DNA of 64,000 bases from Betaproteobacteria bacterium. GTDB taxonomy: Bacteria > Pseudomonadota > Gammaproteobacteria > Burkholderiales > Thiobacillaceae. The notes under the pieces were generated by a model that saw only the letters and a program-made list of their open reading frames with translations, did no database searches and was not told the origin of the DNA. A program made the translations under genes and the position numbers. The stretch spans positions 1 through 64,000 of the forward strand of contig VGVT01000004.1 in assembly GCA_016873935.1 (NCBI GenBank), given 5' to 3'. Below, in pieces: positions 1-64,000 of the stretch; within the stretch, counting starts at the first letter, position 1; each line of letters begins with the position of its first letter.

Positions 1-650
1 GGGTGGACGACGAGAAGATGTCGAAGAGCCTGGGCAACTTCTTCACCATCCGGGAAATCCTGGAGAAGTTCGACGCCGAGGTGGTGCGCTTCTTCATCCT
101 GCGCGCCCATTACCGCAGCCCGCTGAACTACTCCGACCAGCACCTGGCGGACGCCAAGGCGGCGTTGACCCGGCTTTACACCGCGCTGCGCGGGTTGGAT
201 GTGCCCCAGGCAACGGTCGACTGGAACGAGACCCATGCGGTTCGTTTCAAGGCGGCCATGGATGATGACTTCAATACGCCGGAGGCTTTGGCGGTGTTGT
301 TTGACCTGGCAGGCGAGGTCAATAAGAGCCGGAATACGACTCAGGCTGGGCTACTCAAGACATTGGCCGGTGTGCTGGGGCTGTTGCAGCGCGATCCCAC
401 ATCTTTTTTTCAGGGCCGACAGGCAACGATTGTTTCGCCAGCCGCTCCAGGACACATTGTGATTCAAGGCTATGCCGCCACAGGAACAAAGGGCCTCTCT
501 GATGAGCACATTGAGGAACTGATCAACGAGCGTCTCGCTGCGCGCAAGAACAAGGACTTCAAGCGTTCCGATGCCATCCGAGACGAGCTCAAGGCGGCGG
601 GCATCGTGCTGGAGGACTCGCCCCAGGGCACCCTCTGGCGGCGGGGCTAG
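1..650 (+). CDS. cysS: Cysteinyl-tRNA synthetase, C-terminal part (5' end outside window)
   Basis: The enzyme charges tRNA-Cys with cysteine in the cytoplasm. The visible 215 or so residues begin just before the class I signature KMSKS ([13 protein letters not shown]), which binds ATP in the catalytic core. A helical DALR-type anticodon-binding region and the usual C-terminal tail ending GTLWRRG follow. The frame is open at the window start, so the gene is cut there; the full family protein is about 460 residues. It ends at a TAG facing a strong hairpin shared with the convergent gene. Identification is secure from the KMSKS context and the tail. Confidence 0.95.
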
Positions 651-679
651 CGGGGCCTCGCGAAAATCTTGAGACGAAA

Positions 680-706
680 AAAACGGCTGCCGATGGCAGC
701 CGTTTT
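680..706. terminator. Bidirectional rho-independent terminator
   Basis: A perfect 12-bp inverted repeat (680-691 and 695-706) with a 3-base GAT loop. It has an A-run on the left arm and a T-run on the right, so it can end transcription from both sides. It lies between cysS and the convergent repeat-protein gene. Confidence 0.85.
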
Positions 707-723
707 CGTTGCGCGTCCCGGTA

Positions 724-1542
724 TTACTTGGCGGGAGCGGCGGGGGCAGCGGCCGGAGCGGGCATGCCGGGGATCTGGAACATCTGGGTCCAGGCATTCG
801 GGTCGAACGGGTTGAACATCGGAGCGGCGCCGGCAGGAGCGGCGGGCAGGGCCGGCATGGTCAGCGCGGGCATGGCCGGGATGGTCGGCATGGTCAGCGC
901 GGGCATGCTGTAGGTGGCGGGATTCATGAAGCCCTTCCACATGTCACCGTAGGAACCCGGGTTCATGGAAGCGCCCAGCCAGCCCATGTACAGGTTGGGG
1001 TTCGCCGGGGCCATCATGAGTTGCATGGCGCGCGGATCCAGGGGAGACATCGCCCACTTCACGTACACGTTGGGGTTCAGGGTGTTCATGAACATCTGCA
1101 TGACCTTGGGATCCATCGGCGACATCATCCAGCGCATCAGCTTGCCCGGGTCGGACATCTGGGTCAGCACGGCGGTGTAGAAGTTGGGGTCCATACCGGC
1201 GGCCAGCCACTTCATGTACACGTTCGGGTCGGCGAAGGCGGCCACGTTGGTGTAGGCGCCGGGCTGGGTCATGGAGTTCATCATGTTCAGCCAGTTGGCG
1301 GGATCTTGCATGTGCAGGCCCATGGTGGTGTAGAAGCCGGGTTCGGTCACGGCGTTCAGCCAGGGCACGAACACCTTGGGATCCTTGTAGGCGGACATGT
1401 TCTGGGTCATGTCGGTCATGCGCGCCAGCCAGGCTTCGGGAGTCTGGGGAACCTGCTTGGCGGCAGGCGCGGCGGCGGTCTGGGCGAAGGCAATGGGGGC
1501 GGCGCTGACCAGCAGGGCGGCAACGAGGAATTTCACTTTCAT
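724..1542 (-). CDS. Exported methionine-rich protein with 13-residue tandem repeats
   Basis: Function unknown. The chosen ATG has a good ribosome-binding site (AAGGAGAT, complement of 1547-1554). It gives 272 residues starting with a Sec signal peptide (MKVKFLVAALLVSAAPIAFA). The mature part carries about 13 consecutive units of 12-13 residues. Each unit starts with D/N/E/Q-Pro and has an aromatic or Met residue at about position 5 and Trp or Met-rich hydrophobics after it (for example DPNVYMKWLAAGM, NPNVYVKWAMSPL). A Met/Pro/Ala tail follows (MPALTMPTIPAMPALTMPAL). About 33 Met and no Cys occur in the mature chain. The periodicity suggests a short helical solenoid or an amphipathic surface-binding protein; that is inference. 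I recognise no named domain. Confidence 0.8.
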   Translation of the reverse strand: MKVKFLVAALLVSAAPIAFAQTAAAPAAKQVPQTPEAWLARMTDMTQNMSAYKDPKVFVPWLNAVTEPGFYTTMGLHMQDPANWLNMMNSMTQPGAYTNVAAFADPNVYMKWLAAGMDPNFYTAVLTQMSDPGKLMRWMMSPMDPKVMQMFMNTLNPNVYVKWAMSPLDPRAMQLMMAPANPNLYMGWLGASMNPGSYGDMWKGFMNPATYSMPALTMPTIPAMPALTMPALPAAPAGAAPMFNPFDPNAWTQMFQIPGMPAPAAAPAAPAK

Positions 1543-1745
1543 TACGATCTCCTTCAAAGGTTGGCTCGGAACAGGGGGGGTATGGAGGGCACTGCTTGGT
1601 GGTGAATAGAATATCAAAATATCCTAATTTATATAGTGCCTGGCATAAGCCACCCTTATGGAGATGAAGTGATGTTGCAAATTCGCCAAGTGCTGACGCA
1701 ACTTCGTCAGCGGCCCGGACAGGCTGATATGCAGAGCGGGGCAGC

Positions 1746-2189
1746 ATGAGCGCGAGCATCCGCATTGGCGCGGTGGACTGGCGCCATCCAGCATGGACGG
1801 GCGCCTTCTATCCCGACGACATGCCGGAGGAATGGCGGCTTTCCTATTATTCGGGCCAGTACAACTGCGTGTTTCTGGCGGCGAGCGACTGGCGCGCGGT
1901 CGGTTCCGACGGGTTGCGGCAATGGTGTGACGAGGCGCACGCACGCTTCGTGTTTCTGCTGGAGGAGGATGCCGGCACGCTCTCCGACGGCGGCCTGGAC
2001 GGCAAGATCCGGCTGCTGTCGCGCGGAGATGCGCGCCTCATCTGGTTCGATGCGCACAGCGATCTGAAACACCTGGCGGAAGCAATCTGCGTGTGCGTCG
2101 AGCACGGGGAATTGTTTCTGATCAGCCGTGATGCCGATCTTGCGCAAATGGATCGAGTCAACACCCTGCTGGAACTCATGGGCTACTGA
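1746..2189 (+). CDS. Small DUF72-like protein, function unknown
   Basis: A 147-residue cytoplasmic protein. Its start (IRIGAVDWRHPAWTGAFYP followed by a DMPEEWRLSYYS segment) resembles the N-terminal strand and first helix of DUF72 (YecE-like) TIM-barrel proteins. It is about half the usual DUF72 length and ends at MDRVNTLLELMGY, so the rest of the barrel is missing. Similar short proteins seem to exist in other Betaproteobacteria, so it may be a stable subfamily and not a fragment. The 200-bp AT-rich gap upstream, shared with the divergent repeat protein, probably holds both promoters, but I could not fix either one. Confidence 0.65.
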   Translation: MSASIRIGAVDWRHPAWTGAFYPDDMPEEWRLSYYSGQYNCVFLAASDWRAVGSDGLRQWCDEAHARFVFLLEEDAGTLSDGGLDGKIRLLSRGDARLIWFDAHSDLKHLAEAICVCVEHGELFLISRDADLAQMDRVNTLLELMGY

Positions 2190-2262
2190 TACGGCCCCCC
2201 TCGCAGTCCTCGGCTGAGCCACGCGGGCCGGAAGCACGCGATCCGGTGTGCATTTCGGGGGG

Positions 2263-2271
2263 TGTTAGAAT
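2263..2271 (+). promoter_or_regulatory. Extended -10 promoter upstream of mlaF
   Basis: TGTTAGAAT matches an extended -10 element (TGn plus TAGAAT). No convincing -35 is seen. If real, transcription starts near 2278, which rules out the ATG at 2270 as the mlaF start and favours the GTG at 2315. Confidence 0.45.
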
Positions 2272-2314
2272 GCCGCCGCCAACAAGAACCAAAGCCGCTT
2301 CAGAACGTCATTCC

Positions 2315-3115
2315 GTGTCGGACAACCTCATCGAAATTTGCGACCTTTCCTTTGCCTACAGCGATCGCATGGTGCTCAAGGGCATCAATCTGAGCGCCAG
2401 GCGGGGGCAGGTCATCGCCATCATGGGCAACTCGGGCTGCGGCAAGACCACGCTGTTGCGGCTCATCGGCGGCGCCATGCGCCCGACGCAGGGCCTGTTG
2501 CGGGTGGATGGCGTCGACATGGGCGAGGTCGACCAGCGCGGTCTCTACCGGCTGCGCCGGCGCATGGGCATGCTGTTCCAGTTTGGCGCCCTGTTCACCG
2601 ACATGTCCGTTCTGGACAACGTGGCCTTCCAGTTGCGCGAGCACACCGACCTGCCCGAGGAGATGATCCGCGATCTGGCGCTGATGAAGCTGAACGCGGT
2701 GGGCTTGCGCGGCGCCCAGGATCTCATGCCCTCCGAGTTGTCGGGCGGCATGGCGCGGCGCGTCGCCCTGGCCCGATCCATCGCTCTGGATCCGGCCCTC
2801 ATCCTCTATGACGAACCATTCGCCGGCCTCGATCCGATCTCCCTGGGGGTGACCGGCAATCTGATCCGCCGCCTGACCGATACCCTGGGCATGACTTCCA
2901 TTGTCGTCACCCACGACGTGCACGAATCGCTGAAGATGGTCGATTACATCTACTTCGTCTCGGAGGGCGTCATCGTCGCCCAGGGCACGCCGGAGGAAAT
3001 CAAGGCCTCCGAGCTCCCCTATGTGCACCAGTTCGTGCACGGCGAGGAGGATGGTCCAGTTCCGTTTCACTATCCGGCGCCGTCCTACGCCGCCGATCTG
3101 GAGTTGTCCGCATGA
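2315..3115 (+). CDS. mlaF: Phospholipid-transport ABC ATPase MlaF
   Basis: ATPase of the inner-membrane MlaFEDB complex, which moves phospholipids between the inner membrane and the periplasmic carrier MlaC to keep outer-membrane lipid asymmetry. The sequence has a Walker A motif (GNSGCGKTT, about residue 38), the signature LSGGM, the Walker B segment ILYDEPFAGLDP, and the MlaF-typical GALFTDMSV and PSELSGGMARR stretches. The GTG start gives 266 residues, close to the E. coli length; an in-frame ATG at 2270 would add 15 residues but lies inside the likely -10 element. The stop overlaps the mlaE ATG by 4 bases. Confidence 0.95.
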   Translation: MSDNLIEICDLSFAYSDRMVLKGINLSARRGQVIAIMGNSGCGKTTLLRLIGGAMRPTQGLLRVDGVDMGEVDQRGLYRLRRRMGMLFQFGALFTDMSVLDNVAFQLREHTDLPEEMIRDLALMKLNAVGLRGAQDLMPSELSGGMARRVALARSIALDPALILYDEPFAGLDPISLGVTGNLIRRLTDTLGMTSIVVTHDVHESLKMVDYIYFVSEGVIVAQGTPEEIKASELPYVHQFVHGEEDGPVPFHYPAPSYAADLELSA

Positions 3116-3906
3116 TCAACGGCTTGCTCAACGGTGTGCGTCGCCTTGGCCACCGCGTGGTGGACATGTTGTGGCGCATGGGGGTGTCGACGCGCTTTTT
3201 CCTGCTGCTTTTGCTGCATTCCGGCCAGTGCTTCCGTCGCTTCCACCTGATCATCCGGGAGGTTTTTTCCACCGGCGTGCTCTCCCTCATCATCATTCTG
3301 GTGTCCGGCCTGTTCGTCGGCATGGTGCTCGGTCTGCAAGGCTACGAGACCCTGCAGACCTACGGCTCGGAGGAAGCACTGGGCATTCTGGTGGCCCTCT
3401 CGCTGGTGCGCGAGCTGGGCCCGGTGGTGGCCGCCCTGTTGTTCGCCAGCCGGGCGGGTTCCGCCATTACCGCCGAGATCGGCCTGATGAAGGCGACCGA
3501 GCAGCTGGCGGCGATGGAAATGATGGCGGTGAATCCCATCGCCCGCGTGGTGGCGCCGCGTTTCTGGGGCGGCGTGATATCCATGCCCCTGCTGGCGGCA
3601 CTGTTCTCGGCGATGGGCATCCTCGGCGGCTGGCTGGTGGGCGTGGTGCTCATCGGCGTCGACGAGGGCTCGTTCTGGTCGCAGATGCGTGCGGCGGTGG
3701 ATTTCAAGGAAGACATTCTCAACGGCGTGATCAAGAGCTTCGTGTTCGGCGTCGCCGTCACCACCATCGCCCTGTTCGAGGGCTATGACGCCCCGCCCAC
3801 CGCCGAAGGCGTCTCCCGCGCCACCACCCGCACGGTGGTAACCTCTTCCCTGGCCATCCTTGGCCTGGATTTCATTCTCACCGCATTCATGTTCAGTGGA
3901 GTCTGA
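3112..3906 (+). CDS. mlaE: Phospholipid-transport permease MlaE
   Basis: Integral inner-membrane permease of the Mla complex, 264 residues with about five hydrophobic segments. It carries the family signature around SLVRELGPVVAALLFASRAG and the GLMKATEQLAAMEMMAVNP coupling region that contacts MlaF. Start and stop overlap or nearly touch mlaF and mlaD, so the three are co-transcribed and probably translationally coupled. Confidence 0.95.
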   Translation: MINGLLNGVRRLGHRVVDMLWRMGVSTRFFLLLLLHSGQCFRRFHLIIREVFSTGVLSLIIILVSGLFVGMVLGLQGYETLQTYGSEEALGILVALSLVRELGPVVAALLFASRAGSAITAEIGLMKATEQLAAMEMMAVNPIARVVAPRFWGGVISMPLLAALFSAMGILGGWLVGVVLIGVDEGSFWSQMRAAVDFKEDILNGVIKSFVFGVAVTTIALFEGYDAPPTAEGVSRATTRTVVTSSLAILGLDFILTAFMFSGV

Positions 3907-3909
3907 TCC

Positions 3910-4392
3910 ATGCAACGCGCAACCCTCGACCTCTGGGTCGGCTTCTTCGTCGCGGTAGGCCTCGCCGCCTTGCTTTTCCTCGCCCTCAAGGTGGGCAACA
4001 TGGGCGCCTTCGACAGCGCCAAGACCTACGAGGTGAAGGCCTCGTTCGAGAACATCGGCGGGCTGAAGGCGCGCGCGCCGGTGAAAAGCGCCGGCGTGTT
4101 GGTGGGTCGCGTCGGCGATATCAGCTTCGATACGGAGACCTACGAGGCCAGCGTCACCCTCAAGCTGGATGCCCGCTATCCGTTCCCGCGTGATTCCAGC
4201 GCCTCCATCATGACCTCCGGCCTCTTGGGCGAACAGTATGTCGCCCTGGAGGCGGGCGGCGACGAGAAGATGCTGGCCAACGGCGAACGGCTCAAATTGA
4301 CCCAGGGTGCCGTGGTTCTGGAGAACCTCATCGGTCAGTTCCTCTACAACAAGGCCGAGGGCGAAGGTAAGGCCGAGAATTCGCCTCAATAA
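3910..4392 (+). CDS. mlaD: MCE-domain lipid-binding protein MlaD
   Basis: Membrane-anchored periplasmic MCE protein whose hexamer forms the lipid channel on top of MlaE. The 160-residue product has an N-terminal transmembrane anchor (LWVGFFVAVGLAALLFLAL) and one MCE domain containing the typical PVKSAGVLVGRVGDI strand and a GLLGEQYVALE segment. It starts 3 bases after mlaE. The 102 bp to mlaC holds no gene, although many Betaproteobacteria carry mlaA there. Confidence 0.94.
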   Translation: MQRATLDLWVGFFVAVGLAALLFLALKVGNMGAFDSAKTYEVKASFENIGGLKARAPVKSAGVLVGRVGDISFDTETYEASVTLKLDARYPFPRDSSASIMTSGLLGEQYVALEAGGDEKMLANGERLKLTQGAVVLENLIGQFLYNKAEGEGKAENSPQ

Positions 4393-4494
4393 TGCGACAG
4401 TCGCAGTCCGACCCCCGGGCCGGACCGCGCATGGGGTTGACCCGCCCCGGCTTCCTGTGGAAAGTGGGGCGACCACAGACATGAGACAGCAACC

Positions 4495-5118
4495 ATGAAT
4501 CGAGCAAGCAGATTTTTCCTGGCCACCGCGCTGGCGCTGATGACGGTGGCCACGCACGCCCAGGCCCTGGCCCCCGACGCGCTGGCGCGCAACACCACCA
4601 ACGAGGTGTTGAACATCCTCAAGCAGGACAAGGACCTGCGTAACGGCAACAGCCGCAAGATCCTCGCCCTGGTCGAACAGAAGATCCTGCCCAACTTCGA
4701 TTTCCGGCAGATGACGCAGCTTGCTGTGGGCCGCAACTGGTCCAAGGCCTCGCCGGAACAGCAACAGCGGCTGGTGGAGGAGTTCAAGGCCCTGCTGGTG
4801 CGGACCTACTCGGCTTCCCTGACCAGCGTGCTGGATTACAAGATCGAATTCCTGCCCCTGCGTATGGCGCCCGGCGCCAGCGAGGTGACCGTCAACACCG
4901 TGGTCAGCAAGTCCGGCGCCCCGCCGCTGCCGATCGACTACCGCATGGAGAAACAGGACATCAGCTGGAAGGTGTACGACGTGCTGGTGGAAGGCGTGAG
5001 CCTGGTCACGGTATACCGCAACTCCTTCAACACGGAAGTGCGCAAGGGCGGCATCGACGGATTGGTGGCCACGCTCAGCCGGCGAAACCAGCAGCAGGCC
5101 GCCGTGGCGGGACCGTGA
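4495..5118 (+). CDS. mlaC: Periplasmic phospholipid carrier MlaC
   Basis: Soluble periplasmic protein that shuttles phospholipids between the MlaA-porin complex and MlaFEDB. It has 207 residues with a Sec signal peptide ending near ATHAQA. The body shows MlaC hallmarks: KILALVEQKILPNFDFRQMT, GRNWSKASPEQQQRLVEEFK, and the segment WKVYDVLVEGVSLVTVYR. The stop codon overlaps the next ATG (TGATG). Confidence 0.95.
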   Translation: MNRASRFFLATALALMTVATHAQALAPDALARNTTNEVLNILKQDKDLRNGNSRKILALVEQKILPNFDFRQMTQLAVGRNWSKASPEQQQRLVEEFKALLVRTYSASLTSVLDYKIEFLPLRMAPGASEVTVNTVVSKSGAPPLPIDYRMEKQDISWKVYDVLVEGVSLVTVYRNSFNTEVRKGGIDGLVATLSRRNQQQAAVAGP

Positions 5119-5381
5119 TGCGCGTGCATGAAGGCGTCGCCGCTTTCGAAGGCGATCTCATCCTGGACCAGGCCAGCCGATTGTTGGCGGAGGCCGAAGT
5201 CGCCCTGGCGCAGGGTGCCAGGGTGTTCGACTTCTCGCGGGTGGGCCACATGGATTCCTCGGCCTTGAGCCTGATGCTTTCGCTGCGGCGCCGTGCCGCG
5301 GATCGGCCCGTCGAGTTTCGCGCCGTACCCGAGAGTCTGAGCAGCCTCGCCAAGCTCTACGGCATCGCCGACCAGTTGTAA
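5118..5381 (+). CDS. mlaB: STAS-domain protein MlaB
   Basis: A single STAS domain of 87 residues, the cytoplasmic subunit that supports MlaF in the Mla complex. It contains the core FDFSRVGHMDSSALSLMLSL; the Ser pair at DSSAL is the usual STAS site. The ATG overlaps the mlaC stop; a GTG one codon upstream is possible but adds only one residue. Position last in the mla set matches other Betaproteobacteria. Confidence 0.9.
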   Translation: MRVHEGVAAFEGDLILDQASRLLAEAEVALAQGARVFDFSRVGHMDSSALSLMLSLRRRAADRPVEFRAVPESLSSLAKLYGIADQL

Positions 5382-5391
5382 GTTTCCCGCC

Positions 5392-6306
5392 ATGAACGTC
5401 GCCGTCCGCCTGCGCGGCCTGGACAAGCGATTTGCGCGGGTCCATGCCCTGCGCGGCGTCGACCTGGACATCGCGGAGGGCGAGTTCTTCGCTCTGCTCG
5501 GGCCCAACGGTGCCGGCAAGACCACCCTCATCAGCATCCTCGCCGGTCTCACCCGCGCCACGGGGGGCAGCGCCGAGGTCATGGGCCATGATGTGGTGGC
5601 CGACTACCGGGATGCCCGCCGCGCACTCGGTGTGGTCCCGCAGGAACTGGTGTACGACCCCTTCTTTACCGTGCGCGAGACCCTGCGCTTGCAGTCCGGC
5701 TACTTCGGCCTGCGCCGCAATGACGACTGGATCGACGAGTTGCTCGCCAACCTGGGTCTCACCGACAAGGCGGAGACCTACACCCGCCAGCTTTCCGGCG
5801 GCATGAAGCGGCGGGTGCTGGTGGCCCAGGCCTTGGTGCACCGGCCGCCGGTCATCGTGCTCGACGAGCCCACCGCCGGCGTCGACGTGGAACTGCGGCA
5901 ATCCCTGTGGGCCTTCATCCGCCGCCTGAATCGCGACGGCCACACCATCATGCTGACCACCCATTACCTGGAAGAGGCCGAGAACCTGTGCGAGCGGGTC
6001 GCCATGCTCAAGGAAGGCCGGGTGATCGCCCTGGATCGCACCGAGAACCTGCTCAGGTCGGGTGGCGAGCGCCGCCTGAGCCTGGAACTGGAGCCGGCCC
6101 GGCTGCCGGAAGCCCTGCTGCCGCGCCTGATCGGCAGGGAGGGCGAACGCTTCGTGCTGGAGCTGCCCGACTTCGGCGAGCTGGAGCACATCCTGTCCGT
6201 CCTGCGCGCGGCGGGCATCGCCGTGCGCGACCTGCATCACGGCCAGGCAGACCTGGAGGAAGTCTTTCTCCGGCTGATGCGCGGGACTCCGGAGACACGG
6301 CGATGA
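5392..6306 (+). CDS. ABC-2 type exporter ATP-binding protein (YadG-like)
   Basis: Cytoplasmic ATPase of 304 residues for the permease encoded next. It shows Walker A (LLGPNGAGKTTL), signature (QLSGGMKRR), Walker B (VIVLDEPTAGVD) and the switch His (TTHYLEEAE). The C-terminal extension is typical of the YadG/CcmA subfamily. Substrate unknown. Co-location with mla and murA suggests an envelope role, but this is only context. The stop overlaps the permease start by 4 bases. Confidence 0.9.
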   Translation: MNVAVRLRGLDKRFARVHALRGVDLDIAEGEFFALLGPNGAGKTTLISILAGLTRATGGSAEVMGHDVVADYRDARRALGVVPQELVYDPFFTVRETLRLQSGYFGLRRNDDWIDELLANLGLTDKAETYTRQLSGGMKRRVLVAQALVHRPPVIVLDEPTAGVDVELRQSLWAFIRRLNRDGHTIMLTTHYLEEAENLCERVAMLKEGRVIALDRTENLLRSGGERRLSLELEPARLPEALLPRLIGREGERFVLELPDFGELEHILSVLRAAGIAVRDLHHGQADLEEVFLRLMRGTPETRR

Positions 6307-7061
6307 GCGTCGGTTTCCGAACCCTGCTCTACAAGGAAATCCTGCGTTTCATGAAGGTGCTGGTGCAGACCGTGGGCGCGCCGGTACTCACCGCCCTGCT
6401 GTACCTGCTGATCTTCTCGCACGTGCTGGAGGAACACGTGCAGGTCTATCCGGGTGTCAGCTACACGGCCTTCCTCATGCCCGGCCTGATCATGATGTCC
6501 CTGCTGCAGAACGCCTTCGCCAATTCCTCGTCGTCCCTGATCCAGTCGAAGATCACCGGCAACATCGTGTTCGTGCTGCTGCCGCCCATCTCCTACCTGG
6601 AGTTCTTCCTGGCCTACCTGTTCGCCGCCCTGATCCGCGGCTTCACCGTCGGTCTTGGCGTCCTGCTGGTTGGTCTCTTCTTCGCCGACATCGAGATGCG
6701 CCATCCCTTGTGGATTCTGGCTTTCGCCCTGGCCTCCGGCGCCGTGTTCGCCTGCATCGGCATCCTCGCCGGAATCTGGGCCAACCAGTACGACAACCTG
6801 GCGGCGGTGCAGAACTTCCTGATCATGCCGCTCACCTTCCTGTCAGGCGTGTTCTATTCCATTCATTCCCTGCCCACCTTCTGGCAGGGCGTATCCCACA
6901 TCAATCCGGTGTTCTACATGATCGACGGCTTTCGCTATGGCTTCTTCGGCCAGGGCGACGTCGATCCCCGGCTGAGCCTGGCGGTGGTGACGCCATTTGT
7001 CGTGCTGCTTGCCGTCCTGACTTTGAGGATGTTGAAGTCGGGCTATAAACTCCGCCATTGA
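6303..7061 (+). CDS. ABC-2 type exporter permease (YadH-like)
   Basis: Integral inner-membrane protein of 252 residues with about six transmembrane segments, partner of the preceding ATPase. It carries the ABC-2 family features MPGLIMMSLLQNAFANSSSS and the conserved end region FLSGVFYSIHSLP followed by INPVFYMIDGFRYG. The ATG lies in an ATGA overlap with the ATPase gene. Substrate unknown. Confidence 0.9.
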   Translation: MSVGFRTLLYKEILRFMKVLVQTVGAPVLTALLYLLIFSHVLEEHVQVYPGVSYTAFLMPGLIMMSLLQNAFANSSSSLIQSKITGNIVFVLLPPISYLEFFLAYLFAALIRGFTVGLGVLLVGLFFADIEMRHPLWILAFALASGAVFACIGILAGIWANQYDNLAAVQNFLIMPLTFLSGVFYSIHSLPTFWQGVSHINPVFYMIDGFRYGFFGQGDVDPRLSLAVVTPFVVLLAVLTLRMLKSGYKLRH

Positions 7062-7079
7062 CCTTCCCCGAGCATTTTC

Positions 7080-9221
<2,142 letters not shown>

Positions 9222-9255
9222 GTTGATTCCCGAAAAACCCGGGCATGCCAACCCT

Positions 9256-9280
9256 TGCCGCACTGCGGCATGGCTATAAT
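9256..9280 (+). promoter_or_regulatory. Palindrome plus TATAAT box before hisD
   Basis: A perfect 15-bp palindrome (TGCCGCA-C-TGCGGCA, 9256-9270) sits 4 bases before a consensus TATAAT (9275-9280), 59 bases upstream of the hisD ATG. The palindrome covers the place of the -35 element, as an operator would. No good -35 is present (TTGCCG at 9255 is only 14 bases from the -10). Confidence 0.4.
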
Positions 9281-9338
9281 TCAACTTCAGCCTGATTTTC
9301 TCGTCACGCTCCCCACCTCCCCGCCGAGAGCCCCGATC

Positions 9339-10646
9339 ATGACCGACGTCACCATGACCCGACTCGATGCCGCCGCGCCCGACTTCAGGGCGCGCCTCGC
9401 TGCCTTGCTGGCCTTCACCGATGCCACCGACAGCGCCGTGCAGAACGCCGTCTCCGACATCCTGGCCGGGGTGCGCGCCCGCGGCGACGCGGCGGTGCTG
9501 GAGTACACCGCCCGCTTCGATCGGCTGAACACGCCGGACATGGCCAGCCTGGAACTGAGCAAGGCAGATTTGGAAGCGGCCCGGGAGAAACTGCCCCTGC
9601 GCCTGGAGAAGGCGCTGAAGGCCGCCGCCGAGCGGGTCCGCGTCTATCACGAGCGGCAACGCCTGGAATCCTGGACCTACACGGAATCCGACGGCACCGT
9701 GCTGGGCCAGCAGGTCACGGCCCTGGACCGGGTCGGTTTGTACGTGCCCGGCGGCAAGGCGGCCTATCCCTCCTCCGTGCTGATGAACGCCATTCCCGCC
9801 AAGGTGGCCGGGGTGAGGGAACTCATCATGGTGGTGCCCACCCCGGACGGGGTGCGCAACGACCTGGTGCTGGCGGCGGCCCTGGTGTCCGGGGTCGACC
9901 GCGTGTTCACCATCGGCGGTGCCCAGGCGGTGGCGGCCCTGGCCTACGGCACGGCCAGCATCCCCCAGGTGGACAAGATCGTCGGCCCCGGCAACGCCTA
10001 TGTGGCCGAGGCCAAGCGCCGGGTGTTCGGCATCGTCGGCATCGACATGATCGCCGGCCCCTCGGAAATCCTGGTGATTTGCGACGGCAAGACCGATCCG
10101 GATTGGATCGCCATGGATCTCTTCTCGCAGGCCGAGCATGACGAACTGGCCCAGTCCATCCTCATCTCCCCCGATGCCGCCTTCCTGGATGCGGTGCAGG
10201 CCAGCGTCAGGAAACTGCTGCCCACCCTGCCGCGCCAGGACGTGATCTCCGCTTCCATCGGCAACCGGGGCGGGCTGATCCACTGTCGCGATCTGGCCGA
10301 GGCCGCCGAGATCGCCAACTTCATCGCCCCGGAACACCTGGAACTGTCGGTGGACGACCCCAACGCCATGCTGCCCCTGATCCGCCACGCCGGCGCCATC
10401 TTCATGGGCCGCAACACCTGCGAAGCCCTGGGCGACTACTGCGCCGGCCCCAACCACGTCCTGCCCACCTCGCGCACGGCGCGTTTCTCCTCGCCCCTGG
10501 GGGTGTACGACTTCCAGAAGCGTTCCAGCCTGATCCACGTCTCCGAGCAGGGCGCGAAGAGCCTGGGCGAGATCGCCACCGCCCTGGCCTACGGCGAGGG
10601 CCTGCAGGCGCACGGCCGTTCCGCCGAATACCGGATGGGGCACTGA
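9339..10646 (+). CDS. hisD: Histidinol dehydrogenase
   Basis: Catalyses the last two steps of histidine synthesis, oxidising histidinol to histidine with two NAD and a Zn ion. It has 435 residues. Family motifs are [35 protein letters not shown], the Zn-ligand region FSQAEHDE, and the late His motifs APEHLEL and AGPNHVLPT. The ATG at 9339 was chosen because the upstream extension looks non-coding and carries the TATAAT box; an ATG 15 bases later is also possible. Confidence 0.96.
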
Positions 10647-10719
10647 CCGACACGAGAAGCCGCCGCGGGGCGCCCCGTGCCCCGAGGAATCCGGTATCTT
10701 TCGGGCTCGAGCCCACGCC

Positions 10720-11793
10720 ATGACCCCCGAACAGCTGATCCGCCCTGAAATCCTGGCCCTGTCCGCCTATCACGTGGCCGACGCCACCGGCCTGGTCAAG
10801 CTGGACGCCATGGAGAACCCCTACCGGCTGCCGGAAGCGCTGCGCTGGGAACTGGGCGGCCTGCTCGCCGACGCGTCCATCAACCGCTACCCGGATCCGC
10901 GCGGCCGCGAACTCCAGCAGGCGCTGCGCCGGGCCTTCGACTTTCCCGCGGAACAGGACATCCTGCTCGGCAACGGCTCCGACGAGCTGATCCAGATCCT
11001 GGCCATGGCGCTGGCCAGGCCCGGCGCCACCCTGCTGGCGGTGGAGCCCTCCTTCGTCATGTATCGCCTGATCGCCGGCTTTACCGGCATGCGTTACGCG
11101 GGGGTGCCTCTGCGGCCGGATTTCTCGCTGGACGAGGCCGCCATGCTGGAGGCACTGGAGCGGGAGGAGCCGGCCCTGACCTTCCTGGCCTATCCGAACA
11201 ATCCCACCGGCAATGCCTTCGCGCGTGACGCGCTGGATCGCATCATCCGCGCCGCGCCCGGGCTGGTGGTGGTAGACGAGGCCTATCACGCCTTCGCCGG
11301 CGGGCTGTCGGTGATGGATGCGCTGGGCCGCCATGACAACCTGCTGCTGCTGCGCACCGTCTCCAAGCTGGGCCTGGCGGGCCTGCGCTTGGGGCTGCTG
11401 GTGGGGGCGCCGGCCTGGATCCGCGAGCTCGACAAGGTACGCCTCCCCTATAATGTCAACGTCCTCACCCAGGTGGCGGCCCGTTATGCCCTGGATCACG
11501 TGGACACGCTGCAAGCCCAGGCGGCCATGCTGGTCGAGGAGCGCGGGCGGCTGATGCGGGCCATGTCCACCCTCGACGGTGTGCAGGTGTTCGACAGCGC
11601 CGCGAATTTCATCCTCTTCCGGGTGGCCGACGCGCCGCGCGTGTTCGCCGGCATCCAGGCGCGCGGCGTGCTGATCAAGAATCTGCACGGCGGCCACCCC
11701 CTGCTGGACAACTGTCTGCGGGTCACCGTGGGCGCGCCGGAAGAGAACGCAGCCTTCCTCGCCGCCCTGGGCGCCGAGTTGAAAACCGAGTAA
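10720..11793 (+). CDS. hisC: Histidinol-phosphate aminotransferase
   Basis: PLP enzyme converting imidazole-acetol phosphate and glutamate to histidinol phosphate. It has 357 residues of the fold-type I aminotransferase family. The PLP-binding features are GNGSDELIQ (phosphate contact), [21 protein letters not shown], and the Schiff-base Lys in [13 protein letters not shown]. It begins 73 bases after hisD and is followed by hisB after 22 bases. Confidence 0.96.
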
Positions 11794-11815
11794 GGAAGCC
11801 GAGCAGGAAACCGAC

Positions 11816-12406
11816 ATGCCGCGAACCGCCGAAGTGCAGCGCAACACGCTGGAAACCCGCATCACCGTCAAGCTCGATCTCGACGGTTCTGGCCGCTGCG
11901 CGTTCCGCACCGGTCTGCCCTTCCTCGAGCACATGCTGGATCAGGTCGCCCGGCATGGCTTGATCGATCTCGACATCGAGGCCGAGGGCGACCTGCACAT
12001 CGACGCCCATCACACCGCCGAGGATCTCGGCATCACTCTCGGACAAGCCGTGGCCCGCGCCCTTGGCGACAAGAAGGGCGTCCGCCGCTACGGCCACGCC
12101 TACGTGCCGCTGGACGAGGCCTTGTCGCGTGTGGTGATCGATCTCTCCGGTCGGCCCGGCCTGGAATTCCACGTGGCATTCAGCCGCGCGCGCATCGGCG
12201 ATTTCGACGTCGACCTGTTCCGCGAGTTCTTCCAGGGCTTCGTCAACCACGCCGGCGTCACCCTGCACGTCGACTGCCTGCGCGGCGTCAACGCCCACCA
12301 TCAGGCGGAAACCGTGTTCAAGGCCTTTGGCCGCGCTCTGCGCATGGCGGTGGAGGCCGACGCGCGTCTGGGTGATGTCATGCCCTCGACGAAAGGCACG
12401 CTGTAA
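11816..12406 (+). CDS. hisB: Imidazoleglycerol-phosphate dehydratase
   Basis: Mn-dependent dehydratase making imidazole-acetol phosphate. At 196 residues it is the monofunctional form, without the histidinol-phosphatase domain fused in E. coli; a separate phosphatase is needed and is not in this window. Both metal-binding motifs are present: [14 protein letters not shown] and [17 protein letters not shown]. The stop shares a base with the hisH ATG (TAATG). Confidence 0.97.
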
Positions 12407-13053
12407 TGCCGGACATCGCCGTCATTGACTACGGCATGGGCAATCTGCATTCGGTACGCAAGGCCCTGGAGCATGTGGCCCCCGGCGCCGAGGTGGTAGT
12501 CACCGACGATGCCGCCCTGATTTCCGCCGCCGCCCGCGTGGTCTTTCCCGGCCAGGGCGCGGCGCCGGACTGCATGGCGGAGATCGAAGCCCACGGCCTG
12601 CGCGCGGCCATCCTGCGGGCGGCCGCGGACAAACCCTTCCTGGGCATCTGCATGGGCCTGCAGGTGCTGTTCACGCACAGCGACGAGGGTGACACGCCCT
12701 GTCTGGGGCTGATCTCCGGCGAGGTGCGGCGCTTCCCCGACGCCGCCATGCGCGATGCCTCTGGCAACAAGCTGAAGGTGCCGCACATGGGCTGGAACAA
12801 CGTCCGCCAGAGCATGCGCCATCCCCTGTGGAGCGGCATCGAGGACGGCGCACGCTTTTACTTCGTGCACAGCTACTACGCGCTGCCGGCCGAGCCCGGC
12901 GTGACCGCCGGCGAGAGCAGCTACCCTTTCCCCTTCACCTGCGCGGTGGCCCGCGGCAACCTGTTCGCGGTGCAGTTCCACCCTGAGAAAAGCGCGGCCG
13001 CAGGGCTGCGCCTCCTGCAAAATTTTGTGTCCTGGGACGGCAATCCGAGGTAA
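12406..13053 (+). CDS. hisH: Imidazole glycerol phosphate synthase, glutaminase subunit
   Basis: Class I glutamine amidotransferase that supplies ammonia to HisF. The 215 residues include the start IAVIDYGMGNLHSVRKAL, the nucleophile Cys in LGICMGLQVLF, and the His-Glu pair in VQFHPEKS. Overlaps hisB by one base and precedes hisA by 3 bases. Confidence 0.97.
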   Translation: MPDIAVIDYGMGNLHSVRKALEHVAPGAEVVVTDDAALISAAARVVFPGQGAAPDCMAEIEAHGLRAAILRAAADKPFLGICMGLQVLFTHSDEGDTPCLGLISGEVRRFPDAAMRDASGNKLKVPHMGWNNVRQSMRHPLWSGIEDGARFYFVHSYYALPAEPGVTAGESSYPFPFTCAVARGNLFAVQFHPEKSAAAGLRLLQNFVSWDGNPR

Positions 13054-13056
13054 GCC

Positions 13057-13803
13057 ATGCTCATCATTCCCGCGATCGATCTCAAAGACGGCCAGTGCGT
13101 GCGCCTCAAGCAGGGCGAGATGGACAGCGCCACGGTGTTCTCCAGCAACCCCGCCGAGATGGCCGCGAAGTGGCTGCAGGCGGGCGCCCGCCGCCTGCAC
13201 CTGGTGGATCTCAACGGCGCCTTCGCCGGCAAGCCGGTGAACGAGGCGGCGATCAAGGCCATCGTCAATACGGTCGGGGATGACATTCCCGTGCAGCTCG
13301 GCGGCGGCATCCGCGACCTGGACACCATCGAGCGCTACCTGGATGACGGCATCACCTACGTCATCATCGGCAGCGCGGCGGTGAAGAATCCGGGCTTCCT
13401 GCACGATGCCTGCACCGCTTTTCCCGGCCACATCATCGTCGGCCTGGACGCCAAGGACGGCAAGGTGGCGGTCGAAGGCTGGTCCAAGGTGACCCACCAC
13501 GACGTCATCGACCTGGCCAGGAAATTCCAGGACTACGGCGTGGAAGGCGTGGTCTACACCGACATCGGCCGCGACGGCATGCTCTCCGGGGTGAACATCG
13601 AAGCCACCGTGCAACTGGCCCAGGCCCTGACCATCCCGGTCATCGCCAGCGGCGGCATCACCAACCTCGACGATGTGCGCCGCCTGAGCGCGGTGGAAGG
13701 GGAGGGCATCATGGGCGCCATCACCGGCCGCGCCATCTACGAGGGCACCCTGGACTTCGCCGCCGCCCAGGCCCTGGCCGACGAGCTTTCCGGCAACAAG
13801 TAA
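13057..13803 (+). CDS. hisA: ProFAR isomerase (HisA)
   Basis: Amadori isomerisation of ProFAR to PRFAR, step four of histidine synthesis. A 248-residue half-barrel-duplicated TIM barrel. Catalytic Asp residues lie in [18 protein letters not shown] and [12 protein letters not shown]; phosphate sites are VQLGGGIRD and [10 protein letters not shown]. Standard length and order. Confidence 0.97.
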
Positions 13804-13815
13804 CGGAAGACCGAA

Positions 13816-14586
13816 TTGGGCCTCGCCAAGCGCATCATTCCCTGCCTCGACGTCACCGCCGGCCGCGTGGTGAAGGGGGTCAATTTCGTCAACCTGCGCG
13901 ATGCCGGCGACCCGGTCGAGATCGCCCGCCGCTACGACGAGCAGGGGGCGGACGAACTGACCTTCCTGGACATCACCGCGACCTCCGACAACCGCGACCT
14001 GATCCTGCACATCATCGAGGATGTCGCCGCCCAGGTCTTCATTCCCCTTACCGTGGGCGGTGGCGTGCGCGCCGTCGAGGACGTGCGGCGGCTGCTGCAC
14101 GCCGGCGCAGACAAGGTCTCCATCAACACCGCCGCCGTGTTCAACCCGCAACTGGTGAAGGACTGCACCGACCGCTTCGGCAGCCAGTGCATCGTCGTGG
14201 CCATCGACGCCAAGCAGACCGTCTGGGGGGCGCATCCAAAATGGGAAATCTTTACCCACGGCGGTCGCAAGCCCACCGGCCTGGACGCCCTGGCTTGGGC
14301 GAAGAAGATGGAGGAACTCGGCGCCGGTGAAATCCTTCTTACCAGCATGGACCGGGATGGCGCCAAGATCGGTTTCGATCTCAACCTGACCCGAGCCATC
14401 GTCGACGCCGTCAACATTCCCGTCATCGCCAGCGGCGGCGTCGGCAACCTGCAGCATCTGGCCGACGGGGTGAAAATTGGCGGCGCCGACGCGGTGCTGG
14501 CCGCCAGCATCTTCCACTTCGGCGAATACACCGTGGAGCAGTGCAAGCGCTTCATGGCCGAGCAAGACATCGAGGTACGGTTGTGA
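13816..14586 (+). CDS. hisF: Imidazole glycerol phosphate synthase, cyclase subunit
   Basis: Closes the imidazole ring using ammonia from HisH, giving IGP and AICAR. The 256 residues include [20 protein letters not shown] with the first catalytic Asp, [15 protein letters not shown] with the second, and the phosphate loops [12 protein letters not shown] and [11 protein letters not shown]. The start is TTG at 13816, preceded by GGAAG; no ATG fits the conserved N-terminus MGLAKR. Confidence 0.97.
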
Positions 14587-14596
14587 GGAAAACGAC

Positions 14597-14986
14597 GTGA
14601 GCGAAGCCTGGCTCAACAAGATCAACTGGTCCGCGGATGGCCTGATTCCGGCCATCGCCCAGGATGCGAAGACCGGAGACATCCTCATGGTGGCGTGGAT
14701 GAACCGGGAATCCCTCAAGCGCACGGTGGAAACCGGCGAGGCGGTGTACTGGTCGCGTTCGCGCAAGAAGCTGTGGCACAAGGGCGAGGAGTCCGGCCAC
14801 ACCCAGAAGGTGCTGGAGCTGCGCCTGGACTGCGACGAGGACGTGCTGCTGATGAAGATCGAGCAGGTGGGCGGCATCGCCTGCCACACCGGCCGGCGCA
14901 GTTGCTTCTTCCACAAGTTGGAGGACGGCCAGTGGCTGGCGGTGGACCCGGTGCTCAAGGACCCGCACGAGATCTACAAGACATGA
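14597..14986 (+). CDS. hisI: Phosphoribosyl-AMP cyclohydrolase
   Basis: Hydrolyses PR-AMP in histidine synthesis step three. It is 129 residues, separate from HisE. The Zn ligands lie in [11 protein letters not shown] and [29 protein letters not shown] is the family signature. GTG start preceded by GAGG; the stop overlaps hisE by 4 bases. Unfused HisI and HisE are normal for Betaproteobacteria. Confidence 0.95.
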
Positions 14987-15312
14987 GCGGCGCCGCTTCC
15001 GACATTCTCGACCGCCTGGCGGACACCCTGGAGGCGCGCAAGCAGGCCGACCCGCAGTCCTCGTATGTGGCCAAGCTCTACGCCAAGGGTCTGGATGCGA
15101 TCCTGAAGAAGGTGGCCGAGGAGGCGGCGGAGACCATCATGGCGGCGAAGGACGGCGAACGCGAAAAAATCATCTACGAAACCGCCGACCTGTGGTTTCA
15201 TTCCCTGGTTCTGCTGGCAAGGCAAGGCATCCGCCCCGACGAGATCCTGAACGAGCTGGCCAGGCGCGAGGGACTGTCCGGGCTGGCCGAAAAGGCCTCG
15301 CGCGCCGGCTGA
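14983..15312 (+). CDS. hisE: Phosphoribosyl-ATP pyrophosphatase
   Basis: Removes pyrophosphate from PR-ATP in histidine synthesis step two. The 109-residue MazG-like helical protein has the metal-binding helices [17 protein letters not shown] and [14 protein letters not shown]. Starts in an ATGA overlap with hisI and ends the his run. Confidence 0.95.
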
Positions 15313-15331
15313 AGCGAGGAGAGGGGTGACG

Positions 15332-15667
15332 ATGAACGACTGCATATTCTGCAAGATCGTGGCGGGCGAGATTCCCTGCCGCAAGCTGTATGAGGACGAG
15401 GACGTACTGGCGTTTCACGACATCCACCCCGTGGCGCCGGTGCATTTCATGCTCATCCCCAAGGCGCATGTGGCCTCGCTGGCGGAGTGCGACCCGAGTC
15501 ATCGCGACGTGCTCGGCAAGTTGCTGCTGCTGGCGCCGAAACTGGCGCGGGAGCAAGGTCTCGGCGACGGCTTCCGTACGGTCATCAACACCGGCCGTGG
15601 TGGCGGCCAGGAAGTGTTCCACCTGCATGTGCATGTCATCGGCGGCGGCGGACCCCGTCCGTTGTGA
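15332..15667 (+). CDS. HIT-family nucleotide hydrolase (HinT-like)
   Basis: A 111-residue histidine-triad protein of the HinT branch, which hydrolyses adenosine phosphoramidates. The start CIFCKIVAGEIPCRKLYED and the triad HLHVHVIGGG are diagnostic. ATG with upstream GAGGAG; an in-frame GTG two codons earlier is less likely. Its place after hisIE and before tat is conserved in Betaproteobacteria. Confidence 0.92.
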   Translation: MNDCIFCKIVAGEIPCRKLYEDEDVLAFHDIHPVAPVHFMLIPKAHVASLAECDPSHRDVLGKLLLLAPKLAREQGLGDGFRTVINTGRGGGQEVFHLHVHVIGGGGPRPL

Positions 15668-15704
15668 CGCCAACCTACAGAGATTTCGTTAGAGGAGAGA
15701 AGTG

Positions 15705-15935
15705 ATGGGTACTTTCAGCATCTGGCACTGGTTGATCGTGCTGTTGATCGTCCTGCTGGTGTTCGGCACCAAGAAACTGCGCAACATCGGTGGCGACCTG
15801 GGCGGGGCGGTGAAGAACTTCAAGCAAGCCATGGGCGAGGAGAAGAACAAGTCCGACGCCGTCGAATTGCCGCGCCAGGACGAGGCCAAGGGCACCACCA
15901 TCGAGGGCGAGGTCAAGGACAGGCAAAACAGCTAG
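15705..15935 (+). CDS. tatA: Sec-independent translocase subunit TatA
   Basis: Forms the pore-like assemblies that export folded twin-arginine proteins. The 76 residues comprise one N-terminal transmembrane helix ([15 protein letters not shown]), the hinge [20 protein letters not shown] and an acidic tail, all typical. Good RBS AGAGGAG. The neighbouring GTG at 15702 would add a single Met. Confidence 0.95.
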
Positions 15936-16010
15936 TAGCTCGTAGCGGGTAGCCGGTAGCTTTTCTTCCGCGCCTACGGCGCGCAAACAATAGCTACCCG
16001 CTACGAGCTA
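15936..16010. repeat. Long inverted repeat element between tatA and tatB
   Basis: Perfect 18-bp inverted arms at 15936-15953 and 15993-16010 (TAGCTCGTAGCGGGTAGC and its complement), with a small inner stem GCGCC-TAC-GGCGC at 15970-15982. Reiterated GTAGC units flank the arms out to about 16024. It resembles a dispersed REP- or MITE-like intergenic element inserted inside the tat operon. It could form a long cruciform or an mRNA hairpin between tatA and tatB. Confidence 0.7.
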
Positions 16011-16033
16011 CCTGCTACCCGCTATCAAAAAAT

Positions 16034-16561
16034 ATGTTCGACATCGCCTTCACCGAACTGCTGGTCATCGGCCTCGTCGCCCTGATCGTCATCGGCCCCG
16101 AGCGCCTGCCCAAGGTGGCGCGTACCGCCGGGCAATGGCTGGGACGGCTGAACCGCTATGTCTCCCAGGTCAAGCAGGACATCGACCGCGACATCAAGCT
16201 GGAAGAGTTGCGCAAGATGCAGCAGGAAATGCGCGAGACGGCGCAGAAATACGAACTTCTGGCCGGCCAGACTGCACGCGAGGTCGAGGAGACGGTGCAG
16301 CAGGAGACCGGCCAGATCAGCCGGGTGATGGAGGCCATGAGCGCCACCGACGGCGGCCTGGCCAAGCGCGAATACGAGAAGATGCAGGTCGAGCAGGCGG
16401 CTGCGGCGAGCGAGACTCCGCTGGTTGGGAGTTTGCCCGCCGACGAGCCGAACACTGTGGCCGCGGCGGACGCCGTTACCGCACAGCCGGCTCCGGCGCT
16501 GGACGATGGCGCGGCGCCTGCTGCGTCAGAGCAGCAGGCGCCGGCCGGACGCACGGTTTGA
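16034..16561 (+). CDS. tatB: Sec-independent translocase subunit TatB
   Basis: TatB forms the twin-arginine signal receptor with TatC. The 175 residues start with the membrane helix and the family motif [31 protein letters not shown]. An amphipathic helix follows, then a long Ala/Glu-rich variable tail. The 98-bp gap to tatA is unusually large for tat operons and is filled by the palindromic element. Confidence 0.95.
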
Positions 16562-16571
16562 GGGTGCGAAC

Positions 16572-17390
16572 ATGAGCCTGGATGGTCAGGAAACCTTCAT
16601 CTCGCATCTGATCGAGCTGCGCGACCGGCTGCTGCGCGCGGCCATCGCCTGGATCGTCCTGTTCATCGCCCTGTTTCCCTTCGCCAACGACCTCTACACC
16701 CTGCTGGCGCAACCCATGCTGGCCAAACTGCCGCAGGGCGGGCAGATGATCGCGACGGAGGTGGTGACGCCCTTCTTCGTGCCCATCAAGGTGGCCATGA
16801 TGACCGCCTTCCTCGGCTCCTTGCCGGTCATCCTCTATCAGGTGTGGTCCTTCGTGGCACCGGGGCTGTATGCCCACGAGAGGAAGTTCATCCTGCCCCT
16901 GGTGGTGGCGAGTCTGTTCCTGTTCGCCCTGGGCATGGCCTTCGCCTATTTCCTGGTGTTCCCCGTGGTGTTCGGCTTCATCATCGGCATCGCCCCAGTG
17001 GGTGTGGCGGTGATGACGGACATCAACAAGTACCTGGATTTCGTCCTGACGATGTTCCTCGCCTTCGGCCTGACTTTCGAAGTGCCTATCGTCGTCATCG
17101 CCCTGGCGCTGATGGGGATGGTCGAGGTGGAGAAATTCAAGGAGGCGCGTCCCTACGTGATCGTTGGCGCCTTCGTCATCGCCGCGGTGGTGACGCCGCC
17201 AGACGTGATCTCGCAGTTCATGCTGGCGGTGCCGCTGTGGGTGCTCTATGAACTGGGGGTGGTGATCGCCGCCTGGCTGGTGAAAAACCGCCCGGCTCCG
17301 GCCGCCGAGGAAGCCTACACTCCACTGACCGGCGACGAGATGGATGCGGAACTGGACCGCATCGAGGAAGAGCAGAAGAAGTTGAGCTGA
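16572..17390 (+). CDS. tatC: Sec-independent translocase subunit TatC
   Basis: Six-helix membrane receptor for twin-arginine signal peptides. In 272 residues it shows FISHLIELRDRLLRA, with the conserved Glu, and FEVPIVVIALALMGM with the conserved FE(V)P. The C-terminus is an acidic, probably cytoplasmic tail. Starts 10 bases after tatB. Confidence 0.96.
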   Translation: MSLDGQETFISHLIELRDRLLRAAIAWIVLFIALFPFANDLYTLLAQPMLAKLPQGGQMIATEVVTPFFVPIKVAMMTAFLGSLPVILYQVWSFVAPGLYAHERKFILPLVVASLFLFALGMAFAYFLVFPVVFGFIIGIAPVGVAVMTDINKYLDFVLTMFLAFGLTFEVPIVVIALALMGMVEVEKFKEARPYVIVGAFVIAAVVTPPDVISQFMLAVPLWVLYELGVVIAAWLVKNRPAPAAEEAYTPLTGDEMDAELDRIEEEQKKLS

Positions 17391-17391
17391 C

Positions 17392-17406
17392 GCACCGACA
17401 CGGTGC
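17392..17406. promoter_or_regulatory. Probable NtrC binding site for amtB
   Basis: GCACCG-ACA-CGGTGC is a perfect dyad that matches the NtrC consensus GCACC-N5-GGTGC. It differs from the E. coli glnA enhancer core only at the two inner positions. It begins 1 base after the tatC stop and 188 bp upstream of the -24 element of the sigma-54 promoter, a normal enhancer distance. Confidence 0.65.
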
Positions 17407-17420
17407 ATGCCGCCTGATCG

Positions 17421-17442
17421 CGCCCCTTCGTGGGGCGTTTTT
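17421..17442 (+). terminator. Rho-independent terminator after tatC
   Basis: CGCCCC-TTCGT-GGGGCG hairpin followed by five T. It ends the murA-his-tat transcription unit before the amtB control region. Confidence 0.8.
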
Positions 17443-17578
17443 ACTTGCGGGGCAGGGATTCCAGTCCGTATTACGGCCCGCCGACCGTTGCTGGGCAATC
17501 ACCGGAACCCCCGTTCGTGCCTGGCATATCCACTGATTTCGGAAAACATCCCTGATTTGTGTTGCCTGCCCCAGGAAG

Positions 17579-17594
17579 AGGCATGGCTCTTGCT
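17579..17594 (+). promoter_or_regulatory. Sigma-54 promoter of amtB
   Basis: AGGCATG-GCTC-TTGCT fits the consensus TGGCACG-N4-TTGCW: GG at 17580-17581 and GC at 17592-17593, with exactly 10 bases between. Start of transcription is expected near 17605, about 20 bases before the amtB ATG. Together with the upstream NtrC site it implies induction under nitrogen limitation. Confidence 0.75.
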
Positions 17595-17625
17595 TACCGC
17601 TTCTCCGTTTTGATCGGAGAACACC

Positions 17626-18828
17626 ATGGATGCATTCAAAGCGGGCGGCGACGTCCTGTTCATTCTGCTGGGCGCGATCATGGTCCTTGCCATGCACGCG
17701 GGTTTCGCCTTCCTCGAGTTGGGGACGGTACGCAAGAAGAACCAGGTCAATGCCCTGGTCAAGATCCTCACGGATTTTTCCATGTCCACCATCGCCTATT
17801 TCTTCATCGGCTACGGCATCGCCTATGGGGTCGGTTTCATGACCGGGGCGGAACATCTGCTGGCGAAGAACGGTTACGATCTGGTGAAATTCTTCTTCCT
17901 GCTGACCTTCGCGGCGGCCATCCCGGCCATCGTCTCCGGCGGCATCGCCGAACGCGCCCGCTTCAATCCGCAACTGGCGGCTTCCTTCATGCTGGTGGGT
18001 TTCGTCTACCCCTTCTTCGAGGGCCTGGTGTGGAACAACAACTGGGGCTTCCAGGACTGGATGCAGGCCAGCTTCGGCGCCAAGTTCCATGATTTCGCCG
18101 GCTCGGTGGTGGTGCACGCCATGGGCGGCTGGATCGCGCTGCCGGCGGTGCTGCTGCTGGGCGCGCGGCGCGGACGCTACCGCCAGGACGGCATGATGTC
18201 TGCCCATCCCCCGTCCAGCATCCCCTTCCTGGCCCTGGGGGCCTGGATCCTCACCGTCGGCTGGTTCGGCTTCAACGTCATGTCGGCGCAGACCCTGGAG
18301 GCCGTTTCCGGCCTGGTGGCGGTGAACTCCCTGATGGCCATGGTGGGTGGCACGCTGGCGGCGCTGTGGGCGGGCCGCAACGACCCCGGCTTCATCCACA
18401 ACGGCCCCCTGGCCGGCCTGGTGGCGGTGTGCGCCGGCTCCGACCTCATGCACCCGCTCGGCGCCCTGATCACGGGCGCAGTGGCTGGTGGCCTGTTCGT
18501 GCTGATGTTCACCATCACCCAGAACAAGTGGAAGATCGATGACGTCCTCGGGGTCTGGCCCCTGCATGGCCTGTGCGGGGCCTGGGGTGGCATCGCCGCC
18601 GGTATTTTCGGGCTGCAGGCATTGGGCGGGCTGGGTGGTGTGAGCTTCGGCGCCCAGTTGGCGGGGACCCTGGCCGGGGTAGGCATCGCCCTGGCCGGCG
18701 GTGCGCTGGTGTATGGCGTCCTCAAGGCGGTGATCGGCCTGCGGCTGGATGCGGAAGAAGAGTTCATCGGCGCCGATCTGAGCATCCATAAGGTTTCCGC
18801 CACCGCGGAACGGGAGACCAACTGGTAA
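17626..18828 (+). CDS. amtB: Ammonium transporter, Amt family
   Basis: Inner-membrane trimeric channel for ammonium uptake. The 400-residue protein has about 11 hydrophobic helices. The pore twin histidines are both present: VVVHAMGGW and WPLHGLCGAWGG. So are the conserved Asp before the first (FHDFAGS) and the FEGLVWNN region. No N-terminal signal peptide is evident, and no glnK lies next to it. RBS GGAG; control by the NtrC/sigma-54 region upstream. Gene symbol by family. Confidence 0.93.
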   Translation: MDAFKAGGDVLFILLGAIMVLAMHAGFAFLELGTVRKKNQVNALVKILTDFSMSTIAYFFIGYGIAYGVGFMTGAEHLLAKNGYDLVKFFFLLTFAAAIPAIVSGGIAERARFNPQLAASFMLVGFVYPFFEGLVWNNNWGFQDWMQASFGAKFHDFAGSVVVHAMGGWIALPAVLLLGARRGRYRQDGMMSAHPPSSIPFLALGAWILTVGWFGFNVMSAQTLEAVSGLVAVNSLMAMVGGTLAALWAGRNDPGFIHNGPLAGLVAVCAGSDLMHPLGALITGAVAGGLFVLMFTITQNKWKIDDVLGVWPLHGLCGAWGGIAAGIFGLQALGGLGGVSFGAQLAGTLAGVGIALAGGALVYGVLKAVIGLRLDAEEEFIGADLSIHKVSATAERETNW

Positions 18829-18860
18829 GCTCGCCTCTCCATCTCTTCGCCATCTCCGCC

Positions 18861-19262
18861 ATGCTGACCCGACGCGCCGAGATCACGCCCTACCGTACCC
18901 TGGACGGGTCGGAAATCCACGAACTCATGCATCCGGATCATCAGCCGGTGCGCCGGCAGAGCCTGGCCCTGGCGGAGGTGGCGGCGGGGACGGCCACCCG
19001 CCCGCATCGGCACCGGGAGGCTGAGGAGATCTACCACATCCTCGCCGGACGCGGCCGCATGACACTCGGGGCGGAGCAATTCCCCGTGCGGGAGGGGGAT
19101 ACCGTGCTGATTCCAGCGGGCACTCCCCATTACATCGAGAACGTCGGCGCCGACGTCCTTCGTTTTCTCTGTTGTTGCAGTCCGGCATACCGTCACGAAG
19201 ATACGGAATTGCTGGAAATATCTGGCTTCGGGCACTACACAAACGCCGCAGCCTTGTTATGA
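18861..19262 (+). CDS. Cupin-domain protein
   Basis: A 133-residue single cupin barrel. Motif 1 is RPHRHREAEEIYHILAGRGR (two His and a Glu as metal ligands) and motif 2 is GDTVLIPAGTPHYIEN (third His). Such small cupins may be isomerases, metal-dependent enzymes or sensors; the substrate cannot be told. Three Cys in a row (FLCCCSP) near the end are unusual. The end of the gene overlaps the likely -10 element of the following HU gene. Confidence 0.85.
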   Translation: MLTRRAEITPYRTLDGSEIHELMHPDHQPVRRQSLALAEVAAGTATRPHRHREAEEIYHILAGRGRMTLGAEQFPVREGDTVLIPAGTPHYIENVGADVLRFLCCCSPAYRHEDTELLEISGFGHYTNAAALL

Positions 19263-19263
19263 T
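19255..19263 (+). promoter_or_regulatory. Extended -10 promoter of the HU gene
   Basis: TGTTATGAT is an extended -10 (TGn plus TATGAT, 5 of 6 to consensus), 43 bases before the HU ATG and overlapping the cupin stop. No clear -35. Confidence 0.5.
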
Positions 19264-19305
19264 CGCCCCCGTCATTTCCCATGACATCAACCAGGAGACC
19301 TGACT

Positions 19306-19599
19306 ATGAACAAAGCTGAAATGATTGAGATCGTCGCCGCCAAGGCGAAAGCCAGCAAAGCCGCCACCACGGTGGTGGTCGCCGCCGCCATTGAAGCCAT
19401 CTCCGAGGCCTTGGCCAAGGGGGAGAACGTTCAGTTCATTGGTTTCGGCACCTTCAGCGTGCAGGACCGCAAGGCACGTACCGGCCGCAATCCGCAGACT
19501 GGCAAGGAAATGAAGATCCCCGCCAAGAAAGTCGTGCGCTTCAAGCCTGGCGCCGCCCTCACCGCCGCCGCCAACGCCAAGGGCAAGAAAAAGAAGTAA
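19306..19599 (+). CDS. HU-family nucleoid protein
   Basis: A 97-residue DNA-bending protein. The HU core is MNKAEMIEIVAAKAKASKAA, VQFIGFGTFSV and the DNA-intercalating arm TGRNPQTGKEM. The tail GKKKK is basic and slightly longer than E. coli HU. ATG with RBS AGGAG. It is monocistronic, with its own promoter and terminator. HU-beta or IHF-like paralogues cannot be separated by eye, but the arm fits HU. Confidence 0.93.
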   Translation: MNKAEMIEIVAAKAKASKAATTVVVAAAIEAISEALAKGENVQFIGFGTFSVQDRKARTGRNPQTGKEMKIPAKKVVRFKPGAALTAAANAKGKKKK

Positions 19600-19617
19600 G
19601 CGGGTCTTGTTCTGGTG

Positions 19618-19644
19618 AAACCGCCGCCGGCGCGCGGCGGTTTT
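19618..19644 (+). terminator. Rho-independent terminator after HU
   Basis: AAACCGCCG paired with CGGCGGTTT around an 8-base loop, ending in TTTT, 18 bases after the HU stop. Confidence 0.85.
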
Positions 19645-19751
19645 CATTTCCGGCCACGCCCGGAAGGCGCGGCCAGCGCCGATTACAAGCGGGATCAGCC
19701 GGTCCGCGCCTTGCCTGACGCCCCGCCTGCGTGTATTCTCCGGCCCCTTCC

Positions 19752-19843
<92 letters not shown>

Positions 19844-19850
19844 AATGAAG

Positions 19851-19882
19851 ACGCCCCGCCCGCCGGGGCGTTGTTGTTTTCG
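19851..19882 (+). terminator. Rho-independent terminator after tRNA-Ser
   Basis: ACGCCCC (19851-19857) pairs with GGGGCGT (19865-19871), followed by a T-rich run to 19880. It lies 8 bases after the tRNA 3' end. Confidence 0.8.
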
Positions 19883-19947
19883 CGTCGGGTTGCCGCTTCC
19901 ACTCCGGCTCCGGATAATGCGCCCGTCGCCACCCCCAAGATAGCCCG

Positions 19948-20406
19948 ATGGATCCCCAGGCAGCGCCGGATTTCGAACTTGCCGCCACCGGCGGCAAGCG
20001 CATCAAGCTCAGTGATTTCAAGGGACGCGGCGTCGTCCTTTATTTTTATCCGAAGGACAGCACGCCGGGTTGCACCACGGAAGGCCGTGATTTTGGAGAT
20101 CTGCATGCGGAGTTCCAGGCCCTGGGCTGGGACATCCTCGGAATCTCCCGAGACAGCGTAAAGTCGCACGAGAGTTTCAAGGCCAAGCAGGATTTCCCCT
20201 TCGACCTGCTGTCCGATCCGGAAGAGATACTGTGCGAGGCCTTCGGCGTCATGAAGCTGAAAAACATGTATGGCAAACAGGTGCGCGGCATCGAGCGCAG
20301 CACCTTCGCCATCGCCCCGGACGGCGGCATCGCCCGGGCCTGGCGGGGGGTGAAGGTGCCCAAGCATGCCCAGGAGGTTCTGGAATTCGTGCGGACCCTG
20401 GGCTGA
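19948..20406 (+). CDS. bcp: Thioredoxin-dependent peroxiredoxin, Bcp/PrxQ family
   Basis: Cytoplasmic thiol peroxidase of 152 residues that reduces hydrogen and organic peroxides. The peroxidatic Cys is C42 in YPKDSTPGCTTEG. E. coli Bcp has a resolving Cys five residues later; here that position is Arg (GCTTEGRDF). The only other Cys is C96 (EEILCEAFGV). The protein is therefore a 1-Cys or atypical member. It starts about 65 bases after the tRNA terminator. Confidence 0.93.
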   Translation: MDPQAAPDFELAATGGKRIKLSDFKGRGVVLYFYPKDSTPGCTTEGRDFGDLHAEFQALGWDILGISRDSVKSHESFKAKQDFPFDLLSDPEEILCEAFGVMKLKNMYGKQVRGIERSTFAIAPDGGIARAWRGVKVPKHAQEVLEFVRTLG

Positions 20407-20447
20407 GCCTTCCTACCGCATCCCTCTCTCAACTTCGGACGATCCCG

Positions 20448-21851
20448 ATGGCGCGTAAAACCGGCAAGAATCAAACCAAGCTGTTCGTACTTGACACCAA
20501 CGTCCTGCTGCACGATCCCACCTGCCTGTACCGCTTCCAGGAGCACGACATCTACCTGCCGATGGCGACCCTGGAGGAGCTGGACCACAACAAGAAGGGC
20601 ATGTCCGAGGTGGCCCGCAACGCCCGCCAGGTCACCCGCTTCCTCGACGAAATCGTCAGCCCGGCCGAGCTTTCCATCCAGGACGGCGCACCCCTGGCGC
20701 CTTTCAGCCACAAGGCCGCCACCGGCCGGCTGTTCCTGCAGACCCATCCCATTAGCAGCGACGTCACCGCCGTGCTGCCCTACAGCAAGGTGGACAACCA
20801 GATACTGGGGGTGGTGGCTTACCTCAAGGCGCAGCAGCCCGAGCGCCAGGTCATCCTGGTCTCCAAGGACATCAACATGCGCATCAAGGCGCGTGCCCTG
20901 GAGATCCCGGCGGAGGACTACTTCAACGATAAGGTGCTGGAAGACACCGACCTGCTGTACACCGGTGTCCTCGAACTGCCCGCCGATTTCTGGGAGAAGC
21001 ACGGCAAGGGCATGGAGTCGTGGCAGAGGGACGGTCGCTCCTACTACAAGCTTTCCGGCCCGCTGGTGCCGGCCCTGCTGGTCAACCAGTTCCTCTGGCA
21101 GGAGGGGCCCAATCCCTTCCATGCCCGCGTCACCGACGTCACCGGCAACGTCGCCACCCTGGTCACCATCCGGGATTACAGCCACCACAAGAACAACGTC
21201 TGGGGCATCACCGCCCGCAACCGGGAGCAGAACTTCGCCCTCAACGCCCTCATGGACCCGGACATCGACTTCGTTTCCCTGCTGGGCCAGGCGGGCACCG
21301 GCAAGACCCTGCTGACCCTGGCGGCGGGCCTGACCCAGATCCTGGAGGCCAAGACCTACAGCGAGATCATCATGACCCGGGTGACAGTGCCGGTGGGCGA
21401 GGACATCGGCTTCCTGCCCGGCACCGAGGAAGAGAAGATGACGCCCTGGATGGGCGCCCTGGAGGACAACCTGGACGTGCTCAACAAGCCTGACGAGGAA
21501 GCCGGCGAGTGGGGCAGGGCGGCAACCCAGGACCTGGTGCGCAGCCGCATCAAGGTCAAGTCGCTGAATTTCATGCGTGGCCGCACCTTCATCAACAAGT
21601 TCCTCATCATCGACGAGGCGCAGAACCTGACTTCCAAGCAGATGAAGACCCTGATCACCCGCGCCGGCCCCGGCACCAAGGTGGTCTGCCTGGGCAACAT
21701 CGCGCAGATCGACACGCCCTACCTGACCGAGGGCTCCTCGGGACTCACCTACGTGGTGGACCGCTTCAAGGGCTGGCCCCATTCCGGCCACATTACCCTG
21801 GCCCGTGGCGAGCGTTCGCGCCTGGCGGACCACGCCGCCGGCATCCTGTGA
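20448..21851 (+). CDS. PIN-domain plus PhoH-type ATPase
   Basis: A 467-residue fusion. The N-terminal PIN nuclease-like domain has acidic residues in FVLDTNVLLHDP and ATLEELDHNKKG. The C-terminal PhoH RNA-helicase-like ATPase has Walker A GQAGTGKTLL near residue 279 and Walker B FLIIDEAQNLT near residue 384, followed by TRAGPGTKVVCLGN. This PhoH2/YlaK class is thought to act on RNA. RNA processing is likely but the target is unknown. ATG lies 42 bases after bcp. Confidence 0.92.
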   Translation: MARKTGKNQTKLFVLDTNVLLHDPTCLYRFQEHDIYLPMATLEELDHNKKGMSEVARNARQVTRFLDEIVSPAELSIQDGAPLAPFSHKAATGRLFLQTHPISSDVTAVLPYSKVDNQILGVVAYLKAQQPERQVILVSKDINMRIKARALEIPAEDYFNDKVLEDTDLLYTGVLELPADFWEKHGKGMESWQRDGRSYYKLSGPLVPALLVNQFLWQEGPNPFHARVTDVTGNVATLVTIRDYSHHKNNVWGITARNREQNFALNALMDPDIDFVSLLGQAGTGKTLLTLAAGLTQILEAKTYSEIIMTRVTVPVGEDIGFLPGTEEEKMTPWMGALEDNLDVLNKPDEEAGEWGRAATQDLVRSRIKVKSLNFMRGRTFINKFLIIDEAQNLTSKQMKTLITRAGPGTKVVCLGNIAQIDTPYLTEGSSGLTYVVDRFKGWPHSGHITLARGERSRLADHAAGIL

Positions 21852-21970
21852 TTCGGGTTCAAGAAGAAGCGACAGGCGACCGATAACTCCATCCAGTCAT
21901 TACATTTTCACGCCGGGTTCGCGCATGCGGAGCCGGTAAGCCTTTTTTCAATCCGTCAGAGAGGATCGAC

Positions 21971-22900
21971 ATGTACGCGAACCACCGTATCGGCCTGGGT
22001 GCCCTCACCCTGGCATTGGCCATGCTCCTGGGGGGCTGCGGCGACAAGCAGGAGGCCGGCCAAACGGCCGACCAGCTTGCAGCCCGGGTGGATGGCGAGG
22101 CCATCACCGTGCCCGAGTTGGAGCACGAACTGGCCAAGCTGAACAATCTGGCGCCCGAACAGCGCCAGGCGGCGGCCAACCAACTGCTGAAGTCCCTGGT
22201 GGACCAGCGCATCCTGGTGCGCCGGGCCATCGAGGAAAAGCTGGACGCCGATGCGGAGGTGTCCTTGTCGCTGGAATCGGCCCGCCGCCAGATCCTGGCC
22301 CAGGCCTACTTGCAGAAATCGACCGCCGCGACCGCCAAGCCGGACGATGCCGCGATCGGCGAGTATTTCGCCAAGCATCCCGAATTGTTCGCGGAGCGTC
22401 GTATCTACCGCCTGCAGGAAATCAACGTGCAAGCGGGGCCGGACAAGCTGGAAGCGGTCAAGGCACAACTGGCCCAAAGCAAGAACCTCAACGACTTCGT
22501 CGCCTGGCTGAAGGCCGAGTCCATCCCGGCCCGCGTCGGCCAATCCACCAAGGCGGCTGAGCAACTGCCGCTGGAGATCCTGCCGCGCCTGCACCAGTTG
22601 AAGGATGGCCAGGCGATGACCATGGCCTCGGCCGGCAGCCTCACCATCCTGTTCGTGGCCGGTTCCCAGACCCAGCCGATGACGCAGGAGCAGGCCAGGC
22701 CGGTGATCGAGCGTTTCCTGCAGAATGCCCGCAAGCGCGAAGCCGCCGAGGCCGAACTGAAGAAGCTGAAGGAACAGGCCAAGATCGAGTATCTGGGTGC
22801 CTATGCCGATGCCGGCAAGGAACCGGCCAAGCCCGCCGAGGCCTCCGCCGCGCCCGCTCCGGCCGGCGCCGGGGGGAATGATCCCCAGGCCGCCAAGTAA
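21971..22900 (+). CDS. EpsD-like peptidyl-prolyl isomerase lipoprotein
   Basis: A 309-residue lipoprotein; the signal peptide ends in the lipobox LLGGC-GDK. A SurA/PpiC-type chaperone domain follows with VDGEAITVPELEHELAKLN and LVDQRILVRRAIEEK. The parvulin part (about residues 135-235) is divergent. The C-terminus is Ala/Pro-rich. This layout matches the EpsD family found in exopolysaccharide loci linked to exosortase. Here only the CAAX-type protease next door supports that link; no polysaccharide polymerase or export genes are present nearby. Confidence 0.75.
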   Translation: MYANHRIGLGALTLALAMLLGGCGDKQEAGQTADQLAARVDGEAITVPELEHELAKLNNLAPEQRQAAANQLLKSLVDQRILVRRAIEEKLDADAEVSLSLESARRQILAQAYLQKSTAATAKPDDAAIGEYFAKHPELFAERRIYRLQEINVQAGPDKLEAVKAQLAQSKNLNDFVAWLKAESIPARVGQSTKAAEQLPLEILPRLHQLKDGQAMTMASAGSLTILFVAGSQTQPMTQEQARPVIERFLQNARKREAAEAELKKLKEQAKIEYLGAYADAGKEPAKPAEASAAPAPAGAGGNDPQAAK

Positions 22901-22974
22901 GCACCTGCCGAGGCGCGTCGCCGGGCTGTCGGGCCCCGCCGCGATGCCCGCTGGCAGAGGCTGTTTCCTCGCGC

Positions 22975-23649
22975 ATGGCACTTGCCTTTCTGACCGAGCC
23001 CCGCGTCCTCGCGCGGGTGTTGCCCTTCGCGGTCTACATGGCCTTCCTGGCCGTCGAGGGCCTGGTGGCCTCGTACTGGCCGGAACTGGACGCGCGCTGG
23101 ATCTATCCGGTCAAGGTGGGTGCGGTGAGCCTCGTGCTCTGGCACTACCGTGCCGAGTACCGCGAACTGTTCGCGCGGCCGGATCCGCGCTGGACCGTCC
23201 TGGTGGCGCCACTGCTGGGCATTGCGGTGTTCGTGCTGTGGATCAACCTCGACATCGGCTGGCTCAGCCTGGGCGGTGGCGCGGGCTTCGACCCGAGCGA
23301 CGACGGGGCCGTGCGCTGGGATCTCGCCCTGTTGCGCCTGGCCGGCGCGGCCCTGGTGGTGCCCCTCATGGAAGAGTTGTTCTGGCGTTCCTTCCTGTTG
23401 CGCTGGATCGACCAGGCGGATTTCCCTGCCCTCGAGCCGGCGCGCATCTCTCTGCGCGCCCTGCTGATTTCCAGCCTGCTGTTCGGCCTGGAACATACCC
23501 TGTGGTTTGCCGGCATCCTCGCCGGACTTGCCTACGGCTGGCTGTACCGCGCCAGCGGCAACCTGTGGGCGCCCATCGTGTCACACGCCACCACCAACCT
23601 GCTGCTGGGCATCTGGGTTCTCCACACCGGCGCCTGGAGCTTCTGGTGA
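22975..23649 (+). CDS. CAAX protease-like membrane protein of the exosortase-associated type
   Basis: A 224-residue integral membrane protein with about six to seven hydrophobic segments and the CPBP/ABI glutamic-protease motifs: EELFWR (E133, E134), FGLEH (near residue 170-173) and HATTN (near 204). Its overall form is that of the CAAX prenyl protease-related proteins encoded beside exosortases and PEP-CTERM exopolysaccharide genes. The substrate is unknown. The 74 bases after the EpsD-like gene suggest co-transcription. Confidence 0.8.
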   Translation: MALAFLTEPRVLARVLPFAVYMAFLAVEGLVASYWPELDARWIYPVKVGAVSLVLWHYRAEYRELFARPDPRWTVLVAPLLGIAVFVLWINLDIGWLSLGGGAGFDPSDDGAVRWDLALLRLAGAALVVPLMEELFWRSFLLRWIDQADFPALEPARISLRALLISSLLFGLEHTLWFAGILAGLAYGWLYRASGNLWAPIVSHATTNLLLGIWVLHTGAWSFW

Positions 23650-23683
23650 GGTCCGATCCCGCACTCATCACACAAGAAAAGCC

Positions 23684-24637
23684 ATGAAGTACGACGTTTT
23701 CAACGGCGACGCCGACGGCATCTGCGCCTTGCACCAAATGCGCCTGGCGCAACCGGAGGTGGCCACCCTGGTCACCGGCGTCAAGCGCGACATCGGCCTG
23801 CTCGCCCGCGTCGACGCGCGCGCCGGTGACGAGATCCTGGTCCTGGACATCGCCGTGGAAAAGAACGCGGCGGCCCTGGCGGCGGCTCTGGATAAGGGTG
23901 CGCGGGTGCGCTGGTTCGATCATCACGAGTCCGGTGAACTGCCCGTGCATGCGAATTTCCAGGCCAGCATCGATACCTCTGCGGAGGTCTGCACCAGTCT
24001 GCTGGTCGACCGCCACCTGGGCGGCACCCATCGGCCCTGGGCGGTGGTCGCCGCCTTCGGCGACAACCTGCACGGCGCCGCGCGCCGGGCCGCCGAGCCC
24101 CTTGGCCTGCCCCGCGCGCAACTGGAATCCCTGCGTGAACTGGGTGAGTGCCTCAACTACAACGGCTACGGCGACAGCCTGGAGGATCTGCACTTCCATC
24201 CCGCAGACCTGTACCGCGCCCTGCATGCTTACGCCGATCCCTTCGCCTTCATGCACGAGGCAGCGGAATTCCATACCCTGAGTACCGGCTACCTGCTCGA
24301 CATGGCGCAAGCGCGGGCGGTGCAGGCGATGGATGCGCGCCCGTCCGGCGCCGTCTACCTGCTGCCCGACGCCGCCTGGGCGCGGCGGGTGTCCGGGGTC
24401 TACGCCAACGACCTGGCGACGGCCCATCCGCAGCGCGCCCACGCCCTGCTGACGCGTTCCCCGCGAGGGCATTACGTGGTCAGCGTGCGTGCCCCCCTGG
24501 TCAACAAGACCGGCGCCGATGCCTTGTGCAGGCGCTTCGAAACCGGTGGCGGGCGCAAGGCGGCGGCCGGCATCAACGTCCTGCCGGAGGCACGCATCGG
24601 CGAATTCGTGCAGGCTTTCTTCGAAGTCTATCCCTGA
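23684..24637 (+). CDS. DHH-family phosphoesterase-like protein
   Basis: A 317-residue cytoplasmic protein. The N-terminal VFNGDADGICALHQ corresponds to DHH motif I, VLDIAVEKN to motif II and RWFDHHES (about residue 78) to the name-giving DHH motif. The C-terminal GADALCRRFETGGGRKAAAG is a DHHA1-type substrate-binding GGG(R/H)xxA motif. This suggests a nucleotide or oligoribonucleotide phosphodiesterase (RecJ/NrnA superfamily). The exact substrate is not known. It lies 34 bases after the CAAX-like gene and 10 before sat-cysC. Confidence 0.8.
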   Translation: MKYDVFNGDADGICALHQMRLAQPEVATLVTGVKRDIGLLARVDARAGDEILVLDIAVEKNAAALAAALDKGARVRWFDHHESGELPVHANFQASIDTSAEVCTSLLVDRHLGGTHRPWAVVAAFGDNLHGAARRAAEPLGLPRAQLESLRELGECLNYNGYGDSLEDLHFHPADLYRALHAYADPFAFMHEAAEFHTLSTGYLLDMAQARAVQAMDARPSGAVYLLPDAAWARRVSGVYANDLATAHPQRAHALLTRSPRGHYVVSVRAPLVNKTGADALCRRFETGGGRKAAAGINVLPEARIGEFVQAFFEVYP

Positions 24638-24647
24638 GTACCCGCGC

Positions 24648-26345
24648 ATGCAGCACTCCCTGATCCCCCCCTACGGCGGCACCCTGCTGCCCCTGCTCGC
24701 CGACGCCGAGCGCGCCGCCGCGATCCGCGCCGAAGCCCGCGAACTCTCCTCGCTGGATCTGGACTGGCGGCAGATCTGCCAGCTGGAGTTGCTGCTGACC
24801 GGCGCGTTGTCGCCGCTCACCGGCTACATGGGACGTGCCGAGATGAGCGCGGTGCTGTCCGGCCTGCGCCTGGTCGACGGTCGTTTCTGGCCCCTGCCGG
24901 TGATGCTCGCGGTGCCGGAGCAGGCCGCGCGCGGCCTGAGTCCGGGGCAGACCGTCTGCCTGCGCGACGGCGAGGGTTTCATGCCCGCTCTGCTGCACGT
25001 CTCCGAGATATGGCCGGTGGATCACGCTTTGGAAGAGCGCCTGGCCGCGGCCTCCGGGTTGCCTCCGGCGGCGCCAGCGGGCCGATCCGGCGAGGTCTAC
25101 GTGGCGGGCCGGGTGGAGGGCGTGGCGTTGCCGCCGCGCCATGATTTTCTGGCGCTTCGCCCTACCCCGGCCGAATTACGAGGGGAGTTTCAGCGCCGCG
25201 GCTGGCGACGGGTGCTGGCCTATCAGCCCGGCCAACCGATGCACCGGCCGCAGCGCGAGTTCGTGCTGAACGCCGCCTTGCGCTATGAGGCCAATCTGCT
25301 CATCCACGTCATGGCCGGTGCCGATCCGGTCAGCGATGCCAGCCACTTCGCTCTGGTGCGCGCCTGCCGCGCCATCATGCCGCGCTTCCCGGCCGCCAGC
25401 AGCGCCCTTGCCCTGAATCCCATGGTGCCGGACGCGGCGGGAGCGCGGGAGACCTGGCTGCGCGCGATCATTGCCCGCAATTACGGCTGTTCCCATCTGG
25501 TGGTCGGGGGTGAGGCGCCACCAGCCGGCGAGTTTCGCCGCGGCGAGGATCTGGCTGGCGCTCGAGTCGCGCCGCCGGAAGGTTTCCTCGCGGAACTGGG
25601 CGTCACCCTGATCGATTATCCGCGTCTGGTCTATCTGGAGGATGCGGATGAATTCGTGCCAGCGGCGGAAGCGCCCGCGGATGCCCGCGCGCAGGCCATG
25701 AACGGCGGCGAATTGACGCGGCGCCTGATGACGGGCTCCAGGATCCCCGCCTGGTTCGCCGACGCGGAAGTCCTCGACGAATTGCGCAAGGCTTTTCCGC
25801 CACGGACGCGGCAGGGTTTCACCGTGTTCTTCACCGGCCTGTCCGGGGCGGGCAAGTCCACCCTGGCGCGGGCGCTGACCGTGAAGCTGATGGAAATGGA
25901 CGGCCGCCGCGTGACCCTGCTGGACGGCGATGTCGTGCGCCGCCACCTGTCCTCCGAACTGGGCTTCTCGAAGGCGCACCGCGACATCAACATCCGCCGC
26001 ATCGGCTACGTCGCCAGCGAGATCACCAAGCACGGCGGCATCGCCATCTGCGCTCCCATCGCCCCCTACGCCGCCACCCGCCGCGCCGTGCGCGACATGA
26101 TCGAGCCCTGGGGCGGCTTCATCGAAATCCACGTCGCCACCTCCATCGATGTCTGCGAAAGCCGCGACCGCAAGGGCCTCTATGCGAAGGCGCGGGCCGG
26201 CCTGATTGCCGAGTTCACCGGGGTATCCGATCCCTATGAAGTGCCGGAGAAGCCCGAACTGGCCATCGACACCGCCCTCTGCGGGGTCGACGAGGCCGTG
26301 CAAAGCATCGTCCTGAAGCTGGAACATGAAGGCTTTCTGCGCTGA
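24648..26345 (+). CDS. Sulfate adenylyltransferase-like domain fused to APS kinase
   Basis: A 565-residue fusion. Residues 1 to about 375 form an ATP-sulfurylase fold (PUA-like start, LTGALSPLTGYMGRAEM). About 395-565 is APS kinase with P-loop FFTGLSGAGKSTLARAL (near 397), LDGDVVRRHLSSELGFS, and RRIGYVASEITKHGGIAICAPIAPY. The sulfurylase active-site motif Q-x-R-N-x-x-H-R-x-H is replaced by AYQPGQPMHRPQ (near 191): the Arg and the second His are lost, so this domain is probably not a working sulfurylase. The kinase domain looks intact and would make PAPS. The same situation was described for a T. denitrificans protein. Confidence 0.88.
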   Translation: MQHSLIPPYGGTLLPLLADAERAAAIRAEARELSSLDLDWRQICQLELLLTGALSPLTGYMGRAEMSAVLSGLRLVDGRFWPLPVMLAVPEQAARGLSPGQTVCLRDGEGFMPALLHVSEIWPVDHALEERLAAASGLPPAAPAGRSGEVYVAGRVEGVALPPRHDFLALRPTPAELRGEFQRRGWRRVLAYQPGQPMHRPQREFVLNAALRYEANLLIHVMAGADPVSDASHFALVRACRAIMPRFPAASSALALNPMVPDAAGARETWLRAIIARNYGCSHLVVGGEAPPAGEFRRGEDLAGARVAPPEGFLAELGVTLIDYPRLVYLEDADEFVPAAEAPADARAQAMNGGELTRRLMTGSRIPAWFADAEVLDELRKAFPPRTRQGFTVFFTGLSGAGKSTLARALTVKLMEMDGRRVTLLDGDVVRRHLSSELGFSKAHRDINIRRIGYVASEITKHGGIAICAPIAPYAATRRAVRDMIEPWGGFIEIHVATSIDVCESRDRKGLYAKARAGLIAEFTGVSDPYEVPEKPELAIDTALCGVDEAVQSIVLKLEHEGFLR

Positions 26346-26404
26346 CCGGCACGCGCTGGCCGCGCGCCACCCCCGTGTCGACTGACTGCATCGAGGAACC
26401 GACC

Positions 26405-27819
26405 ATGCCGCTCCATCCCGTCATCCTTTCCGGAGGCTCCGGCACACGCCTGTGGCCCCTGTCCCGCGCTGCCCTGCCGAAACAGCTGCTGCCCCTGGCC
26501 GGGCCGCGCACCATGCTGCAGGAAACCGTGCTGCGCCTGCATGGCATCGCCGGCATCGGCGCGCCGCTGGTGGTGTGCAACAACGACCACCGCTTCCTCA
26601 TTGCCGAACAGTTGCGCGAGATCGGGGTGGAACCGCTGGGCATCTTCCTCGAGCCCATGGGCCGCAACACGGCGCCGGCGGCGGCGGTGGCGGCGCTGAC
26701 CCTGCTGAAGCGGGATCCGGAGGCGGTCATGCTGCTCTTGCCCGCGGACCATCTGATCGACGAGTACCGGCCTTCCACGCCGCCGTCGCGGAGGGCATGC
26801 GGGCGGTGGCCCAGGGCCGGCTGGTGACCTTCGGCATCGTGCCGGATTCACCGCATACCGGCTACGGCTACATCCAGCGCGGAGAAGCCCTGCAGGGCAC
26901 GACGGCACGACAGGTGGCCCGCTTCGTGGAGAAGCCGGACGCGGCCACGGCGGAGAAATTCCTGGCCGGCGGCGACTACTTCTGGAACAGCGGCATGTTC
27001 CTGTTCTCGGCCCGCCAGTTCGTGGAGGAACTGGGCCGGCTGCGCGCGGACATCCTGGCCGCCTGCGAGCGTGCCCTGGCGGCAGGCGAGCACGATTTGG
27101 ACTTTTGCCGCCTGGACAAGGCGGCTTTTGCCGACTGCCCTTCGGATTCCATCGACTACGCGGTGATGGAGAAGACCGCCAACGCCGCCGTGGTGCCGGC
27201 GGAAATCGGCTGGAACGACATCGGCGCCTGGTCGGCGCTGTGGGACGTCGGCCTGAAGGATGCGGACGGCAACGTGGTGCGCGGCGACGTCTACCTCGAC
27301 GGCGTGAAGCGCAGCTATGTGCGCGCGGAAACCCGCATGGTGGCGGCCCTGGGGGTGGAGGACCTGCTCATCGTGGAGACCGCCGACGCGGTGCTGGTGG
27401 CGGACAAGTCCCGTGCCCAGGACGTGAAGAAGGTGGTGGATTACCTGAAGAAATCCGGCCGCACGGAGCACGAATTCCACACCCGCGTGTTCCGGCCCTG
27501 GGGCTGGTACGAGGGCATCGACATGGGCGAGCGCTTCCAGGTCAAGCGCATCATGGTCAAGCCGGGCCACAAGCTCAGCCTGCAAATGCACCACCACCGA
27601 GCCGAGCATTGGGTGGTGGTGTCCGGCACCGCGCGGGTGACCCGCGACGGGGTCGAGCAGTTGCTGACCGAGGACCAGTCCACCTACATTCCCCTGGGCA
27701 CCAGCCACCGCCTGGAGAACCCGGGCAAGGTGCCGCTGCATCTCATCGAGGTGCAGTCCGGCTCCTATCTGGGCGAGGACGACATCGTCCGCTTCGAGGA
27801 CGTGTACAAGCGCAACTGA
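26405..27819 (+). pseudogene. Mannose-1-phosphate guanylyltransferase / mannose-6-phosphate isomerase, frameshifted
   Basis: A bifunctional ManC/AlgA-type enzyme of GDP-mannose synthesis, about 470 codons. The nucleotidyltransferase part begins HPVILSGGSGTRLWPLSR, with FLEPMGRNTAPA and LLLPADHLI. Coding then moves from one frame to another at about 26762-26767, as if one base were missing. The rest continues normally (AFHAAVAEGM, FVEKPD, FWNSGMFLFSA, GWNDIGAWSALW). The C-terminal cupin isomerase domain has RPWGWYEG and KPGHKLSLQMHHHRAEHW. The shift may be a sequencing error or a real mutation; both halves are otherwise well conserved. Confidence 0.85.
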
Positions 27820-27823
27820 AGCT

Positions 27824-28723
27824 TCACCCGCGTGGGTGATGTTGCGCGTGCAGTTGCTTCAGGCGCTCCTTGGCGACGTGGGTGTAGATCTGGGTGGTGG
27901 CGATGTCGGCGTGGCCGAGCAGCATCTGCACCACCCTCAGGTCGGCGCCATGGTTGAGCAGGTGGGTGGCGAAGGCATGGCGCAGGGTGTGGGGGGACAG
28001 GGGCGAGCGGATGCCGGCATTGAGGGCATGCTTCTTGATCAGGTACCAGAACATCTGCCGGGTCATGGGGCCGCCCCGCTCGGTGACGAACAGGGACTCG
28101 CAGCCCTTGCCCTTCAATAGCACCGGCCGGGATTCCTTGGCGTAGCGGGCGATCCACTCCCGCGCCTCCTCGCCCAGGGGCACCAGCCGTTCCTTCCTGC
28201 CCTTGCCCATGACCCGCGCCACGCCGTCGGTGAGGCTCACCGCGGCCAGGGGCAGTCCCACCAGTTCCGAGACCCGGAAGCCGGCGGCGTAGAGGGCTTC
28301 CAGCATGGCCCGGTCGCGCAGGCCGTGGGGGGTGTCCGCGTCCGGGGCGTTGAGCAGGGCCTCCACTTCCGTTTCCGAGAGGGTCTTCGGCAGGGGTTTG
28401 GGCAGACGGGGGGCGTCCACGGTCAGGGTGGGGTCGTCCGCGCGCCGGCCTTCCCGCAGCAGCCAGCGGTGGTAGCGCTTGATGGCGGTGAGCTGGCGCG
28501 CCAGGCTGCGGGCGGCGATGCCCTGGTCGAGGGTGCGGTGGGCGAGGAAGGCCTGGATGCGGTCGCGCTGCGCCTGCTGGGGGGCGATGCCTTGCTCGCC
28601 GAGCCAGGCGAAGAGTTGGGTCAGGTCGCGCCGGTAGCTTTCCAGCGAGCGGGGGGAAAGGCCGTCCTCCAGCCAGAGGGCGTCGCAGAAGCGGTCGAGT
28701 TCCGCTTCAAAGGGCGCGCTCAT
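27824..28723 (-). CDS. xerD: Site-specific tyrosine recombinase XerD
   Basis: Resolves chromosome dimers at dif together with XerC. A 299-residue tyrosine recombinase with an N-terminal SAM-like core-binding domain (FCDALWLEDGLSPRSLESYR). All catalytic residues are present: Arg in GFRVSEL, Lys in GKGRKERLVP, HTLRHAFATHLL, LGHADIATTQ and nucleophile Tyr in IYTH. The ATG overlaps the end of ogt by 17 bases, so the two are coupled. Its end nearly meets the convergent manC-like gene. Confidence 0.93.
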   Translation of the reverse strand: MSAPFEAELDRFCDALWLEDGLSPRSLESYRRDLTQLFAWLGEQGIAPQQAQRDRIQAFLAHRTLDQGIAARSLARQLTAIKRYHRWLLREGRRADDPTLTVDAPRLPKPLPKTLSETEVEALLNAPDADTPHGLRDRAMLEALYAAGFRVSELVGLPLAAVSLTDGVARVMGKGRKERLVPLGEEAREWIARYAKESRPVLLKGKGCESLFVTERGGPMTRQMFWYLIKKHALNAGIRSPLSPHTLRHAFATHLLNHGADLRVVQMLLGHADIATTQIYTHVAKERLKQLHAQHHPRG

Positions 28724-29186
28724 GCCTGAGCAGCCAGCGCTTGATGTCCTGGGAATAGCCGGTGCGGCTGTGCATGAAACCGCCCAGGCCGCCGTCTGCG
28801 GCGATGACCCGGTGGCAGGGGATGACGATGGGCAGGGGGTTGTCGCCCACCGCCTGGCCGACGGCGCGAGGAGCGCTGGTGACCTGCCGGGCGATATCGC
28901 CATAGCTGCGGGTCTGGCCGGCGGGAATGGCCAGCAGGGCGTTCCAGACCCGTTGCCGGAAGGGGGTGCCGATCGGTTCGAGGGGCAGGTCGAAGACGTG
29001 CTCGGGGTCGGCGTAGTAGGCGGCGAGTTCTTTTTCCAGCCGTTTGACCAGGGGCAGGCCCGAGGCGACCGGCTTGCTGCCCGGCGCCAGGAATTCCAGG
29101 CCGGTGAGGTGGCCGTCGGCGACGCGCACTCCCAGGGCGCCGAAGGGGGCGCGGAGGATGGCGGTGTAGTCGGTGGAGGGATTCAT
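28707..29186 (-). CDS. ogt: Methylated-DNA--protein-cysteine methyltransferase
   Basis: Suicide repair enzyme that removes alkyl groups from O6-guanine or O4-thymine. The 159 residues carry the active-site PCHRVIAADGGLGGF and the DNA-binding helix TPFRQRVWNALLAIPAGQT with RAVGQAVGDNP. No Ada regulatory domain is fused. The symbol is by family type. Confidence 0.93.
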   Translation of the reverse strand: MNPSTDYTAILRAPFGALGVRVADGHLTGLEFLAPGSKPVASGLPLVKRLEKELAAYYADPEHVFDLPLEPIGTPFRQRVWNALLAIPAGQTRSYGDIARQVTSAPRAVGQAVGDNPLPIVIPCHRVIAADGGLGGFMHSRTGYSQDIKRWLLRHERAL

Positions 29187-29218
29187 GCCGGCATTGTCGG
29201 GCCATCCCGCGCAAATGG

Positions 29219-29254
29219 AAACGGCCGCCAGGTGCTGAACCCAAGCGGCCGTTT
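29219..29254 (-). terminator. Hairpin terminator after the Rieske gene
   Basis: Perfect 10-bp arms AAACGGCCGC and GCGGCCGTTT with a 16-base loop, just beyond the stop of the minus-strand Rieske gene. The T-run is only three bases, so strength is uncertain. Confidence 0.55.
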
Positions 29255-29270
29255 GCCGGGGTGTTTCCGC

Positions 29271-30377
29271 TTACAGATGCGGCTCGATCATCCGTCGCAG
29301 CCACTCGTGGAAGTGCACCATGCCGTCTTCCATGGGCGACTGGTAGGGGCCTTGCTGGCTGATGCCCTGCGCGTACAGGGCCTTGCGGCCCTTGTGCATG
29401 CCGTAGCAGATGTCGTCGTCCTCGATCGCGGTCTCCCGATAGGCGGCCTGTTCGGCTTCGACGAAGTCGCGCTCGAACAGCAGGATGTCCTCGGGGTAGT
29501 AGTACTCCACCACGTTGAGGCAGGACTCGATGCCGGTGGGGATGATGTTGCTGACCACCAGGGTGTGCGGATACCACTCCACCATGAGGGTGGGGTAGTA
29601 GGTGAGCCAGATGGCGCCGTGGGCCGGGTCCTTGCCTTCCCGGTAGCGCTTCACCTGCTGCGACCAGCGGTTGTAGACGGCGCTGCCGGGGCGGTCGAGG
29701 TGGTCCTTGATGCCCACGGTCTGTACCGAATACATCTCGCCGTATTCCCATTTCAGTTCGTCGCAGTCGACGAACTGGCCCAGGCCCGGGTGGTAGGGCA
29801 CGACGTGGTAGTCCTCCAGGTAGACCTCGATGAAGGTCTTCCAGTTGAAGTCGTACCGGGTGACGTGCGTGCTGTCGTAGAGGAAGCCACTGAAATCCAT
29901 ATCGGCGGCCACGCCCAGCCCGGCGAGATCGGTGTGCACATCGCGGGGGCCGGCGAAGAGCAGGCCGTTCCAGTTCTTCAGGGCGGTCTTGTGCAGGTGC
30001 AGGCAGGGATTCTCGGGGAAATGGGGGGCGCCCATGAGCTGGCCCCGGGTGTCGTAGGTCCAACGGTGGAAGGGGCAGACGATGTGCTGGGCGTTGCCCC
30101 GGCCTTGCAGCATCCGCGCCTGGCGGTGGCGGCAGACGTTGGACAGCAGTTCGATGCCGTTGGGGTTGTTCACCAGCATCTTGCCGCCGTCATGCAGCCA
30201 GTCGAGCACGTGGTAGTCGCCCAACTCGGGGGTCATCAGGCCGTGGCCCACATAGTTGGCGCCGCGCTTGAACAGGAGTTCCATCTCCAGTTCGTAAATC
30301 TTGGGGTCGAAATACCAGTGCACCGGCAAGGCGGGGGAAACCTTGTTGAGCAGTGCCGCGGAATTGAGTTCGGTCAT
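29271..30377 (-). CDS. Rieske non-heme iron oxygenase, alpha-subunit type
   Basis: A 368-residue oxygenase of the aromatic ring-hydroxylating dioxygenase family. The Rieske [2Fe-2S] ligands are C82-H84 (VCRHRQ) and C101-H104 (CPFHRW). Catalytic iron ligands are H191 and H196 in YLEDYHVVPYHPG. No beta subunit, ferredoxin or reductase gene is adjacent, so the electron donor and substrate are unknown. The ATG has RBS TGGAGGA and a well-formed promoter upstream. Confidence 0.9.
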   Translation of the reverse strand: MTELNSAALLNKVSPALPVHWYFDPKIYELEMELLFKRGANYVGHGLMTPELGDYHVLDWLHDGGKMLVNNPNGIELLSNVCRHRQARMLQGRGNAQHIVCPFHRWTYDTRGQLMGAPHFPENPCLHLHKTALKNWNGLLFAGPRDVHTDLAGLGVAADMDFSGFLYDSTHVTRYDFNWKTFIEVYLEDYHVVPYHPGLGQFVDCDELKWEYGEMYSVQTVGIKDHLDRPGSAVYNRWSQQVKRYREGKDPAHGAIWLTYYPTLMVEWYPHTLVVSNIIPTGIESCLNVVEYYYPEDILLFERDFVEAEQAAYRETAIEDDDICYGMHKGRKALYAQGISQQGPYQSPMEDGMVHFHEWLRRMIEPHL

Positions 30378-30443
30378 GATCCCCGTATCCTCCAGAAAAT
30401 CCAGACAAAACAAGGGTTAACAAAGGGGCAAAGGAAGGTGGGG

Positions 30444-30472
30444 ATTATGCCCCGCCCCCACCCCCCGGGCAA
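30444..30472 (-). promoter_or_regulatory. Promoter of the Rieske gene with G-rich spacer
   Basis: On the minus strand, TTGCCC (30472-30467) and CATAAT (30449-30444) are separated by exactly 17 bases. The spacer is G6-T-G5-C-G4, almost pure guanine. The -10 ends 66 bases before the ATG. Confidence 0.6.
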
Positions 30473-30492
30473 GGCGACACGCATATCCGGAT

Positions 30493-31290
30493 TCAGCGTT
30501 TGCGGGGCTCGGCGAGGTGGGCCAGCTCCTCTGCGCCGAAGCCGGCGGCCCGGCGGGCGGCCTCGTTGAAGGGGCGACGCGGGCGGGGCACGCCGGGGGT
30601 GTCCAGCAGCGCCTGAAAGGCGGCCTCGGGCTCCAGGCCGCGTTGGGCGCAAAGGTGGCGGAACCAGCGGTCGCCGGCGGCGACGTGGCCGATCTCGTCG
30701 CGCAGGATGATGTCCAGGATGGCGGCCCCGGCGCGGTCGCCGTAACCGCGCAGCTTGCGCTGGATGTCCGGCGTCACGTCCAGGCCTCGCGCTTCCAGCA
30801 GGCGGGGAACCAGGGCCATGCGGGCGAGGGGATCGTGGGCGGTCTTCTTCGCCATTTCCCAGAGACCGGCGTGGGCGGGAAAGTCGCCGTAGTCGCGCTG
30901 CAGCCCGCGCAGGTGGTCACGCAGCAGGCGGAAGTGGTAGGACTCCTCCGCCGCCACCTGCAACCAGTCGGCGTAGAACGCCGGGGGCAAGCCGGGGAAA
31001 CGCTGCACCGCGTCGAGGGCCAGGTTGATGGCGTTGAATTCGATGTGGGCCAGGGCGTGGATCAGAGCGGCGTGGTTCTCCGGGCCGTTCAACTCACGCC
31101 GGGGCATGGCCCTGGGCGGGGCGAGCACGGGCCGGTCGGGCAGGCCTGGGCTATCCAGGGCCGGGTCGGCCCCGGCCTCGAGGACGAGGCGGCCGGCTTG
31201 CCACTCCGCCCAAAGCCTTTCGGCGCCGGCCAGCTTGGCCTCGACGTCCCTTTCCGCCAGCACGGCGCGGGCGGCCTGGCGGACGTTCAT
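30493..31290 (-). CDS. DUF455 ferritin-like protein
   Basis: A 265-residue member of the DUF455 family, predicted ferritin-like four-helix proteins. Putative di-metal ligands occur as ALAHIEFNAINLALD, VAAEESYHFRLL and ILRDEIGHVAAGDRWF (Glu/His sets). The function is not established; a redox or tRNA-modifying role has been guessed for relatives. The start overlaps the VanZ-like gene by 4 bases; last gene of a three-gene minus-strand set. Confidence 0.88.
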   Translation of the reverse strand: MNVRQAARAVLAERDVEAKLAGAERLWAEWQAGRLVLEAGADPALDSPGLPDRPVLAPPRAMPRRELNGPENHAALIHALAHIEFNAINLALDAVQRFPGLPPAFYADWLQVAAEESYHFRLLRDHLRGLQRDYGDFPAHAGLWEMAKKTAHDPLARMALVPRLLEARGLDVTPDIQRKLRGYGDRAGAAILDIILRDEIGHVAAGDRWFRHLCAQRGLEPEAAFQALLDTPGVPRPRRPFNEAARRAAGFGAEELAHLAEPRKR

Positions 31291-31676
31291 CGCGCGACTC
31301 CACGCTCCAGGCGGGCCAGCCAATTCGGCGCCCACCCACTGACCAGCCAGCCCAGGCCGATGCCGAGGCAGTTGGCCGCCAGGTCGAGGAACTCGCCGCT
31401 GCGGATTCCTCCCCAGTGTTGCAGGAGTTCCAGCGCTCCACCCATGAGCAGGAAAGCCACCGCGAGGCGCCGCGGGCCGGGCACGAGCTGCGTCCACCAG
31501 GCCATCAGCGTGGAATAGGCGAGTACGTGGCCGAGCTTGTCGGCGTGGCTGAAGGAGGGGGAGGGCGGTTGCGGAGTAAGGGCGAAATAGACCACCAGGA
31601 GGATCAGCCCCCAGCCCACAGACCACCACAACAGCGGCCGCGCGAGCGGCGCGGCGGGCGGCGGGACGACAGGCAT
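31287..31676 (-). CDS. VanZ-like membrane protein
   Basis: A small 129-residue membrane protein with about four hydrophobic segments. The pattern SHADKLGHVLAYSTLMAWW (Asp-Lys-x-x-His) and GALELLQHWGGIRSGEFLDL (E-x-x-Q and D-x-x-A-N) is typical of the VanZ superfamily. Role unknown. It lies 10 bases after the nitroreductase gene and overlaps the DUF455 gene. Confidence 0.82.
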   Translation of the reverse strand: MPVVPPPAAPLARPLLWWSVGWGLILLVVYFALTPQPPSPSFSHADKLGHVLAYSTLMAWWTQLVPGPRRLAVAFLLMGGALELLQHWGGIRSGEFLDLAANCLGIGLGWLVSGWAPNWLARLERGVAR

Positions 31677-31686
31677 GACGCGGTAC

Positions 31687-32298
31687 TCAGCGGAACTCGA
31701 GCATCTCCGTCAGCGGCAGGCGTTGCTTCTCGCCCGCGGGGTGGGCGCAGTAACCCAGCGGCAGCACCAGCACCGGCTGGCTGATGCGGGCATCGATGTC
31801 GAGCACGCGGCAGAGTTCGCCGGGGATGAAGCCGCCGATGGCGCAGGAATCGACACCGATGCCGGCGGCGGCGGTCATCATGTTGGCGGCGGCGATGTGG
31901 CACTGGGCGGCGCTCCAGGTCGGTACATCGGTGGCGGCGTGGAATTCACGGTAATTGCGGAGGGCGCCCTGCAGCGCCTCGGCCTGCGGATACTCGCGTG
32001 CCATGAGCCGGCGTACATAGGGGGAATCGGGGTGCAGTTCGGCGAGGCGAGCGAGGATCACCACCACCACGCTGGCGGATCCCACCTGTGCTTGTCCGAA
32101 ACACGCCGCCTGCAGCGCCTGCTTGTCGGCGGCCTGCTCGAAGACGATGAATTTCCACTGTTCCAGCCCGAAGGAGGAGGGGGAAAGACGGCCGGCCTCG
32201 AGGATGAATTCCAGGTCCTCGCGCGGCAATGCTCTGTCCGGCAGGAACTGGTGGCAGGCATGGCGTCTCAGGAATAATTGCAGCAGTTCGTTTCTCAT
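31687..32298 (-). CDS. Nitroreductase-family FMN enzyme
   Basis: A 203-residue NfsB-like nitroreductase. The FMN-binding RLSPSSFGLEQWKFIVF and IGVDSCAIGGFIPGELCRVL stretches match the family. Such enzymes reduce nitro compounds, quinones or flavins with NAD(P)H. The ATG at 32298 was chosen because it gives the usual N-terminus (MRNELLQLFLRRHACHQFLP). First gene of the nitroreductase-VanZ-DUF455 unit. Confidence 0.9.
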   Translation of the reverse strand: MRNELLQLFLRRHACHQFLPDRALPREDLEFILEAGRLSPSSFGLEQWKFIVFEQAADKQALQAACFGQAQVGSASVVVVILARLAELHPDSPYVRRLMAREYPQAEALQGALRNYREFHAATDVPTWSAAQCHIAAANMMTAAAGIGVDSCAIGGFIPGELCRVLDIDARISQPVLVLPLGYCAHPAGEKQRLPLTEMLEFR

Positions 32299-32358
32299 AC
32301 TGGCGGCCCGGTGAAAACCACGGCATTCTAGCCATTCGTTCGCGGTTGGATATCCCCC

Positions 32359-32772
32359 ATGTGGCGATTGCCCAAGCCCAAATTCAAGGTTCTCATGTAC
32401 GGACCGGAGCTGCCGTCCGGCGGTGTGCCCGGGCTGGCGCATTTCGAGCCCGGGATTCTGGTGCTGGAGGGCATGGGTTACTGGTTTACCGTGCAATTTC
32501 CCCAGGTCGGCCTGGAGACCGGCGGCTATGACGGTCGCCAGTGGATGATCATCTGGAAGTCTCACGCCGGCCCCATGAAGGCGCTGTTGCAGGGCGGCGA
32601 TGCCATCGATCTGTTCATTGAGTATGCGCCACCGGAACTTGCGGATCGGTTGCTACTTGCCCGCCGCCGGCGTTGGCCGGGTCAGGCGCGCAAGTGGCTG
32701 GGCGCGGCGATCCTGCTGATCCTGCTGGCTTTGCTGGCCGCCAGCCTGTTCTGGCCGACCCCGCTGCGTTGA
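32359..32772 (+). CDS. Hypothetical protein with C-terminal membrane anchor
   Basis: A 137-residue protein not recognised. A soluble N-terminal part (YGPELPSGGVPGLAHFEPG, then WMIIWKSHAGPMKALLQG) is followed by a basic stretch (LARRRRWPGQARK) and one hydrophobic helix (ILLILLALLAASLFW). It is probably tail-anchored in the inner membrane. It is divergent from the nitroreductase gene, 60 bp away. Composition is typical of the window, so it is likely real. Confidence 0.65.
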   Translation: MWRLPKPKFKVLMYGPELPSGGVPGLAHFEPGILVLEGMGYWFTVQFPQVGLETGGYDGRQWMIIWKSHAGPMKALLQGGDAIDLFIEYAPPELADRLLLARRRRWPGQARKWLGAAILLILLALLAASLFWPTPLR

Positions 32773-32966
32773 ACCCGGCCTCCTTCGACTGCGCGCGGGG
32801 GAGTGAAATGCATCACAGAGCCTGAAGCCCCGGCTTCATACACTGGTGCCACCTTCCACCCGCGCGAAGCATGCGAGCCATGGCACCCAAGTCCACCGTT
32901 TCCGGCACAATAGACGGCACCGACCTCAGCAGGTGCAAGGAATCAGCCTCTCCCGCAACTCTGGGA

Positions 32967-33674
32967 ATGCTCGCCACAGCCATGGATATCGCCGAACTGC
33001 GCAAACGTAGCGTGATCTTCTCCGCCCTCGACGAGGAGGAGGCCGCCACCGTCCTGAAGATGGCCCGCATGGTGCAGCATCCGGCGCGCCACACGGTGTT
33101 CCAGGAGGGCGAGCCCGGCGACCACCTGCTGGTAGTGATGCAGGGAAGGGTCAAGGTCAGCCTGGTCTCCCAGGATGGCAAGGAGGCGATCCTCAGCATC
33201 CTCGAGCCCGGCGACCTCTTCGGGGAAATGGCCCTGCTCGATGGCGAGGCACGTAGCGCCTCGGTCACCACCATGGAGCCTTGCAGTTTCCTGGTGCTGT
33301 GGCGGCGGGATTTCCTGCCTTTCCTGGAGCGCAACCCGCGGGTCGCTCTCAAGCTTCTCGCGGCCTTGTCCAAGCGGCTGCGCGCCACCAACGACATGGT
33401 GGGCAATCTCAGCTTCCTGAACCTGCCCGCACGCCTGGCGCGCATCCTCATCAATCTGGGGCAGCAGTACGGCAAGCTGACCGCCGAAGGCATCGCCATC
33501 GGCCTCAAGCTCTCGCAGGAGGAACTCGGCAACCTGGTCGGTGTGTCGCGGGAAAGCGTCAACCGGCAGGTGCGGCATTGGGTGGAGGCCGGGGTGCTGG
33601 ATTACACGCATGGCACCATCGTTCTGAAAAACTCCGACCTGCTGTTCCGCGAGGCGCTGAACTCCGAACGCTGA
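32967..33674 (+). CDS. Crp/Fnr-family transcriptional regulator
   Basis: A 235-residue regulator with an N-terminal cyclic-nucleotide-binding-like barrel (VFQEGEPGDHLLVVMQGRVK, LEPGDLFGEMALLDGEARSAS) and a C-terminal winged helix (LSQEELGNLVGVSRESVNRQVRHW). There are no Cys for an Fe-S cluster. FGEMALLDGEARSAS keeps the Glu and Arg used for cAMP in CRP-type proteins, so a nucleotide ligand is possible. The start is uncertain: ATG at 32967 or 32982, with longer alternatives at 32871. The regulon is unknown. Confidence 0.88.
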   Translation: MLATAMDIAELRKRSVIFSALDEEEAATVLKMARMVQHPARHTVFQEGEPGDHLLVVMQGRVKVSLVSQDGKEAILSILEPGDLFGEMALLDGEARSASVTTMEPCSFLVLWRRDFLPFLERNPRVALKLLAALSKRLRATNDMVGNLSFLNLPARLARILINLGQQYGKLTAEGIAIGLKLSQEELGNLVGVSRESVNRQVRHWVEAGVLDYTHGTIVLKNSDLLFREALNSER

Positions 33675-33682
33675 AATAATAA

Positions 33683-33704
33683 GAGCCCTTCTCGCGAAGG
33701 GCTC
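33683..33704 (-). terminator. Hairpin terminator for the peptidoglycan-binding gene
   Basis: GAGCCCTT / AAGGGCTC with a 6-base loop. On the minus strand it is followed by TTATTATTT, so it serves the gene ending at 33724. There is no T-run on the plus side. Confidence 0.65.
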
Positions 33705-33723
33705 CGGGCGGGACAAGAGGGGC

Positions 33724-35151
33724 TTACTTGGGGGAAACGCCGAGCGCCTTGACGGTCTCGATGTTCAGGTAGCCGTCCTGGGCAATGCCCTTGGCTTTCT
33801 GATAATCGGCCACCGCCTTCATGGTGGCGTTGTCGAGTTGTCCGGCGACGCCCGGGGTGAAGCCGGCAGCCTTCAGCGCGGCCTGGATTTCCGTGATCTT
33901 GGCGGGCGTGGCGTTTACGTCGCAGAGCACCGAAGTCCAGTATTCCTGCACCGGGCAGACCATGACTTCCTGAGGAACGTCGGCGTACTCGGCCGGGATC
34001 GGCACGCGCACTTCCTTCGCCGCGGCCACCAGCTTGGTGACTTCGCGCTCGGCATACTCGGCGGGAATGGGAATGCGCTTCTCGGTGGCGGGAGTGACCA
34101 CGGTCATGATTTCACGTTCGTAGTCCACCGGCACCACCTTGGTCACCGTGGTAGCCGGTTTCACCAGCTTCTTCACTTCCTTCTCGGCGTATTCCGCGGG
34201 GATCTGCACGGTGCGGGTGCTGGCGGGGGTCTTCAGCACGGTCTTCTTGACGGTCTGGTACTCAGCCGGAATGTCCTCGTAGCGCACGCTGGCTGGGGAC
34301 TTCAGCACCTGGCGGGTGATGGTCTGGTATTCGGCGGGCACTTCCACCAGGCACATGATCTCGCCGGTGGAAGCGTCGATTTTCTGGATGTTGGTCTGGG
34401 TGCCGGGTTTCCAGGTGGTGTAGGCCTCGCGTACCAGTTTCTTCTCGGAAACGGTTTCGTAGACTGCGGGGACCTCGATGGCTTTGCGGCTGGCGGGCTT
34501 CACCATGACTTTTTCCTCGACGTCCTCGTAGACCGCGGGGACGGGATCGAGGCGGGTGCTGGCTTCCTTGACCAGGGCGCGTTCCTTGACGGTCTCGAAG
34601 ACGGCGGGCACCACTTCCTGGATTTCCTCGCTCTGCACCCGCACCTTCACCGCCTTGTAGACGGGCGGCACGATCTCGATGCGCTCGCCGGCTTCCTTGA
34701 CCAGCACCCTTTCCTTCACCGTTTCGTACTTGGCGGGGATGGTCTCGATGCGCTCGCTGGCTTCCTTCACCAGCTTGCGGACCTTGTCGGTGCGGAACTG
34801 TGCGGGACGGACCACTTTGGCGTAGCACTCGCCAGCCTTCGCGTTCATCGGCGTCTTGTCGCCCAGCAAGGTGCCCGGAGGCAGTGGGCAGGGCGCGGGC
34901 TTGGCCGCGGGCTTGGCGGCAGGCGCAGGTTTTTTGTCCTCGACGCAGCCCGGATCCAGCAGGGCACGGCCGGGGCAGCCGATCGTGCGGTACAGCTCGA
35001 AGCCGGTGGTGTTACCGACCTAATTGCCACTTGCCTTGTTCTCGGGGTCGTAGAAGCTGCCTTGCGCAGAACTGGCGACGGCGGAGCCGGCCAGGGCGCC
35101 GCAGCCGATGGCGAGCAGGGCGATGTTCAGGGTCTTAAGCGATAAGGTCAT
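33724..35151 (-). pseudogene. Exported repeat protein with peptidoglycan-binding domain, interrupted by an in-frame stop
   Basis: Read from the ATG at 35151 (RBS AGGAG), the frame encodes a signal peptide (SLKTLNIALLAIGCGALAGS). It hits TAG at 35020-35022 (codon 44) and then continues in the same frame to 33724. After the stop come a Cys-containing segment (LYRTIGCPGRALLDPGC), a Lys-Pro-Ala linker and about 12 tandem repeats of some 20-33 residues of the form (V/I)PA-x-Y-x-TV...VK-x-A. A C-terminal PG_binding_1 domain ends the protein (EIQAALKAAGFTPG, TMKAVADYQKAKG). A TTG at 34869 could start the downstream part but has no export signal. Either a nonsense mutation or a base error. Confidence 0.75.
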
Positions 35152-35487
35152 GGTGAACTCCTAGGACGAGTGGGTGAAACGAAACGTTGCGGGTGATCTC
35201 CGGCCGGTCTTGCTCGCCAGGCATGGCGAAATACCGGAGCCACGCTGATAAAAAGTAGTGACTGCTGCATGTTGGGCCATGCATGTTAGCACCGTAGCTT
35301 ATCGGTCATTGCATGACTGTGAGGCTGTTCACAATGCCAAAAATACGCGCAGACCTGCGCTAGGTAAGTGGTGGACGCACCTCAACGCCGGGGGGCTGTC
35401 TCCTGCGCCCATGCCGTAACCGCTGTCCGCTGATGCAGGGCGTGATCACTTAACCCTCCGCCTGCCCGCCAGGCATCGTGGTGCGGT
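35152..35487. other. Intergenic region without recognised gene
   Basis: 336 bases between the start of the repeat protein and the end of the 2OG oxygenase gene. The part at 35215-35345 is richer in A and T than its surroundings and probably carries the promoter of the minus-strand repeat protein, but I find no clear -35/-10 pair. No RNA gene or open frame of note. Confidence 0.5.
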
Positions 35488-36084
35488 TCAGCGCCGCCTG
35501 AACCATCCCGTCAGGCTCAGCCGTTCGCGGCGGGCGGGCAGCACCTCGTGCCAGAAACGGTCGGACAGGAAGGCGACCAGGGTGCCGCCGGCCGGCACGA
35601 TCTCCAGGGGGGCGCCATCCGCCTCGGGCCAGAAACGCAGCAGGCCACCGTCTTCCCGGTTCCAGTCCTCGTTGAGGTAGAGAATGACGGTGAGGGTGCG
35701 GCGGTCGTCGTCGCGGAAGCGGTCCAGGTGGCGCTGGTAACCGTTTCCCGGGGGATAGACGGAAAAGTGCAACTCCAGGTCGAATAGACCCAGGAAGAGG
35801 TCCAGGTTCACCGCCTGGCGCAGGGCTTCGAGCCTGGCCAAGGCGGCTTGCAGGGCCGGGCCTGCTCGGCTTTCGTCCACCCAGAGGATGTGGTCGCCAC
35901 GGATTTCCGACCGCAGCGCGGCGTTGCCCTTGCCCACGCCGGCGGCATGGAAACCCCCGTCCGTGAAGGCCTGCCGGCACTCCCCGCGCAGCGCCCCGGT
36001 TTCCGCGGCGCTCAGGAATCCGGGCGCCACACACCAGCCCGGCCCGGCCAGGCTGGCAACGACGGAATCGAGCAGCGCGCTCAG
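35488..36084 (-). CDS. 2OG-Fe(II) oxygenase
   Basis: A prolyl-4-hydroxylase-like oxygenase. The iron ligands are HLD in YQRHLDRFRDD and the His of SDRFWHEVLPA; the 2-oxoglutarate Arg follows in RRERLSL. DHILWVDE is also typical. No ATG, GTG or TTG fits the expected N-terminus. CTG at 36084-36082 overlaps the DUF4139 stop as CTGA and would give 198 residues starting LSALLDSVVASL. A longer reading from 36204 would overlap the upstream gene by 124 bases. Substrate unknown. Confidence 0.75.
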   Translation of the reverse strand: MSALLDSVVASLAGPGWCVAPGFLSAAETGALRGECRQAFTDGGFHAAGVGKGNAALRSEIRGDHILWVDESRAGPALQAALARLEALRQAVNLDLFLGLFDLELHFSVYPPGNGYQRHLDRFRDDDRRTLTVILYLNEDWNREDGGLLRFWPEADGAPLEIVPAGGTLVAFLSDRFWHEVLPARRERLSLTGWFRRR

Positions 36085-37568
36085 TATTTCACCCGTACCC
36101 GCCAGGCCAGGGTCGTCTTGCCCTCGGCGGGCACCGGCACATTCCAGACGGCGGTACGGGCGGAATCCTTCTTGTGCGGGTGGCTTTCCTGCAGCATCTG
36201 CCATTCGCCGGGGATGCTTTCCAGCACGGTGACCACCACCTTCTCACTTTTGGCATTGCGGATTTCCAGCTGGTAGGTGGTCTCGATGACGCCACCCCGG
36301 GCGTTGAAACCGGCGGCGGCGATTCTCTGAAAGTCCACCTGCTTCTTGTCGGCGGTAATGTCGAATGCCTCGCCCAGCTTGAGCTTGACGGTCTCACCCT
36401 TGGCGGTGTGCTCGATGCGGTCCTCGCCGATGAATTGGGCGCGGCCGGCGCTGTCCTTCTTGTAGACCCGCACGATGCCCTTGGGCAGCGGCACACCTAG
36501 CCCGGCACCTTCGCCTTTCTCGGACTTGTTGGTGAACTCCATGAAGACGCCGGGTTTGAGTTTCTTGCCCAGGTCGCCTTGCTGGCTGGTGTAGTACCAG
36601 TCACCCCCGGTCAGGCGGAATTCCTTGTCGACCGCGACTTTCTGCGCGGAGAGCAGGGCGACCTGCTTGGTCTGCCGGTCCTGCAGGGTGGTGAGCCGAT
36701 CCAGAGTGTAGAGGTGGTATTCGAACAGGCCCTCTTCCTGCATGGCCGGCGCCGCGTCGGCCATGGCCATGGCCTTTGCCATCATGGGCATCGGCCGGCG
36801 CTCGGGCTGGGCCCGGTTCACCTCGCCGGCGATGAGTTGCAGACGGGCATTGGGGTAGGCGGTGCCGCTGGTGTTGGTGAGGGTGACCCAGCCGTTGAGG
36901 TCGATGCTGTCCTCCTTGTTGGAGAGCTCGGCCACGTAGTCCGCCTTCCAGGCCAGGCCCTGGGTCAGGTAGGTGAGTTCCATGTCCTGGTCGACGGTGG
37001 TCTTGGCACCCGCGAAGAAGGGGGTGGGCGCCTCGGTCCTGAACAGCAAGGACAGGGTGGGGCGGTCGCGCAAATGGGTCGGCACACCGGGGAAGGCCAG
37101 GCGGCCTGGATTCGGCAGGGAGGTCTCCACCCGGTCGCTGAATTTCAGCACCGCGCCTTCATTGGCCGCCAGCACGGTGGCGTATTCGCTGATTTCGACG
37201 CCGGTGATGGGCTGGTTGCGGATGACCCGCACCTGGGCGCCGACGGATTCCTCCAGCAGCTTCTGGGGGGTGAGCAGATCGAAGTCGAAGTTCTGTTCGT
37301 ACAGGGTGAGCTTGCGCCCGTCCAGGGAGCGCAGCAGCGCAGTCTCGGGCTGCATGCGGGCGGAAACGTCGCGCCAGGCCAGCAGGTTGTCGCCGTTGGT
37401 CACTTTCACCTTGCGGGCATCCTTTACCAGGGCCAGGTCGCCGTTGTAGATGGTGACCGCCAGGCCAATCTGCTCGCTGGCATTGCTCTGCCTCTCTTCC
37501 GCGGCCTGGATGGCGCTGGACACCGCCAGGGCGAGGACCAGCAGACTTCCCTTGAAGGTCGTATTCAT
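36081..37568 (-). CDS. DUF4139 domain protein, exported
   Basis: A 495-residue protein with a Sec signal peptide (FKGSLLVLALAVSSAIQA). The rest matches DUF4139 architecture: N-terminal VTIYNGDLALVKDARKV, middle LTYLTQGLAWKADYVAELS, and C-terminal beta-rich TYQLEIRNAKSEKVVVTVLE. Probably periplasmic or secreted; function unknown. Next to a 2OG oxygenase that appears translationally coupled. Confidence 0.88.
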   Translation of the reverse strand: MNTTFKGSLLVLALAVSSAIQAAEERQSNASEQIGLAVTIYNGDLALVKDARKVKVTNGDNLLAWRDVSARMQPETALLRSLDGRKLTLYEQNFDFDLLTPQKLLEESVGAQVRVIRNQPITGVEISEYATVLAANEGAVLKFSDRVETSLPNPGRLAFPGVPTHLRDRPTLSLLFRTEAPTPFFAGAKTTVDQDMELTYLTQGLAWKADYVAELSNKEDSIDLNGWVTLTNTSGTAYPNARLQLIAGEVNRAQPERRPMPMMAKAMAMADAAPAMQEEGLFEYHLYTLDRLTTLQDRQTKQVALLSAQKVAVDKEFRLTGGDWYYTSQQGDLGKKLKPGVFMEFTNKSEKGEGAGLGVPLPKGIVRVYKKDSAGRAQFIGEDRIEHTAKGETVKLKLGEAFDITADKKQVDFQRIAAAGFNARGGVIETTYQLEIRNAKSEKVVVTVLESIPGEWQMLQESHPHKKDSARTAVWNVPVPAEGKTTLAWRVRVKY

Positions 37569-37732
37569 CGAATGACTCCATGCGGACAGGTGTCCGTCTC
37601 AGTTGAACCCGGGCTCCGGTTTACAGATCGCGACCCGGCCAACCATGCGCTGGCGGGTGTTCTGGTATCGCTCAGCCTCAAGGGAGGATGGCCAAACCGG
37701 ATAGAATTGCCCGAATTTTATCCCGAGCCGCC

Positions 37733-38512
37733 ATGACCCCCGTCCTCGTCTTCGACATCGAAACCATTCCCGACATCGCCGGGTTGCGCCGTCTCCACAA
37801 TGTGGGGGAGGAGGCCAGCGACCACGAGGTGGGGGAGATGGCCTTCCTCATGCGCCGCCAGCAGACCGGCGGCTCCGACTTCATGCCGCACTACCTGCAA
37901 CGGGTGGTGACCATCTCCTGCACCCTGAGGGAGGGGGACCGCTTCCGCGTGTTCTCCCTGTCCGAGCCGGAGGCGACGGAAGGCGAGATCGTCCAGCGTT
38001 TCTTCGACGGCATCGAGAAGTACACGCCGCAGCTGGTGAGCTGGAACGGCGGCGGCTTCGACCTGCCGGTGCTGCACTACCGGGCCATGCTGCATGGCGT
38101 CACCGCGCCCAAGTACTGGGACTGGGGCGACGACGACCGCGACTTCAAGTACAACAACTACCTGAACCGCTACCACACCCGCCACCTGGACCTGATGGAC
38201 GTGCTGGCCATGTATTCCGGCCGGGCCAATGCGCCCCTGGACGAGCTGGCCAAGCTCTACGGTTTTCCTGGCAAGCTGGGCATGGACGGTTCGGAAGTCT
38301 GGCCGGCCTATCAAAGGGGCGAGATCGCCGCCATCCGCGACTATTGCGAGACCGACGTGGTCAACACCTGGCTGGTCTACCTGCGCTTTCAGAGGATGCG
38401 CGGCGTGCTCACCGCTCAGCAACATGAACAGGAGATTGCTCTGGTGCGGTCCAGCCTGGAGGATATCGGCGCCGAGCACTGGTTCGAGTTCCTGGAGGCC
38501 TGGGGGGCATGA
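37733..38512 (+). CDS. Predicted 3'-5' exonuclease, PolB-like
   Basis: A 259-residue stand-alone DEDD-type exonuclease domain (the type annotated as related to PolB exonuclease). Exo I is [11 protein letters not shown], Exo [14 protein letters not shown], and Exo III has the late Asp in [10 protein letters not shown]. The ATG at 37733 directly precedes the conserved strand. A TAGAAT -10-like box lies at 37702-37707. The stop overlaps rlmD by 4 bases. Confidence 0.88.
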
Positions 38513-39828
38513 GGACGCCGACGGAAAACCCGACGCCCATCGCCATCGAGTCGCTGGACCACGAGGGCCGCGGCGTCGGCCGCCAGGAGGGAAAGACCAT
38601 CTTCGTGGATGGGGCGCTCACGGGGGAAATCGTCCACTACGCCAGCTATCGCAGGAAACCCCATTTCGAGCAGGCCCAGACCACCCGCATCCTGAAAGCC
38701 AGCCCCTTCCGGGTGGCGCCCGCCTGCCGCTGGTTCGGCATCTGCGGCGGCTGCAGCCACCAGCATCTGGACGAAGCCGCCCAGGTGGCGGCCAAGCAGC
38801 GGGTGCTGGAGGACTGCTTCGCCCACATCGGCAAGGTCACGCCGGAAAGCATCCTGCCTCCCATCCACGGCCAGCCCTGGGGGTACCGTACCCGGGCCCG
38901 GCTGTCGGTGCGCAACGTGCCCAAGAAGGGTGGCGTCCTGGTGGGCTTCCACGAGCGGCGCAGCAGCTACGTGGCCGACATGGACAGTTGCGAGGTGCTG
39001 CCGGCGCGGATTTCCGCCCTGCTGCCCAAGCTGCGCCACCTAGTGGAACAGCTTTCCATCCGTGACCGCCTGCCCCAGATCGAACTGGCCACCGGCGAGT
39101 CGGTGGACGTGCTGGTGCTGCGCGTGCTGGAGCCGCCCACCCCGGAGGACGAGACCAGGCTCAAGATCTTCGCCGACACCCACCGCATCCAGCTCTGGCT
39201 GCAACCCAAGGGGCCGGACACCGCCCATCCCTTCTACCCCCTGGATGCTCCTGAACTGGCCTACAGCCTGCCGGAATTCAACCTGGTGATGCCGTTCAAG
39301 CCCACCGAATTCACCCAGGTGAACCATGGCATCAACCGCATGCTCATCCGCCGCGCCATGCGCCTGCTGGACCCGCGCCCCGGCGAGCGCATCGCCGATT
39401 TCTTTTGCGGCCTGGGCAATTTCAGCCTGCCCATCGCCCGGCGCGGCGCCGCCGTCCTGGGCGTCGAGGGCAGCAAGGGCCTGGTCGAGCGGGCCGGCGA
39501 AAGCGCGGCGCGCAATGGCCTGAAACACCTCACCGAGTTCCGCGTCGCCGACCTGTTCCAGATGACGCCGGAGGCTTACGCGGAACTGGGGCATTTCGAC
39601 AAGTTGCTCATCGACCCGCCCCGGGACGGCGCCATCGAGCTGGTGAAGTCGCTGCCGGATGCGGGGGCGCCTCGCCGCATCGTCTACGTCTCCTGCAGCC
39701 CCGCCACCCTGGCCCGGGATGCCGCCGTGCTGGTGCACCAGAAGGGTTACCGGCTGGTATCGGCAGGGGTGGCGAACATGTTCCCGCATACCGCCCACAT
39801 CGAATCCATCGCGCTGTTCGAGCGCTGA
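38509..39828 (+). CDS. rlmD: 23S rRNA (uracil-1939-C5) methyltransferase
   Basis: SAM-dependent enzyme methylating U1939 of 23S rRNA. The 439 residues include an N-terminal TRAM domain ([20 protein letters not shown]), Fe-S Cys in [15 protein letters not shown], the SAM site [12 protein letters not shown], and the catalytic Cys in [12 protein letters not shown]. The length and the Cys set fit RlmD best within the RumA/TrmA group. Confidence 0.93.
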
Positions 39829-39837
39829 TATCCGCGC

Positions 39838-40716
39838 TTACGTTGCCATGGCGTTGGCGAGGACCGCCTGCGCCGCCGGATGGGTGATGTGGCGTTCGCC
39901 GGTAATTGCATAGAACACGTCCTGGATGTCCTCCGCCAGTCCGACCCGCCTCACGCCGAATTGCGTCTCGATGGCCTCGCCGAGCACGGCCGGCGCCGGG
40001 AAATAGCCGCCGCCGGCCTGGCCGAAGGCCATCATGAGGGCGCCGTCGTCGAATTCCCCCACCACCCGCGGCGCCAGACGGTTCTTCTCCAGCCAGGCCT
40101 CGATGCGGGGCCGCGCGGTGGCGTCGTCGCCGGGCAGGAGGAGGGGCGCCCCATTCAAGCAGTCCGGGAAGACGTTACAGGTGTCGGCCAGCATTGGCGC
40201 GGCGAAAAATGCGAGGCCACATTCCCCCAGCTTGTGGCTGTAGCCGCGCACGTTGATGTGGGCGGGCAGGGGACGGTCGGCCAGGACCATGTCCAGGCGG
40301 TGCAGGGCCAGTTCCGCCAGCAGCCGGTCGAGCTTGCCTTCCCGGCATACCAGGCGTACCGGTTCCGCCAGCCCGGTGCTGGGGGAGAGCAGCTGGTAGG
40401 CGAGGGACTTGGGCATGACGTCGGTGATGCCGACGCGAAACGGCAGGAAGGGCATGCCCTGGTGGCTGGCCAGGGCGGACTTGAGCGCGTCGCCCAGGGC
40501 GAAGATCTCGTCAGCGTAGCCCAGCGCCAGACGGCCCGCCTCGGTGAGTTCCAGACCCCGGCCGGCGGGCCGCAACAGCGGGGTGCCGAGTTGCTCTTCG
40601 AGCAGCTTGATCTGAGCACTCACGGTCTGCGGCGTCAGGTTGAGGCGTTCGCTGGCCCGCGCCACTCCGCCGCTGCGGGCGACAGTCCAGAAGTAGTAGA
40701 GGTGCTTGAAATTCAC
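39838..40716 (-). CDS. nhaR: LysR-type regulator, NhaR family
   Basis: A 292-residue LysR regulator. The helix-turn-helix is FKHLYYFWTVARSGGVARAS followed by LTPQTVSAQIKLLEEQLG, the form specific to NhaR, which in E. coli activates the nhaA Na/H antiporter. A LysR substrate domain follows. It is divergent from htpX with a perfect palindrome in the shared region, so it likely regulates itself and possibly htpX. No nhaA lies nearby. Confidence 0.9.
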   Translation of the reverse strand: MNFKHLYYFWTVARSGGVARASERLNLTPQTVSAQIKLLEEQLGTPLLRPAGRGLELTEAGRLALGYADEIFALGDALKSALASHQGMPFLPFRVGITDVMPKSLAYQLLSPSTGLAEPVRLVCREGKLDRLLAELALHRLDMVLADRPLPAHINVRGYSHKLGECGLAFFAAPMLADTCNVFPDCLNGAPLLLPGDDATARPRIEAWLEKNRLAPRVVGEFDDGALMMAFGQAGGGYFPAPAVLGEAIETQFGVRRVGLAEDIQDVFYAITGERHITHPAAQAVLANAMAT

Positions 40717-40725
40717 GGTGTCGAC

Positions 40726-40748
40726 ACTATTCGTAATTAACGAATAGT
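40726..40748. promoter_or_regulatory. Perfect palindrome, likely NhaR operator
   Basis: 9-bp arms ACTATTCGT and ACGAATAGT with AATTA between. It contains the LysR form ATTCG-N7-CGAAT with a T-N11-A core. It ends 82 bases before the htpX ATG and begins 10 bases before the nhaR ATG on the other strand. Confidence 0.7.
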
Positions 40749-40830
40749 AATCCAGAAATATTCGACTTTATTTGATCTTCAAACTGGCGTAGCCTGCGCC
40801 ACGTTTTCAGCCCCGATCAAGGAGCTTGTC

Positions 40831-41709
40831 ATGAAACGTATCTTTCTGTTCCTGGCCACCAACATGGCCATTGTCCTGGTGCTCTCGGTCACCATGCGCC
40901 TCCTGGGCGTGGAGCCGTATCTCAACGCCCAGGGCCTCAACCTGCAAGCCCTGCTGGTTTTTGCCGCGGTCATGGGCTTCGGCGGTGCCTTCATCTCCCT
41001 CGCCATCTCCAAGTGGACGGCGAAGAAGGCCACGGGCGCCCAGGTCATCACCGATCCGCGCACCCAGGAAGAACTCTGGCTGGTGCAGACCGTGGCGCGC
41101 CAGGCGCAGGCCGCCGGCATCAAGATGCCCGAGGTGGCGATTTTCGATTCGCCCGAGGTGAACGCCTTCGCCACCGGCATGAGCAAGAACAGTTCCCTGG
41201 TGGCGGTGTCCACCGGCTTGCTGCGCAACATGACGCGGGAAGAGGCGGAGGCCGTGCTGGGCCACGAGGTGGCCCACGCCGCCAACGGCGACATGGTCAC
41301 CATGGCCCTGATCCAGGGCGTGGTGAACACCTTCGTCATGTTCCTGTCGCGGGTCATCGGCCACACCGTTGACCGGGTCGTGTTCAAGAACGAGAACGGT
41401 CATGGTCCGGCGTTCTTCATCACCATGATCGTCGCCGAATTGATCCTGGGCCTGCTGGCCTCCATCATCGTCATGTGGTTCTCGCGCCAGCGTGAGTTCC
41501 GTGCCGACCAGGGTGGCGCCAGTCTTGCCGGCAGGCAGGCCATGATCAATGCCCTCAAGCGCCTGCAGGCGGTGCACGATCCGCAGCCGCTGCCGGATAA
41601 AATGGCCGCCTTCGGCATCAGCGGGGGCGGCGGTGGTAGCCTCAAACGCCTGTTCATGACCCATCCTCCCCTGGAAGAGCGCATTGCCGCGCTGGAACGG
41701 GGCGCCTGA
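40831..41709 (+). CDS. htpX: Membrane zinc protease HtpX
   Basis: An inner-membrane M48 metallopeptidase for quality control of membrane proteins. 292 residues with two N-terminal hydrophobic segments, the zinc motif [12 protein letters not shown], a second pair of hydrophobic helices, and the third-ligand region [10 protein letters not shown]. The C-terminal [11 protein letters not shown] is typical. A hairpin terminator follows. Divergent nhaR hints at control by that regulator. Confidence 0.95.
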
Positions 41710-41736
41710 AGAAGGCATCGGCGCTCTGTAATGCCG

Positions 41737-41766
41737 ACCGGGGGGCTTCCCCCGGTTTTTATTTTT
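41737..41766 (+). terminator. Rho-independent terminator after htpX
   Basis: ACCGGGGG (41737-41744) pairs with CCCCCGGT (41749-41756) around GCTT, followed by a T-rich run. It lies 25 bases before the TerC gene start. Confidence 0.85.
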
Positions 41767-41790
41767 GCCTATAGCTACAAGGAAGGCTTC

Positions 41791-42750
41791 ATGGATCTTT
41801 CCAGCGTCGTCAGTCCCCTCTTCTGGGTGGGCTTCATCGCCTTCGTGCTGGCCATGCTGGCGATCGACCTGTTCGTTCTTGGCGGCAAGAAGGCCCACCG
41901 GGTTTCCGTGCGGGAGGCCCTGGCCTGGACCTCTGTCTGGGTCACCCTGTCCCTGAGCTTCTGCGCCCTGCTCTGGTGGTGGCTGGACGGCACGGCGGGG
42001 CGGGAGGTGGCGAACGCCAAGGCGCTGGAGTTCCTGACCGGCTACCTGATCGAGTTGTCCCTGTCAGTGGACAACATCTTCGTCTTCATCATGATCTTCA
42101 CCTTCTTCGCCGTGCCGGCGGAGTACCAGCGCCGCGTCCTCATCTTCGGCGTGCTCGGCGCCATCGTCATGCGCGCCAGCATGATCCTGGCCGGAGCCTG
42201 GCTGGTGCAGCAGTTCCACTGGATCCTCTACCTGTTCGGCGCTTTCCTGGTGATCACCGGCATCAAGATGCTGATCTTCGCCGAGGCCGAGTCGAATCTG
42301 GCCGACAACCCGGTGCTGAAGTGGATGCGCGGACACCTGCGCATCACCCACGAATACCACGGTGAGAAATTCACCGTCATGAAAGACGGCGTGCGCTGGT
42401 TCACGCCGCTGTTCCTGGTGCTGGTCCTGATCGAGACTTCGGATCTGGTCTTCGCCGTGGACAGCATTCCCGCCATCTTCGCGGTGACCACGGACCCGTT
42501 CATTGTCTTCACCTCGAACATCTTCGCCATCATGGGCCTGCGCTCCATGTACTTCCTGCTCGCCGACCTGAACGATCGCTTCCACCTGCTCAAGTACGGC
42601 CTCGCCATGGTGCTCGTGTTCGTCGGCAGCAAAATGCTGATCGTCGACTTCTACAAGATTCCCATCGGTTTGGCGCTGGGCATCGTCGCGCTCATACTCA
42701 CCTCCTCCGTGGTCGCCAGCCTGGCCGCCACGCGTAAACGCCACGCTTAG
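41791..42750 (+). CDS. TerC/Alx-family membrane protein
   Basis: A 319-residue integral membrane protein with about nine hydrophobic segments. Family marks are LSLSVDNIFVFIMIF and LIETSDLVFAVDSIPAIFAV, each with a membrane Asp, and SNIFAIMGLRSMYFLL. Relatives export manganese or act in metal loading (Alx, MeeF) or tellurite resistance. The RBS AGGAAGG precedes the ATG. The Mn-sensing yybP-ykoY leader often found before such genes is not visible; the upstream space is too short. Confidence 0.9.
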   Translation: MDLSSVVSPLFWVGFIAFVLAMLAIDLFVLGGKKAHRVSVREALAWTSVWVTLSLSFCALLWWWLDGTAGREVANAKALEFLTGYLIELSLSVDNIFVFIMIFTFFAVPAEYQRRVLIFGVLGAIVMRASMILAGAWLVQQFHWILYLFGAFLVITGIKMLIFAEAESNLADNPVLKWMRGHLRITHEYHGEKFTVMKDGVRWFTPLFLVLVLIETSDLVFAVDSIPAIFAVTTDPFIVFTSNIFAIMGLRSMYFLLADLNDRFHLLKYGLAMVLVFVGSKMLIVDFYKIPIGLALGIVALILTSSVVASLAATRKRHA

Positions 42751-42761
42751 GAGCAGATCGC

Positions 42762-43280
42762 ATGAAGCATGTGGAAACCCGCCTGGAAAGCTTTCTGTTC
42801 GCCAGCCGCTGGCTGCTGGTGCCCTTCTATATCGGCCTCATCCTGGCTCTGGCGCTGCTGCTGGTGAAGTTCGTCAAGGAGTTCATCCATTTCGTGCCGA
42901 TGGTATTCACCGCCGAGGGCGGCGACATCATCATCGGCGTGCTCACCCTGGTGGACGTGGTGATGGTGGCCAACCTGCTGATCATCATCGTCTTCGCCGG
43001 CTACGAGAACTTCGTCTCCCGCTTCGACGCCGCGGGGCACGAAGACTGGCCCGGTTGGATGGGCCACGTCGGCTTCGCTGAACTGAAGATGAAGCTCATC
43101 GGCTCAATCGTCGCGATTTCTGGTATCGAACTGCTCAAGGCCTTCATGCATGTGGAGTCCCTCACCAACGAACAGCTGGCCTGGAAGGTGGGCATCCATA
43201 TGACCTTCGTCATCTCCGGCGTGCTGTTCGCGGTGATGGACCGCATTTCCGCGGGCAAGAAGGGACACGCCGAGGAATGA
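42762..43280 (+). CDS. UPF0114 (YqhA-like) membrane protein
   Basis: A 172-residue membrane protein with four hydrophobic helices and the family segments RWLLVPFYIGLILALALL, LVDVVMVANLLIIIVFAGYE and ELKMKLIGSIVAISGIELL. Function unknown. It follows the TerC gene by 11 bases and is likely in the same transcript. Confidence 0.88.
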   Translation: MKHVETRLESFLFASRWLLVPFYIGLILALALLLVKFVKEFIHFVPMVFTAEGGDIIIGVLTLVDVVMVANLLIIIVFAGYENFVSRFDAAGHEDWPGWMGHVGFAELKMKLIGSIVAISGIELLKAFMHVESLTNEQLAWKVGIHMTFVISGVLFAVMDRISAGKKGHAEE

Positions 43281-43350
43281 TGGGGCGGGCCGTGACAGCG
43301 ACCGCCGGAAAGTTCAAACTTGTTCCATATTGCTTCAGTGTGGGGCAGTC

Positions 43351-43629
43351 ATGAGCCACAAGCACGTCAACTTCATACGCGCGATCTTCCAGGATCCCAT
43401 CAGCGGCAACATCCACTGGCGGGAAGTCGAATCCCTGCTGCATCACCTGGGGGCCAGCGTCGAATCCCTGTCCGGGGCGCGTGTGCGGGTGCTGCTCAAC
43501 GGCACCGAGGGCATCCTGCACCGGCCGCATCACAGTAACGTGCTGGACCGCCAAGCGGTCAAGCACCTGCGCGAGTATCTGGCGCATGCCCGCATCACGC
43601 CTTCGCTCTACGAGGCCGGACATCAGTGA
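43351..43629 (+). CDS. HicA-like small protein without HicB partner
   Basis: A 92-residue protein. NIHWREVESLLHHLGASVES and SGARVRVLLNGTEGILHRPH match the HicA double-stranded-RNA-binding-like fold, with the conserved His in HRPH. No HicB antitoxin is encoded on either side. It may be a chromosomal HicA relative with a non-toxin role. The chosen ATG precedes the conserved part; a TTG at 43330 is less likely. Confidence 0.7.
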   Translation: MSHKHVNFIRAIFQDPISGNIHWREVESLLHHLGASVESLSGARVRVLLNGTEGILHRPHHSNVLDRQAVKHLREYLAHARITPSLYEAGHQ

Positions 43630-43897
43630 AGTCCAGCCGGCCGGGCCGGCATGGTTCGTCTATCTGCTGCGTTGCGCGGATGGCAGTCTCTATTGCGGCA
43701 TCACCACCGACCCGCAGCGGCGCCTGCGCGAGCACAACCGCGGCCGGGGTGCCCGCTATACCCGCGGGCGCCGGCCCGTGGTGCTGATTCACCTCGAATC
43801 CCTGCCTTCACGTGCCGCGGCGACCCGCCGCGAAGTTGAACTGAAGCGGCTCCAGCGTGCCGCCAAGTTGGCCGTGGCTGGTGGCATCGTGCAATAG
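43586..43897 (+). CDS. GIY-YIG nuclease domain protein (YhbQ-like)
   Basis: A stand-alone GIY-YIG domain of about 103 residues: WFVYLLRCADGSLYCGITTD holds the two strands (VYLL, YCG), with REHNRGRGARYTRGRRPV and the Glu of REVELKRLQ following. Homologues are small structure-specific nucleases of unclear biological role. The ATG at 43586 overlaps the HicA-like gene by 44 bases; no later standard start precedes the domain. Confidence 0.82.
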   Translation: MPASRLRSTRPDISEVQPAGPAWFVYLLRCADGSLYCGITTDPQRRLREHNRGRGARYTRGRRPVVLIHLESLPSRAAATRREVELKRLQRAAKLAVAGGIVQ

Positions 43898-43971
43898 CCG
43901 TCGAGGGCGGCTCCGCATGGCCTAACCAGTCCAAGGTCGATACGCCTGGATTTGGCGGTGTCCACGGTTTC

Positions 43972-44000
43972 TTTACATTTGCCCGCATGGGGGGCAATAT
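43972..44000 (+). promoter_or_regulatory. Possible promoter of pilB
   Basis: TTTACA (43972-43977) and CAATAT (43995-44000) with 17 bases between, 39 bases before the pilB ATG. The -10 is poor, so this is tentative. Confidence 0.3.
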
Positions 44001-44039
44001 CCCGCGCGGTACCCAGTATCAAGAGGCAAAGAGGAGGCA

Positions 44040-45761
44040 ATGGTCGCGGTCACCGTGAGCGCCAATCTGACGGGTCTGTGTCGGGCGATGGTCACCCAGG
44101 GGCTGCTTTCTCCGGAGGAAGGCGAGAACCTTCAGAACCAGTCCCGCAGCTCGAACGAGAGCTTTATCGCCCATCTTCTGCGCACCCGCAGGTTCCGTGC
44201 CGATCAGATCGCGGCCTTCGCCTCGGTCAATTTCGGCATACCCCTGTTCAACCTGGATGCCCTCGATCCGACGGTCATTCCCAAGGGCGCGGTGGATCCC
44301 AAGTTGCTCGCCAAGCACCGGGTGTTGCCCATCGCCCAGCGCGGCAACCGCCTGTTCGTCGCCCTGTCGGATCCCAGCAACCTCAAGGCTCTGGACGACA
44401 TCAAGTTCCAGACCAGTCTGGCCACCGAGCCCATCGTGGTGGAGGACGACAAGCTGGGCCGCTGGCTGGAAAGCTATGGCGAGGCGACCGAGGAAAGTAT
44501 CCTCAAGACCATCGACACCGAGGACCTCAACCTCGAGTTCAGCGACGACGACGCCCAGTACGCCTCGGATACGGCGGCGGCGGCGGACATCGACGACGCG
44601 CCGGTGGTCAAGTACCTGCAGAAGATGCTGCTGGACGCCATCAACAGCGGCGCCTCCGACATCCACTTCGAGCCCTACGAGAAAAGCTACCGCATCCGCT
44701 ACCGCCTGGACGGTTCGCTCTACGAAGTGGCCCAGCCTCCCCTGGCGATCAAGGACAAGATCGCCTCGCGCATCAAGGTGATCTCCAAGCTGGACATCTC
44801 CGAAAAGCGCGTGCCCCAGGACGGCCGCATGAAACTCATGCTGTCGCGCAGCAAGGCCATCGATTTCCGGGTATCCACCCTGCCGACGCTGTATGGCGAG
44901 AAGATCGTCATGCGTATCCTGGATGCCACCTCCGCCACCGTCGGCATCGAGAATCTGGGCTACGAGCCGGATCAACTCAAGATTCTCCTGGAAGCCGTGC
45001 AGCGGCCCTATGGCATGGTGCTGGTGACGGGCCCCACCGGTTCGGGCAAGACGGTCTCGCTCTATTCCTGCCTCAACATCCTCAACAAACCCGGCGTCAA
45101 CATCTCCACCGTAGAGGACCCGGTGGAAATCCAGTTGGCCGGCATCAACCAGGTCAACGTCAACGACAAGGCGGGCCTCGATTTTGCCTCGGCGATGAAG
45201 GCCTTCCTGCGGCAGGATCCGGACATCATCATGGTGGGCGAGATCCGCGACCACGAAACCGGCGACATCGCCATCAAGGCCGCGCAGACCGGCCACATGG
45301 TGCTGTCGACGCTGCATACCAACGACGCGCCTGCCACCCTGACCCGTCTGGTCAACATGGGCATTCCGTCTTACAACGTGGCCGCGTCGGTCAACCTGAT
45401 CACCGCTCAGCGTCTGGCCAGGCGCCTGTGCCCCAGTTGCAAGAAGCCGGTGGAGATTCCACCTGAAGCCCTGCTCAATGCCGGCTTCAGCGAAGCCGAA
45501 CTGGATGGTTCCTGGCAGGCCTACAAGCCTGTGGGTTGCTCCGCCTGCAAGGACACGGGATACAAGGGGCGGGTCGGCGTCTACCAGGTCATGCCGGTCA
45601 CCGAGGAACTCACCCGCCTGATCCTGAAGAACGCCTCGACCATGGATATCGCCGAACAGGCGCAACGCGAGGGCGTGCTCAACCTGCGCCAGGCCGGGCT
45701 GCTCAAGGTCAAGCAGGGCCTGACCTCGCTGGAAGAAGTCCTCTCGGTTACCAACGAATGA
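44040..45761 (+). CDS. pilB: Type IV pilus extension ATPase PilB
   Basis: Hexameric cytoplasmic motor for pilus assembly. 573 residues with a GSPII_E N-terminal domain and the ATPase core: SGASDIHFEPYEKSYRIRYR, Walker A TGPTGSGKTVSLYS, the Asp box STVEDPVEIQ, Walker B PDIIMVGEIRDHET, and the His box STLHTNDAPAT. The zinc tetracysteine motif is CPSCKKPV ... CSACKDTG. RBS GAGGAGG. Operon with pilC and pilD, in the usual order. Confidence 0.95.
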   Translation: MVAVTVSANLTGLCRAMVTQGLLSPEEGENLQNQSRSSNESFIAHLLRTRRFRADQIAAFASVNFGIPLFNLDALDPTVIPKGAVDPKLLAKHRVLPIAQRGNRLFVALSDPSNLKALDDIKFQTSLATEPIVVEDDKLGRWLESYGEATEESILKTIDTEDLNLEFSDDDAQYASDTAAAADIDDAPVVKYLQKMLLDAINSGASDIHFEPYEKSYRIRYRLDGSLYEVAQPPLAIKDKIASRIKVISKLDISEKRVPQDGRMKLMLSRSKAIDFRVSTLPTLYGEKIVMRILDATSATVGIENLGYEPDQLKILLEAVQRPYGMVLVTGPTGSGKTVSLYSCLNILNKPGVNISTVEDPVEIQLAGINQVNVNDKAGLDFASAMKAFLRQDPDIIMVGEIRDHETGDIAIKAAQTGHMVLSTLHTNDAPATLTRLVNMGIPSYNVAASVNLITAQRLARRLCPSCKKPVEIPPEALLNAGFSEAELDGSWQAYKPVGCSACKDTGYKGRVGVYQVMPVTEELTRLILKNASTMDIAEQAQREGVLNLRQAGLLKVKQGLTSLEEVLSVTNE

Positions 45762-45775
45762 AAGGATAGGGACGC

Positions 45776-46999
45776 ATGGCGCAAGCTACGGGTGCGGCGG
45801 TTGCCAAGCAGGAGCCTTTCAGCTGGGAAGGCACGGACAAGACCGGCAAGAAGGTCAAGGGCCAGATGCTGGCTCCGGGCGAGGCCTTCGTCCGCCAGAT
45901 GCTGCGACGCCAGGGCATCAACGTGGTCAAGGTCAGCAAGCCGGGGCTGTTTTCCCGCGGCCAGAAGATCACGGAAAAGGACATCGCCCTGTTCACCCGG
46001 CAACTGGCCACCATGCTCAAGGCTGGTGTGCCCCTCTTGCAGGCTTTCGACATCTCCGCGCGCAGCCACGCCAACGCAGCCCTGCAGCGCCTGCTTGGGG
46101 ATATCAAGACCGACGTGGAAACCGGCTCCAGCATGAGCACCGCCTTCCGCAAGTATCCCCAGTATTTCGACGGTCTCTACTGCAACCTGGTGAACGCCGG
46201 CGAGCAGGCGGGCATCCTCGACACCGTGCTGGACCGTATCGCCAGCTACAAGGAAAAGATGCTGGCGATCAAGGGCAAGATCAAGTCCGCCCTGTTCTAT
46301 CCGGCGATTGTGCTGACGGTGGCCTTCATCATCACCGCCGGCATCATGATCTTCGTCATCCCCACCTTCAAGGATTTGTACGGCGCCTCCGGCCAGGACC
46401 TGCCGGCCCTGACCATGCTGGTGATGGGCATTTCCGACGCCTTTGTGGAATATTGGTACATCATCTTCGGCGTCATCGGCATCACCATATTTCTGATCTT
46501 GCGCGCATGGAAACGCTCGCCAGCACTACGACGGAAAATGGACGCCTGGATCTTGAAGGTACCGGTCTTCGGCCCGCTGATCGAGAAGGCCACCGTGTCG
46601 CGCTGGGCGCGCACCTTCTCCTCCATGTTCTCCGCCGGCGTGCCCATGGTGGAGGCGCTGGAGTCGGTGGCGGGGGCCTCGGGTAACTCGGTATTCATGG
46701 AAGCCACCCTGAAGATCAAGAACGAGGTGTCGACCGGCTCCAGCCTTGCGGTCTGTCTGCAGACCGCCGGGGTGTTTCCCAACATGCTCATCCAGATGGT
46801 GTCCATCGGCGAAGAGTCGGGCGCCCTCGATTCCATGCTGACCAAGGTTGCGGACTATTACGAGCGTGAGGTCGATGAGGCGGTGGCCGGCATCTCCAGC
46901 CTGATGGAGCCGTTCATCATGGTCATCCTCGGCGTGCTGATCGGCGGCATCGTCATCGCCATGTACCTGCCGATCTTCAAGATGGGTTCCGTGGTCTAG
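45776..46999 (+). CDS. pilC: Type IV pilus inner-membrane platform PilC
   Basis: Polytopic membrane platform that couples PilB to pilin insertion. The 407 residues contain two GspF domains, recognised by FTRQLATMLKAGVPLLQAFD in the first and RTFSSMFSAGVPMVEALE in the second, with three transmembrane helices. Starts 14 bases after pilB. Confidence 0.95.
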   Translation: MAQATGAAVAKQEPFSWEGTDKTGKKVKGQMLAPGEAFVRQMLRRQGINVVKVSKPGLFSRGQKITEKDIALFTRQLATMLKAGVPLLQAFDISARSHANAALQRLLGDIKTDVETGSSMSTAFRKYPQYFDGLYCNLVNAGEQAGILDTVLDRIASYKEKMLAIKGKIKSALFYPAIVLTVAFIITAGIMIFVIPTFKDLYGASGQDLPALTMLVMGISDAFVEYWYIIFGVIGITIFLILRAWKRSPALRRKMDAWILKVPVFGPLIEKATVSRWARTFSSMFSAGVPMVEALESVAGASGNSVFMEATLKIKNEVSTGSSLAVCLQTAGVFPNMLIQMVSIGEESGALDSMLTKVADYYEREVDEAVAGISSLMEPFIMVILGVLIGGIVIAMYLPIFKMGSVV

Positions 47000-47018
47000 T
47001 AGACCCTGCCCCGCGCAC

Positions 47019-47912
47019 GTGTTCGAGTTGCTCGCCGCCCAACCCGGACTGTTCATTGCCCTTGCCGTGCTGCTGGGCCTGATGGTGGGGAGTTTCCTCA
47101 ACGTTGTCATCCACCGTGTGCCGCGCATGCTGGAAAGGGAGTGGCGCGAGCAGTGCGCCTGGCTCGCGGCGGGTGGCGACGGTACCGTCAAGCTGCAGCA
47201 CGAGCAGCCAGCCGCGCCGGCGCAAGCGTCGGTTGCGCCCTACAATCTGTGGACGCCGCGCTCGGCCTGCCCGCATTGCCGACATGTCATTGCCTGGTAC
47301 GAGAACATCCCGGTGCTGAGCTGGCTGTTCCTGCGCGGCCGCTGCGCTGCCTGTGGCGGCGCCATCTCGCCACGCTATCCGATGGTCGAGATTCTGACCG
47401 GCCTGCTGTTCGGCTATGCCGCCTGGCACTGGGGGCCGGGCGCGCAGGCGACGGCCGCCTGCTGCCTGCTGGGGGCGATGATCGCCCTGGGTTTCATCGA
47501 CCTGGACACGCGCCTGTTGCCCGACAACATCACTCTGCCCCTGGTCTGGGCCGGCCTGCTGGTCAACCTGCACGGTGTCTTCGTGCCCATCGAGGAGGCC
47601 GTGCTGGGCGCGGTCGCTGGCTACCTTTCGCTTTGGCTGATCTACCACCTGTTCCGCTGGCTGACCGGCAAGGAAGGCATGGGCTACGGCGATTTCAAGC
47701 TGCTCGCCGCCCTGGGTGCCTGGTTGGGCTGGACCATGCTGCTGCCTATCGCCCTGATGGCGAGCCTGGCCGGCGCCGTAGTGGGGATCACCCTGGTCCT
47801 CCTGCGCGGCCATGACCGCGCCGTGCCCATCCCCTTTGGTCCCTGGCTCGCCCTCGGTGGAGCCGTGGCCTTGTTCTGGGGCGCGCCCCTTACCGCCCTC
47901 TGGCTGGGTTGA
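47019..47912 (+). CDS. pilD: Prepilin peptidase / N-methyltransferase PilD
   Basis: Aspartic membrane protease that cleaves and N-methylates type IV prepilins. The 297 residues include the methyltransferase loop with two CxxC pairs (CPHCRHV, CAACGG). The protease Asp pair is LGFIDLDTRLLPD and GMGYGDFKLLAALG. GTG start 19 bases after pilC. The stop overlaps coaE (TGATG). Confidence 0.94.
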   Translation: MFELLAAQPGLFIALAVLLGLMVGSFLNVVIHRVPRMLEREWREQCAWLAAGGDGTVKLQHEQPAAPAQASVAPYNLWTPRSACPHCRHVIAWYENIPVLSWLFLRGRCAACGGAISPRYPMVEILTGLLFGYAAWHWGPGAQATAACCLLGAMIALGFIDLDTRLLPDNITLPLVWAGLLVNLHGVFVPIEEAVLGAVAGYLSLWLIYHLFRWLTGKEGMGYGDFKLLAALGAWLGWTMLLPIALMASLAGAVVGITLVLLRGHDRAVPIPFGPWLALGGAVALFWGAPLTALWLG

Positions 47913-48556
47913 TGGCGCCGTCGCTTCGCGTCGGCCTGACCGGTGGCATCGGTTCGGGCAAGAGCATGGTCGCCGACATGCTCGCCGAACTCGGCGCCGA
48001 GGTGGTGGACACCGACGTCATCGCCCACGCCCTGACCTCCGCCCATGGCGAGGCTATCGCCCCCATCCGCGCCGCGTTCGGCGACGCCGTGCTGGACCGG
48101 GAGGACGCCCTGGATCGCGCCGCCATGCGTCGCCTGGTGTTCGCCGATGAGCAGGCACGGCGGCGACTGGAGGCCATCCTGCATCCCCTGATCCTGAGGC
48201 AATCCCTACAGCGCATGCATGCCGCGCGAAGCCCCTACGTGGTGGTGGTAGTTCCTCTGCTGGCGGAGCACCTGCACGCCTACCGGTCACACCTCGACCG
48301 CATTGCCGTGGTGGACTGCGAGGAAACCGAGCAGTTGCGCCGCACCGCGCTACGGCCGGGCATGGATCTCGACCAGGCGCGGGCCATTCTGGCCGCCCAG
48401 TCGAAGCGGGATGAGCGTCTGGCCATCGCCGACGACGTCATCGAAAATTTCGGCGACCTTTCCGCCTTGCGCGGCAGTGTCACGCGGCTGCATGCAACTT
48501 ACCTGCGCTTCGCGGCGGAGCGCGCGCAAAAAAAACTCGACTTGCCGTTGCACTGA
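47912..48556 (+). CDS. coaE: Dephospho-CoA kinase
   Basis: Final step of coenzyme A synthesis. 214 residues with the P-loop VGLTGGIGSGKSMVADML, DTDVIAHALT and the lid region ALRPGMDLDQARAILAAQ. The ATG overlaps the pilD stop, as in the common pilD-coaE-zapD arrangement. Confidence 0.95.
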   Translation: MAPSLRVGLTGGIGSGKSMVADMLAELGAEVVDTDVIAHALTSAHGEAIAPIRAAFGDAVLDREDALDRAAMRRLVFADEQARRRLEAILHPLILRQSLQRMHAARSPYVVVVVPLLAEHLHAYRSHLDRIAVVDCEETEQLRRTALRPGMDLDQARAILAAQSKRDERLAIADDVIENFGDLSALRGSVTRLHATYLRFAAERAQKKLDLPLH

Positions 48557-48633
48557 GGCTGTGCATTCTGCAAAATCGCCCGCCATTCAAGCCGTTGCGC
48601 TGACTTGCTCATGTATCTCGTCGGAACCGACCG

Positions 48634-49383
48634 GTGACCATCTACGAATTCCCCCTGCACGAGCGCATCCGGACGTGGCTGCGGCTCGAGGATTTATTCG
48701 AGAAGGCCCGGTTCTTCATCCAGCAGACCGACGCGCGTTCGCATCACGCCGCCCTGCTGGGGATTTTCGAGATCGTCGATGTCACCGCGCGTTCCGAGTT
48801 GAAGAGCGAGCTGATCCAGGAACTGGAACGCCAGAAATCCAGCCTCGAGGTCCTGCGCAGCAACCCGGCGGTGGATTCGGTCAGGCTGGGCGAGGTATTG
48901 CAGGGCATCAGCGCCGCCCTCGGCGAGGTCCATGCGATGACCGGCAAGATCGGCCAGCATGTGCGCGACAACGAATGGCTGCTGGGCATCAAGGGCCGTG
49001 CCGGAATTCCCGGCGGGACCTGCAGTTTCGATCTGCCCGTCTACCATTTCTGGCTGCATCAGGATCCCGCCAAGCGCGGCGCCGATCTGTCCGAATGGAT
49101 CGCTCCCCTGATGCCGCTCAAATCCGCGGTGGATGTGGTGCTACGCATTCTGCGCGACAGCGGCCACGTCAGCCGGCATACCGCTACCCAGGGATTGTTT
49201 CAGTTGATGCTCGGGGGGAGAACGGCGCATCTGTTGCGCGTGGCCATGGAAGCGCCGTGCGCACCCGAGGTCAGCGCCAATAAATACGCCCTGAACATCC
49301 GCTTCCTTTCGCCCGACACCGTGCAGAAACCACGCTTGTGCGAGCGCGATGTCGATTTCGATTTGACCTTCTGCAACCTATAA
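48634..49383 (+). CDS. zapD: Cell-division protein ZapD
   Basis: FtsZ-binding protein that bundles protofilaments at the division ring. The 249 residues show YEFPLHERIRTWLRLEDLF, GTCSFDLPVYHFWL and a C-terminal DLTFCNL, all DUF1342/ZapD marks. GTG start. The zinc protein YacG that usually follows is absent; instead a convergent peptidase gene begins its end 40 bases away. Confidence 0.93.
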   Translation: MTIYEFPLHERIRTWLRLEDLFEKARFFIQQTDARSHHAALLGIFEIVDVTARSELKSELIQELERQKSSLEVLRSNPAVDSVRLGEVLQGISAALGEVHAMTGKIGQHVRDNEWLLGIKGRAGIPGGTCSFDLPVYHFWLHQDPAKRGADLSEWIAPLMPLKSAVDVVLRILRDSGHVSRHTATQGLFQLMLGGRTAHLLRVAMEAPCAPEVSANKYALNIRFLSPDTVQKPRLCERDVDFDLTFCNL

Positions 49384-49423
49384 GCACTCAGGCAGAAAGC
49401 TGCCTTGCGGCCGGATCAGGCGC

Positions 49424-50707
49424 TCAGTTGAGCGAGGCCAGATTGGTCGCGCGCAGCAATTCCAGTCGATGCAGCATGGGCACTGAGGTCGCCGCAAACT
49501 GCGCCTTGGCGCGCGCGTCGAGCGGATAGGAGGTGGGCAGTTTGAGGGCCAGTGGGTTCTTCTGCACGCCGGCGACACGGAATTCATAGTGCAGGTGGGG
49601 GCCGGTGGCCAGGCCGGTGGCGCCGACATAGCCGATCACCTGCCCCTGACTGACGCGGCTGCCCCGCTTGATGCCCTTGCCGAAGCGCGAGAGATGTCCG
49701 TAGGCGGTGCTGTAGATCCCCTGATGCTTGAGGATGACCAAGTTGCCGTAGCCGCCCTGGCGGCCCGAGAAATCCACCACCGCGTCGGCCACAGCGCGCA
49801 CCGGCGTGCCGGTGGGGGCGGCATAATCGATGCCCTTGTGCGAGCGCCATTCCTTGAGAACCGGGTGATAGCGGGAATTGGAGAAGCCGGAGGAGATACG
49901 CGTGAAGGGCATGGGCGACTTCAGAAAGGCACGCTTCATGTTCTGCCCATCCGGAGTGTAGTAGCCGTCACGCCCCTGGGCGTCTCGGAAATACAAGGCC
50001 TGATGGGATTTACCCTGGTTGATGAACTCGGCGGACAGCAGACGGCCGGTGCGGATCAATTGCCCTTCGAAATAGTAGGCCTCGTAGATCACCGAGAAAT
50101 GATCGCCACGCCGCAGATCCTTGTGGAAATCGATATCGCCGGAGAACGCCTCGGCCATTTCCGAGGCGACGCGGTCGGGCACGTCGGCGGCGTCGGTCGC
50201 CCCGAACAGCGAGCCCTGGATTTTTCCGGAGCGCATCAGCATGCGGGGTTCCAGGGTGACAGCCTGCTCTTGCAGGCGGAATTCCCCGTTCGCGCGGCTG
50301 ACCGAAACCAGTTTGTCTTCGGCGGCCAGATAGCGGAAGGTCATCAACTGGCCACCCGCGGTGACGCGCGCCAGCACGCTGCGGCCGGGCGCGAGATGGG
50401 CGAGGGCGCGGCTTTGCCGGGCGGCCGCCAGAAAATCGCGCGCATCGCCGGCGGCGACGCCCATGCGCGACAGGATCCCGGCCAGGCTGTCACCCCGCCC
50501 GATGCGTTCCTCGCGCCAGAAATCGAAAGCGCCGCTGTCCGTCGGCTGCGCCTCGGGCAGGGCCACATCCTCCACCAGGGTGGTACGCGGAATACTGTCG
50601 GTGGCGCTATCCGGCGCGATGCCGAAAGCGGCAACCACACCGAGGAAAGGGAGGGTGGCAAGGGCCAGCAACAGGCGTTTGCGGATGGAACGAGGTGCGG
50701 TGCTCAC
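49424..50707 (-). CDS. M23-family murein endopeptidase (MepM-like)
   Basis: A 427-residue envelope peptidase cleaving peptidoglycan cross-links. It has an N-terminal hydrophobic anchor or signal (LLLALATLPFLGVVAAFGI), an opacity-associated/LysM-like middle region (GRGDSLAGILSRMGVA) and a C-terminal LytM domain. The zinc ligands are present: HKGIDYAAPTGTPV for the first His and Asp, and GPHLHYEFRV for the last His pair. Catalytically complete by eye. Confidence 0.92.
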   Translation of the reverse strand: MSTAPRSIRKRLLLALATLPFLGVVAAFGIAPDSATDSIPRTTLVEDVALPEAQPTDSGAFDFWREERIGRGDSLAGILSRMGVAAGDARDFLAAARQSRALAHLAPGRSVLARVTAGGQLMTFRYLAAEDKLVSVSRANGEFRLQEQAVTLEPRMLMRSGKIQGSLFGATDAADVPDRVASEMAEAFSGDIDFHKDLRRGDHFSVIYEAYYFEGQLIRTGRLLSAEFINQGKSHQALYFRDAQGRDGYYTPDGQNMKRAFLKSPMPFTRISSGFSNSRYHPVLKEWRSHKGIDYAAPTGTPVRAVADAVVDFSGRQGGYGNLVILKHQGIYSTAYGHLSRFGKGIKRGSRVSQGQVIGYVGATGLATGPHLHYEFRVAGVQKNPLALKLPTSYPLDARAKAQFAATSVPMLHRLELLRATNLASLN

Positions 50708-50908
50708 GATGGTTCGAACTCCCCAGAGAAACCAGTCGGTAAAACGGGCGAAGGTTAGCAGGATTACCTATCGGCACAAAGGCTTGATTACTTTAGGGGC
50801 AAGTGTTCAAGGGGGCGTAGACCGAGCGGCGAGGACCGGCCTCAAGATGCGCGGCGAGGCGCCGTTATCCCCACTCACCTGCCCATCCCCCCACCGCGAA
50901 ACCGTCCC

Positions 50909-51586
50909 ATGCCCAGTGAACAGGAAGTCGTCGGCCGCATCCGCCTGGAGATGGAGAAACACCTGCGCGAACAGGGGGCGCCCGAGGAGGTGCACGACTT
51001 CCTGGTCCGCCACTGGGCCAGATTGATGGCCGGCGTCTTCATGGCCAAGGGTAACCAGCACGCGGACTGGATGGCCGGTTGGGACACCGTCAACGTCCTG
51101 CTCTGGAGCCTGGCGCCGAAACAGGGACGGCAGGAGGCGGAACACATGCTGCGCATGTTGCCCACAATCCTGGCGCGCCTGCATGATGGCTGCGACGCGT
51201 TGTCCATCCCGCGCGCGGAAAGGGACCAGTTCTTTCAGCACCTGGCCATGCTGCATGCAGCAGTCGCGCGCGAGGGGCTCAGGTTCCAGACGGAGACCGG
51301 CACCGCGCAGACCGCCCTGGTTGCTTCCGGCGAGGTTATCCCGCCATCGCCGAAAAGCCGGGACACCGCCGGAGAGCAAGCGCCGCCCACGCCACCACCC
51401 AGTCTCCGCCCGGGCGATCGCGTCCATCTCAGCCTGGGGGGCGAGGACCGTACCCTCATGCTGCATTGGGTCAGTCCCCTGGGCGGCATGTACCTGTTCA
51501 CTAATGAACAGGGCCTGGATGCGCTGACCCTGACACGGGCCAGACTGGCGGAGCGTTTTGCCGCGGGCACCGCGCGCATGGCCTGA
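50909..51586 (+). CDS. Short DUF1631-like protein
   Basis: A 225-residue protein resembling only the C-terminal third of DUF1631 proteins, which are usually 700 or more residues. The helical part has VHDFLVRHWARLMAG and LLWSLAPKQGRQEAEHMLRMLP. A Pro-rich linker leads to a PilZ-like beta region, GDRVHLSLGGEDRTLMLHWV followed by MYLFTNEQGLDALTLTR. Biochemical role unknown. The last gene before a convergent radical SAM gene. Confidence 0.7.
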   Translation: MPSEQEVVGRIRLEMEKHLREQGAPEEVHDFLVRHWARLMAGVFMAKGNQHADWMAGWDTVNVLLWSLAPKQGRQEAEHMLRMLPTILARLHDGCDALSIPRAERDQFFQHLAMLHAAVAREGLRFQTETGTAQTALVASGEVIPPSPKSRDTAGEQAPPTPPPSLRPGDRVHLSLGGEDRTLMLHWVSPLGGMYLFTNEQGLDALTLTRARLAERFAAGTARMA

Positions 51587-51600
51587 AGCCGAGCCCCGCC

Positions 51601-52464
51601 TCAGACGGATAGGCGCACGGGCAGGCCAAGGGCTTCGATGCGTGCCGCCAACCCGCGCAGCCAGCTTTCCGGCAGCGGACCCAGGCGCGCCGCCTCCGCT
51701 TGCAGCGAGGGGCGAGCCAGGCCGTACAGGAGGACGCCGCGCAGGGCCGGTATCTCTGTGCGGCCATGGCGCAGCAGGCTTAAATAGGCGTCGATTTCCG
51801 CCGGTGCGGGGGGAGATCCGTCCAGGCTGAACATGCAGGTCTGCACCCAGGTCGGGCACAGTCCGGCGACTGTCGCCAAGCGGCGGAAATGCGCGGCCGG
51901 ATCGGTGGCGGTACCGTTGACCTGGGCGATGCCGGCGCGCGTGGCGCGGTCCAGCTTGAACCAGACCTCGCCGTTGAGGCACGCCATCGCCGCCAGGCCG
52001 GCGCTGACATGGGCGCGGCCCGCCAGGCTGCCGTTGCTGATCAGGATCAGCTTGATTTGGCCGGCCAGACCGAAGTCTTTCAGGATATGGCCGATACGCT
52101 CCACCACCCGAGGGAATTCGTGCGCGCTGGTGGGCTCGCCGTTGCCGGAGATGGCCACGTCGTTGAGGCGGCGCATGCCTTCCGGCACCGCACGGGCCAT
52201 GAAATCCCCATGCACCACGTCCGTCAGCATGGCGCGCAGTTCCTCCTCCAGGCGATCCAGATCCAGCGGCGGCGGACCGCCACGCTGGAGATCCGGGACC
52301 TGGCAATAGATGCAGCGCCAATTGCAGGCATTGTTGGGGTTCAGGTTGACGCCCACGGACACTCCGCCGGCGCGGCGCGACACGACGGGATAGACATAGG
52401 TCATGCCGGCGCGCCCGCGGTCGTGGTCGGCCACGCTGAGAAGGCCATCTTGCCCGCGCGTCAT
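51601..52464 (-). CDS. Radical SAM protein
   Basis: A 287-residue radical SAM enzyme. The 4Fe-4S motif is CNWRCIYC (CxxxCxxC) in LNPNNACNWRCIYCQVPD. The SAM-binding GNGEPT region is AISGNGEPTSAHEFP, and LILISNGSL follows. There is no C-terminal Cys-rich extension. Substrate unknown. The start at 52464 is the longest; an ATG 20 codons later is also reasonable. It follows dsbA by 40 bases. Confidence 0.85.
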   Translation of the reverse strand: MTRGQDGLLSVADHDRGRAGMTYVYPVVSRRAGGVSVGVNLNPNNACNWRCIYCQVPDLQRGGPPPLDLDRLEEELRAMLTDVVHGDFMARAVPEGMRRLNDVAISGNGEPTSAHEFPRVVERIGHILKDFGLAGQIKLILISNGSLAGRAHVSAGLAAMACLNGEVWFKLDRATRAGIAQVNGTATDPAAHFRRLATVAGLCPTWVQTCMFSLDGSPPAPAEIDAYLSLLRHGRTEIPALRGVLLYGLARPSLQAEAARLGPLPESWLRGLAARIEALGLPVRLSV

Positions 52465-52504
52465 GCCCGATGCGTTCGCTTGCGCTGCGTTCAGAACCGG
52501 CGAA

Positions 52505-53188
52505 CTAGCGGCTACCGCCAGGTTTGCCCTTGCGCGTGGCGCGCGCCTTGACTATGAGGGCATCGGTGACGCTCAGCAGGTCGGGCAGTCCACGCGCGGC
52601 CTGGCCCAGCACGACGTAGCGCCCGTCCACGGCGAGGGTAGGCACCGCGTCGACGCGATAGGCGCGGGCGAGCTGCTCGGCGCGGGCCAGCTTGGTCTCC
52701 ACGGCGAAGGAGCGGAAGGTCTCGCTGAACCGCCGGCTGTCCACCCCCTGCTTGGCCAGCCAGTCCAGGCTGGTCTTTTCCGTGTACAGGTTGACCTTGT
52801 ACTTATGGATGGCCTCGAACATCGCGTGCTGCAAGCCCGCCAGCTGGCCGCCCGATTCCAGGGCAAAGTGCATGCGCGCCAGGTTGGCCCAGGCGGCGCG
52901 ACCGAAGGTGACCGGGATCTGGCGGAAGGCCACATCCTTCGGCAGACGCTCCACCCAGGGGGTGATCAGGGGATGCAGGTCGCGGCAGTGACCGCAACCA
53001 TAGGAAAAGAACTCCAGCACCTCGATCTTGCCGGGACTGTCGCCCGGCTGGGCGGGCGAAAGGGCCGCCCAGTCGCGCCCTTCCACCAATTCCTGGGGGG
53101 CGCCGCGGGACAACGCCTGGGTGGGAACGAGCCCGGCCGCCAGGACGGCCAGCAGGGATTGATTGAATCGGCGACGTGACAGGGGCAT
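52505..53188 (-). CDS. dsbA: Thiol:disulfide interchange protein DsbA
   Basis: Periplasmic dithiol oxidase that introduces disulfides into exported proteins. 227 residues; the active site CGHC lies in FFSYGCGHCRDLHP and the cis-Pro loop in VDAVPTLAVDG. The signal peptide begins PLSRRRFNQSLLAVLAAGL, which contains a twin-arginine motif (S-R-R-R-F), so Tat export is possible. Transcribed after dsbB with a 14-base gap. Confidence 0.92.
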   Translation of the reverse strand: MPLSRRRFNQSLLAVLAAGLVPTQALSRGAPQELVEGRDWAALSPAQPGDSPGKIEVLEFFSYGCGHCRDLHPLITPWVERLPKDVAFRQIPVTFGRAAWANLARMHFALESGGQLAGLQHAMFEAIHKYKVNLYTEKTSLDWLAKQGVDSRRFSETFRSFAVETKLARAEQLARAYRVDAVPTLAVDGRYVVLGQAARGLPDLLSVTDALIVKARATRKGKPGGSR

Positions 53189-53202
53189 GTGGACTCTCCG
53201 GA

Positions 53203-53718
53203 CTATCGGTGGAGGGAGGCGCGCGCGGTCTGGCGCAGGGCCCAGGCGGCGGCGCCCAGACAGGCGAGGAATAAGATCAGGGACCAGTTCGCGAGACTCA
53301 GCCCCAGCACCATGAGTTCCGTGTCCTCGCAGAAACCGGTGGCCAGGAACAGCGTGGGCCATAGCTGGCCCAGCCATTCCACCAGACGTTCGATCAGGCC
53401 TGGTTCCCCGGCCATGCAGGAGATGCTGCCGGCCGGCTGCATCTGCAGCCAGCTCTGGTAGGCGGCGGTGGCGGCGCCGGCGGCGGCGGTGGCCAGGACG
53501 AGTCCGCCGGCCAGCATACCCAGGCGCGTGCCCGCCTTCCAGGCCGCAAGCAGACCGAGCAGGGCGAGCAGCATGTAAAGCAGGCGCTGGAAGATGCACA
53601 GATGGCAGGGATGCAGGTCCAGCCATGCGCTCAGCAACAGGCTCGCCGCCGCCAGCGCGAAGGCGCCGGCCGCGACCAGGGACCATAGCAGCCGGGGCAG
53701 GTGGGCGCGCGAGAACAT
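53203..53718 (-). CDS. dsbB: Disulfide bond formation protein DsbB
   Basis: Four-helix membrane protein that reoxidises DsbA with quinone. 171 residues; the first Cys pair is LHPCHLCIFQR and the second periplasmic pair ISCMAG ... TGFCED. Adjacent dsbA confirms the assignment. Only 25 bp separate it from the divergent mutY. Confidence 0.93.
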   Translation of the reverse strand: MFSRAHLPRLLWSLVAAGAFALAAASLLLSAWLDLHPCHLCIFQRLLYMLLALLGLLAAWKAGTRLGMLAGGLVLATAAAGAATAAYQSWLQMQPAGSISCMAGEPGLIERLVEWLGQLWPTLFLATGFCEDTELMVLGLSLANWSLILFLACLGAAAWALRQTARASLHR

Positions 53719-53743
53719 GGCGAGATTCTGTCACACTCGCGCC

Positions 53744-54778
53744 ATGCTTCCCGATTTTGCCTCCCGCGTGGTCGCCTGGCAGCGCGCGCATGGCCGTCAC
53801 GACCTGCCCTGGCAGGGCGGGCACGATCCCTATCCGGTGTGGGTCTCGGAGATCATGTTGCAGCAGACCCGGGTGGACAGCGTCATTCCCTATTACACCC
53901 GTTTCCTGGCGCGCTTCCCGGATCTCGCCACGCTGGCGGCCGCCGACGAGGACGATGTGCTGGCGTTGTGGTCCGGCCTGGGCTACTACAGCCGCGCGCG
54001 CAACCTGCATGCCACCGCCCGCCGCATCCTCGCCGAGCATGACGGGCGTTTCCCCATCGACCCGGAGGTCCTGGCCACCCTGCCCGGCATCGGCCGTTCC
54101 ACCGCCGCCGCCATCGCCGCGCTCGCCTTCGGGCAGCGGCGGGCGATCCTCGACGGCAACGTGAAGCGGGTGCTGGCGCGCGTGTTCGGCATCGAAGGTT
54201 GGCCCGGCGAGCGGGCCGTCGAGAACGAACTCTGGCGCCTCGCCGATGCCCTGCTGCCGGACCGCGATCTGCGCGCCTACACGCAGGGCCTCATGGATCT
54301 CGGCGCCACGCTGTGTACCCGCGCGGCACCGCGCTGCGAGGTCTGTCCCTTGGGCGAAACCTGCCTGGCACACCGTCAGGGCCGCCAGCGGCGACTGCCC
54401 GCGCCGCGTCCACGAAAGTCCGTGCCCGAACGCTCGGTCGCCATGCTGGTGCTGTTGCACGCGGGTTCTGTGCTGTTGGAAAAGCGCCCCCCGACCGGCG
54501 TCTGGGGTGGCTTGTGGAGCCTGCCAGAATGCGCCGAGGCCGAGGAACCCGGAGAGGTTGCAGAGTGCCTTGGCTGCCGCGTCGTCGATGCCGTGGCTTT
54601 GCCGATCGTCAGCCATGCCTTCACGCATTTCCGCCTGCGCATCCAGCCCTGGCGGCTGCGGGCGCAGCCGCTTCCCGGCGCCGCCGAGCCGGGACGGCTT
54701 TGGCTGGACCTGAACGACATCGAGGGGGCAGCGCTGCCCTCGCCGGTGCGCCGCATACTTCTCGACGCGCGGGCATAA
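53744..54778 (+). CDS. mutY: Adenine DNA glycosylase
   Basis: Removes adenine mispaired with 8-oxoguanine. 344 residues: catalytic Glu in VSEIMLQQTRVD, helix-hairpin-helix TLPGIGRSTAAAIAALA, catalytic Asp in ILDGNVKRVLARV, Fe-S ligands C-x6-C-x2-C-x5-C in CTRAAPRCEVCPLGETC, and a NUDIX-like C-terminal domain (PTGVWGGLWSLPE). Complete. Confidence 0.95.
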   Translation: MLPDFASRVVAWQRAHGRHDLPWQGGHDPYPVWVSEIMLQQTRVDSVIPYYTRFLARFPDLATLAAADEDDVLALWSGLGYYSRARNLHATARRILAEHDGRFPIDPEVLATLPGIGRSTAAAIAALAFGQRRAILDGNVKRVLARVFGIEGWPGERAVENELWRLADALLPDRDLRAYTQGLMDLGATLCTRAAPRCEVCPLGETCLAHRQGRQRRLPAPRPRKSVPERSVAMLVLLHAGSVLLEKRPPTGVWGGLWSLPECAEAEEPGEVAECLGCRVVDAVALPIVSHAFTHFRLRIQPWRLRAQPLPGAAEPGRLWLDLNDIEGAALPSPVRRILLDARA

Positions 54779-54786
54779 TCCGTCGC

Positions 54787-57024
54787 ATGGCCTTCGCCCA
54801 ATCCTCCCTGCCACGCGCGCTCGCGCTGTTCGCGCTGATCCTGGCCGGCGTGCTGGGCCTTGCCCTGGCTGCCCTGCGGCATGCCGGCGAAAGTCAGGCT
54901 GATTCGCTGGCCCGCACCGAGTTGCGGCTCATGGCCGATGCCTTGGCCCGCGAGCTGGCCGCGCGCGGCACCGGTCTGGCCAAGGCGGCTGCGGTGCTGG
55001 CCGAGGATCCCGGTCTCGCCCGCGCCCTTGTCGGGGCCGGTCTGCCTCAGGCCGGCGCCAGCCTGGGTGAGCGCGTGCGCGGCTTCGGCGCCGATCTGGC
55101 GCTGCTGGTGAGCCTGGACGGTCGAGTTCTCCTGGATGTCTTCGATGCGATGGAGCCTGCTGCCGATTTTCCCGACCCGCGCATGCTGCGCACGGCCGCG
55201 ACGGAAGGCAGCGTGGCCGGATATCTGGGTCTAGGCGAGCGCGTCCACCAACTGGTCCTGGTGCCCGTGCCGGGGCCCGCGCAAGCTCCCGCCGCCTGGC
55301 TGGCCCTGGGCGTGCCGCTGGGCGATGCGGAGCTGGCGCAACTGCGTTTTCCCGGCGACGCGCACGCCTATCTGTTCACCCTCGAAGCGCGTGGCGGTCG
55401 CCTGCTGGCCGCCTCGTCGCAGGGCCCCGCACGCCTGGCCTTGTCGAATTGGCTGGCGGAGCAGTCCTCTGCGCCCGCTGCCTTGCACGACGCCTCGCTG
55501 GCCGGAGGTGAGCACTGGATCCAGGTGGTGCCGCTGCATGCTGCAGACGGCAATACCCTCGCCGTGGCCCTGAGCCTGCCGCGCAATGCCGCGCAATTGC
55601 CCATTTGGGCGCAGCCCATCTCCCTTGCCGCCATGTTCGTCTTCGGCCTGCTGGCTGCCGTGCTGCTCGCCTGGAGGCTGTTTGCCCGTGGCGACGGTAG
55701 CGCGCTGACCGCCTCGGCGATGGCTGCCAACCCCGACTCCGCTGCGCGCGAGCCGGCCGACTTGTCCGACCCGATCACCGGGCTGGTCGGGCGCGACGGC
55801 TTCCTCGCCGAGGTCGATGCCCTGCTGCGCGAGCGCCCGCGGCCGTGCATTCTGCTGGTGGCCAGGCTGGCGCGCTGGAACGCGCTGCGCGATGCCTTCG
55901 GCGACGCGCTCGGCGATGACCTGCTTGGCGCCCTCGGTCGCCGCCTGCGCGGTCGTGGGGATTGGCTGGCGGCGCGCGTGGGCGATGCCGATTTCGCCTT
56001 GTTCTGTCCGCTCGACGAGGCTTCGGCCGATGCCTGGGAAGTGAGTGTGCGCGCCTTGCTGGAAGTGCCCGTCGAGTTGCGCGGCCAGTCCTTCGATGCG
56101 GGTATCCACCTGGGCAGCGCCAGCAGCCCCGGCGACGGCGGCGACGCCACGCTGTTGCTGCGTCGGGCTTGCACGGCGATGCGCCAGGGCATGGACGGCA
56201 TGGGTGGCCACGTCGCCTTCGACGCTCGCTTCGAGGCCGACGCGGCGCGCCGTCTGGTCCTGTTGGAGGAACTGCGCACGGCGATCGAGGCGGATCGCCT
56301 GCAGGCGCGTTTCCGGCCGCGCGCCCGGCTGGCCGACGGCCGCGTGGTGGCCTGCGCGCTGCAGACATACTGGCCGCACGCGCAATTCGGCGATATGGGG
56401 ATGGACGATTTCCTGCTCGTCGCCGAGCAGGGCGGTTTGATTCGCCCCTTTACCCGCTGGCTGGTCTCCACCGCCGCCGCGCGCGCCGGGGAGTGGCGCG
56501 CGCTGGGGCTGGACATCGCCGTCGGCCTGCGCTTGCCCTCGCGCGCCCTGGCCGACCACGAGGTGGTGGAACTGCTGGCCGGCGCCCTGGCCCGCCACAA
56601 TCTGCCGCCGGAGGCGCTCATCGTCGAGATCGGCGACGTGGCCCACAGCGAGGACATCGACACCGCGGTCGCGGTCGTCCATGCCATCGGCGCCCTCGGC
56701 CTGCAAGTCGCCATGGCCGACCCGGGCGGTGTCTGTTTCAGTCTGGATCGCCTCGCGCGCCTGCCGGTGAACCAGTTGGTCATTCACCGGTCATCGGTAC
56801 AGCGCATGTTGGGATCCGCCCAGGATGCGGTTTTCGTGCACGCGACCATCGATCTCGCCCATGCCTTGGGTATGTGCGTGCTGGCCGAGGGCGTCGACAG
56901 CATCGAGTACTGGGGTCCACTGGGGTTCCATGGTTGTGACCAGGCCCAGGGTGACCATGTGGGTCCGCGCATGCAGGCGGAAGAACTGGTCGCCTGGCTC
57001 GCGCGGACCGATGCCGGCGGCTGA
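54787..57024 (+). CDS. Membrane GGDEF-EAL protein with both active sites degraded
   Basis: 745 residues: N-terminal transmembrane helix, a periplasmic sensor region of about 230 residues, a second helix (ISLAAMFVFGLLAAVLLAW), then GGDEF-like and EAL-like domains. The GGDEF site is replaced by RVGDADFALF. The EAL start is VVACALQTYW instead of EALxRW, and the DDFGTGY loop is MADPGGVCFSL. Only the late Glu in VLAEGVDSIE is kept. It is therefore unlikely to make or break c-di-GMP and may act as a receptor or adaptor, like LapD or CsrD. Follows mutY by 8 bases. Confidence 0.88.
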   Translation: MAFAQSSLPRALALFALILAGVLGLALAALRHAGESQADSLARTELRLMADALARELAARGTGLAKAAAVLAEDPGLARALVGAGLPQAGASLGERVRGFGADLALLVSLDGRVLLDVFDAMEPAADFPDPRMLRTAATEGSVAGYLGLGERVHQLVLVPVPGPAQAPAAWLALGVPLGDAELAQLRFPGDAHAYLFTLEARGGRLLAASSQGPARLALSNWLAEQSSAPAALHDASLAGGEHWIQVVPLHAADGNTLAVALSLPRNAAQLPIWAQPISLAAMFVFGLLAAVLLAWRLFARGDGSALTASAMAANPDSAAREPADLSDPITGLVGRDGFLAEVDALLRERPRPCILLVARLARWNALRDAFGDALGDDLLGALGRRLRGRGDWLAARVGDADFALFCPLDEASADAWEVSVRALLEVPVELRGQSFDAGIHLGSASSPGDGGDATLLLRRACTAMRQGMDGMGGHVAFDARFEADAARRLVLLEELRTAIEADRLQARFRPRARLADGRVVACALQTYWPHAQFGDMGMDDFLLVAEQGGLIRPFTRWLVSTAAARAGEWRALGLDIAVGLRLPSRALADHEVVELLAGALARHNLPPEALIVEIGDVAHSEDIDTAVAVVHAIGALGLQVAMADPGGVCFSLDRLARLPVNQLVIHRSSVQRMLGSAQDAVFVHATIDLAHALGMCVLAEGVDSIEYWGPLGFHGCDQAQGDHVGPRMQAEELVAWLARTDAGG

Positions 57025-57105
57025 GGGACATTGTGCCGGCCCCCATGCAGCGGGCGTGGTGGTGGTAGGCAGGTAGGCATGCATCGCGCCCGTGGGAGAA
57101 CCGTC

Positions 57106-57948
57106 ATGAGCCAGCGAATCGCGAGCCGCCTTCTGCCCACCCGCGCCGTCACCGAAGGCGCCGGCGTGCAGGTGCGCCGCGCCATCGGCACCCCCGAGCT
57201 GCGCGAGCTCGACCCCTTCCTGCTGCTGGATCACTTCGGCAGCGACGACCCGGACGACTACGGTGCCGGTTTCCCCGAGCATCCGCATCGCGGTTTCGTC
57301 ACTTTCACGCACATGCTCGACGGGCACATGGAACACCGCGACAGCATGGGCAACCGCGGCGACCTGCGGGCCGGCGGGGCGCAGTGGATGAAGGCGGCGT
57401 CCGGCGTGATCCATGCCGAGATGCCACGGCAGACGCGGGGTCGCATGCGCGGCTTCCAGCTCTGGCTCAACCTGCCGGCGGCCGAGAAGATGTCGGCTCC
57501 CGACTATCGCGACTTCAGCGCCGACGACATCCCGGAGGTGACCGACGGCGCCACGCGCGTGCGCGTGCTGGCCGGGGAGTATGGCGGGCGCCAGGGGGCG
57601 CTGCGCGACCCGCACACCGGCCTGCTCTATCTGGAAGCGAGACTGCCCGCGCATGGCCGCCTCGATGTCCCGCTGCAGGCCTCCCACCAGGCCTTCGTCT
57701 ATGTATTCGAAGGCGAAGCGGCCATTCTGGGCCATCCCGTGCCGCCCCACCACCTGGCCGTGCTGGGAGCCGGCGACAGCCTGGGGCTGGATGCCGGCGC
57801 CGACGGCGCGCGCCTCATCCTGGTGGCCGGCCGGCCCTTGGGCGAGTCGGTGGAACGTCACGGTCCCTTCGTCATGAACACCCGCCAGGAAATCGAGCAG
57901 GCCCTGGCGGACTACCGCGACGGCCGCCTGGTCCGCCCGCGCGCGTGA
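57106..57948 (+). CDS. Pirin-family protein
   Basis: A 280-residue bicupin. The metal site in the N-terminal barrel is FPEHPHRGFVTFTHMLDG, with HRDSMGN and the late Ligand GVIHAEMP. The C-terminal FVYVFEGEAAILG barrel is typical. Bacterial pirins may act as quercetin dioxygenases or regulators; here unknown. The GTG of the next gene overlaps its stop. Confidence 0.9.
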   Translation: MSQRIASRLLPTRAVTEGAGVQVRRAIGTPELRELDPFLLLDHFGSDDPDDYGAGFPEHPHRGFVTFTHMLDGHMEHRDSMGNRGDLRAGGAQWMKAASGVIHAEMPRQTRGRMRGFQLWLNLPAAEKMSAPDYRDFSADDIPEVTDGATRVRVLAGEYGGRQGALRDPHTGLLYLEARLPAHGRLDVPLQASHQAFVYVFEGEAAILGHPVPPHHLAVLGAGDSLGLDAGADGARLILVAGRPLGESVERHGPFVMNTRQEIEQALADYRDGRLVRPRA

Positions 57949-58352
57949 GCCGTTGCGCCACCCCGCGCGAGCCCGGCACGACCGCCGCGCGCCTCGACAA
58001 ATGGCTGTGGGCCGCGCGCTTCTTCAAGACCCGCGCCCTTGCCCATGAGGCGGTGGAAGCGGGCAGGGTGCGGCTCAACGGCGAGCGGGTGAAACCCGGA
58101 CGGGTGCTCAAGCCGGGCGACGAACTGAGCATCCAGGTCGGCGACCTGGTCTGGAAGGTGCGCGTGGTATCACTGTCGGAGCGGCGCGGGCCGGCCGCCG
58201 AGGCGCGCCGCCTGTATGTCGAGGATGACGCCAGCCGCGAGGCGAGGGAGCGGCGCATCGAGGAACGCAAGTGGCAGTCCGATCCCGCCGCCGCCCTGCA
58301 CGGGCGCCCCACCAAGCGCGACCGACGCCTGATCCATCGCTTCAACGAGTAA
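57945..58352 (+). CDS. hslR: S4-domain RNA-binding heat-shock protein (Hsp15-like)
   Basis: A 135-residue S4 protein that in E. coli recycles aborted 50S subunits carrying peptidyl-tRNA. The S4 motif is ARLDKWLWAARFFKTRALAH and GRVRLNGERVKPGRVLKPGD. A basic tail ends the protein (GRPTKRDRRLIHRF). GTG start in a GTGA overlap with the pirin gene. Confidence 0.9.
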   Translation: MSRCATPREPGTTAARLDKWLWAARFFKTRALAHEAVEAGRVRLNGERVKPGRVLKPGDELSIQVGDLVWKVRVVSLSERRGPAAEARRLYVEDDASREARERRIEERKWQSDPAAALHGRPTKRDRRLIHRFNE

Positions 58353-58453
58353 ACGGGTACGTGGCGCGCCCCGGTTTCTAAACAATATTTGACGTTTTCC
58401 CTCGCCTTTTTCCGCCATCATTCGCGCATGTCGGACAGTCGCCGGAGCGCGCA

Positions 58454-59190
<737 letters not shown>

Positions 59191-59194
<4 letters not shown>

Positions 59195-60660
59195 TGCGCA
59201 GCCTGTACGGCCGCCTGGCCCTGGTCTTCGCGGTGCTCACCCTGGCCTGTGGCGGCTTCACCGCCTGGCTGTTCCAGGACATGGCCGCGCGCCACCAGCA
59301 GGAGGTGCTGCAACGCCTGTCGAAGGATCTGGCCCAGCACATCGCCAGCCACACCGATCTGGTGAAGGAACTGAAATGGAACCGGCCGGCGGTGGAGGAA
59401 CTGTTCCACATGCTCATGGTGGTGAACCCGGGCATCGAGGTCTATCTCATCAAGGCCAACGGCCATATCGATGCCCACGTCGCCCCGCCCGGTACGGTCA
59501 AGCGCCAGTCTGTGGATCTGGCGCCGGTGCGCGCCTATCTGGCCGGCAATCGTTTCCCGCTGCTGGGCGACGATCCGCGCAGCGCCACGGCGAAGAAGAT
59601 TTTCAGCGTCGCCCCCTGCGTCCAGGACGGCCACACCGTGGGCTACCTCTACGTCATCCTGGCGGGCGAGACCTACGACCGCCTGGCCGCCGACGTCTGG
59701 GCCAGCCGGGCCTTCGCCGGCGGCGCCAGCCTGATGCTGGCGATGCTGGCCCTGACGCTGGTGGCGGGCTTGCTCGCCTTCGCCCTGATCACCCGGCGCC
59801 TGCGCCGCCTGACCGCCGAGGTGGCGGCGCTGGAAACGGGCGGATTGCAGCCCCCGGCGGAGGAGGACGGCCGGGACAGCGCCGATGAAATCGGACTGTT
59901 GCGCCGGGCTTTCCGGCAAATGGCGGCACGGATTGCCGCCCAGGTCGGCGAACTGAAGCGCCAGGACGAGATGCGCCGCGAAATGGTGGCCAACATCTCG
60001 CACGACCTGCGCACGCCGCTGACCTCGCTGCAGGGCTACCTGGAAACCCTGACCCTCAAGGCCGGCCAGTTGTCGGAGGAGGACCGCAACCGTTACCTGG
60101 ACGTGGCCGTGCGCCAGAGCCGCAAGGTGAGCCGGCTGGCGCAGGAACTGTTCGAACTGGCCCGGCTGGAATGCGACGCGGTGAAGCCCCAGAAGGAACG
60201 CTTTGCCCTGGCCGAACTGGTCCAGGACGTGCTGCAGAAGTTCGAACTGGCGGCGCGGCAGAAGGGGGTCGTCCTGCGCGCCAGCGTGGCCCCCGAATTG
60301 CCCGCCGTCGTCGCCGACCTGGGCATGATCGAACGGGTGCTCACCAACCTGCTCGACAACGCCCTGCGCCACACCCCGGCCGGTGGCTGGGTGGCCGTCG
60401 AACTGACGCGGGAGGACGGCCGCGTCGGCGTGCGCGTCAGCGACAACGGCGGCGGCATCCCTGCCGAGATCCGCGCCGACCTGTTCGAGCGGCCCTCGCC
60501 CCTGCGCGGCGGCGATGGCCGCGCCTCCGGCGGCCTGGGCCTGCTCATCGTCAAGCGCATCCTCAACCTGCACGGCAGCGCCATCCGCCTGGAAGAGAAG
60601 GCCGAGGCCGGCGCGGCGTTCAGCTTCGCCTTGCCAACAGAGGCTGGAAGCATCCCGTGA
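59191..60660 (+). CDS. Sensor histidine kinase
   Basis: A 489-residue inner-membrane kinase. Transmembrane helix 1 ([20 protein letters not shown]), a periplasmic domain of about 140 residues, a second helix ([20 protein letters not shown]) and a HAMP region lead to the H-box [15 protein letters not shown]. The N-box [11 protein letters not shown] and G-boxes SDNGGGIP and [11 protein letters not shown] follow. Partner of the preceding regulator. Confidence 0.92.
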
Positions 60661-60733
60661 AGGGGGCGTCAAGTCTTGCGGGTGGCACGCTTTTTCCCCA
60701 TCCTGCCCGGCCTTCACCAACCGGTTTTCATCC

Positions 60734-63040
<2,307 letters not shown>

Positions 63041-63042
63041 GA

Positions 63043-63084
63043 AACCTCCCCGGCCCCGTCTCCGTAGAGACGGGCGGGGAGGTT
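63043..63084. terminator. Hairpin between tex and the TSUP gene
   Basis: Outer arms AACCTCCCC and GGGGAGGTT (63043-63051 and 63076-63084) enclose an inner 7-bp stem CCGTCTC/GAGACGG. There is no long T-run, so it may be a terminator of moderate strength for both convergent genes. Confidence 0.55.
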
Positions 63085-63130
63085 GCTTTGGCATCGAAGA
63101 CTCGCGCGAGAGGTCGCTGCAACGCCGCTT

Positions 63131-64000
63131 TCAGAGTAGCTTGAGCAAAGCCACCATGCCAAGTATCAAAGTGACCCAGCCGACCACGCCGCGCAGGGTC
63201 GCCTCGGTCGCCCGGCGCACGGTCAGCGTGGCCATGGGCACGGAGAGCAGGGCGCCGAGGGCCAGCGGCAGGGCGAGTTCCCAGGCGATGCTCTTGCCCA
63301 GGGCTAGGTAGGCGAGCACGCCGATCAGGCAGGTGAAGGATTCCGCCACCGAGGTCACCGCTACCGCGTGTTTCGTCGGCAATCCGGAAACCACTTGGCC
63401 GGAGGTGACGAGGGGGCCGTAACCGCCGCCCGACAGACCCTTGTTGAAGGCCGCCACGGCGCCCACCGCGATGATGCCGCCGGGACGGTAGGGAATCTGG
63501 CGCTGGCGGGTCAGCAGGATGATCACGCCCATGGCCAGGATGATGCCGGTGATGAACAGGCCCAGCCAGAACTTGGACACGCTGACCGCCAGCCAGACCG
63601 CGAGGATGGCGCCGACCGCCGACAGGCTGCCGAGCAGCAGGGTGGTGCGGCGGGCACGCGCGTCATTGAGGAAATCGACGTTGCCATCGCGCTGATGCAG
63701 CAGGCCTGCGGCGAGGCCGGTCATCAACTCGCTGATCAATATCGCCGGCACGATCTGCAAGGGCTCGAATCCCGCCAGCAGCAACAGTGGCGTCAGCGTC
63801 GTGCCGTAACCCATGCCCAGACTCGAATCCAGGTATTCGCAGGCGAGGGCGGCCATGAAGATCGCCATCATCACCGGCATGGAAAGTCCCAGGGTTTCGC
63901 GGGCGCCGACTTCCCAACCGGGCACGAGGTGCAGCGTAGCCAGGGTGACGAGCACCCCGCCGACCAGCAGCAACCACAGGCGCGTGCGGCGGCTGGAAAG
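63131..64000 (-). CDS. TSUP-family (TauE/SafE) permease, 5' end outside window
   Basis: An integral membrane protein of the sulfite/organosulfonate exporter family with about eight hydrophobic helices. Typical stretches are EYLDSSLGMGYGTTLTPLLL in the N-terminal half and FNKGLSGGGYGPLVTSGQV in the second repeat. About 280 residues are seen from the only alternative start (TTG at 63973); the frame stays open to the window end, so the true start probably lies beyond. The substrate may be a sulfur compound; not provable here. Confidence 0.85.
   Translation of the reverse strand, partial: LSSRRTRLWLLLVGGVLVTLATLHLVPGWEVGARETLGLSMPVMMAIFMAALACEYLDSSLGMGYGTTLTPLLLLAGFEPLQIVPAILISELMTGLAAGLLHQRDGNVDFLNDARARRTTLLLGSLSAVGAILAVWLAVSVSKFWLGLFITGIILAMGVIILLTRQRQIPYRPGGIIAVGAVAAFNKGLSGGGYGPLVTSGQVVSGLPTKHAVAVTSVAESFTCLIGVLAYLALGKSIAWELALPLALGALLSVPMATLTVRRATEATLRGVVGWVTLILGMVALLKLL

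Follow-up and report, generated by a model that had tools for sequence, protein, structure and literature searches.

A family of methionine-rich repeat proteins and its genomic linkage to sulfur-oxidation genes

The locus and the encoded protein

The window analysed in this study is a 64,000-nucleotide stretch (contig VGVT01000004.1, positions 1 to 64,000) of a genome assigned to the Thiobacillaceae, which is 2.70 Mb in size, consists of 121 contigs, and is 98% complete. Near the beginning of the window, the minus strand carries a gene at positions 724–1542 (start codon ATG at 1542, stop codon at 724–726) that encodes a protein of 272 amino acids, here termed METREP, a name also used for the family to which it belongs. 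The gene is flanked by cysS and the mla operon, without a sulfur gene beside it, and this placement of the window-type copy is kept in another genus (locus L074). Its dN/dS values relative to orthologs range from 0.17 to 0.34, which indicates that the gene is under purifying selection.

A strong hairpin with T-runs, assigned to neither strand, separates cysS from METREP, two convergent genes, at positions 671–713 (-27.5 kcal/mol, z -5.1) and probably serves both as a two-way terminator. On the upstream side, an AT-rich element (AATTAGGATATTTTGATATTCT; positions 1590–1642, minus strand) is kept upstream of several window-type orthologs in other species and is a probable promoter or regulator site. 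A scan of positions 1–3000 of the window against Rfam yielded no match. Positions 1746–2186 contain a short ORF of 147 amino acids with a sub-threshold match to the first 50 of the 217 DUF72 profile positions, and it may represent a DUF72 gene that has been truncated.

The N-terminus of the protein (residues 1–20, MKVKFLVAALLVSAAPIAFA; positions 1483–1542, minus strand) looks like a Sec signal peptide with a putative cleavage site before Q; A20 is invariant in all 64 family members that were aligned. An irregular first segment (residues 35–53, PEAWLARMTDMTQNMSAYK; positions 1384–1440, minus strand), delimited by the structural model and the repeat analysis, is followed by twelve units of 12 or 13 residues (residues 54–206; positions 925–1383, minus strand), each corresponding to about one predicted short helix. 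These units begin with DP at residues 54, 80, 105, 118, 131, 144, and 169, with NP at 156, 181, and 194, with EP at 67, and with QP at 93. The remaining Pro/Ala/Met tail (residues 207–272; positions 727–924, minus strand) is mostly disordered in the prediction (pLDDT 47–72 over most of its length), apart from one short helix, FDPNAWTQMF. The mature protein (252 amino acids) contains 33 Met (13.1%), 15 Leu, and no Cys residues, and its GRAVY value is -0.09, i.e. it is not very hydrophobic.

The periodicity of the window protein is far beyond chance. Twelve Pro–Pro pairs occur at a lag of 12 or 13 residues (2.9 +/- 1.6 in shuffled sequences) and 26 identities at a lag of 25 (10.6 +/- 3.1 in shuffled sequences), and none of 20,000 shuffles matched the protein in either measure. 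Most invariant columns of the 64-member alignment correspond to the Pro and the Trp/Tyr residues of the units. A preliminary description had placed the gene at 724–1542 and noted a 12–13-residue period starting with D/N/E/Q-Pro, about 33 Met, no Cys, and a Met/Pro/Ala tail; the shuffle analysis and the translation agree with it on all of these points, and its estimate of about thirteen repeats was close, as twelve clean units and one degenerate unit are present.

Family, predicted structure, and paralogs

No match to the window protein was obtained in Pfam, NCBIfam, PADLOC, or PDB sequences, and the single PHROGs match (E 0.026, function unknown) was taken as chance. A profile built from the 64 members likewise found nothing in PDB. 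The earlier view that no named repeat family has this unit thus holds for Pfam, NCBIfam, PHROGs, PADLOC, and PDB, none of which gave a usable match. Pfam scanning of all 64 members gave weak matches only, with one or two members per family: STI1-HOP_DP (PF17830) was matched by 2 of the 64 (best value 5.5e-4) and not by the window protein. In a remote relative (G956), the PF17830 match scored 18 bits, below the gathering cut-off of 29.1, and a match to UBQLN1 (1.6e-3) was also below the gathering score. Matches of METREP relatives to GerD, JmjN, and RPAP3_C were judged to be compositional. Full-text literature searches found no paper describing the methionine-rich repeat, a Met-rich sulfur protein, or the METREP family. 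METREP is a family without an earlier description, and its existence is near certain.

When the 64-row alignment was supplied to AlphaFold2, the window protein was modelled as a succession of about 13 short helices, one for each unit and starting at the unit prolines, with pLDDT values of about 90–97 across residues 31–200 and mostly above 90 in the twelve units. A model of a remote relative (G299) reached a pLDDT of only 65 and served for the helix period only. Of the short helical solenoid proposed previously, the chain of helices with one helix per unit is therefore predicted, and the solenoid itself is plausible only. A Foldseek search with the model against PDB gave no significant match (best E 3.2) and no STI1 structure, and VIA-align assigned a Z of 2 or more to none of Foldseek's own candidates; this lack of a match does not prove a new fold. 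METREP is very probably a periplasmic helical-repeat protein.

Seven full-length METREP members are present in the genome containing the window, and the other six are 38–57% identical to the window copy. METREP is conserved in 52 of the 117 genomes of the taxonomic family, with 2–11 matches each, and is patchy in other Proteobacteria; named relatives were found in Thiobacillus, Hydrogenophilales, Tepidiphilus, Hydrogenophilus, and Gallionellaceae MAGs. The repeat unit is conserved across genera. In a maximum-likelihood tree, the paralog groups (window type, OmpA-fused, sox-linked, and others) recur across genera. The OmpA domain (PF00691) was detected in the C40 paralog of the same genome (E 1.3e-17) and, by Pfam, not in the window protein. 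The OmpA-fused members occupy two separate, well-supported positions in the tree, indicating that the fusion arose at least twice. An OmpA-like domain would locate the repeats within the periplasm, close to peptidoglycan.

Where the window protein has one of its 26 Met residues within residues 35–206, the other members carry Met in 57% of cases and Leu in 13%; where it has Leu in the same region, they carry Leu in 42% of cases and Met in 22%. The mean composition of the repeat region is 14.6% Met, 7.0% Leu, and 1.1% Ile, and Cys is found in the repeat region of 0 of the 64 members. We read this pattern as a sign that selection favours Met over the residues usually found in protein cores. The absence of Cys is not universal in METREP, since a remote subfamily from members of the class (e.g. 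L181, L183, and L191) does carry Cys. Met-poor, degenerate paralogs occur directly downstream of a Met-rich copy at L075:5196-5813, L084:6852-7493, and L105:5410-6030, near zapA and ygfA, perhaps as pairs with divided roles. Downstream of the C63 METREP gene, a 229-amino-acid protein of unknown kind (L088:4392-5078) contains one weak stretch resembling the repeat unit.

Sulfur metabolism of the host and genomic neighbours

The genome containing the window encodes DsrA, which scored well above the cut-off, with a second dsr-like gene alongside. No match to PF00174, the family that includes both SoxC and MsrP, was found in this 98%-complete genome, and the same search was positive in control genomes including Escherichia coli; the host is thus without SoxC and without an MsrP-type enzyme. 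It appears to lack SoxCD and to possess Dsr, a combination that commonly goes with a zero-valent sulfur intermediate.

Several METREP genes of the taxonomic family lie among sulfur genes. In the C76 paralog locus of the same genome, the order is soxZ, DUF302, METREP, cytochrome c, the flavoprotein of flavocytochrome c sulfide dehydrogenase (FCSD), multihaem cytochrome c, and molybdopterin enzyme. The corresponding orders are FCSD-METREP-SoxY-SoxZ-DUF302 in G113; FCSD-METREP-SoxY-SoxZ-cytochrome c-rhodanese-DUF302, followed by two ultra-methionine proteins, in G069; and, after soxYZ and intervening genes, rhodanese-DUF302-METREP-cytochrome c-FCSD-molybdopterin enzyme in G107. Crossing of coordinates showed that METREP directly adjoins DUF302 in G000, G012, G016, G017 (two cases), G031, and G107 (two cases), and further near pairs were found in G107, G113, and G069. 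The presence of DUF302 within sox operons has been remarked on before, without an explanation (PMC5037610, PMC5248467). In the tree, the sox-linked METREP copies that were included fall into a single clade, so that the linkage within the taxonomic family is best read as one old linkage that has been kept. Sulfur genes are absent from the neighbourhoods of most other paralog groups, which lie near zapA/ygfA, hppA, or ABC exporters. METREP is missing from 65 of the 117 genomes and DUF302 is present in 112 of them, which indicates that METREP is dispensable for sulfur oxidation in general.

Two further kinds of protein were observed around these loci. Ultra-methionine proteins with up to 27% Met and MMNPMMMAPMMG-type repeats are encoded in soxYZ/DUF302 clusters (L182:9098-10090, L199:9549-10115, and L199:10203-10859), and that of L182 contains one CxxCH haem motif. 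A second exported repeat type, with the 9-residue unit MNPATYMxW, is encoded by genes adjoining METREP genes (L182:7578-8210 and 8315-9001, L186:1625-2221, and L187:807-1436).

Outside the taxonomic family, profile searches identified METREP in 2 genomes of an order sample (n=399), in 7 of a class sample (n=369), and in 1 new genome of a phylum sample (n=398). The G299 and G438 proteins consist of near-perfect repeats with 22 and 30% Met, respectively; in both genomes DUF302 directly follows METREP and a Sulf_transp gene (identified in G438 by likeness to that of G299) is located upstream, separated from METREP in G438 by a thioredoxin-like gene. One METREP copy of G956 is preceded by DsrE, TusA, and two OmpP1/FadL-like genes and followed downstream by DUF302, and another has rhodanese and AprB nearby. 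In G517, METREP and further Met-rich repeat proteins are clustered with SoxY, SoxZ, DUF302, and Sulf_transp; a broader search around G517 yielded a single genome. No sulfur gene was found near the METREP copies of G547, G687, G826, and G596. Remote relatives in four other bacterial families also adjoin DUF302 and sulfur genes. Across five bacterial families, DUF302 is a steady neighbour of METREP (L081:7928-8506, L090:6226-6936, L189:7103-7747, L192:8096-8812, L193:7284-7967, L199:8690-9400, and L182:10172-11167).

SoxZ was present in 10 of 10 remote METREP carriers and in 30 of 70 controls (Fisher p 0.0005), and FCSD in 8 of 10 carriers and 17 of 70 controls (p 0.001), the carriers representing eight bacterial families and the controls being drawn from the same class sample and not matched by phylogeny. 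Because distant relatives adjoin genes for sulfide and thiosulfate oxidation, the METREP family probably helps to handle sulfur outside the cell membrane.

Proposed role and comparison with known systems

For the family, the link to sulfur genes is well supported, and a role tied to sulfur oxidation is probable. We propose that each 12/13-residue unit would form one short amphipathic helix capped by the Asp/Asn-Pro turn, and that the helices would stack in a row, so that their Met, Trp, and Tyr side chains could provide a hydrophobic, thiol-free surface. As a periplasmic accessory in the oxidation of sulfide, thiosulfate, and stored sulfur, METREP might use this surface to hold or coat the zero-valent sulfur or polysulfide that flavocytochrome c and SoxYZ generate; this role would resemble the one played by sulfur globule proteins, and the OmpA domain would tie some paralogs to peptidoglycan. 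Taken as a whole, the reading of METREP as an undescribed exported Met-rich helical-repeat family that assists sulfur oxidation by holding or coating zero-valent sulfur is tentative, at somewhat below an even chance, and the binding or coating step by itself is possible but a little less probable still. For the window copy, we infer a share in the sulfur role from its paralogs. Among the functions suggested previously, a binder of granule or membrane surfaces is the nearest to this reading.

The same helices could instead belong to a periplasmic holdase-type chaperone, in which a flexible, hydrophobic groove of Met-rich helices holds hydrophobic segments of other proteins, e.g. of cytochromes or outer-membrane proteins. 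Short, amphipathic, Met-rich helices started by DP or NP are also the recipe of STI1/DP, the Sgt2 C-domain, and the SRP54 M-domain; the two members and the G956 relative with STI1-HOP_DP matches, together with the UBQLN1 match, point in the same direction, and an envelope role would fit the location of the window copy beside the mla operon as well as the OmpA fusions. However, these matches are weak and may reflect composition, they do not include the window protein, and Foldseek recovered no STI1 structure. A holdase alone would also leave the linkage to soxYZ, FCSD, and DUF302 unexplained. We consider this function unlikely.

Alternatively, a rigid rod, sometimes anchored to peptidoglycan through OmpA, could space or organize periplasmic complexes such as SoxYZ and flavocytochrome c as an envelope scaffold that does not itself bind sulfur. 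The two independent OmpA fusions, the disordered Pro/Ala tail, and the retention of multiple paralogs at separate genomic positions over genera are consistent with such a scaffold, but it accounts neither for why Met is so strongly preferred to Leu and Ile nor for the ultra-methionine neighbours, and it is improbable, somewhat more so than the holdase.

Several features of METREP would also suit a sacrificial antioxidant: it is an exported protein with 13–30% Met, its core family lacks Cys, and Met is favoured over Leu. In this role, Met residues at the surface would be converted to the sulfoxide and then reduced back, shielding the periplasm as in the case of the methionine-rich peptide MRP, whose partner reductase is of the MsrP/YedY type. 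The oxidant sink suggested in the preliminary description is weakened by the finding that the 98%-complete host genome has no gene of the MsrP family (PF00174) in a search that was positive in controls; moreover, no Msr gene was seen at the METREP loci read, and the conserved Trp, Tyr, and Pro residues and the fixed unit length exceed the needs of a sink. A DMSO-reductase-type enzyme could still recycle oxidized Met (PMC7402097), and the antioxidant function ranks slightly below the scaffold in probability. Binding of Cu(I) or another soft metal by thioether ligands, also suggested earlier for this Met-rich, exported protein, gains no support from any METREP neighbourhood and is very improbable, as no copper genes were recognized at any locus read, no family match was obtained, and the Met residues are spread along the helices rather than clustered in MxxM/MxM motifs with His.

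The way in which cells hold and move insoluble zero-valent sulfur within the periplasm is poorly understood, and Sgp proteins have been described chiefly in purple sulfur bacteria. Through its linkage to soxYZ, flavocytochrome c, and DUF302, the METREP family provides named candidates in Thiobacillus-like chemolithotrophs, and it adds a helical-repeat unit missed by current domain libraries, with a Met/Asp-Pro recipe resembling that of the eukaryotic STI1 and SRP54-M client-binding domains. In its most far-reaching form, the holding or coating model would make METREP a new periplasmic class, i.e. a Met-lined helical rod whose thioether and aromatic side chains bind elemental sulfur or polysulfide and which acts, with DUF302 as a partner, as a carrier or coat between flavocytochrome c/SoxYZ and Dsr in betaproteobacterial and other sulfur oxidizers; this extended version is doubtful.

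METREP can be compared with several known systems. The Met-rich helical hand of Sgt2 binds hydrophobic clients and has been likened to STI1 and SRP54-M (PMC8010706). METREP is predicted to share with STI1/DP, the Sgt2 C-domain, and the SRP54 M-domain short, amphipathic, Met-rich helices broken by D/N-Pro, but these domains are cytosolic, contain about five helices, and are fused to TPR or other domains, whereas METREP is predicted to be exported and to have about 13–26 helices with a strict period. MRP of Azospira suillum, a periplasmic methionine-rich peptide, works with a periplasmic methionine sulfoxide reductase, as cited in PMC5358917; METREP is like it by description in being exported and Met-rich, and differs in that the partner enzyme family PF00174 is absent from the host genome. 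The DUF302 proteins of sox operons, often the direct neighbours of METREP, have an unrelated domain; they are not relatives of METREP but may be partners. The sulfur globule proteins of Allochromatium vinosum leave the cytoplasm by the Sec route and have repetitive sequences in which Pro recurs at regular intervals; SgpA–C are small and extremely hydrophobic, and SgpD, which is reported to be almost confined to Chromatiaceae, has long helices and P-x2-P patterns (PMC10386293). Like SgpA–D, METREP is repetitive, has regularly spaced Pro, is Sec-exported as judged from its signal sequence, and occurs in several copies per genome, and its hosts appear to be bacteria with zero-valent sulfur intermediates. 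Unlike SgpA–C, it is larger and, with a GRAVY value near zero, does not share their hydrophobicity, and its regular one-helix unit of 12 or 13 residues sets it apart from SgpA–D as these have been described.
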